Both the position numbers and the translations under genes were made by a program. From positions 1 to 26,334 of the IMG/VR virus record IMGVR_UViG_3300044712_000971: a stretch of DNA of 26,334 nt, one strand, 5' to 3'. Shown piece by piece: positions 1 to 26,334 of this stretch. The stretch comes from a virus. The notes under the pieces are model-generated. The model did no database searches and was not told where the DNA came from. It worked only from the letters and a program-made list of their open reading frames with translations. Every line of letters starts with the position of its first letter. Positions within the stretch are counted from its first letter, which is position 1.

Positions 1-145
1 AACCCGAATCCCAGAGTGTCTTTGACTTCTCCGGCATCGCCTGGTTCATCAAGCGAACCATTGGATCGGTATGTGCGAGCCATGCCGTATCCAGCTCGTC
101 CCTGTGAGCCTCGGCCCACGCTTTTGCATCGCTAATCGTCAGCAT
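1..145 (-). CDS. Hypothetical protein, N-terminal fragment cut by window edge
   Basis: The reading frame starts at the ATG at 145-143 and is still open at position 1, so only the first 48 residues are visible. It begins MLTISDAKAWAEAHRDELD and is predicted to be helical and charged. The start overlaps the stop of the upstream gene (ATGCTGA), and an AGAGGG Shine-Dalgarno lies six bases upstream, so coupled translation is likely. I do not recognise a family and the visible part shows no catalytic motif. It is included because start, ribosome site and overlap match the other genes here. Confidence 0.6.
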   Translation of the reverse strand, partial: MLTISDAKAWAEAHRDELDTAWLAHTDPMVRLMNQAMPEKSKTLWDSG

Positions 146-525
146 GTTTCCCTCTTCGCAATGTGACACTGACTCGGCCACGGCGAAACATCTTCGTCGA
201 ACATCGTCGCCATTTCGATGATCTTCCCGTACCGAGACTCCAAGCAGGCGTGATCGATCAACAGCACACATTCCGGACCGCAACCAAACATGTGCATCGA
301 CTTCAGATCGAGCTGTCCGACGTGGGATTCAAACGACTCGATTCGCAGCCTTCCCGGATTGGCGACTGATGGCAGCCTCTCGACCCCATCCAGGTGCAAC
401 AGTAGCCCCTTCAGATACGGCACATGATCCGTCAAGATCATGACATCCTTCCCACTCCGATACTCGCGAACGGCGTGCCGCAGCATTCGAGTCGTTCGCC
501 CAGTTTGTCGTTTCGCTCTGCTCAT
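139..525 (-). CDS. Small P-loop-like protein with GRTTRML motif
   Basis: About 128 residues from the ATG at 525, just past the stop of the preceding gene; a longer frame from 549 would overlap that gene and is less likely. Near the N-terminus it reads TGRTTRML, a P-loop-like motif found in several small phage proteins. A hydrophobic strand VMILTD follows, and later VLLIDH, which resembles a Walker B strand (roughly residues 87-92). This suggests a minimal nucleotide-binding fold. The classic GxxxxGK[ST] is absent because the Lys is missing. The function is unknown; a nucleotide-binding role is inferred from the motif alone. Confidence 0.65.
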   Translation of the reverse strand: MSRAKRQTGRTTRMLRHAVREYRSGKDVMILTDHVPYLKGLLLHLDGVERLPSVANPGRLRIESFESHVGQLDLKSMHMFGCGPECVLLIDHACLESRYGKIIEMATMFDEDVSPWPSQCHIAKRETC

Positions 526-535
526 TTCACCACTC

Positions 536-763
536 TCACTCAGGGTCAAACACTTCGTAATCCATGACCCTGTGTCCGTGGATCTTGTCCATCATCGCCA
601 AGGCTTTGTCCACTGCCTCTTGTGGACTGGTAGCCCTCACCCCCAACACCATCGTCACGCGATCGCCCAACCCCGTCTGATCGGTTCGGACGTGTACCTC
701 CATCTCAAACCGCCTCGGCTGAGTATCCGGTGTGAACGGCTCGTATTGCTGATCTGGATGCAT
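536..763 (-). CDS. Hypothetical small acidic protein
   Basis: A 75-residue frame starting at ATG 763 with a strong GGGAGGGG Shine-Dalgarno five bases upstream. Its stop lies 11 bases before the next start. The central part (MEVHVRTDQTG, then VTMVLGVRATSPQEAVDKALAMMDK) looks like a beta strand followed by an amphipathic helix, a pattern seen in many small phage proteins of unknown role. No Cys, signal or membrane segment is present. I do not recognise the family. Confidence 0.6.
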   Translation of the reverse strand: MHPDQQYEPFTPDTQPRRFEMEVHVRTDQTGLGDRVTMVLGVRATSPQEAVDKALAMMDKIHGHRVMDYEVFDPE

Positions 764-782
764 CGTCCCCTCCCACCTTTCG

Positions 783-1148
783 TCACACTGACCTCAGATA
801 CCCGCTTCGGACGATCAGCCGATGCTTGCAACAGGGACACGTGATCCCCGCCCGTAGCGAATTCACCGCTGTCTTTGTCCCGCACGCCGGACAGTTCGCC
901 TCCGCCTGCATCGCAAACAACCACTTGTAAATGAAGTACAGGGGAGTACCAAACAACCCAATGAGAGCCAGCGGAAAGACACACGACACGAGCCCCGCTG
1001 CGATCATGTAGAGCACCGTCGCCCCCACCGCCGATCCGAACCTCCTCACCGTACCCACCTTCCGGAGCCTCGATGATTTAGGCAACCGACTCCCAGCACC
1101 CGTCCTCCGGGGCGTCACTTCAAAATCGAAGTCGGTGCTGTGTGTCAT
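783..1148 (-). CDS. Membrane protein with C-terminal zinc ribbon
   Basis: 121 residues from ATG 1148; an AAGGAGA ribosome site lies about ten bases upstream. The N-terminal 35 residues are basic and probably disordered. Residues about 38-77 are hydrophobic (VGATVLYMIAAGLVSC, then PLALIGLFGTPLYFIYKWLF) and should form two membrane helices. The C-terminus holds a four-Cys ribbon, CPAC then CPCC, 17 residues apart. The layout of two hydrophobic segments followed by a Cys4 ribbon is repeated in the gene at 1601-1999, so the two may be distantly related or act together. The function is unknown. It is the last gene before the 1149-1600 gap. Confidence 0.65.
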   Translation of the reverse strand: MTHSTDFDFEVTPRRTGAGSRLPKSSRLRKVGTVRRFGSAVGATVLYMIAAGLVSCVFPLALIGLFGTPLYFIYKWLFAMQAEANCPACGTKTAVNSLRAGITCPCCKHRLIVRSGYLRSV

Positions 1149-1600
1149 GGTGTTGCTGATCTCCTTGCGTCCGTCGTCCCCTCAATATACGGATCAGCTC
1201 TGAACTCTCGCCGCCCGCGGTTCAGATATTTGGGCAGCCGATCTTTTCCCCGCGTGTGTACCCCAGCATTTGGGCCCGATCCGAAATCATTTGGGCACCC
1301 GAGCCCCATATTCCCCGAGGTCATCACTTCTCACCCAATAGAAGATCATTTGGGCAAGGGGCCTCTGATCTCTGGGGTGGTGATTTTCGCGTGGTTGATA
1401 GTCATCCACCCCCAAAAAAACTTTTCTCGTGATTTTTCGGCCCATATCGGCTTGAGCCCAAACCGCCACCAGCCCCAGTAATACCTGTCGTCTTTAGAAT
1501 CCCATATGTGAGCAGCTCTGGCGGCCCCCTCTGATTTTCTTTGCGGCCCTCTCCCCCTCACGAACCCCTACCCCTCTGATCTTCTTTGCGGCCCTCTGAA
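1149..1600. other. 450-bp region without a convincing gene; repeats and possible regulatory motifs
   Basis: Short frames exist here but lack good starts and have odd compositions (one is very Trp-rich), so I call none. Four copies of ATTTGGGC start at 1228, 1268, 1289 and 1348, spaced 40, 21 and 59 bp, close to whole helical turns. CTGAAC or its complement occurs at 1200, 1220 and 1596. A C5A7 run lies at about 1412-1423. Two 27-bp near-identical direct repeats (1526-1552, 1571-1597) and a shorter third copy (1608-1621) run into the end of the next gene. The region could hold promoters or operators for the leftward genes 783-1148 and beyond. Confidence 0.5.
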
Positions 1601-1621
1601 CTATCCACCCCTCTGATCTTC
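1526..1621. repeat. Three direct repeats, 27 bp, 27 bp and 14 bp
   Basis: Copies at 1526-1552 and 1571-1597 differ at one base (CTGATTTTC versus CTGATCTTC). Both contain TTTGCGGCCCTCT. A third copy at 1608-1621 retains only CCCCTCTGATCTTC. The third copy encodes the C-terminal SEDQRG of the gene ending at 1601, so the first two look like duplicated remnants of that gene end. Offsets are 45 and 37 bp. Confidence 0.8.
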
Positions 1622-1999
1622 ACTCATCACCATGGGCCGCACCTCATAGGGTAGGTACTCAGCCCCGCACACCATGCATTCATCCACTAGGGGTTGTTCT
1701 GCTGTGGAGATGGCATACCAGTGGAGTATGCAGTAGGGGCACTGGTATAGGCGGCATTCTGTGGGTCCTTCTGATGATCCCTTGCTGAGGGTACCTAGGG
1801 GTAGGGTTTCCTGCCACCTGGGGTTTTTCATCATCCCATAGATGCCGAGCCACAGGGGGAGGGCCATGCAGAAGCCCCCGGTGATGATCCATGGGGAGGC
1901 CGTCATAATACAGGCGCCCAGCAGGATCAGGGAGGTCAAGAAAATGAGCCCTACGCCCCTTTTCTGATCTTCGGTATAGGGTAGTTCAGAGTTGTTCAC
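1601..1999 (-). CDS. Membrane protein with C-terminal zinc ribbon
   Basis: 132 residues, apparently starting with GTG at 1999; no clear Shine-Dalgarno is visible, so the start is uncertain. Two hydrophobic segments, about residues 16-34 (VGLIFLTSLILLGACIMTA) and 37-57, predict two transmembrane helices. The C-terminal half has CPYC then CMVC about 25 residues on, a Cys4 zinc ribbon with an intervening WYAIST strand. The design matches the gene at 783-1148. The role is unknown; membrane anchoring of a zinc-ribbon domain is what the sequence shows. Confidence 0.6.
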   Translation of the reverse strand: MNNSELPYTEDQKRGVGLIFLTSLILLGACIMTASPWIITGGFCMALPLWLGIYGMMKNPRWQETLPLGTLSKGSSEGPTECRLYQCPYCILHWYAISTAEQPLVDECMVCGAEYLPYEVRPMVMSEDQRGG

Positions 2000-2027
2000 T
2001 TAGGCAGTCCGTTCAGAACGTGTTCAG
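1984..2027. promoter_or_regulatory. Cluster of GTTCAG repeats upstream of the membrane-protein gene
   Basis: GTTCAG occurs at 1984-1989, 2011-2016 and 2022-2027, with a near copy GTTCAC at 1994. The cluster spans the start codon and leader of the gene at 1601-1999. The same hexamer forms the arms of the palindrome at 3446-3463 and the pentamer array at 26001-26030. A protein-binding or RNA-control role is inference. Confidence 0.35.
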
Positions 2028-2070
2028 AGGTTGTTTTGCGACGTTTTCTCTCTGGGGAGCGTCTGTAGGG

Positions 2071-2101
2071 AAGGCCCCTGGAGAAGCCTTTCCCGGGAAA
2101 G
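2071..2101. other. Inverted repeats in leader of the 1601-1999 gene
   Basis: A perfect 14-bp palindrome CTTTCCCGGGAAAG lies at 2088-2101, and overlapping arms AAGGC/GCCTT lie at 2071-2075 and 2086-2090. They sit just downstream of the stop of the 2110-2292 gene and upstream of the next start. No U-tract follows, so a canonical terminator is not supported; an RNA hairpin or protein site is possible. Confidence 0.35.
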
Positions 2102-2109
2102 CGTGTTTT

Positions 2110-2292
2110 TCAGAAAACGCCTTCCCCTTCGCCTTCTAGCTCTTCGGTGATGAAGTCGATCATGGTGGCAATTTCCGCTGCGAGCGCTTTCAGGCTTTCG
2201 AGCGTGTCTGGACGATGAACAGACCGATCGTTGTAGACGCGGTCAAGCGCTTCCCGAGCCTCATCGACCAATTTCGTGTGTGCGAAGCACAT
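2110..2292 (-). CDS. Hypothetical small helical protein
   Basis: 60 residues from the ATG at 2292. An in-frame ATG at 2301 sits directly against the AAAAGGGGG ribosome site, so the second ATG, about nine bases on, is preferred. The product (MCFAHTKLVDEAREALDRVY, ending ITEELEGEGEGVF) should be two amphipathic helices with an acidic tail. No family is recognised. The stop is followed by hairpins at 2071-2101. Confidence 0.5.
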   Translation of the reverse strand: MCFAHTKLVDEAREALDRVYNDRSVHRPDTLESLKALAAEIATMIDFITEELEGEGEGVF

Positions 2293-2386
2293 AGCGATCA
2301 TCCCCCTTTTCTGAAAACCGGCTCTTTGGCGATCAGACGACGAAAAGCGTCACCCGCGGCGATCGGTCATTTTCGCTGGGATCGCT

Positions 2387-2398
2387 GAAACCGGTTTC
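2387..2398. promoter_or_regulatory. Perfect palindrome GAAACCGGTTTC, possible operator
   Basis: This 12-bp perfect palindrome lies in the noncoding stretch between the genes at 2110-2292 and 2416-2568. A related half, CTGAAAACCGG, lies at about 2312-2322. Paired partial sites upstream of a start suggest a repressor site, but neither protein nor promoter is known. Confidence 0.3.
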
Positions 2399-2415
2399 CC
2401 GCGTCTGAGGCCATT

Positions 2416-2568
2416 TTACCGGTGGTGGGATTCTTTCACTTGGGCTGGCGAATCGGTGGGGCGGCTGGGAGGGGGTTTTCTGAGGAAGGTAGGATCAGCG
2501 CTTTTATTCAGAATCCAGCCCACCCAGTTCAGAACCCCCATGAGCGTATCAGCGAGATAGCCATTCAC
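2416..2568 (-). CDS. Possible small membrane-associated protein
   Basis: A 50-residue frame with a GTG start at 2568, 15 bases after the stop of the upstream gene. The N-terminal half (LADTLMGVLNWVGWIL) is hydrophobic and amphipathic; the C-terminal half is proline-rich and basic (FLRKPPPSRPTDSP). No good Shine-Dalgarno is visible close to the GTG; an internal ATG at residue 10 is an alternative. It fills an otherwise empty stretch, which is the main reason to consider it real. The function is unknown. Confidence 0.3.
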   Translation of the reverse strand: MNGYLADTLMGVLNWVGWILNKSADPTFLRKPPPSRPTDSPAQVKESHHR

Positions 2569-2583
2569 AGTGCATGGGGGAAT

Positions 2584-3417
2584 TCATTCCTGCTCATCGG
2601 TATCGTCTTCATCGCCCGGGTCATTCTCCTCCGTTTCTTCATCATCAGCCTCAGATACGTCTTCAGCGTCTACGTACTGTTCATTGGCCAACCTACGGGT
2701 CTCATCCATACTGCTCGGCGTATTGGGAGCCTCAGTCACTCTGACGACGCCTGCCTTCTGACCCTCTCTGATCTCTTCGATGATCGCCTTAGCCCTGATG
2801 AGCATATCGATCGGGGCCTCAAGCGTAAGCTCAAGGGCCTCCGTCTTCAGCGTACCGTCTGGGAGCGCTTCAGCGGCCTGCCTCATCTGCTTCATCGTGA
2901 GCGTCGCATTCCCGTTGACCCCTTCGATCTTCGCGGCCTCAGTGATAGCCTCCTTGGCCATTCTGAGGAACGCCGGATCACCAGCCTGACCCTTGACCTT
3001 GCGTGTCTCGACCGTGATGAACTGCTGTCCTTTGCATTCCGGGCAGGTCTCATCGGGAGCGTCATCGGTCTCCCCGGGGACTGAACCCGTACCGCGGCAT
3101 CCGATACAGGGCCTCTGAGCGTAGATCGTTTCTTCAGAGTTCTGCCTAGACCGTTCAAACGAATCGAGCGACTTGACCGCGAGGCTTTCAAGTTGTCTGA
3201 TCCTGGTGACCCGGGCCTCTTCCGTATTCGTCGGAGCGTGCTCGACCCACCTCTTCCTCACAACCGCAATATCCCGGGCGATGACCCTAGTGGGCTTACC
3301 GAAAGCCGCAGCGAGTTCAGCCTGATTGGTGACCCCCTTGAGGAGCTTATTCTCAAGCCTGTTCAGATAGCGTTCGTACTCAATTCGGCTCGATTTATCG
3401 TGTCTTTTCTTGCTCAT
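2584..3417 (-). CDS. HTH protein with DnaJ-type zinc finger, terminase-small-subunit-like
   Basis: 277 residues from ATG 3417 with a GAGGAGG site five bases upstream. Residues about 20-60 (LLKGVTNQAELAAAFGKPTRVIARDIAVVRKRW) look like a helix-turn-helix. Residues about 103-130 carry CIGCRGTG and CPECKGQQ, two repeats of the DnaJ CxxCxGxG zinc-finger kind. The stretch GDPAFLRMAKEAITEAAKIEGV resembles the helical core common in phage small terminase subunits. The C-terminal 40 residues are strongly acidic. A DNA-packaging or DNA-binding regulator role is inference; no large terminase is in the window to support it. The leader holds an operator-like palindrome (3446-3463). Confidence 0.7.
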   Translation of the reverse strand: MSKKRHDKSSRIEYERYLNRLENKLLKGVTNQAELAAAFGKPTRVIARDIAVVRKRWVEHAPTNTEEARVTRIRQLESLAVKSLDSFERSRQNSEETIYAQRPCIGCRGTGSVPGETDDAPDETCPECKGQQFITVETRKVKGQAGDPAFLRMAKEAITEAAKIEGVNGNATLTMKQMRQAAEALPDGTLKTEALELTLEAPIDMLIRAKAIIEEIREGQKAGVVRVTEAPNTPSSMDETRRLANEQYVDAEDVSEADDEETEENDPGDEDDTDEQE

Positions 3418-3445
3418 CTGATCCTCCTCTGATTCGGTGACGTAT

Positions 3446-3463
3446 CTGAACCCATTGGTTCAG
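3446..3463. promoter_or_regulatory. Operator-like palindrome CTGAACC-CATT-GGTTCAG
   Basis: Perfect 7-bp arms with a 4-bp centre, 29 bp upstream of the HTH/zinc-finger gene. On the minus strand CATAAT (a possible -10) lies just upstream, and TTGGGCA followed by GTTCAG lies at 3479-3491. This is the best promoter/operator candidate in the left part of the window. The regulator is unknown; autoregulation by the HTH protein is one option. Confidence 0.4.
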
Positions 3464-3506
3464 TTCATTATGCAACACTTGGGCAGTTCAGAGAGAAATG
3501 CCGTTT

Positions 3507-4193
3507 TCAGCGTGTAGAACGGATATCAACGTGTTTCAGAAGCTGCCTCAACTCGATCATCGCCTTCTCTTGCGTCTGACGGATGCATTCCTTCGACACC
3601 CCCATATCATTGGCGATCACATTGAGCGTTTCACCCTGCCATCGGCGGCGAAGAACGTGAGCGTATCGGGGCTTGCTCAACCGCTCAAGAGCCGATCGTA
3701 CCTGAGCCCTGGCGGTGGCAATCCACTCCTGCTCTTCCTGCTCTTCGTCGGCCGTGTGATCTGGCTTGGCCATGAGCGTCTGTACCAGGTCAGCACACCC
3801 TGTCGACAGGCTCCTGGGATGAAACAGACGCAGGATCGGATCACCATCCTTCAGACCACCACAGAGACGTTTCTGAGGAACGGTCGCCACCCCCGAGCGT
3901 CTCTTCGCCAACGACACCCCCGACTTCACCGCCCATGCCGCGACCGACGTAAGAGCCCCTCGCTTCGGGTCCCAGCGGTTCAGAGACTCGGCCACAGCGT
4001 AGTTGGCGATCTCCATCAGATCAGAATGATCGAGACCCGCATTGACGAACCGCGAAGCGTATCTGATCGCCCAGGGGATGATCGAGAGTGCGAGCGTGTT
4101 CTTCGCTCCCATGTCCCCGTTTTTCATCAACCGGTAGAGACGGGCCCGCTCATCGGGAAGCAGTACAGGCGCCTTGCGGTAGGGTAACTGCAT
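3507..4193 (-). CDS. Phage-encoded sigma-70-like RNA polymerase sigma factor
   Basis: 228 residues from ATG 4193, with a GAGGA site upstream. Residues about 16-95 match sigma region 2: a helix with DHSDLMEIANYAVAESLNRWDPKRG resembles the DLIQEGxxGLxxAxxxFDxxxG signature, followed by the tryptophan-bearing helix SVAAWAVKSGV. Residues about 165-220 match region 4, with the helix-turn-helix IANDMGVSKECIRQTQEKAMIELR. Region 1 is absent and region 3 is reduced, as in alternative and phage sigmas. It would direct host RNA polymerase to phage promoters, probably middle or late ones. It lies just upstream of the HTH/zinc-finger gene. Confidence 0.85.
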   Translation of the reverse strand: MQLPYRKAPVLLPDERARLYRLMKNGDMGAKNTLALSIIPWAIRYASRFVNAGLDHSDLMEIANYAVAESLNRWDPKRGALTSVAAWAVKSGVSLAKRRSGVATVPQKRLCGGLKDGDPILRLFHPRSLSTGCADLVQTLMAKPDHTADEEQEEQEWIATARAQVRSALERLSKPRYAHVLRRRWQGETLNVIANDMGVSKECIRQTQEKAMIELRQLLKHVDIRSTR

Positions 4194-4212
4194 AGGAGCG
4201 TCCTCTGCGAGT

Positions 4213-4389
4213 TCAGCGACTCTGCTTGAAGTCCGTCAACAGGTCTCGGATGAGATTCTTGACCTTCTCGACCTGCTTCTGATCCGCAAAGCCCTGGTAG
4301 CAGAAACCGGGAACGGCGAGCGTAATCAGCGACTTGTTCAGCTCCTTTGCCTTGGCCCTCATGGCTTTGGTGTAGCGTGGCTTGTGCAC
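4213..4389 (-). CDS. Hypothetical small basic protein
   Basis: 58 residues with a GTG start at 4389, preceded by a strong GAGGAGG site four bases upstream. The sequence begins MHKPRYTKAMRAKAKELNKS and ends in a Lys-rich helix (QVEKVKNLIRDLLTDFKQSR). It overlaps the 3' end of the coiled-coil gene (4359-4829) by 31 bases and ends 20 bases before the sigma gene. A 111-residue frame in another register (4127-4462) covers the same bases but overlaps the sigma gene and lacks a ribosome site. No family is recognised. Confidence 0.6.
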   Translation of the reverse strand: MHKPRYTKAMRAKAKELNKSLITLAVPGFCYQGFADQKQVEKVKNLIRDLLTDFKQSR

Positions 4390-4829
4390 GGGGCCTCCTC
4401 ATATGTGGACCGTCGATCGCACGTGAGACATCGCCAACTAGACAGGGTGATTCCGTCGTCAAAACCGGTCAAAACCAGCTGGATGGGGCCCCCAGGATGA
4501 TCAGGGCACGACCAGGGTTCTTCGGGCACCTCGTTCTCCGGCTCCTGTGCATTGATGGACGCACCATACTCGTTGATGAGCGTCTGGATTTGATTCAGCA
4601 AGGCACCCAAGCTGTCTGCGCGGCGGACAGCCTTTCCCAGCCGAGACCGCAATCTCTTGATCGTAGCCCCATCACGATCGAAGTTGCTCGCGACACGGGC
4701 CTTGAGAGTAGCGTTCTCTTCTGTCAGCTGTGCGCGCTCCGAGAGCAGGTCATCTCGCTGCTTGATCAGCTGTAGGTACCCCTCAGCAGGGGCGAAAGCC
4801 TTTTTGATGTACTCGATCAATCGTCGCAT
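4359..4829 (-). CDS. Coiled-coil protein with C-terminal CxxC zinc motif
   Basis: 156 residues from ATG 4829, overlapping the stop of the zinc-ribbon gene by 13 bases; a GGGAGA site lies six bases upstream, which decides the start over an in-frame ATG at 4853. Residues about 18-90 form heptads (LIKQRDDLLSERAQLTEENATLKARV, shown by this opening stretch) and predict a long coiled coil. The C-terminal third has CPDH and then CLTC, a probable zinc site. The function is unknown. Confidence 0.65.
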   Translation of the reverse strand: MRRLIEYIKKAFAPAEGYLQLIKQRDDLLSERAQLTEENATLKARVASNFDRDGATIKRLRSRLGKAVRRADSLGALLNQIQTLINEYGASINAQEPENEVPEEPWSCPDHPGGPIQLVLTGFDDGITLSSWRCLTCDRRSTYEEAPCTSHATPKP

Positions 4830-4957
4830 GGATTGTCTCCCGTTGATTGGCACCCACCCTCACAACACGATTCGACGATCGCGTGGCACACTTCACACAC
4901 GATCTTGGCTCTGATCTCGATGAGCGTTCCACCGCAGACCGGACAGGGTGTGGTCAC
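4817..4957 (-). CDS. 46-residue zinc-ribbon mini-protein
   Basis: The frame starts at GTG 4957, which overlaps the TGA of the upstream gene (GTGA). The translation carries CPVCGG, then CEVCH 16 residues on, then CC and two more Cys, a rubredoxin-like or zinc-ribbon knuckle arrangement. Similar Cys-rich mini-proteins (CPxCG, then CxxC, then a CC near the end) are common in phage accessory regions. It probably binds zinc. The partner or function is unknown; perfect coupling on both sides supports it being a real gene despite its size. Confidence 0.65.
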   Translation of the reverse strand: MTTPCPVCGGTLIEIRAKIVCEVCHAIVESCCEGGCQSTGDNPCDD

Positions 4958-5175
4958 TGGTCCCCCTCACGCTTCATCTGATAGGCACCACACCAGTCAC
5001 TGCCCAAGGTCACCGGCCACCACGTTGCCAGGTAGACATCTTTCGTGCCGATGTTGCCAGCATCCAAACCACCCATAGGCACGACGACAGGCGGGCTAGT
5101 TCGGCACTCGCCCTTCTCTGGCATGCCCGAATGCCTGTTGACCCAGAACCGGCAAGTAGAGCAGCAGGGGTTCAT
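4954..5175 (-). CDS. Cys-rich small protein (CCxTCRFW type)
   Basis: 73 residues from the ATG at 5175, which overlaps the TGA of the acetyltransferase gene (TGATG). It begins NPCCSTCRFWVNR, has GECRTSPP in the middle and ends WWPVTLGSDWCGAYQ. This CxxC, C, C spacing with conserved Trp residues is a recurring small phage/bacterial family that probably binds a metal. The biochemical role is unknown. It is the middle member of a tightly coupled trio with the acetyltransferase and the zinc-ribbon gene. Confidence 0.65.
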   Translation of the reverse strand: MNPCCSTCRFWVNRHSGMPEKGECRTSPPVVVPMGGLDAGNIGTKDVYLATWWPVTLGSDWCGAYQMKREGDQ

Positions 5176-5669
5176 CACAACCCCTCGCCGGTTCGGAGCG
5201 TCTTCTGAGGCACCGGCACAGCGTAATGAAACAGGTATGCGTCCTCTTTGCCATCCTCTTCGAAGTAGCCGCGGAGGACACGAATGGCTCTGAACCCCAA
5301 GGCCCGGAAGAAGAGCTGAGCGTCTAGATTGCGCTCGCGGACTTTCACCTCTATGCCTTTCAGACGATCGGGGGTCAGCTTATCGGTCAGGCGGCTGACG
5401 AGGGCCCGACTAATGCCCGTGCCCTGCATCGCGTAGCGGACGGCGATGTTGGTGATCTCCAAGACACCGGCGCCCAGCTCATAGATGACGAAGCCGTGTA
5501 CTTCCTCGATATCGTCTTCCCACACCATGCCGACGCAATTTCGAGCCTTCAGCCGCTGAAGAAAGTCCTTCTTGGTCCAGGGGTGCCGATAGCACAGACG
5601 CTCGATGGCGCAGACCTCGTCAAGATCCCGCTTGATCATCCAACGAAGCGTCCCGCGTTCCTGTCCCAT
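5175..5669 (-). CDS. GNAT-family N-acetyltransferase (RimI-like)
   Basis: 164 residues from ATG 5669, preceded by AAGGAGGT three bases away; the longer in-frame extension to 5753 would overlap the upstream gene. The fold is clear: LRWMIKRDLDEVCAIERLCY (beta1-alpha1), LEITNIAVR (beta4), QGTGISRALV (the Q/RxxGxG/A acetyl-CoA loop, about residues 94-103) and AQLFFRALGF (beta5-alpha4), ending with VLRGYFEEDGKEDAYLF as in RimI. It should transfer an acetyl group from acetyl-CoA to an amine, possibly a protein N-terminus. The substrate is unknown; modification of a host or virion protein is possible. Confidence 0.8.
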   Translation of the reverse strand: MGQERGTLRWMIKRDLDEVCAIERLCYRHPWTKKDFLQRLKARNCVGMVWEDDIEEVHGFVIYELGAGVLEITNIAVRYAMQGTGISRALVSRLTDKLTPDRLKGIEVKVRERNLDAQLFFRALGFRAIRVLRGYFEEDGKEDAYLFHYAVPVPQKTLRTGEGL

Positions 5670-5707
5670 AGGACCTCCTTGTCCACCGCTGATGACACGC
5701 ATATCCA

Positions 5708-5962
5708 TCAGGCGTCCAACATCACATGAAAGCACTGAGCCCGATCGCTGCACGGCTGTCGCTCGGGATCGCCGTTCAACAATGGGCTACCCTCGCGCCG
5801 AATGTGCCAACCTTCCTTGGTGCCACAGGGATTGACGCGGTTTGCGAACGCTACGATCTCGTCATCGGTCATGCCGATGGGTACACACGCCTGGCAATCG
5901 AGTACGCCCGTACGAATGATCACCGGCCGCTGAGCGTTCTCCGTGCTCTCTTGCTGACTCAT
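5708..5962 (-). CDS. Conserved phage protein of unknown function (CGT-GWHIR type)
   Basis: 84 residues from ATG 5962 (an adjacent GTG at 5965 is an alternative), with GGAGAA upstream. It contains VPIGMTDDEIVAFANRVNPCG, then TKEGWHIRREGSPLLNGDPERQPC, then CFHVMLDA at the very end. The block with CGT, GWHIR, LL-GDPER-xC and HVMLDA is a pattern I associate with a small conserved phage family without assigned function. Four Cys could bind a metal. It lies between the DUF3310 gene and the acetyltransferase. Confidence 0.65.
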   Translation of the reverse strand: MSQQESTENAQRPVIIRTGVLDCQACVPIGMTDDEIVAFANRVNPCGTKEGWHIRREGSPLLNGDPERQPCSDRAQCFHVMLDA

Positions 5963-6010
5963 CACTCTGTTCTCCTAGGCTGTCTCAATGTATGCGAAAC
6001 GATCAATTTC

Positions 6011-6238
6011 TTAGCAGGCCTCTTTTTCGAGTCGAGCCTTCTCCACCTCGATCAGCTTGTCGATGAAGTGACGAGCCTTCTCCAGATCCTTGATTCCGTC
6101 TTTGTCGCGGAACCGGGTGACGTACTTGATGACGCTACCGTCCAGAAAACCCATTCCGTTGGCGACGATGTAGTCCCACGGCTCGATGGCCGTTTTCTTG
6201 TAGTGATCACCGCCAACCTGTTGATCATTGGCCGCCAT
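6011..6238 (-). CDS. DUF3310-family protein
   Basis: 75 residues from ATG 6238; GGGAGGT five bases upstream fixes the start against a longer in-frame extension. QVGGDHYKKTAIEPWDYI near the N-terminus, followed by SVIKYVTRFRDKDGIKDLEKA and the helix HFIDKLIE, is the hallmark of DUF3310, a small phage family (the nucleotide-kinase-like or SaV domain proteins). Members are often found near phage replication and nucleotide metabolism genes, but no reaction is established. A hairpin (6264-6288) lies just upstream of its ribosome site. Confidence 0.85.
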   Translation of the reverse strand: MAANDQQVGGDHYKKTAIEPWDYIVANGMGFLDGSVIKYVTRFRDKDGIKDLEKARHFIDKLIEVEKARLEKEAC

Positions 6239-6263
6239 CCCCAACCTCCCCTTTGCTAATGAA

Positions 6264-6288
6264 CTACTAAGACATCCCAAATTAGTAG
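6264..6288. promoter_or_regulatory. AT-rich inverted repeat before the DUF3310 gene
   Basis: Perfect 7-bp arms CTACTAA and TTAGTAG with an 11-base loop. The right arm contains the TAA stop of the small membrane peptide and the structure ends about 26 bases before the DUF3310 start. It could be a weak transcription attenuator or operator. No U-run follows. Confidence 0.35.
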
Positions 6289-6458
6289 GCGCCCAGGCAC
6301 GGGCGCTCGGTACTAGGAAATCCTGTCGGGTATCGCCCAACGATGCCCAGAGGGGTCATCGCCGCTGGCTCGTTTGCCGGAACGTGGTGAAGGCCTACCG
6401 GGCCCCTGGGCGTGCCTACCCATATCACCATGAACAGCAGTACCGCCAGCATCAGCAT
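6282..6458 (-). CDS. Small single-TM membrane peptide
   Basis: 58 residues from ATG 6458, with GGAGGT seven bases upstream. Residues 2-15 (LMLAVLLFMVIWVG) form a short hydrophobic segment preceded by almost nothing, so the peptide is either membrane-anchored or secreted by a minimal signal. The rest is Pro/Gly-rich (TPRGPVGLHH) without recognisable motif. It begins 46 bases after the Rad50 C-terminal gene and ends inside the hairpin at 6264-6288. The function is unknown. Confidence 0.45.
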   Translation of the reverse strand: MLMLAVLLFMVIWVGTPRGPVGLHHVPANEPAAMTPLGIVGRYPTGFPSTERPCLGAY

Positions 6459-6503
6459 AGCCTCAACCTCCGGCAGCAATATACTTGCCAGAGCCGACTA
6501 CGG

Positions 6504-7079
6504 TCACGACAGCTCCACCAACTTGCCCAACGCGAACTCTGGGTAAGCGTCGATATCGATGTTCAGCACGATCTGAAAACCGAAATCATCAGCCAGCGAC
6601 ACGAGCAAGTCGCGGATACGCTTCCTGTTCTCGACACCCCGGATACGCTGAAAGGGCTCGTCAAGAACCAGCAGCCGACGAGACGGTGGCCGCGTCAGCA
6701 GGATGCTGGCAAGACGAAGAGCCAGTGAGGCTACATCGATCACCCCACCACCGACCTCTCGCAATGGATCAGTGAGCGTCAAACCACGCCGAACAAAAAC
6801 GAGCGTTGCTTCAGTCCGACCTCGCTTGCGATCGAACACGATCTTGAATTCGTAGGGATCGTCAAAGACAGCCTCCAGGCAACGACTCACGAGCGAGGAC
6901 ACCCGGCCGTGGATCTCTTGCTGCATGGCCTGGGCCACTGACTGAATCACATCCCGCGCTTCTTCGGACGCGGTCAGCTCATCATCACTCGCCATCAAGT
7001 CAGCCTGCTCAACCTTCAAGGACTTGACTGCGGCTCGGTAGTCCGCCTCCAGAGCGTCTAGCTGCTTACGGTAGCTCAT
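6504..7079 (-). CDS. Rad50/SbcC-like ATPase, C-terminal half as separate gene
   Basis: 191 residues from ATG 7079 in an ATGA overlap. Residues 1-60 are coiled coil (YRKQLDALEADYRAAVKSLK). Residues 107-120 carry the ABC signature region (REVGGGVIDVASLALR), and 136-142 carry the Walker B plus glutamate (LLVLDEP) followed by the D-loop FQRIRG. A Walker A is absent, so alone it cannot form an ATPase site; it needs the N-terminal half encoded at 10640-11662. The usual H-loop His is not obvious (VLNIDID). With SbcD (8358-9293) it should make a Mre11-Rad50-type nuclease for recombination or DNA end processing, like T4 gp46/gp47. Confidence 0.8.
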   Translation of the reverse strand: MSYRKQLDALEADYRAAVKSLKVEQADLMASDDELTASEEARDVIQSVAQAMQQEIHGRVSSLVSRCLEAVFDDPYEFKIVFDRKRGRTEATLVFVRRGLTLTDPLREVGGGVIDVASLALRLASILLTRPPSRRLLVLDEPFQRIRGVENRKRIRDLLVSLADDFGFQIVLNIDIDAYPEFALGKLVELS

Positions 7080-7306
7080 GCCTTCTCACACACCCGGCAC
7101 CGTCGATAGCGGCCCGGCCTGTGCTCCTCTTTTTGGGTACCGCAGCACTCACGACACTTGAAAATGTCGGGGTTCGTTTTGATCGTGCGCTCCAGCCCAC
7201 GGCGATCTTCCTCAGCAGCCGACTTCACTTTGTAGGGTCCGTGTGGTTGTAGACCGTAGACGCCGTCAATGATCCACCACTCCCCGTCCACACATTTCAA
7301 CCGCAT
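7076..7306 (-). CDS. Small zinc-finger protein
   Basis: 76 residues from the ATG at 7306, overlapping the HD-domain gene by ten bases; a GTG at 7324 is an alternative. The N-terminal half (MRLKCVDGEWWIIDGVYG) is a beta-rich segment. The C-terminal half has CRECC and then CRVC about 20 residues on, a Cys4 zinc ribbon. It is translationally coupled to the Rad50 C-terminal gene (ATGA), so it may assist that complex, but this is only context. The family is not recognised. Confidence 0.6.
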   Translation of the reverse strand: MRLKCVDGEWWIIDGVYGLQPHGPYKVKSAAEEDRRGLERTIKTNPDIFKCRECCGTQKEEHRPGRYRRCRVCEKA

Positions 7307-7866
7307 GGTGATGACACACCCCACCGTTGCAAAACGCCACCTGGCTCATGCCACAACGCGGCAGAGGTCCATGCGGTAGGGTGAATTCTTTTGGCGGCCT
7401 CGGTGCACAGCGTCACCTGCTCCATCGGGACACCGACCCGACCGAGATCCAATCGATCGGCATCCCAGCACGCTGCAATGGTCGGGTGTTTCGACACGAG
7501 CCCATCGGTGTGCTCGTTGCACGCTTTGGCCAAAATTGCAAAGCGTGCATCGCTGAGATGAATCAGAGCCCCTCGCCACGACTCGGCAAGCCGCGCACCT
7601 CGACGACCGTGCCCTGGATCATTGTTCTCATTGAGTCGGCAAGCGTCGTGCAACAATGCGAAGAGCCGCACCACTTCTAGATCAGCACCCGTTTCAGCAG
7701 CCAACACCTCGCCGTTACGCCATACGCGAGCCCAATGAAGAATGCCATGCGGCCCGTCCAGTGGGAGCGTATACCGACTGAGAATCTCTGCCACGATCGC
7801 CTGATAGTTGTGCTGCGACACCTGAGTTAGTTGGTCGAGCACGGGCGGACTCAAGGAATCATTCAT
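7297..7866 (-). CDS. HD-domain metal-dependent phosphohydrolase
   Basis: 189 residues from ATG 7866, overlapping the coiled-coil gene (ATGAATGA). The HD signature is visible in order: HGILHWARV (first His, about residue 43), LLHDACR (HD pair, about 73-74), CNEHTDG (His, about 118) and CWDADRLDLGRVG (distal Asp). This set binds one or two metal ions and hydrolyses phosphoester bonds, typically of nucleotides. The substrate is unknown; dNMP/dNTP or cyclic nucleotide cleavage are possible. In phages such enzymes may shape the nucleotide pool or counter signalling. It sits between components of the SbcCD-like complex. Confidence 0.75.
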   Translation of the reverse strand: MNDSLSPPVLDQLTQVSQHNYQAIVAEILSRYTLPLDGPHGILHWARVWRNGEVLAAETGADLEVVRLFALLHDACRLNENNDPGHGRRGARLAESWRGALIHLSDARFAILAKACNEHTDGLVSKHPTIAACWDADRLDLGRVGVPMEQVTLCTEAAKRIHPTAWTSAALWHEPGGVLQRWGVSSPCG

Positions 7867-8116
7867 CGTCAGCCAGGTTCTCCTTCCACTGCGCTTCGAA
7901 GTCCGCCAAGAGCGTCTCCGCCTTCTCGTCTAACTCTTCGTACTCTTCCGTCAGCGAATCGAGAAGGGTCTCCGCCTTTTCGATGGTGTCGCAATCAAAT
8001 TCATCTTTGATCGCTCGCATGTGCTGCTCAAGCGCTCCTTCAGCGCGAGCCACGGCTTCCTTCGCCGTCTTGGCCTGCTCTTTCAGATCGTTGTATTTCG
8101 TCAAGTTGACAGGCAT
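7859..8116 (-). CDS. Small coiled-coil protein, possible Rad50 arm fragment
   Basis: 85 residues from ATG 8116; GGAGGT five bases upstream is one of the best ribosome sites here. Almost the entire sequence is heptad helix: KYNDLKEQAKTAKEAVARAE, then DCDTIEKAETLLDSLTEEYEELDE and ADFEAQWKENL. The pattern with DEFDCDTIEKAETLL is very like the coiled-coil arm of phage gp46/SbcC-type ATPases. Because the N- and C-terminal ATPase halves are encoded separately on either side, this may supply the descending arm. Acidic and without Cys pairs; it cannot form a hook itself. Confidence 0.6.
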   Translation of the reverse strand: MPVNLTKYNDLKEQAKTAKEAVARAEGALEQHMRAIKDEFDCDTIEKAETLLDSLTEEYEELDEKAETLLADFEAQWKENLADDE

Positions 8117-8336
8117 CGGCTACCTCCAGGTCAAACGTAAACCGCACAATGACTCGCAACGCTTCATCGGGGCCCCTTCGATATACAAGACGACGAAGGG
8201 TTTCAACGGTCGGATTCTCTTCCCTCATGATGGCCGCGACAACCATCTCTGGCCACTCCATGAGCGACAGCCATCGCATGGCATCGGCGCGTTCCCACAG
8301 CTCCGCATCGTCTTTTGGACTGTAGGCCTGCTCCAT
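8040..8336 (-). CDS. Hypothetical protein
   Basis: 98 residues from ATG 8336, 22 bases after the SbcD stop, with an ACGGAG site upstream. The first 70 residues look like a folded helical protein (AELWERADAMRWLSLMEWPE, then VETLRRLVYRRGPDEALRVI). The last 25 residues overlap the next gene by 77 bases and are unlike the rest (polar, Ser/Arg-rich), which may indicate a recent loss of the original stop. No family is recognised. Confidence 0.45.
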   Translation of the reverse strand: MEQAYSPKDDAELWERADAMRWLSLMEWPEMVVAAIMREENPTVETLRRLVYRRGPDEALRVIVRFTFDLEVADACQLDEIQRSERAGQDGEGSRGSR

Positions 8337-8357
8337 GTGGTGAACTCCGTTTCACCG

Positions 8358-9293
8358 TCAACCAAGACATGCGTAGACGATCGATCGAACACTCCTATCA
8401 GTTTTAGCCTTGTCCATAAACCAATCGAGAGCGTCTCGGAAATTGAGCGACTCTGAGCCGAGAGCGTTCATCTCCTCGGCCAGTGCCTTCCTGACTCGTG
8501 GGTTGACCTCGTTCTCAGTGATGATCTCTTGATCGGCGTACAGGTCTTCTGATACGCGAAGATACTTCACCACGATCGACCCGTCACTCATGAGCAGCCC
8601 GTAGCGTGGGCGGTACCCAATCTCATCGCTCTTGCGGATCAGGAACGTGCCGCAGTTGATCACACTCGTGTCACCAACCGTTGCCGAAAAGCCAATGTGG
8701 TTGTCGCCGAACACCGCGGCGTCGAACCCCTTCAAGCGTTTCTTGAGCCCGGCCACCTTACCCTCGTCTGGAGCGCCGGGGTAGCTCGTGTTCTGATCGA
8801 TCCACACGTACTGGTGCACGACCGCGAGATTGATATACTCTGGTCGCAAAAACTTGTCAGACACGGGAGTGATCGGGTGGTTCCATGGGAAACCATGGAG
8901 CAATAGGTGCTTGTCCGATCCTCCAATCGCTAAAGCCAGCGGCTGCCCTGGATCGAGGTTTGTCAACACCCCAGCTTCTACCAAGTTCCAGTATGCCGAT
9001 TTCTTTATGTCCTCATAATTGTGAGCTGGTAAATCGTGTTGACCACACACGGCGTACACGTTCGCCCCCCGAAAGCAGTCAATCACCATATTCAGCAACG
9101 ATGGATAACACCACCACCTATCAAACACGTCACCCGCGACAACAATCGGCACATTGAAGTTGACCGCCTTTGATTTGATCTGATTCCACGGTCTGCGCAT
9201 AGCGTCATACCAGCTTGGTTCGTCAGACCGGAACACCGGGGGTGATTCACTGAAGTGGAGATCAGAAACAAGCAGCGCTATTGGTTTATTCAC
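8358..9293 (-). CDS. SbcD/Mre11-like metallophosphoesterase, recombination nuclease subunit
   Basis: About 311 residues. A GTG at 9293 overlaps the stop of the homing endonuclease and has GGAGAGG about ten bases upstream; an in-frame GTG at 9314 is possible. The calcineurin-type motifs appear in order: LLVSDLHF (DxH), VVAGDVFDRW (GDxxD), VCGQHDLP (GNHD-like with Gln for Asn), AVVHQYVW (His) and VFGDNHIGF (GDxHxG-like). It should use two metal ions for DNA exo/endonuclease activity, with the Rad50-like ATPase as partner. It matches T4 gp47 in role and length. Confidence 0.85.
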   Translation of the reverse strand: MNKPIALLVSDLHFSESPPVFRSDEPSWYDAMRRPWNQIKSKAVNFNVPIVVAGDVFDRWWCYPSLLNMVIDCFRGANVYAVCGQHDLPAHNYEDIKKSAYWNLVEAGVLTNLDPGQPLALAIGGSDKHLLLHGFPWNHPITPVSDKFLRPEYINLAVVHQYVWIDQNTSYPGAPDEGKVAGLKKRLKGFDAAVFGDNHIGFSATVGDTSVINCGTFLIRKSDEIGYRPRYGLLMSDGSIVVKYLRVSEDLYADQEIITENEVNPRVRKALAEEMNALGSESLNFRDALDWFMDKAKTDRSVRSIVYACLG

Positions 9294-10164
9294 GATTCTT
9301 GGGGCCTCTCCCACCTGCCCGGGTGCGTTTGAGTCTCTCTTGTTTGGCCCTCTCGGCCCCGTACATCTCTTCGTACGACTTGCCCCTATTTCGATAGGGG
9401 CCTCTCGGTCGCCGTCGCTTAGCTTGCATTTCCGGCTTCGCGTGCGCTTGTTTCGATGCCCGGCTCCGCTTTTCTTTGATCCCGGGAAGCAAGCTGTATA
9501 GCTTCAGGGAAGCAATCTTTTTCTTCCTGGCAGATTCTGTATTTACTGCTGCAATCAATCGAGCACGCACCTCTGGCTTTGCCATTGCTTTCTTCTGGGC
9601 TACGCTCTTCTTTCGCACAGTGTCTTCGCGATTCTGCGCATCCTTACACGCTTTGCTGTGTCTTTCGCGAAACTCCGCCACTTCCCAACAATCAGCAGAG
9701 AAGGCATTCCCACCGGGTCTCAAGTTGTATCCCGCTGGTGACAGCGTACCCAACTCCTGTATCTGGCTGATTTCAACAAAATCCAACAACTCGCGACGAT
9801 CGCTTTCAAAAAGAACTTCCCAGATGAATCCATCAAACCCGTATTTTCTCAGAGCACAGTGAAACGCTAGCAGTGATCCATATTTTGCGGAATGGCGGTG
9901 ATGCCTAATGCGATCATGTAAGCAACTCCGAGACTGGCCTACATACTTTTTGCCGTTTACCCTGTTAGTTGCCAAATACACGCAACCCATGGGAGATCTC
10001 CCAAAGCCCCGAACTGACGACAGAGAGATCCGACCAAGAATCTTGTCGCCAGTCGGGGCAGTTTGGTTGGGAGCGGTCTGGTCGGATCTCTCCAACGAAG
10101 ACAATACCACAAAAGGCAAAAACACTAACACCCATCCCCACAGCACGGCGAGCACCTGTGACAT
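9286..10164 (-). CDS. GIY-YIG homing endonuclease, possibly with N-terminal membrane segment
   Basis: The frame runs from ATG 10164 (TGATG overlap with the MazG-like gene) and encodes 292 residues. The first 58 comprise a hydrophobic helix (VLAVLWGWVLVFLPFVVLSSL) and a polar linker. The GIY-YIG domain starts at the internal ATG 9990 with MGCVYLATNRVNGKKYVGQ, continues RIRHHRHSAKYG and AFHCALRKYGFDGF, and has a Glu-bearing helix before GTLSPAGYNLRPGG. The C-terminal half is basic with repeated AxxKPEvR/M segments (NUMOD3-like) and GKSYEEMYGAERAKQ, a motif common in homing endonucleases. ATG 9990 may be the true start, with the upstream segment a separate or fused TM peptide. It is a selfish gene lodged between MazG and SbcD. 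Confidence 0.8.
   Translation of the reverse strand: MSQVLAVLWGWVLVFLPFVVLSSLERSDQTAPNQTAPTGDKILGRISLSSVRGFGRSPMGCVYLATNRVNGKKYVGQSRSCLHDRIRHHRHSAKYGSLLAFHCALRKYGFDGFIWEVLFESDRRELLDFVEISQIQELGTLSPAGYNLRPGGNAFSADCWEVAEFRERHSKACKDAQNREDTVRKKSVAQKKAMAKPEVRARLIAAVNTESARKKKIASLKLYSLLPGIKEKRSRASKQAHAKPEMQAKRRRPRGPYRNRGKSYEEMYGAERAKQERLKRTRAGGRGPKNRE
9990..10003 (-). promoter_or_regulatory. 14-bp palindrome at the internal homing-endonuclease start
   Basis: TGGGAGATCTCCCA is a perfect palindrome ending on the A of the ATG at 9990. It contains the GGGAG ribosome site for that start, so a hairpin would hide it from ribosomes. Hairpins over the ribosome site are a known control of T4 homing endonuclease genes. 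Confidence 0.55.
10023..10092 (-). other. Long inverted repeat upstream of the GIY-YIG domain
   Basis: Perfect 14-bp arms at 10023-10036 and 10079-10092 (GAGAGATCCGACCA and its complement) with a 42-base loop. A second imperfect pairing links GCCCCGA in the loop with TCGGGGC nearer the start (about 10006-10012), which would be mutually exclusive or nested. With the palindrome at 9990-10003 this makes a heavily structured RNA leader. Confidence 0.7.
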
Positions 10165-10637
10165 CACACAGCCCTCGGTGGCTGCTCTTGCAAGATCTTC
10201 GCGATGTCCGGCGCCTTCCACCCAGTGGGCTTTTGCCATTTTCCATCTTCGCGACGGTGAGCGTCGCCGGTGAACTTGGCCAGGTTCGATTCATCAATCA
10301 ACCTGAGCAACGGCTCTGCGTTGATGCCGCAAGCCGATAGCGTCCCCATGCTCACAACCGAGATGTCGGCACACCCGTCAGCTATCTGCACAAGGTCGGG
10401 CTCACCGCGCTCTATGAAAACTGCTTCAGAATCTGCTGCCATTGCAGCGTTCTCTGGCGCAAGAGGGTCCATGAGGTAGAAGTCGAAGCCAAGAGCGTGC
10501 ACCGTCTCGATCGCCTCTTCCAGAATCAACTTGGCACGTAGCAGGCGGGTAGGTCCGTCCGGCATGGTTGGTGACAGCGGGACCTGTTGCCCCGCCATAC
10601 GCATGAACTTCTCGACCCTCGCTTGATGATCCAGCAT
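10164..10637 (-). CDS. MazG-like nucleotide pyrophosphohydrolase
   Basis: 157 residues from ATG 10637 (a GTG at 10643 overlaps the preceding stop as GTGA; GAGGGG spacing favours the ATG). The helical all-alpha NTP-PPase motifs are visible: LRAKLILEEAIET (ExxE on one helix) and ADGCADISVVSMGT (ExxD-equivalent). The C-terminal stretch ESNLAKF, then DGKWQKPTGWKAPDIAKIL, is typical of the phage subgroup. It should hydrolyse (d)NTPs to monophosphates and pyrophosphate, for pool cleansing or against a host alarmone. It sits between the Rad50 N-terminal half and the homing endonuclease. Confidence 0.75.
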   Translation of the reverse strand: MLDHQARVEKFMRMAGQQVPLSPTMPDGPTRLLRAKLILEEAIETVHALGFDFYLMDPLAPENAAMAADSEAVFIERGEPDLVQIADGCADISVVSMGTLSACGINAEPLLRLIDESNLAKFTGDAHRREDGKWQKPTGWKAPDIAKILQEQPPRAV

Positions 10638-10639
10638 CG

Positions 10640-11662
10640 TCACAGCCCCTCAACAGGTTGGCCACACGTCTCGCACACCACCACCCCGACCGCCTCGATT
10701 TTCTTGACGATCTCGTTATACGACCGTCGCCGCTCTTCCAGTTTTGTGACCCGGTCATGCGCCGTGGCGAGGAGCGAATTCAAGGCCCCAATCCTCTTCC
10801 GCGCTTGAACGACTTTCACGATCGCCTCATCCAGCCGTCCGGTATCGGGGACCTTCCGTCGGGCCGCTGCTCTGGCTTTTCGGGCCGCCTCGATTTTCTT
10901 CGCCAACAGCTCCGATTTGCCCAGAGCGTCCATAGCCGCCCGATACGCGCGCCCCACCGCCAACAACCCCTCGTAGCGGGCTCTCTTGCGATCCATGCCC
11001 TTCAAAAGGCCCCGGACGGCCCTTATGTGAGCCTCCAGCCTGCCACGACGCTTCTGGGAGGCCCTGGCAGCCTCCTGGGCGGCCTCTACGGCCCTGTAGG
11101 CCTCTGAGGCCTCTGGGACCCAGGCTAGCCTATCCCGGGCCTCCTTGGCCTTCTTGACACGCTCCAGGAGCAAAGCCGTCCGCTGCTGGATTGATCGGAT
11201 CTTGGTGCCGATGTTGCTGAACGCCGTGTCAATCACCCCGAGGTCCACAACAGCGTTCAACTGGCGGGAGACCTCGCCCGACGACAGCGACAGCCAGTAG
11301 GCAGCGTCGTGCTGGTCCTGGAAGTTCGTCTCCGTCACACGAAGCACTTCGGCCACCCGATCAGGCACCCCGGTACCGAAGGCCTTCAGCTCGACCCCAT
11401 CGACCTCGTACGTGTTGAGCGACCCACCTCGCTTGCGAGTGATGGTGTGCCCATCGACGCGAACCTGGACCGTGGTGCCCTTCGTCCCTTCACGGACGAA
11501 CGAGTCTCCCTGGGGATTGTTCAGCGCGACCCATCGCAAGGCTCGCAGGATCGACGACTTGCCCACATCGGACGGCCCGGCGATGGTCGTGATCTTCGGG
11601 TCCAGGGGCATCTCAAATCGCGAGTGCCTCTGAAAATTCGCCAGGCGTATCAGCTCGATCAT
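10640..11662 (-). CDS. Rad50/SbcC-like ATPase, N-terminal half ending at the zinc hook
   Basis: 340 residues from ATG 11662 in an ATGA overlap with the RuvC-like gene. Residues 1-10 (MIELIRLANF) and 28-37 (AGPSDVGKSS, Walker A) plus the Q-loop TNFQDQHDA (about 112-120) define the SMC/Rad50 N-lobe. Residues about 140-325 are Ala/Arg/Lys-rich coiled coil. The protein ends VVVCETCGQPVEGL, so the zinc-hook CxxC (C330, C333) is followed by only seven residues. The descending arm and C-lobe with signature and Walker B are missing here and are found at 6504-7079. This is a complete gene, with coupled starts on both sides, not a frameshifted one. Confidence 0.85.
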   Translation of the reverse strand: MIELIRLANFQRHSRFEMPLDPKITTIAGPSDVGKSSILRALRWVALNNPQGDSFVREGTKGTTVQVRVDGHTITRKRGGSLNTYEVDGVELKAFGTGVPDRVAEVLRVTETNFQDQHDAAYWLSLSSGEVSRQLNAVVDLGVIDTAFSNIGTKIRSIQQRTALLLERVKKAKEARDRLAWVPEASEAYRAVEAAQEAARASQKRRGRLEAHIRAVRGLLKGMDRKRARYEGLLAVGRAYRAAMDALGKSELLAKKIEAARKARAAARRKVPDTGRLDEAIVKVVQARKRIGALNSLLATAHDRVTKLEERRRSYNEIVKKIEAVGVVVCETCGQPVEGL

Positions 11663-12111
11663 GCCGCGTACTCTTTCTTTGCCAACTGCAAAAGCCACCA
11701 CGCATCGACCATGTCGTTCTCCGAGTCTTCTACCGGCCGCTTCACAATCCGCTCGTACGCGTCGACCATCTGTTCCTTCGAAGCGTTGCCCTTGCCCGTC
11801 GCGAACTTTTTGATTTCCATCGGCGAGTACCCGCGGTGCTCGATAGCGTTATCCGCGCACCACACTGCCACGAGCCCGAGGATCTCCCCGAGCACGCGGA
11901 CGGTGCCTGCAAATTTCGCATTGCGGGCGGACTCGAACACGACCAAATCGACTCCGAGCGTATCCCGGATCTCATTCAGCTTGCCTCGCAAGCGGATCAG
12001 TCGCATTCCCGAGGACTCGTCGCGCTTCACGCTCAAGTCCCAGGTGCCGCCGATCCCGTCGCTATGGAAATAGCCGCAACGGGTCGCGGGATCGAGTGCC
12101 AGAATCTTCAT
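11659..12111 (-). CDS. RuvC-like Holliday junction resolvase
   Basis: 150 residues from ATG 12111 with GGGAGGA five bases upstream. The RNase H fold catalytic acids are visible: D7 in ILALDPATRCGY, E60 in LVVFES, and D133 and D136 in ENDMVDAWWLL. The K-rich loop FATGKGNASKEQM precedes the last helix, as in RuvC and phage relatives. It should cut four-way junctions formed during recombination-dependent replication or before packaging. It follows the 5' nuclease gene with a 15-base gap. Confidence 0.85.
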   Translation of the reverse strand: MKILALDPATRCGYFHSDGIGGTWDLSVKRDESSGMRLIRLRGKLNEIRDTLGVDLVVFESARNAKFAGTVRVLGEILGLVAVWCADNAIEHRGYSPMEIKKFATGKGNASKEQMVDAYERIVKRPVEDSENDMVDAWWLLQLAKKEYAA

Positions 12112-12126
12112 CGCGTCCTCCCTGAC

Positions 12127-12966
12127 TCAGATGAAACCCTTGCGCTTCTGTGAGAGCGTCTTGCGAACTGGTCGAATGCCAAGCTCCTCCATGACGCGAA
12201 GTCGCTTTCCTTCCGTGACCTGGTCGTCGAGGATATCCGGCAACTCTAGTCCGGCAAACGGCAGCTTGACCAAAGGCATGTTGCTTTTGATCAACGCAGA
12301 CGATGCGGCGATCGCTTGATACTTTGCAGAGCCCGGCTTCAGCTCCCCCTTGAGCCATTTGACCGCGGTTTTCTCCCCGACTCCTACCACACCGACCACG
12401 TCATCGCCCTTGCAACCAGCGATGGCCTTCACGCGGACCCATTTCTCAGGACGGATTCCCCACGTTTCGCGGAAGCTGTCGTAGGTCACCGTACGCTTCG
12501 TGATAGGGTTCCACCACCGCACGTTCGGCCGGAGGCACTGCCACAGATCATTGTCGGCTGTGACGATCACCGCGTCCTCATCGTCTCGGAGTGACTCGCA
12601 GGCAGCCGCGATGAGATCGTCGGCCTCGTACCCGCGTTGCCGCCAGATGTTTTGATAGCCCAGCGACGGAAGGACTTCCGTCCGAAGCCGCTTCATCTCC
12701 TCGTGGAATTTGCGAAGCTCTTCCTCTTCCTCGGGGGTGCGCACGCGCGAACTCTTGTAGTGAGCGTTCAACTGCTTGCGGTGACTGAAACTCGTGTCGA
12801 ATGCGAACACGACCCGATCAGCGATGTGCAGCTCCGTCATCGTGTGCAGATCGCGAATGAAGGCAAAGCAAACGCCCGTAGGCATCCCTTCGAACTCCAA
12901 CCCACCGGTGGTATGGCGAGCCCGGTGGCCCAGAAAGTTCCCATCCAGAAACAACGTGACGCTCAT
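12127..12966 (-). CDS. 5'-3' exonuclease / flap endonuclease (FEN, PIN-like)
   Basis: 279 residues from ATG 12966, overlapping the recombinase stop (ATGA). Acid clusters of the FEN family are in place: LFLDGNF (D8), FAFDTSF (D57), GYEADDLIA (E114, D116, D117), VTADND (D138, D140) and GCKGDDVVG (D188, D189). The helix-3-turn-helix GVVGVGEKTAVKWL follows. The family A polymerase here has no 5' nuclease domain, so this free-standing enzyme should remove RNA primers and flaps, like T4 RNase H or the T5 D15 exonuclease. Confidence 0.88.
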   Translation of the reverse strand: MSVTLFLDGNFLGHRARHTTGGLEFEGMPTGVCFAFIRDLHTMTELHIADRVVFAFDTSFSHRKQLNAHYKSSRVRTPEEEEELRKFHEEMKRLRTEVLPSLGYQNIWRQRGYEADDLIAAACESLRDDEDAVIVTADNDLWQCLRPNVRWWNPITKRTVTYDSFRETWGIRPEKWVRVKAIAGCKGDDVVGVVGVGEKTAVKWLKGELKPGSAKYQAIAASSALIKSNMPLVKLPFAGLELPDILDDQVTEGKRLRVMEELGIRPVRKTLSQKRKGFI

Positions 12967-14105
12967 TCGCTTTCCTGGTACGGGTTCTTACGCTTGATAG
13001 AACACGCGATCTCGATCTCTTTCCACACCTCGGCCACCAGCTGACGCAAGTCGAACTCCAGGCCATCCCGCTCAATCGTTCGGATGAGCACCTCGCGGCG
13101 GACTCGCGGTAGGTCAAAATCCTTCGCGTTGATTGTGCCGTCGTTTGCTGGCCACCGCTTCTCAGCCACCAAGAAGTCCACGCACGATCCGATGTCATCG
13201 AGACCGTGCGACCAGTACAGCGGCACGTCTACGCTCCAGGCCTTGCCAGTGAGTCGATTCTTTTTCGTAGCCGCCTTGACCACTGCGCCAATGGATCGCT
13301 TCGTACCGTTGACCTCTTTTTTCAGATTGGTTCCGACGGATGTCCAAATCTGGCAGCACGCGTAGAACTTCAGCGCACGACCACCACTCACGACGACATC
13401 ATCGCCAAAATCCATTGGCCCTTGCTTGATGTTGTCACGTGTCTGGCTGATCACCACGAGGATGCACCCCAGCTTGCTGATTCTGGACACGAGCGTGCGC
13501 ATCCATCGCGAGTTGATCTTGGCTTTTCCATCCCCGTAATCACCCGCGGCCTGGGTGCCTCTCCGATGAGCCTTACGGCCCTCGTCGAACTTCTTCTTCT
13601 CGTACTTGCTGCTGAGGGCATCCATCGAGTCCACGACCCAGATGAACGGCTTGGCCTTGCCCGCCTCGATCGCATCGAGACGCTCGGCAATGGTGAAGTA
13701 GAAGTCCTCGATATCCTCGCTGTTTGTCGGGACCCCGTCTTTGATCTTCGGTGACTTCAGACGTTTCGCCAACTTCGGTCCGAAGTAGGTAGTGATGTCC
13801 ATCAACGCCCCGTCTTCAGCGTTATCGAAGATGAGGTCGTAGTCGTTGAAGTTGGGGTTGATGGAAGCCTCAGCGAGAAGCGTGAGCGTCCAAAACGTCT
13901 TGCCGCTCGTGCTGTCACCGACAAACCAGTAGTAGCGTCCCTTGTACACACCGCGATCGGGATACCCGGTCAGCGCCAGATTGAGAAGGGTCGATCCCGT
14001 GGAGACGGCCGACGCCTTGTCGAAAAACCGACGCTCCCACTTATCCCCCTCCACCAGCGACTTCTTCAGAGCATTGGTTTTCTTCGCCACGGCCTTTTTC
14101 GGCAT
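12963..14105 (-). CDS. RecA/UvsX-like recombinase
   Basis: 380 residues from ATG 14105 with GAGGTGA upstream. Residues 35-50 (STGSTLLNLALTGYPDRG) are the usual RecA-core entry, GDSTSGKT at 63-70 is Walker A, FIWVVDSMDAL (about 154-164) is Walker B, and LVVISQTRDNI leads to loop L2. The C-terminal 60 residues form a separate basic/acidic tail. It should coat ssDNA and catalyse strand exchange. Length and the VGDSTSGKT form fit the phage UvsX/RecA-like group. Neighbours (ssDNA-binding protein, UvsY-like candidate, FEN, RuvC, SbcCD-like) make a complete recombination cassette. Confidence 0.85.
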   Translation of the reverse strand: MPKKAVAKKTNALKKSLVEGDKWERRFFDKASAVSTGSTLLNLALTGYPDRGVYKGRYYWFVGDSTSGKTFWTLTLLAEASINPNFNDYDLIFDNAEDGALMDITTYFGPKLAKRLKSPKIKDGVPTNSEDIEDFYFTIAERLDAIEAGKAKPFIWVVDSMDALSSKYEKKKFDEGRKAHRRGTQAAGDYGDGKAKINSRWMRTLVSRISKLGCILVVISQTRDNIKQGPMDFGDDVVVSGGRALKFYACCQIWTSVGTNLKKEVNGTKRSIGAVVKAATKKNRLTGKAWSVDVPLYWSHGLDDIGSCVDFLVAEKRWPANDGTINAKDFDLPRVRREVLIRTIERDGLEFDLRQLVAEVWKEIEIACSIKRKNPYQESE

Positions 14106-14126
14106 CGACTCACCTCACAAGGAAAG

Positions 14127-14187
14127 GCACCGGCGGTCAGTGGCGCCAAGAGTCGCGATGCGCTCTACGACCCACGACCGCCGGTGC
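14127..14187. other. Long-loop inverted repeat between SSB and recombinase genes
   Basis: Perfect 12-bp arms GCACCGGCGGTC (14127-14138) and GACCGCCGGTGC (14176-14187) enclose a 37-base loop that contains further small palindromes (TGGCGCCA). It occupies the largest gap in the replication block. On the minus strand the downstream arm is followed by CTTTCC, a poor U-tract, so partial termination or mRNA processing/stability is more likely than full termination. Confidence 0.6.
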
Positions 14188-14215
14188 GTTCTTCTTCCAA
14201 CCCAATCAACCTCAA

Positions 14216-15583
14216 TCAATCCTCGTCGGGCCAATCGCCATCCCATTCCTCATCGTCGTCGTCATCCGCGGGCTTGGTCTTGGCCTTCGTCGCCGATTTG
14301 GACTTCGACTTCGCTGGGGGAGGGGCATCTTCGTCATCATCATCAGCCGCGTCGGTTGTGGTCGGCTTGCAATCTGCCGGATCAACCGCACGGATCTGCT
14401 CACCGTCCTCATCCAAAAGCGTCAGCGAGGTGCCGTCAGGACTGATCTTCGAAATGGTGCAGACCTTCCGCTTGTAGATGACCTCGTCACCCCGAGCAAA
14501 CGCGGGTGCCTTGCTCTTCGAAGACGGCTTGGGCTTGGCCGGAGGCGAATCGTCATCGTCATCGTCTTCTTCTTCTTCGTCCGCCGCTGGCTTCGCTTTG
14601 CTTTTCGACCGAACAGGAGGAGGAGCATCGTCATCATCATCGTCATCATCGACTGCTGGCTTCGCCTTGGCCTTCGTTTTCGATCGAGCCGGGGGTGCGT
14701 CGTCATCGTCATCGTCACCCCACTCATCGTCGGCGGGCTTTGCCTTTCGCTTTGATCTCACCGGCGGGGCGTCATCATCGTCGTCATCCGCAGGTTTCGC
14801 TTTCGCTTTTGTCTTCGAGCGAGCAGGTGGCTCGTCGTCATCGCCCTCTTCCTCATCATTATGAACACCCATATAGATGTTCTTCAGGTGGTCGTACCCC
14901 ACCTCGACAAGGAAGTCATCCAGGCAGTAACCGTGATTGACCACTTCATCCGGAAGCGCCTTCTTGCGTGGCAGGAAGTCGATCGCGGTGACCTTGTTGA
15001 ACTTGTAGGCACCACTCCCGTCTTCCTCCACCGTCAGTTCGAGCGTCAGCCCGTCTTCGTCAGGGAAGTAGAAAAGATCCCAACCCAGGTCCTCATCGCT
15101 GTTCTTGATTCGGCTGTCGAGGAGCTTGCCAAACGTGTGGTAGCTGTTCTCCAAGAGAGCCAGCTTCACCTCTTCGTTCCGCTTGCCACCGTACACCAAG
15201 AAAATCTGACGCTCTTTCGGATTGAGCGCCTTGACCTCTTCCGGATCAGCCTTCGGGTCCTTCGCCATCTTCTGCCGGATCTCTTGGATCGGGTCAGGCT
15301 TGCCGAAAGTCTTCGAAGGACAGACGTAGCTGTTCTCTTCGATCCCGATCTTTCGGTAGATGTAGAACGTCCGCTCGTAGTGCAGCACACCCGGATCAGC
15401 GAAAGGGTTGCCCTTACCCGCCTTGAACGGAATGATGCTCAGCCGGTGAATGCCCGGCGACAAATCATAGAACCCCAGCCCATCCGGGACTTTCAGGGTA
15501 GTGGTCTCGAATCCGGCGACATGCTGCTCAGCGCGTCGCCGTGCAGTCGACACCCGCTTCTCTCGTCGATCACGACTTGCCAT
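14216..15583 (-). CDS. ssDNA-binding protein (gp32-like) with repetitive polyampholyte tail
   Basis: 455 residues from ATG 15583 (MASRDRREKR), overlapping the small membrane gene by 14 bases. Residues about 25-240 resemble phage gp32-type proteins: GIHRLSIIPF, HYERTFYIYRKIG, NSYVCPSKTFGKPDPIQEIR, LLENSYHTFGKLLD. Family relatives usually have Cys where this has KPDPIQE, so the zinc site seems lost. Residues about 243-355 are repeats of Asp runs, APPxRSK and KAKAKPA. Residues about 364-407 (FARGDEVIYKRKVCTISKIS) look like a small SH3/KOW-type barrel. The last 45 residues are again acidic, ending EEWDGDWPDED, like the acidic tips of SSBs that bind partners. Confidence 0.75.
   Translation of the reverse strand: MASRDRREKRVSTARRRAEQHVAGFETTTLKVPDGLGFYDLSPGIHRLSIIPFKAGKGNPFADPGVLHYERTFYIYRKIGIEENSYVCPSKTFGKPDPIQEIRQKMAKDPKADPEEVKALNPKERQIFLVYGGKRNEEVKLALLENSYHTFGKLLDSRIKNSDEDLGWDLFYFPDEDGLTLELTVEEDGSGAYKFNKVTAIDFLPRKKALPDEVVNHGYCLDDFLVEVGYDHLKNIYMGVHNDEEEGDDDEPPARSKTKAKAKPADDDDDDAPPVRSKRKAKPADDEWGDDDDDDAPPARSKTKAKAKPAVDDDDDDDDAPPPVRSKSKAKPAADEEEEDDDDDDSPPAKPKPSSKSKAPAFARGDEVIYKRKVCTISKISPDGTSLTLLDEDGEQIRAVDPADCKPTTTDAADDDDEDAPPPAKSKSKSATKAKTKPADDDDDEEWDGDWPDED
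14507..14857 (-). repeat. Coding repeats for Asp-run / KAKAKPA units
   Basis: Five imperfect in-frame units, each an Asp run (3-8 residues, some with Glu), APPxRSK and KxKAKPA. On the plus strand this reads as TCATCGTCATC tracts alternating with GGCTTCGCTTTG-like tracts. A related sixth unit follows the SH3-like domain (about 14219-14358). Such units expand and contract by slippage or recombination. Confidence 0.8.
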
Positions 15584-15746
15584 GCTCTTCGTCTTCCTTT
15601 CTGATCTGGTATTCCAGAAATCTCTTGTGGCCCATGAGCACACCAAACGTGCCCGCCTTCATCAACACGTACACAACGAACGCCGACAGAAAGAACAAAC
15701 TGATGAATCCGACAGCGTACCGAATCTGAATCATCACCTCATTCAT
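15570..15746 (-). CDS. Small single-TM membrane protein
   Basis: 58 residues from ATG 15746, overlapping the previous stop as ATGAATGA. Residues about 8-31 (IRYAVGFISLFFLSAFVVYVLM) form one transmembrane helix. The C-terminal part (GHKRFLEYQIRKEDEEHGKS) is charged and probably cytoplasmic. A longer frame to 15899 is open but would lie within the neighbour. Its place between a recombination-mediator candidate and the SSB gene is unusual for a membrane protein; membrane attachment of the replisome is one guess. Confidence 0.6.
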   Translation of the reverse strand: MNEVMIQIRYAVGFISLFFLSAFVVYVLMKAGTFGVLMGHKRFLEYQIRKEDEEHGKS

Positions 15747-16254
15747 CGTCAGTGTCCTCTTCGCCCGCGCGTTCCCGCTTGGTTTCCACGCGGCGACGAC
15801 CCCTGCCCCGTACCGCGTTCTTATCGAACTGGGCGGCCTCGGGGCTCCGTGGTCGCGGTGATGCGTCTGCTGTGTAATACTCGCGAATCCAAAGTTCAAC
15901 GAGCAGCGTCAAGGATCGCTTGCGGTGCTCCAGTGCCTGTACGGCTGCGTTGGCCACCGCGAGGTCATGCTTTGCCGTGTTTACGGCTCTCACCGCCGCC
16001 CGATACTCAGGTTGCGTCAACACCGCCGCCTCTACGGACTTCTCGGTGGCCTTGGCAACTCCGTAGTCGCCGGGAGCGTCGCGAATGCTCTTCTCGACCT
16101 CTGCTTTGGCAAGCTCCAGGCGGCTCTTGGCACGATCCAGATCAGCTTGGCAGTCGGCCGCATACTTCGCCCATTCGAAGTACAGGGTCGGCTGATTGAC
16201 CCACTCCGTAGCGAGGTCGGTTTTGTCGATCGACAGATCAAGATCCTTCGGCAT
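15739..16254 (-). CDS. Conserved phage coiled-coil protein, possible UvsY-like recombination mediator
   Basis: 171 residues from ATG 16254, seven bases after the clamp-loader stop. The order of elements (EWVNQPTLYFEWAKYAADCQ, helical KSRLELAKAEVEKSIRD, a Tyr-Gly turn, KATEKSVEAAVLTQPEYR, then VQALEHRKRSLTLLVELW) is a widespread phage family. The QPxLYxxYA start, IR-x-P turn and ALEHRK block are its marks. In general plan it resembles T4 UvsY, which loads UvsX on SSB-coated DNA, and the gene is next to SSB and recombinase genes. The UvsY assignment is inference. The tail is basic then acidic (RGRGRRRVETK, EEDTDDE). Confidence 0.65.
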   Translation of the reverse strand: MPKDLDLSIDKTDLATEWVNQPTLYFEWAKYAADCQADLDRAKSRLELAKAEVEKSIRDAPGDYGVAKATEKSVEAAVLTQPEYRAAVRAVNTAKHDLAVANAAVQALEHRKRSLTLLVELWIREYYTADASPRPRSPEAAQFDKNAVRGRGRRRVETKRERAGEEDTDDE

Positions 16255-16260
16255 CGTCTT

Positions 16261-17190
16261 TTAGCCCTTGATGAAGCCCTTGATGATGTTCCAACAACTC
16301 AGCACAAGACCAGCCCTCTTGGTGTCGTAATACGGATCACGACATTCTTCCAGGATCAAAGCCGCTCTCGCGTTGTCGCCGTTCAGCAACACGGTGGTGC
16401 AATAGCTGAGAATCAGATGCCGAATCGTCTCGGGTTCATCGGAGACCCCTTTCAAGATTTCACGCATCTTCGGCCACCGCGTATTGGGATTCAGCAGCGC
16501 TCTCGCAATCTCGATAGCTTGGCTTTTTACGTCGCCCTTCTCGATCGCCGCCAGCTGCTCAGCCTCCTCCGTGAGGCCGATGACAGCGTGCAGCAAGACC
16601 AGCGCCTTCCGGGCCGATCCATCAGCAACTTCAGACAGCCGGGAGACCACAGAACTCGGCAGCGTTACTCCCTCAGCCGTAGCCACAGTCGTGACCAGCT
16701 TCGCAAGCTCTGCTGTTGATATCTCCTGGCATCTGATCTCGGTGCATCGTGTGATGATCGTTTTCTTCAGCTTCTGGGGATCAGTCGTCGCCAGAATGAA
16801 ATAGACGTGCGGTGGGGTGTCCTCAAGAATCTTCAGCATCGCCGTCTGAGCATCTGCCGAAAGATTGTGTGCCTCGTCGAGTAACCACACGCGCGACTGG
16901 CCCATGAGTGGCGCGGCGCCCATTTGCTGTCGGATCGTCCGAATCGTATCGATGCCTCTGAAGTCCGCTGCATTGATCTCCTGAAAATCGATATCAGAGC
17001 ACTTCAGCTTGACACGCAGGATGCGGGCAATCGTCGTTTTGCCAGTACCCGACGGACCTGTCAGCAGGATCACGTGCGGTATCGCGCCCCGCTTTCCCAT
17101 GTCCGACAGCGTGCTAACCGCCGACGCCTGGCCCACCACATCCTTGAAGGACGTGGGTCGATACCGTCGATACAGTTCAGTGTCAGACAT
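16261..17190 (-). CDS. AAA+ clamp loader subunit (DnaX/gp44-like)
   Basis: 309 residues. The TAA stop of the polymerase gene is part of TAAGGAGGG; the second of two ATGs (17190) gives the better spacing. Motifs: LYRRYRPTSFKDVVGQ at the N-terminus, Walker A GPSGTGKT (about 45-52), Walker B VWLLDEAH (101-108), sensor 1 ILATTDP (133-139), the TRC arginine-finger motif (147-149) and sensor 2 GSARKAL. The DnaX zinc Cys cluster is absent. It should open the sliding clamp (20860-21891) and place it on primed DNA. No second loader subunit is seen in the window. Confidence 0.88.
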   Translation of the reverse strand: MSDTELYRRYRPTSFKDVVGQASAVSTLSDMGKRGAIPHVILLTGPSGTGKTTIARILRVKLKCSDIDFQEINAADFRGIDTIRTIRQQMGAAPLMGQSRVWLLDEAHNLSADAQTAMLKILEDTPPHVYFILATTDPQKLKKTIITRCTEIRCQEISTAELAKLVTTVATAEGVTLPSSVVSRLSEVADGSARKALVLLHAVIGLTEEAEQLAAIEKGDVKSQAIEIARALLNPNTRWPKMREILKGVSDEPETIRHLILSYCTTVLLNGDNARAALILEECRDPYYDTKRAGLVLSCWNIIKGFIKG

Positions 17191-17199
17191 CATCCCTCC

Positions 17200-19668
17200 T
17201 TATGCCGAAACCCATAGACCGTTCTCTTCCTTCCACGGCGACTTGTCAAACCAACTCCGGTCGGAAACATCCACCTCGACATCAAGCGGCGTGATGATCC
17301 AGTCCCAATGCTCTCGCACCTTGACCGTCATCACCTCCCGAACGTAGTTGAGGTAGTCCTGAAGCTCTGGTTCGTACACATCCGCAAGAATTGAATCGTG
17401 GATCTGCCCCACGATCTTCGACCGCATCTTGTTTTTCTTGAGCCATGCGTTGACCTGGATCACTGACCACAGCAGGCAGTGAAACGATGGGCCCTGAATG
17501 GGCGTATTCATCAGGTTGTTGTAGCTGAAGATGCCGGGGCATACGAAACCGGTCGCCAGCGGAAACCAGCCCCGCTCAAGATACTTCTGCCACCAACGAT
17601 CTTTCGCACGAGACCAATGAGCAAACCGCTCATTGAACTTCTGCTCAACTCGCTTGATGTGCCCCTCAAACTCTTTCGCCGTGCGTATCCCCTTCGTGCG
17701 GAGATGCTCGTAGATGCCGACACCGTCTTTCGTCTTGAGCCCAGCCCGCGATATGGAAGTCCACAACCCAGCAGCCATGCTGACATAGTAGCTGCCATAC
17801 AACTCTGGGAACACGAATTGGTTTTTGGCAAAGGCCCGGCAGTCTTTGCTGACGTTGTCCACGGGCAACAGAAAGCATTCGCCAGCCATGTCGCGGTGGA
17901 TGTCTAGCTTCGGGTCAGAAGCGTAGGTGACCATCGCCGGGTCTTTCCAGAAGTTGGCCGCCCCGCGGAACTCAAGCGCCGCGTAGTCCGTTTCGACCAG
18001 CACGTGACCGTCACGAGGGATGTACGCCCGGCGTATCAGTTTTGCTTGTCGCTTGTCTCGCACCGGTTGATTTTGGAAGTTGGGCTCTGAGGATGAGTTG
18101 TGCACACATATCTCATTCGCGATGAAATTGTGATGGTCCTCGACTTCGATGTCGTACACATCAACAGCGTTCTCCAGATACTCGATTTTGGTGATGCGGT
18201 GATTATGCGGTTTGCCTGCCCTGCCATAGTGATGCCGGGCAGGTCGCTTCAGATTGCCCACAAAGCCGCGATCTAAAAGCAATCGATCCGCCTTGTCCCG
18301 CCCGATACGCAACCCACTAGAAACTGAATAGATGCTCCCATCAAACACAGACAACAACCGACCGCGAGATATGTAGACACCGTTTTTGTCATACCGATCC
18401 CGAACGACTTTCAAATCGATGCCGAGACGCTTCGCCTTGTCACGAATGCACTTAAAATCATGGCAAATGCGCGTAACTTTTCCACCAGCCTTTGACAGCA
18501 TTCGCAAAAGCCCGAATTTGGAAAAATGAATCCATTTCGGATTTTCTGGTCCGAACAACGACCAATGGCCACAAATCAGCCGTTTGGCGGTGGACGCAGC
18601 CAGCCCCCTTTTTATATCTTCGGCGGTGAGGCAGTCCCCTTGTTGCACATGCAGTCGAGAATGGTCCGCCCGACCCATCAGCTCCAGATTTTCTGGAACG
18701 TTGTTGAGATGATTCCCGTCGCGATGGTGAATCACAGCCCCAACAGGAATATCACCAACCACAGAACGATATACAAGCTGGTGATCCAACAAATCTTTTG
18801 CAACACCCGTTTGAAATATCCTGCTCCCTACACGACCCATCGCAAGAGTTCGTACTTTTGGGGCGTGCTTGCTGTCACCCTCGGCACGAAAATCCCCAGA
18901 AAGATGACGAGCCTCGACGTACTCGCCAGAGGATAAGCGGATCAAATGCTCCGGCGTCACATCTAGATGACCGTGTTTGCCCCTAGCCGACCAATGCAAC
19001 CGAACGACGTGGCGGTGCCCAGTCTTTCCGGCCCACTTCACCCGTTTCACCGTAAGATTCAAATTGTCGTCATAGCAGTAAGCCAAATCACCAGCCTTCA
19101 CGTCTTCGATCGGTATGCCTTTTGGGAACTCCCGAACGTCGCGAACCACTTCTACAAGTGTGCCTTTTGCAACACAGGACCGATACGTCCACACCAAATG
19201 CAGATTGAATGAAGGATGAATGAACCAATCGTCCCCACGCCGCACCGCAAGTCTCTGGGTACCACGAAGGAACGTATTGCGGACCTTCTTCAGCTTCTCC
19301 AGCATCGACCACTTGCGAACGAACGGGAGATCGATGCCTTCAAGCGCCTCCGCATCCGTCTTCGGCTTGCCGGTGGCCGTTCGCTCTTTGCACTCGACAC
19401 CGAGATTGCCAAATATCACCCGAGCCAACTGCTCACCACTGCCAAGCGATGCCTTCTCCCCGTAAACACGCCGCCATATTTTGTAGACCTCGTCTCGACG
19501 TAGACTAGCTTCGATCTGCTTGATTTTTTCGCCAGCACCTCTCATGGTGCGATCAACGTGTCGCATGTCGACACGGATACCGGCCTCTTCGATGTCTGCG
19601 AAGGCAGCCGAGCCCTCCATGAGCAACCGATACGCGGCGGGTGAAGAAGGCTTGAAGATCATCGGCAC
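17200..19668 (-). CDS. Family A DNA polymerase (polymerase domain only), interrupted by an intein
   Basis: 822 residues before splicing, about 462 after. The start is GTG 19668 or, in an ATGA overlap, ATG 19662. Extein residues 1-164 are the thumb/entry region, ending in TYRS. After the intein come SSSEPNFQNQP (the TGRxSSxxPNxQN motif), motif A VETDYAALEFRG (D561), motif B RAFAKNQFVFPELYG (R611, K615, Y624; the FVFPxxYG form is typical of phage enzymes) and motif C QIHDSI (H757, D758, with Ser for the usual Glu). No 3'-5' or 5'-3' nuclease domain is present; these are encoded by neighbours (19659-20858 and 12127-12966). It is the replicative polymerase. Confidence 0.92.
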   Translation of the reverse strand: MPMIFKPSSPAAYRLLMEGSAAFADIEEAGIRVDMRHVDRTMRGAGEKIKQIEASLRRDEVYKIWRRVYGEKASLGSGEQLARVIFGNLGVECKERTATGKPKTDAEALEGIDLPFVRKWSMLEKLKKVRNTFLRGTQRLAVRRGDDWFIHPSFNLHLVWTYRSCVAKGTLVEVVRDVREFPKGIPIEDVKAGDLAYCYDDNLNLTVKRVKWAGKTGHRHVVRLHWSARGKHGHLDVTPEHLIRLSSGEYVEARHLSGDFRAEGDSKHAPKVRTLAMGRVGSRIFQTGVAKDLLDHQLVYRSVVGDIPVGAVIHHRDGNHLNNVPENLELMGRADHSRLHVQQGDCLTAEDIKRGLAASTAKRLICGHWSLFGPENPKWIHFSKFGLLRMLSKAGGKVTRICHDFKCIRDKAKRLGIDLKVVRDRYDKNGVYISRGRLLSVFDGSIYSVSSGLRIGRDKADRLLLDRGFVGNLKRPARHHYGRAGKPHNHRITKIEYLENAVDVYDIEVEDHHNFIANEICVHNSSSEPNFQNQPVRDKRQAKLIRRAYIPRDGHVLVETDYAALEFRGAANFWKDPAMVTYASDPKLDIHRDMAGECFLLPVDNVSKDCRAFAKNQFVFPELYGSYYVSMAAGLWTSISRAGLKTKDGVGIYEHLRTKGIRTAKEFEGHIKRVEQKFNERFAHWSRAKDRWWQKYLERGWFPLATGFVCPGIFSYNNLMNTPIQGPSFHCLLWSVIQVNAWLKKNKMRSKIVGQIHDSILADVYEPELQDYLNYVREVMTVKVREHWDWIITPLDVEVDVSDRSWFDKSPWKEENGLWVSA
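18097..19176 (-). mobile_element. Intein with HNH homing endonuclease in the DNA polymerase gene
   Basis: A 360-residue in-frame insertion between TYRS and SSSEPNFQN. It starts with Cys (CVAKGTLVEV, block A), has block B LDVTPEHLI (TxxH) about 70 residues on, and ends with block F VYDIEVEDHHNFIAN and block G CVHN before Ser+1. Conserved C1, penultimate His, terminal Asn and Ser+1 are all present, so splicing should work. The middle has an HNH motif: IHHRDGNHLNNVPENLELM then HSRLH. The insertion point is a strictly conserved primer-template contact motif, a typical intein site. The region appears more AT-rich than its surroundings, suggesting separate origin. Confidence 0.93.
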
Positions 19669-20858
19669 AGCATCTCTTTCTTCTGCTGCCCGGCGATGTG
19701 AAATTCCACCAACGAGTCCACGCCACAGTACACAAGCAGCGTTCGCGTATCGACTTCGCGAATCCTATTGAGCCCGTTCTCATCAGTGGACTTCAGATAC
19801 GGAGCCACCGCCCATCCCCACTCCTCTTGCCCCAATCGGACGAACGCCTGGAACTTCACCGAGGTGATGTTGGGCCGACAGTCCAAATGATGAGCTGAGA
19901 CCATCGTGTCCCATACCCAATTTCGAACACCGTGGCCAAGGATTCGCCGCGTCCATCGCTCTTCGAACTTGTTGTTGGCACCCACCTTCGGCACTTTCGA
20001 TCGAAGAAAGCGACCCATGGCCTCAACAGCTTCCCCCACCCAGGGAAAAGCAATCGTGTCCCGTCCTCGCCAACAGACCGACGCACACACGATCTCAGCG
20101 TCCGCCGGATCTGGCTGTAGCCGATTGGTCTCGTAGTCGAATGCCATCGCCCCGCCATCTCGCACCCAGTCCTTCAACTGCGACGCCACCTCGCGGGGGT
20201 CCATCACAATGCGGATTTGCTTTTGGTAGTCGGGAACCTCCTCCCACGGGCGCCCTATCAACTGAAAAGCAGCCTTCAGATGCCGATCAAACCAAAGCTG
20301 CACGACAGCCCCTTCACGATCATCCTTGGCGTCTACGACATACGCGGGGTGATATGTAGGACACACCCACGCATTCATCCGCTGGAGCGGAATCTTCCAC
20401 CCGGCCCACTGCTCGATTGATCCCGTGTTCTCCTTCCACAAAGGCGACAACAAAGAAAGCACTGCCAGCGAGCCGAGGGGGATGATCAGCCGCGGCTTTA
20501 GATCGGCAAGGATCTTCGTGAGATTTGGTCGGCAGTACGAGACATGCTTAGGCGTGATGTCATCAGACGCGTTGCAAATGAGTGCGCTTGTCCGCCAGCA
20601 ATCTCGATCGAGGTTGATACCAATGAGAGCCAAAGACCGCCGCAGCAAGCGACCGGCGTCACCAGTCAGGTGATCCCCGCAGGCGTCGTCCTCAGAAGTG
20701 ATCTCATCCGAGATGATGAGCACACCCCGTCGCCCTTCCCCCATCACACCGATCTTCGGAGACTCGCAGCGCGTATAGAACCCACACGCCCCGCACTTTG
20801 GCAGCAGCGATTGCGGTGCGCCCTTCGATGCCGTTCGAGTTGCTTCGAAAAACCCCAT
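19659..20858 (-). CDS. Uracil-DNA glycosylase-like domain fused to 3'-5' exonuclease
   Basis: 399 residues from ATG 20858, one base after the clamp stop, with AAAAGGTG seven bases upstream. Residues 1-200 resemble family 4 UDG: CGAC (C22, C25), C95 and C109 make an Fe-S Cys set, GDHLTGDAGRLL matches the PF-GxAG motif, and YHPAYV is the HPxxx motif. The GEAPG loop is replaced by ISDEITSED, so glycosylase activity is doubtful. Residues about 235-390 form a DnaQ/PolA-type exonuclease: FDYET (Exo I), VGANNKFEERW (Exo II, Glu in place of Asp) and YCGVD (Exo III). It overlaps the polymerase gene and likely proofreads for it. Some phage polymerases (SPO1 type) carry such domains in one chain. Confidence 0.82.
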   Translation of the reverse strand: MGFFEATRTASKGAPQSLLPKCGACGFYTRCESPKIGVMGEGRRGVLIISDEITSEDDACGDHLTGDAGRLLRRSLALIGINLDRDCWRTSALICNASDDITPKHVSYCRPNLTKILADLKPRLIIPLGSLAVLSLLSPLWKENTGSIEQWAGWKIPLQRMNAWVCPTYHPAYVVDAKDDREGAVVQLWFDRHLKAAFQLIGRPWEEVPDYQKQIRIVMDPREVASQLKDWVRDGGAMAFDYETNRLQPDPADAEIVCASVCWRGRDTIAFPWVGEAVEAMGRFLRSKVPKVGANNKFEERWTRRILGHGVRNWVWDTMVSAHHLDCRPNITSVKFQAFVRLGQEEWGWAVAPYLKSTDENGLNRIREVDTRTLLVYCGVDSLVEFHIAGQQKKEMLCR

Positions 20859-20859
20859 G

Positions 20860-21891
20860 CTACTGCACCTTTTCGTCGTCATCCATCACAGTGCTTGTCG
20901 CATAGACGAACGAGCCCCCATCAACAAACAACTTCTCATTTGAGATACCGCATCGTTCAGACTTGCGGGTGATCTCCAGCAGCAGCTTCGGCGAGATGAG
21001 AAAGCTGATCGGCTCGCCATCAAATCTCACCCGCTTCATCTCCTTGAACCACCCACTGGCACCCTCACCTGTAACGACGATCCGATCCGAACGGAGATCC
21101 ACGCGCACCAAGTTGCCCGCCGCGTTCTCACCCGAGAATATCTCCGCTTTTGCCACCACCTCCGCAAGCCCACCCGGCAGCTCTACCGGTGTCGTGCCCT
21201 CGGCAGTGATGAAGGTGTCTAGCCTCAGGTAGTCGTCAAGGTATCGTCGGCAAGAGATGGTCAGCCCCGCCGGATTCCGAAAATGAATCCACGATGGGGT
21301 CTCACTCACCTCGGTCATGTCGAAGCCGCAAATGCGCTTGATTGACGTAGCCCGCACGAGAATCTCTTCCGCCACACCGGTCTTCAGGGGATATCGTGCG
21401 ATCTGAAACCGGTCGCACGCTTCGATGTACCGCGGGTGGATGTGGACACACGTGAGCGTGAACTGATCGGCATCCGTACTGGCGCACGAATGGACAAGGG
21501 CAATTGCCTCTGAAAACTCCTGAGGCACCCGACGCCACTTTTCTGGAGTCTCCAGGACCTCAATGTCCAGCCGCACCTTTTCTTCCATGCGGATACCGGC
21601 CTTACGGCGGCCCTTACCCCGCACGAGCAACTCGCCGTCAGTTTGCTCAATCAGGACATCATCTTCTTTGAGCTGGGACAGTAGCTCAACCAGCGGCTTG
21701 GCCTTGACGGCGCCCTCGATCAGCAGAGGCGACTTGCGACAGCACGCGACTTCGTCATTGAACGTGAAGACCTGGCCATCGGTGAACACATAACACGAGG
21801 ACTGATCGATCATCTCGCGAGAAGACAAGCCCGGGCTCACCGACTCAAGGACTCTCAGCAGTGCTTCACGCCCAACACGAACGGGTGCCAT
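20860..21891 (-). CDS. DNA polymerase sliding clamp (beta/DnaN-like)
   Basis: 343 residues from ATG 21891, AAAGGA five bases upstream. The repeated beta-alpha-beta domain pattern of the bacterial beta clamp can be followed: a first domain with FTFNDEVACC and LVELLSQLKEDDVLIEQ, a second with FSEAIALVHSCASTD and VHIHPRYIEACDRFQIARY, and a third with GLAEVVAKAEIF, RVDLRSDRIVVTGEGASG and FLISPKLLLEITRKS. The length is close to the 366-residue E. coli protein. It should form a ring tethering the polymerase and be loaded by the AAA+ protein at 16261-17190. The C-terminus is acidic (MDDDEKVQ). Confidence 0.82.
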   Translation of the reverse strand: MAPVRVGREALLRVLESVSPGLSSREMIDQSSCYVFTDGQVFTFNDEVACCRKSPLLIEGAVKAKPLVELLSQLKEDDVLIEQTDGELLVRGKGRRKAGIRMEEKVRLDIEVLETPEKWRRVPQEFSEAIALVHSCASTDADQFTLTCVHIHPRYIEACDRFQIARYPLKTGVAEEILVRATSIKRICGFDMTEVSETPSWIHFRNPAGLTISCRRYLDDYLRLDTFITAEGTTPVELPGGLAEVVAKAEIFSGENAAGNLVRVDLRSDRIVVTGEGASGWFKEMKRVRFDGEPISFLISPKLLLEITRKSERCGISNEKLFVDGGSFVYATSTVMDDDEKVQ

Positions 21892-21930
21892 CTACGTCCT
21901 TTCTGATGAATGCCTCTGAATGCTCGCGAC

Positions 21931-23211
21931 CTATGCAGTCCGATAGGCCTCGATCACCCAGAGAGCGTTCTTCAGGTAGTGGCTCGCCGTCTCGCATGGC
22001 TTGCCAAGCAGCTTGACGAAAAGGACGTGGCCCTTCTCATCATTTGCGTTCGGCCCATACTTCTTCACCACGGCGCCAGCCACCGAGTAAGACAAGCTCG
22101 CGTCAACCTCGCCACCCAGATACGACTTGATCGCGGCCTGGGCACCAACGAGACAGACACGGGATTCTCGCGGATTGGCACGACCGTAGGCAGAGTCCAC
22201 CTTATTGACGAGCTTGTCGGTGATCTCCACATCGATACCGGCCGCCTTGAGGGTGCGTGCAGCTTGATGCCATCGCGTGCTCTTCGCGGCGGTCTTCTTC
22301 GCTGGAGCGCCTGTCAATGTCTTGCCTTCGTCATCAACAGGCACTGTCCGTACCTTTTTGGCCACCGCAGTCGGCGCGGGCAACGACTCTGGAACCTCGA
22401 TCGGTGCCGAGGTTGGCTCGGCGTTGCAGGTACGAACTCGGATCACGATCTCAATGACACCCGGCTCCGGGTTGGTCTGCTCAACTGAAAGTGGAAGGGC
22501 CGCCGCCGCAGCGACCCCTACCTGGCTACTTGGCGATGCTACGTGGCAGTCGCTATCGCCGGGCCGCCCCGCTTTGACCGCCTTGCCCTTGCCAGGCTTC
22601 TCGGCCTTGGGGGGCTCGGCAGGCTCAACATCTGCACCATCAGAAGAAGCATCGACTTCGCTGTCATCGTCATCCTCGTCTTCATCCTCGTCGCTATCCT
22701 CATCCTCATCTTCGTCTTCCGAATCGGAGTCATCCTCATCCTCATCCTCTTCATCGGAATCAGCGTCAGAATCCTCCTCATCTTCGTCTTCTTCCTCGTC
22801 GCCTACGTCATCATCCTCTTCGTCCTCATCTTCCTCCGGCTCGTCATCGCTATCTTCGCCACTCTCGTCTTCCTCTTCACCGCCGTCCTCATCATCTGCG
22901 GTCGGCTTGGTTTTGGTTTTCGCCACAGGCTTGGCAGGCGCTGCCTTCGTTTTGGCCGTCGACTTCGGTGCCGTTTCAGGCTCCTCGTCGACAACCTCGA
23001 TCGCCCCACCCGCTTCGACCTGCTTCAGCAGTGCAGCGATATCCTTCGCCACTTGTGGGTCTTTTGGAGTCGCCTTTGCGTCGTCCAGGACCTCCGGGAG
23101 CTGGCTGATTTTTGAGAGCAGCCGATCGTTGTCCCACTTGTCCCCACTTTTCCACCCAGCGTGGCTAATCACTGCGAGCACACGCGATCGACTGATCGTC
23201 AACTTGGCCAT
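21931..23211 (-). CDS. Acidic-tract protein of unknown function
   Basis: 426 residues. The N-terminal 75 (LTISRSRVLAVISHAGWKSG, then WDNDRLLSKISQLPEVLDD) form a small helical domain. Residues 80-105 are Lys/Pro/Ala-rich. Residues 106-199 are almost entirely Asp, Glu and Ser. A flexible KPGKGKAVKAGRPG linker and a beta-strand stretch (GVIEIVIRVRT) follow. The C-terminal 115 (RWHQAARTLKAAGIDVEITDKLVNKVD, SYLGG, KYGPNANDEKGHVLFVKLL, shown by short parts) form a second helical domain. It lies between helicase and clamp genes, so a replication-linked role (for instance a DNA mimic or protein tether) is possible but unproven. No family recognised. Confidence 0.6.
   Translation of the reverse strand: MAKLTISRSRVLAVISHAGWKSGDKWDNDRLLSKISQLPEVLDDAKATPKDPQVAKDIAALLKQVEAGGAIEVVDEEPETAPKSTAKTKAAPAKPVAKTKTKPTADDEDGGEEEDESGEDSDDEPEEDEDEEDDDVGDEEEDEDEEDSDADSDEEDEDEDDSDSEDEDEDEDSDEDEDEDDDDSEVDASSDGADVEPAEPPKAEKPGKGKAVKAGRPGDSDCHVASPSSQVGVAAAAALPLSVEQTNPEPGVIEIVIRVRTCNAEPTSAPIEVPESLPAPTAVAKKVRTVPVDDEGKTLTGAPAKKTAAKSTRWHQAARTLKAAGIDVEITDKLVNKVDSAYGRANPRESRVCLVGAQAAIKSYLGGEVDASLSYSVAGAVVKKYGPNANDEKGHVLFVKLLGKPCETASHYLKNALWVIEAYRTA
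22615..22896 (-). repeat. Low-complexity tract coding for about 94 acidic residues
   Basis: The plus strand is a run of TCATCCTC/TCGTCTTC-like trinucleotide mixtures, encoding GAT, GAC, GAA and GAG on the minus strand. It encodes residues 106-199 of the acidic-tract protein. The mixed codons rather than a pure repeat suggest the acidic property itself is selected. Confidence 0.85.
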
Positions 23212-23288
23212 CGAATATCCCCTTTTCCAGGAAGTAGTGAAAAATCACCGTCGTGAGACCACATACTACGAATCAGCTCTGAAAATCA

Positions 23289-24656
23289 TTACTGGCTGAA
23301 AATTATCGGCGACTCCAGATCCCGTGACCCCGCGAACCGGACGAAATCCTTGTCGTTGTATTTGGCGCCTCGACGAACAACCCAATTCAGACGGCCCATC
23401 CCAAGCCGCTTCTCGTCTGACGACACGTTGATGCCGATCATCCCGTTGACGTGCGCGAACTTGGTCCGTCGCCCCTGAAAATGTTTCTGACTGAGCAGGC
23501 CATCCATGCCGTAGGCAGTCGCCGACACCTGTGTAGCCGTGACGAGAAGCACGCGAAGCTTCTGGGACAGCCGCCGGAGCTGGAGCCACGTCTCGTCAAT
23601 CTGCTCCAGCTTGTCTCGAATACCTTTCGGCGGTGCGAGGATATCAGCGTAGTCCACGAGAGTCACATCGGGCCGCCAACCATCGCGTGCCCACGCACTC
23701 AGCTGCCCTGCAATGTCAGCAACAGACAGCGTACCGCTCGGATGACACGAAAGCCGCACCGAGTTTCGACCGCGGCATACTCGCCTAAACGTGCGGTAGG
23801 CGTCGATCGCCGCAACGCGCTTCAACTCGACATCGTGGAAAATCGGCAACTCGTCACCCTCCACCCACTCCGTCGGGATCGTGTACATCCCCGATCGCTT
23901 CGGCAGACCGGAAGCCCGCAAGGCTAACCGCTCCACGATCTCCTCTTCGATGGAATCACCAGCGTCAAAGAAAGCGACGTTGTTGCCAGCCCTCGCAGCT
24001 CGGTACAGCAGGTCGATGAGATACGCCGTCTTGCCAACCTTCTCGCCCGCCATGAACGCATGGAACGTGCCCCGCATGAAGGCATCGCCAATGAATCGAC
24101 CGAGCACACCCCGGTATCGCACAAGCGCCCTCTGACGCGATGCGCTGAAGGCCTGCTCCCATACCGACACGTCATCGACAAGATCGGCGTACGCACCCGT
24201 GCCAAGGTTCACAGGTGGCAGAGCGATACGCGCCGCAGCGTCTGCTATGCGGCCTCGATCCAGGTCGATTTTGGCTTGCTCTATCTCCCGCTCAACACGT
24301 GCTTTGTTGAACACGTCAGCGGCGAGGTCGAACAGATACTGGGGGTTGTCGTGATCGATTTCATCCGACGCGTCCGACAGGTCGAACAGGAACTTCTCAA
24401 TCGCCGCAACCGTCTTGTCGTCGGATTGCGTTGTGTCGGCCCACCGCTCATACAGGCGGACCATCCGATTGCCGGGCGCCTTCTGATACTTGCGGTAGTG
24501 CTTGATGATCAGGGCGCCGACCAGATCCGCCCACGCCGCACCAAACAGCCCCTCGTCTACCCATTGCCCGGCAATGCGAGCACACACGATGTCGTTCGTG
24601 GCCATCGCAGCCAACACTCGACGGGTGTCGGCGCCCTCGTACTTCTTCGTCTTCAT
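23289..24656 (-). CDS. DnaB-family replicative helicase
   Basis: 455 residues from ATG 24656 in an ATGA overlap with the putative loader. An N-terminal helical domain (about 1-115, with NDIVCARIAGQWVDEGLF) is followed by a linker helix and the RecA-like core: GTFHAFMAGEKVGKTAYLID holds Walker A (203-210), VAFFDAGDSIEEEIVERL resembles motif 1a, PDVTLVDYADIL (329-340) is Walker B, and LLVTATQVSATAYG followed by FAHVNGMIGINVS matches motifs 3-4. A primase domain is absent and no primase is seen in the window. It unwinds the fork and is probably loaded at the origin in the initiator gene. Confidence 0.85.
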   Translation of the reverse strand: MKTKKYEGADTRRVLAAMATNDIVCARIAGQWVDEGLFGAAWADLVGALIIKHYRKYQKAPGNRMVRLYERWADTTQSDDKTVAAIEKFLFDLSDASDEIDHDNPQYLFDLAADVFNKARVEREIEQAKIDLDRGRIADAAARIALPPVNLGTGAYADLVDDVSVWEQAFSASRQRALVRYRGVLGRFIGDAFMRGTFHAFMAGEKVGKTAYLIDLLYRAARAGNNVAFFDAGDSIEEEIVERLALRASGLPKRSGMYTIPTEWVEGDELPIFHDVELKRVAAIDAYRTFRRVCRGRNSVRLSCHPSGTLSVADIAGQLSAWARDGWRPDVTLVDYADILAPPKGIRDKLEQIDETWLQLRRLSQKLRVLLVTATQVSATAYGMDGLLSQKHFQGRRTKFAHVNGMIGINVSSDEKRLGMGRLNWVVRRGAKYNDKDFVRFAGSRDLESPIIFSQ

Positions 24657-24985
24657 CCCGCCGCACCTTCCGCTTCGTCTTGCTCTTCAGGGATGTCCAA
24701 CTCGCGGCGTATCCGATCCAGGGCGGCGGCTGTGTCCGGGCAAGGTGATGATGGTACCTCCCGATCCCCGCACACTTCATCGACCAACTGCAAAAAGTTT
24801 CGGAGGATGAACCGATCGTGCTCTTTGAGATACCGGCGCCCGGCGTCTTTCAGAACAGCCAGGGGGACATCCGGCACCGACTCGGCCATCAGTTCAGCGG
24901 CGGCCGTACCCAGCCTGCGACCAAAACTGTCGGCGAGCGAGATCAGAAGCGAGACGACGTACGATCTCTGATCCCCTCTACCCAT
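24653..24985 (-). CDS. Putative helicase loader (small helical protein)
   Basis: 110 residues from ATG 24985; the ATG overlaps the initiator stop, and GAGGA lies upstream. The product is helical: RSYVVSLLISLADSFGRRLG, VPLAVLKDAGRRYLKEHDRF, RNFLQLVDEVCGD, then an acidic tail. The pattern of short helices with a VPxxVLxxAxxxYxxxxxF block resembles the G39P (SPP1) class of loader/inhibitors, although similarity is weak. The gene order initiator, this gene, DnaB-type helicase matches SPP1 38-39-40 and lambda O-P, which is the main support for the call. Confidence 0.5.
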   Translation of the reverse strand: MGRGDQRSYVVSLLISLADSFGRRLGTAAAELMAESVPDVPLAVLKDAGRRYLKEHDRFILRNFLQLVDEVCGDREVPSSPCPDTAAALDRIRRELDIPEEQDEAEGAAG

Positions 24986-25979
24986 TGTCCTCACCCGCGG
25001 TTCTGGCCAATCGATCTTTCCAGGATGCCCTCTGAAAAACCTCAACGGGCTCTGAACGCACTCGTTTGTGCACAAGCTCGATTTGCTGATCCACCGTCAT
25101 CGAGCGTTCATCAATGGGGCGGGACATTCTACTCATGGCCTCCTCAATTCGAATGAACTTCTGAACGAAGGCCGCGGCGCCGAAGGCCTGGGGCACGAAC
25201 GGCTCGCCGATGTTCATCAGGTACCACTTCAGAACCTCGTGGAACCGTGGCCTCTGAACTTGGCCGGAGGCGAGGAACGCTCTGAACTCGGCGGCCCACT
25301 TCGCCAGGTTCGGCGGCCGCATGATTTTCCGTTTGGCGGCCAATCGCCCGTAGAGCTTCTTTGCGGCCTGTGCTGGGTAGTCCTTTTTTTGCGGCCGATC
25401 TTCTCCGATGAAACCCCCAGACGAAGGAAACTCCCGCACGGCGTCCCCGCCAGGGGACAGTGTGTTCTTTTTCTTTGGGGTATTGTTCTCTGTGTTCTTT
25501 ATTGTATGGCAATTTGACGTAGTGCACTGTGTCAAATTGACATCGTGCACTGTGTCAATTTGACTTAGTGGTTTGGGCACTACGTCAATTTGACGTAGTG
25601 CCGGTGGGGGGGTTGGTGCCTTGGTTTTCAATGGTGATTCTTGCTGTTCGTTGTGCCGCCAAATGTTGACCACAGTGATTCTGAGGCAAAAGCCGCCTGA
25701 TTTTTTTTCGATCCGTCTGGACCGAATGAGACCCAAAGCCAACAACTTCTTTCGAGATCGGACGATCGTGCTGACCGACAACGACTCCGCGATCTGCGAC
25801 AAGGTGGCATCGCTGGCCCAGCAGGCGCCAGACTCCCCGCAGATCATTTTGTAGAGGCCGTAGAGCAAATACGCGGATGGCGTCATCCCTTTCATCGAGC
25901 AGACGCAATACGGCACCATTGAAAACTTCGTTCGGACATCATCTTCTACGATCTCGTTGTCGATATCGGCCGGGTTCAT
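24978..25979 (-). CDS. Replication initiator / replisome organizer with winged helix
   Basis: 333 residues from ATG 25979 with GGAGGA five bases upstream. Residues 22-110 are a winged-helix domain: MTPSAYLLYGLYKMI, ATLSQIAESLSVSTIVRSRKK, LLALGLIRSRR, GGFCLRITVVNIW. Residues 120-165 are a Pro/Thr/Asn-rich linker whose codons coincide with four palindromic iterons. Residues 195-290 are the C-terminal domain: AAKKLYGRL, KWAAEFRAFLASG, VLKWYLMNIGEPFVPQAFG, FVQKFIRIEEAMSR. The same plan (wing-HTH, origin in the middle, helicase-contact domain) is known for lambda O and SPP1 gp38. It should bind its own gene and recruit loader plus helicase. Confidence 0.8.
   Translation of the reverse strand: MNPADIDNEIVEDDVRTKFSMVPYCVCSMKGMTPSAYLLYGLYKMICGESGACWASDATLSQIAESLSVSTIVRSRKKLLALGLIRSRRIEKKSGGFCLRITVVNIWRHNEQQESPLKTKAPTPPPALRQIDVVPKPLSQIDTVHDVNLTQCTTSNCHTIKNTENNTPKKKNTLSPGGDAVREFPSSGGFIGEDRPQKKDYPAQAAKKLYGRLAAKRKIMRPPNLAKWAAEFRAFLASGQVQRPRFHEVLKWYLMNIGEPFVPQAFGAAAFVQKFIRIEEAMSRMSRPIDERSMTVDQQIELVHKRVRSEPVEVFQRASWKDRLARTAGEDNG
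25461..25508. other. T-rich tract beside iterons, candidate DNA unwinding element
   Basis: About 48 bp of mostly T on the plus strand, with exact 10-bp direct repeats TGTGTTCTTT at 25461-25470 and 25491-25500. It lies immediately 3' of the iterons in the sense of the initiator gene, where lambda has its AT-rich melting region. The unwinding function is inferred. Confidence 0.5.
25509..25601. other. Candidate replication origin: four iterons in the initiator gene
   Basis: Units TCAAwTTGACxTxGTGC at 25509-25525 (first base G), 25532-25548, 25555-25571 and 25585-25601; their TCAAnTTGA centres are at 25513, 25536, 25559 and 25589 (spacing 23, 23, 30). The fourth lies in a 25-bp palindrome (25577-25601) with perfect 12-bp arms; the second lies in a 29-bp imperfect one (25522-25550). 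A T-rich, purine/pyrimidine-skewed stretch (25461-25508) follows in the direction of the gene, with TGTGTTCTTT twice. Iterons then an easily melted tract is the lambda ori plan. Confidence 0.75.
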
Positions 25980-26000
25980 CGCGATCCTCCGTGATGGGGT

Positions 26001-26030
26001 GTTGAGTTCAGTTCAGTCCAGTTCAGTTCA
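26001..26030. repeat. Pentanucleotide array, six GTTCA-type units
   Basis: Units at 26001 (GTTGA), 26006, 26011 (GTTCA), 26016 (GTCCA), 26021 and 26026 (GTTCA). On the minus strand this is a TGAAC array, so TGA occurs in every frame. It contains the stop of the upstream gene and ends 21 bases before the initiator start codon. Confidence 0.9.
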
Positions 26031-26334
26031 GAGGCAAGGGGCATCTCGACTGCGATACCAAGGCCGCAACCGTTGGCTTCATTGGCATCTGGAGCTGGGT
26101 GATGGTGATTACGGGTAACGATTCCGCGGTCTCCTGGGCGACCGCGATCAACCCCAGATCGACCAGGCTCTGCCGCGTTTTCACGACATCGACGCCCTGC
26201 ATCCTGAGGTGCGATTGGATGAAGTCGTCGGTCAGCAAGGTCTGATCTTCATCTGCGATGCAATACAGCATGTACAGACCGAAGGCCTCGTTAGACAGAC
26301 CATACATGAACACAACGTCTGTTTGCATGCGCGC
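26023..26334 (-). CDS. Winged-helix protein, paralogue of the initiator N-domain (5' end outside the window)
   Basis: At least 103 codons; the frame is open to the window edge, and no ribosome site can be checked for the ATG at 26328. GLSNEAFGLYMLYCI corresponds to GMTPSAYLLYGLYKM in the initiator, and GVDVVKTRQSLVDLGLIAV corresponds to its SVSTIVRSRKKLLALGLIR helix. It ends shortly after the wing (VITITQLQM) with no C-terminal helicase-contact domain. It could compete at the origin or regulate transcription. The stop lies in the pentamer array. Confidence 0.65.
   Translation of the reverse strand, partial: ARMQTDVVFMYGLSNEAFGLYMLYCIADEDQTLLTDDFIQSHLRMQGVDVVKTRQSLVDLGLIAVAQETAESLPVITITQLQMPMKPTVAALVSQSRCPLPLN

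Follow-up and report, generated by a model that had tools for sequence, protein, structure and literature searches.

We describe a family of phage and plasmid genes in which the Rad50/SbcC ATPase is cut at its zinc hook and encoded as separate chains. In the window (the whole 26,334-nucleotide stretch of viral DNA analysed here), two of four linked genes encode the halves of this ATPase, a third encodes an SbcD/Mre11-like nuclease (D) and the fourth a small helical protein (M). With a probability of roughly 0.8, the four products form one multi-chain end-processing complex of the Mre11-Rad50 (SbcCD) type, in which Rad50 exists permanently as separate chains.

Results

Identity of the cassette genes

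The cassette and its main features, all on one strand of the window, are as follows.

10640..11662, minus strand: N, Rad50/SbcC N-half with lobe I and the ascending arm (sequence, family matches, predicted fold)
11555..11578, minus strand: Walker A GPSDVGKS, N residues 29-36 (G29, G34 and K35 invariant in 138 relatives)
10664..10675, minus strand: zinc-hook motif CETC, N residues 330-333 (Cys pair invariant in 138 relatives)
10164..10643, minus strand: MazG-like pyrophosphohydrolase, between N and D (database family matches)
9286..10239, minus strand: free-standing GIY-YIG homing endonuclease, between the MazG-like gene and D (database family matches)
8358..9314, minus strand: D, SbcD/Mre11-like nuclease (Pfam Metallophos, E 2.6e-7; metal-binding motifs kept in 145 relatives)
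7859..8116, minus strand: M, 85-residue protein predicted to be a helical hairpin (AlphaFold2; a single match at 152 of 156 loci)
6504..7079, minus strand: C, Rad50/SbcC C-half with a short coil stub and lobe II (profile matches of relatives)
6744..6758, minus strand: ABC signature EVGGG, C residues 108-112 (GGG nearly invariant in 154 relatives)
6657..6674, minus strand: Walker B with the catalytic DE, C residues D140 and E141 (both invariant in 154 relatives)

The original prediction had placed the N-half, the C-half and a coil gene at these coordinates, with SbcD between the halves, and this proved correct. The N-half has 340 residues and ends in CETCGQPVEGL and a stop codon, 7 residues beyond CETC. 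It matches Rad50/SbcC families in database searches, and its lobe is predicted to adopt the fold of Rad50 lobe I, with 3aux, 3av0_B and 1f2u_A among the top PDB matches. The C-half, of 191 residues, carries the EVGGG signature and the Walker B sequence LLVLDEP, and a profile built from its relatives ranked lobe II of P. furiosus Rad50 first (3qkr_B, E 3e-12; also 1ii8_B and 1f2t_B). Family, fold and motif evidence thus bear out the proposal that a Rad50/SbcC is split at the hook, with signature and Walker B in a distinct gene.

The motifs that define Rad50/SbcC are distributed between the two halves and are well conserved. In lobe I, the Q-loop residue Q117 is as invariant as the Walker A residues across 138 N-halves. 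The CxxC hook, most often in the form CPxC, is present in all 142 closed N-halves, although this concerns the motif and zinc binding is putative. Lobe II has both signature and Walker B, with the caveat that the clade to which the window belongs has Val for the signature Ser and Asp for the H-loop His, so that ATP use in this clade may differ, judging from these residues. What the split system lacks is the single chain with matching arms on either side of the hook, C having a short stub only.

The SbcD partner that had been predicted between the halves is also found there, and its Metallophos score exceeds the Pfam cut-off. The calcineurin-type metal-binding motifs of D are conserved across 145 proteins (D12, H14, G55 D56, G85 x H87 D88, H161 and G197 D/H198 N H200), the metal ligands D12, H14, D56, H87, H161 and H200 being kept at 98-100%. 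The first His of motif V is replaced by Asp in 84% of these proteins.

Distribution and gene order of the split

Relatives were compared in a set of 156 non-redundant loci, nearly all of them IMG/VR contigs. The order N-D-M-C on one strand is seen in 140 of the 156, and 14 of the other 16 are compatible with contig ends; virus locus L138 has the order N-M-C-D. All 142 complete N-halves stop 2-42 residues beyond CxxC (median 6), and no fused open reading frame was found at any of the 156 loci. The shared gene order, the constant end at the hook and the absence of a fused frame show that the split of Rad50 at the hook is stable and no artefact. The identical split is also found in the complete records of one Bacillus phage and several plasmids. 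The clean, coupled gene starts that had been taken to speak against an assembly error are evident as 4-nt overlaps in the window (N/RuvC, MazG/N and C with its preceding gene). N and D overlap or lie at most 20 nt apart in 79 of 141 relatives; the MazG-like and GIY-YIG genes that separate them in the window are therefore local insertions. A second complete SbcC had been named as an observation that would count against the split, and 13 contigs of relatives, 40-100 kb in length, yielded no second AAA_23/Rad50-type ATPase above the Pfam cut-off. Phages with a split Rad50 form a large, earlier unrecognized group, to which some Firmicutes plasmids are to be added. A scan of genomes for hosts returned two MAG contigs only (a Thermoplasmata archaeon and a WWE3 bacterium), one of which seems identical to the contig of virus locus L080, and we claim no host.

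The Firmicutes plasmids carry the same Rad50 split in gene orders other than N-D-M-C. The order is N-M-C-x-D on a B. velezensis plasmid and D-N-M-C in Alkaliphilus, while plasmids of Paenibacillus and Aneurinibacillus encode a natural fusion of SbcD to the N-half, with M and C encoded separately behind it. The set of genes thus stays together in independent orders. This D-N fusion physically ties N to D, and its C-terminal end still lies at CPVC. The Firmicutes loci include a coil protein that matches M in size and place; since its profile matches that of the phage M only weakly (hhalign probability 7%), the two may be analogues.

The M protein and the arm

AlphaFold2 predicts M to be a helical hairpin (residues 3-40 and 45-83, pLDDT 94.7) and not a single long helix. 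It is weakly conserved, with G27 kept at 95% and few further positions, and its alignment offered no stretch of columns sufficiently conserved for a profile search of viral contigs. The original prediction had likened its sequence to a gp46 arm, a likeness that the searches did not confirm: Pfam, PHROG, NCBIfam and PDB gave no significant match to gp46 or to any SbcC arm or family. Coiled coils are difficult to place by sequence. A tblastn search of M against phages gave no match, where the low-complexity filter may mask M. Coevolution in the N arm and in M was analysed by mean-field DCA to find out which helices pair; the positive control, the M hairpin, was not recovered, and the output was discarded.

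M could in principle be a separate small protein, such as a regulator or another replication helper, linked to the ATPase only genetically. Its weak conservation and lack of detectable kinship to known arms fit this view, as do the other genes that often intervene among D, M and C. On the other hand, 152 of the 156 loci contain exactly one match to M, less than 1 kb from C in 145 of these 152, M stays beside C in whichever gene order, and the Firmicutes coil protein has the same size and place. We therefore regard an unconnected M as unlikely.

Quite improbable, in our view, is the original suggestion that M supplies the missing descending arm. In this arrangement an extended M helix would pair in antiparallel fashion with the N arm and lead on into the C stub, and a canonical two-stranded Rad50 arm would be restored from three chains. 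The coil gene did prove to be a constant companion of the halves, nearly always near C, and in L138 and the Firmicutes plasmids N, M and C are contiguous and colinear with Rad50; moreover, the coils of M and C together (about 80 and 45 residues) approach the shortest N arms (139-150 residues). Yet the hairpin prediction disfavours such a helix, and so do the arm lengths: N arms measure 139-298 residues and differ by steps of about 43-47, whereas M (about 80 residues) and C (about 190-205 residues) are constant in every N-arm class. For the window N, AlphaFold2 predicts the lobe followed by three arm helices (141-178, 182-267 and 275-324), the link between lobe and arm being of low confidence. 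From the hairpin prediction and these lengths, M is more likely a short partner or brace of the arm than its descending strand.

Two probable halves of one ATPase

ABC ATPases require both lobes. It is accordingly very unlikely that N and C work separately, with N serving, for example, together with D as a tether bridged by zinc, and C providing an ATPase lobe to another partner. Microbacterium phage Magritte lends this idea some colour, its N-half and C-half genes being widely separated in the record (at 93.8 kb and 0.4 kb) and its N-half being devoid of CxxC; however, Walker A is found on N alone and signature and Walker B on C alone, and the two sets are jointly conserved. That the split is an artefact, or reflects a frameshift or a decaying gene in the window's contig, as the contig's metagenomic origin and a homing endonuclease of the kind that can break genes might suggest, is refuted by conservation: the split recurs in over 150 non-redundant contigs as well as in the complete Bacillus phage and plasmid records, both halves retain their catalytic residues, and in many relatives the N and D genes touch with nothing between them.

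Discussion

The multi-chain complex that we favour would be built as follows. N would contribute the ascending arm together with the lobe that bears Walker A and the Q-loop, and its free C-terminus would carry the CxxC of the zinc hook; C would contribute the signature/Walker B lobe with only a short descending stub. Together they would form one ABC head, and a pair of such heads would close upon ATP. Two N ends could still share a zinc ion, in which case bridging through the hook would be kept and the continuity of the arm lost. D would be the nuclease of the complex. M, the antiparallel hairpin encoded beside C, most likely packs against the N arm and the C stub and braces the open arm in place of the continuous descending strand. 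In the phage, the complex would act with the products of the neighbouring RecA-like, RuvC, 5'-3' exonuclease and PolA-type genes and serve recombination-dependent replication by processing DNA ends. More tentatively, and with somewhat less than even confidence, we suggest that in this open-arm Rad50 one chain ends freely in the hook, that the arm is made up of modules of 43-47 residues whose number can rise while the other chain stays as it is, and that the hairpin M closes or opens the arm. If so, it would represent a modular, possibly gated multi-chain machine of the SMC type.

Models of Mre11-Rad50 and SMC proteins assume one continuous chain that ascends from the head, turns at the hook or hinge and returns. 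The existence of a natural and widespread form with the chain cut exactly at the hook suggests that this continuity is dispensable, and the split system offers simple, separately mutable chains for asking what arm and hook transmit to the head. The split also explains why the cassette genes are annotated as unrelated (exonuclease, ATPase, ParA or hypothetical) and why a core recombination complex has been missed in many phages and plasmids. No earlier report of a split Rad50/SbcC was found in the literature searched, which included few subscription papers and no bioRxiv preprints.

The split system shares with the cellular and phage Rad50/SbcC and Mre11/SbcD proteins (P. furiosus Rad50, E. coli SbcCD, T4 gp46/gp47) the motifs of lobes I and II, with cellular Rad50/SbcC the CxxC zinc hook, and with Mre11/SbcD systems a calcineurin-type nuclease in the same operon and a recombination gene neighbourhood. 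Unlike Rad50/SbcC, it consists of two or three chains, with N ending at the hook and almost no descending arm, it has the dedicated hairpin M, and the length of its N arm changes without a change in the C-half. The His-to-Asp change in motif V of D resembles that of Mimivirus R555. Fusions of Mre11 to Rad50, much like the D-N fusion of the Paenibacillus and Aneurinibacillus plasmids, are described by Yoshida et al. 2011 (PMC3175470). They noted that the fusions of Anaerostipes and of Bacillus phage 0305phi8-36 had no observable counterpart of one ATPase segment; the passages concerned make no mention of a separate gene for that half, whereas in the split system it is encoded next door, accompanied by M. 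Phage genes split with homing endonucleases, such as those for ribonucleotide reductases, recall the GIY-YIG gene between the pieces in the window. Yet N and D touch in over half of the relatives and the break falls at one fixed structural point, so that fragmentation by mobile elements fails to explain the present form. A further parallel is provided by the engineered crystals of the Rad50 catalytic domain (1f2t/1f2u), which rank among the best matches of N and C by structure and profile and in which the lobes, as separate chains, form one head. These crystals, however, are man-made and have neither arms nor hook, whereas the split in phages and plasmids is natural and its N-half keeps both.

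Results

A Rad50/SbcC ATPase divided between genes

The original prediction described a Rad50/SbcC ATPase split into an N-half (N; Walker A, Q-loop, ascending arm and CxxC) and a C-half (C; signature and Walker B), accompanied by an SbcD/Mre11-like nuclease (D) and a small coil protein (M). Each of these is present at its predicted position in the 26,334-base virus record, and every gene considered here is on the minus strand:

6504-7079, minus: C-half, 191 aa, beginning with a short coil and carrying EVGGG and LLVLDEP
7859-8116, minus: coil protein M
8358-9314, minus: SbcD (D), Pfam Metallophos
9286-10239, minus: GIY-YIG homing endonuclease encoded as a free-standing gene, flanked by MazG and SbcD
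10640-11662, minus: N-half, 340 aa, with GPSDVGKS

The N-half ends in ...VVVCETCGQPVEGL*, and a MazG-like gene as well as the GIY-YIG endonuclease separate it from D. At L004, the nearest full relative, the N-D gap is ~0.5 kb; MazG would fit in it, the endonuclease would not.

Virus contigs were searched with both halves and with C-half alignments, and the first loci found supplied N, D, M and C profiles with which all ORFs were scored. After duplicate removal this gave 156 loci, nearly all IMG/VR contigs, with the window and Bacillus phage vB_BboS-125 included. The order N-D-M-C on one strand was found in 140 of them. Another 14 carry the downstream part only (DMC 7, MC 4, C 3), which is consistent with contig ends; one locus (L138) has the order N-M-C-D, and in vB_BboS-125 M is divergent and beyond the reach of its profile. 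No profile-scored ORF at the 156 loci combined any two of N, D, M and C. CxxC is present in all 142 N-halves that have a stop codon, followed by 2-42 residues (median 6, 90% within 15). N and D overlap or lie no more than 20 nt apart at 79/141 loci, as do M and C at 90/152. Given this conserved order, the N-halves ending at CxxC, the close spacing and the lack of fused ORFs, the split is a stable architecture, and the earlier view that it is not an assembly error holds.

A second complete SbcC elsewhere in the genome, named at the outset as a finding that would speak against the split, did not appear in the relatives' contigs examined. Pfam AAA_23 gave one match over the cut-off per contig in 13 relatives (contigs of 40-100 kb, which may be incomplete), and those with coordinates compared (in L004, L006 and L053) are the N-halves. 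No retrieved locus has a long ORF in which a CxxC lies between the two Walker motifs.

Folds and catalytic residues

The AlphaFold2 model of N has a mean pLDDT of 88, and its lobe best matches Rad50 heads in the PDB, including 1f2u, which was crystallised with the lobes as separate chains. Comparison of this lobe with Rad50, SMC and RecF heads gave Z of 11-14 (VIA-align), while a profile search of the PDB with C returned P. furiosus Rad50 lobe II first. Each half conserves its share of the residues needed for ATP use, with Walker A and the Q-loop glutamine in N, and GGG and the Walker B Asp-Glu in C. In the window's clade the signature serine is replaced by valine (C residues 108-112) and the H-loop histidine by aspartate (172-176), whereas most C-halves outside it retain signature Ser or Ala and the H-loop His. 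D retains the metal-binding motifs; the first His of motif V is Asp in 84% of members, a change likewise noted for Mimivirus R555 in PMC3175470.

Protein M and the length of the N arm

M has exactly one match at 152/156 loci, lying within 1 kb of C at 145 of these 152. L018, L093 and L101, which lack it, are short loci or start near C, and in vB_BboS-125 a 78-aa coil protein, gp34, occupies its place. In the AlphaFold2 prediction (pLDDT 94.7), M folds as a hairpin of two antiparallel helices, 3-40 and 45-83; 64% of relatives have a Cys at the tip (residue 42 of the window's M). Foldseek matched this shape in a single viral protein, 82 aa long (34% identity, TM 0.8, E 0.03), and gave no convincing match in the PDB. 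The proposed likeness of M to a gp46 arm was not recovered: family searches linked M neither to gp46 nor to any SbcC arm.

M had also been proposed to supply the missing descending arm. Measured from the end of lobe I to CxxC, N arms fall into classes of 139-150 (26 proteins), 177-204 (97) and 218-241 (12), followed by 257, 268 and 298, with 151-176 and 205-217 empty. Lengths step by ~43 in one group and by ~47 in a second; additional copies of a VPD...L...LxxLI module occur in the long arms, as seen in L010, L041 and L050. A full descending arm made of M and the C stub would be expected to lengthen with N, but M and C are constant across all classes. Part of the N arm must therefore be unpaired, self-paired, paired with a second N or bound by several M. 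Coevolution analysis of N arm pairing did not recover its control.

Other gene orders

The set also occurs on Firmicutes plasmids. Bacillus velezensis p3 has the order N-M-C-x-D and Alkaliphilus D-N-M-C; in Paenibacillus thiaminolyticus and Aneurinibacillus a fused D-N protein, ending ~20 residues past CPVC, is encoded ahead of M and C, which are genes of their own. These records establish a physical link between N and D, and they show that N, M and C can be contiguous and colinear with a Rad50 chain. Their annotations name the products AAA family ATPase, ParA, metallophosphoesterase or hypothetical. Firmicutes and phage M are alike in size, place and helix-turn-helix pattern; profile comparison did not establish their homology.

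In vB_BboS-125 (NC_048735.1) an unannotated stretch shortly after the C-half gene gp35 contains an SbcD-like ORF of 326 aa (L038:9238-10218). Microbacterium phage Magritte (OR553905.1) has an N-half without CxxC (gene 155, L039:6001-7053) far from its C-half (gene 2, L258:284-934), and this is the split in a hook-less version. QMSR01000001.1 (L080, L111), assigned by binning to a Thermoplasmata archaeon MAG, equals a cassette-bearing IMG/VR virus contig in length and seems to be the same contig; it is probably a mis-binned or host-linked virus.

Other genes of the window

The family A DNA polymerase (17200-19668, minus; Pfam DNA_pol_A) contains an in-frame intein (Intein_splicing) that includes an HNH domain (HNH_3). 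The overlapping gene at 19659-20882 (minus) encodes a uracil-DNA-glycosylase domain and then ~200 residues resembling a 3'-5' exonuclease domain, so that the polymerase's proofreading domain seems to be located on this separate protein. Two proteins (14216-15646 and 21931-23211, minus) have long Asp/Glu-rich repeats; the former, which has no Pfam match, occupies the position expected for a single-strand-binding protein in the replication block.

Discussion

In the mechanism that we consider most likely, N and C would assemble into one ABC head and ATP would close two such heads, with D at the root of the complex cutting DNA. Zinc would be shared by two N ends at the hook, and M would brace the arm. 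The window's neighbourhood includes genes for a RecA-like protein, RuvC, a 5'-3' exonuclease, the intein-bearing PolA-type polymerase and a clamp loader, which fits a putative role in recombination-dependent replication, the process served by gp46/gp47 in T4.

Literature searches found no report of a split Rad50/SbcC. Yoshida et al. 2011 (PMC3175470) describe the Mre11/Rad50 fusions of Anaerostipes and Bacillus phage 0305phi8-36 as being without one ATPase segment, for which the present data offer a putative explanation. In PHROGs the pieces belong to separate, unlinked families (N, 16465 and 1499; C, 15167; one divergent M, 18563). We rate the split system as one that would work like Rad50 and yet is not simply filed under Rad50/SbcC, because one defining feature of the latter, a single chain with both arms, is missing here.
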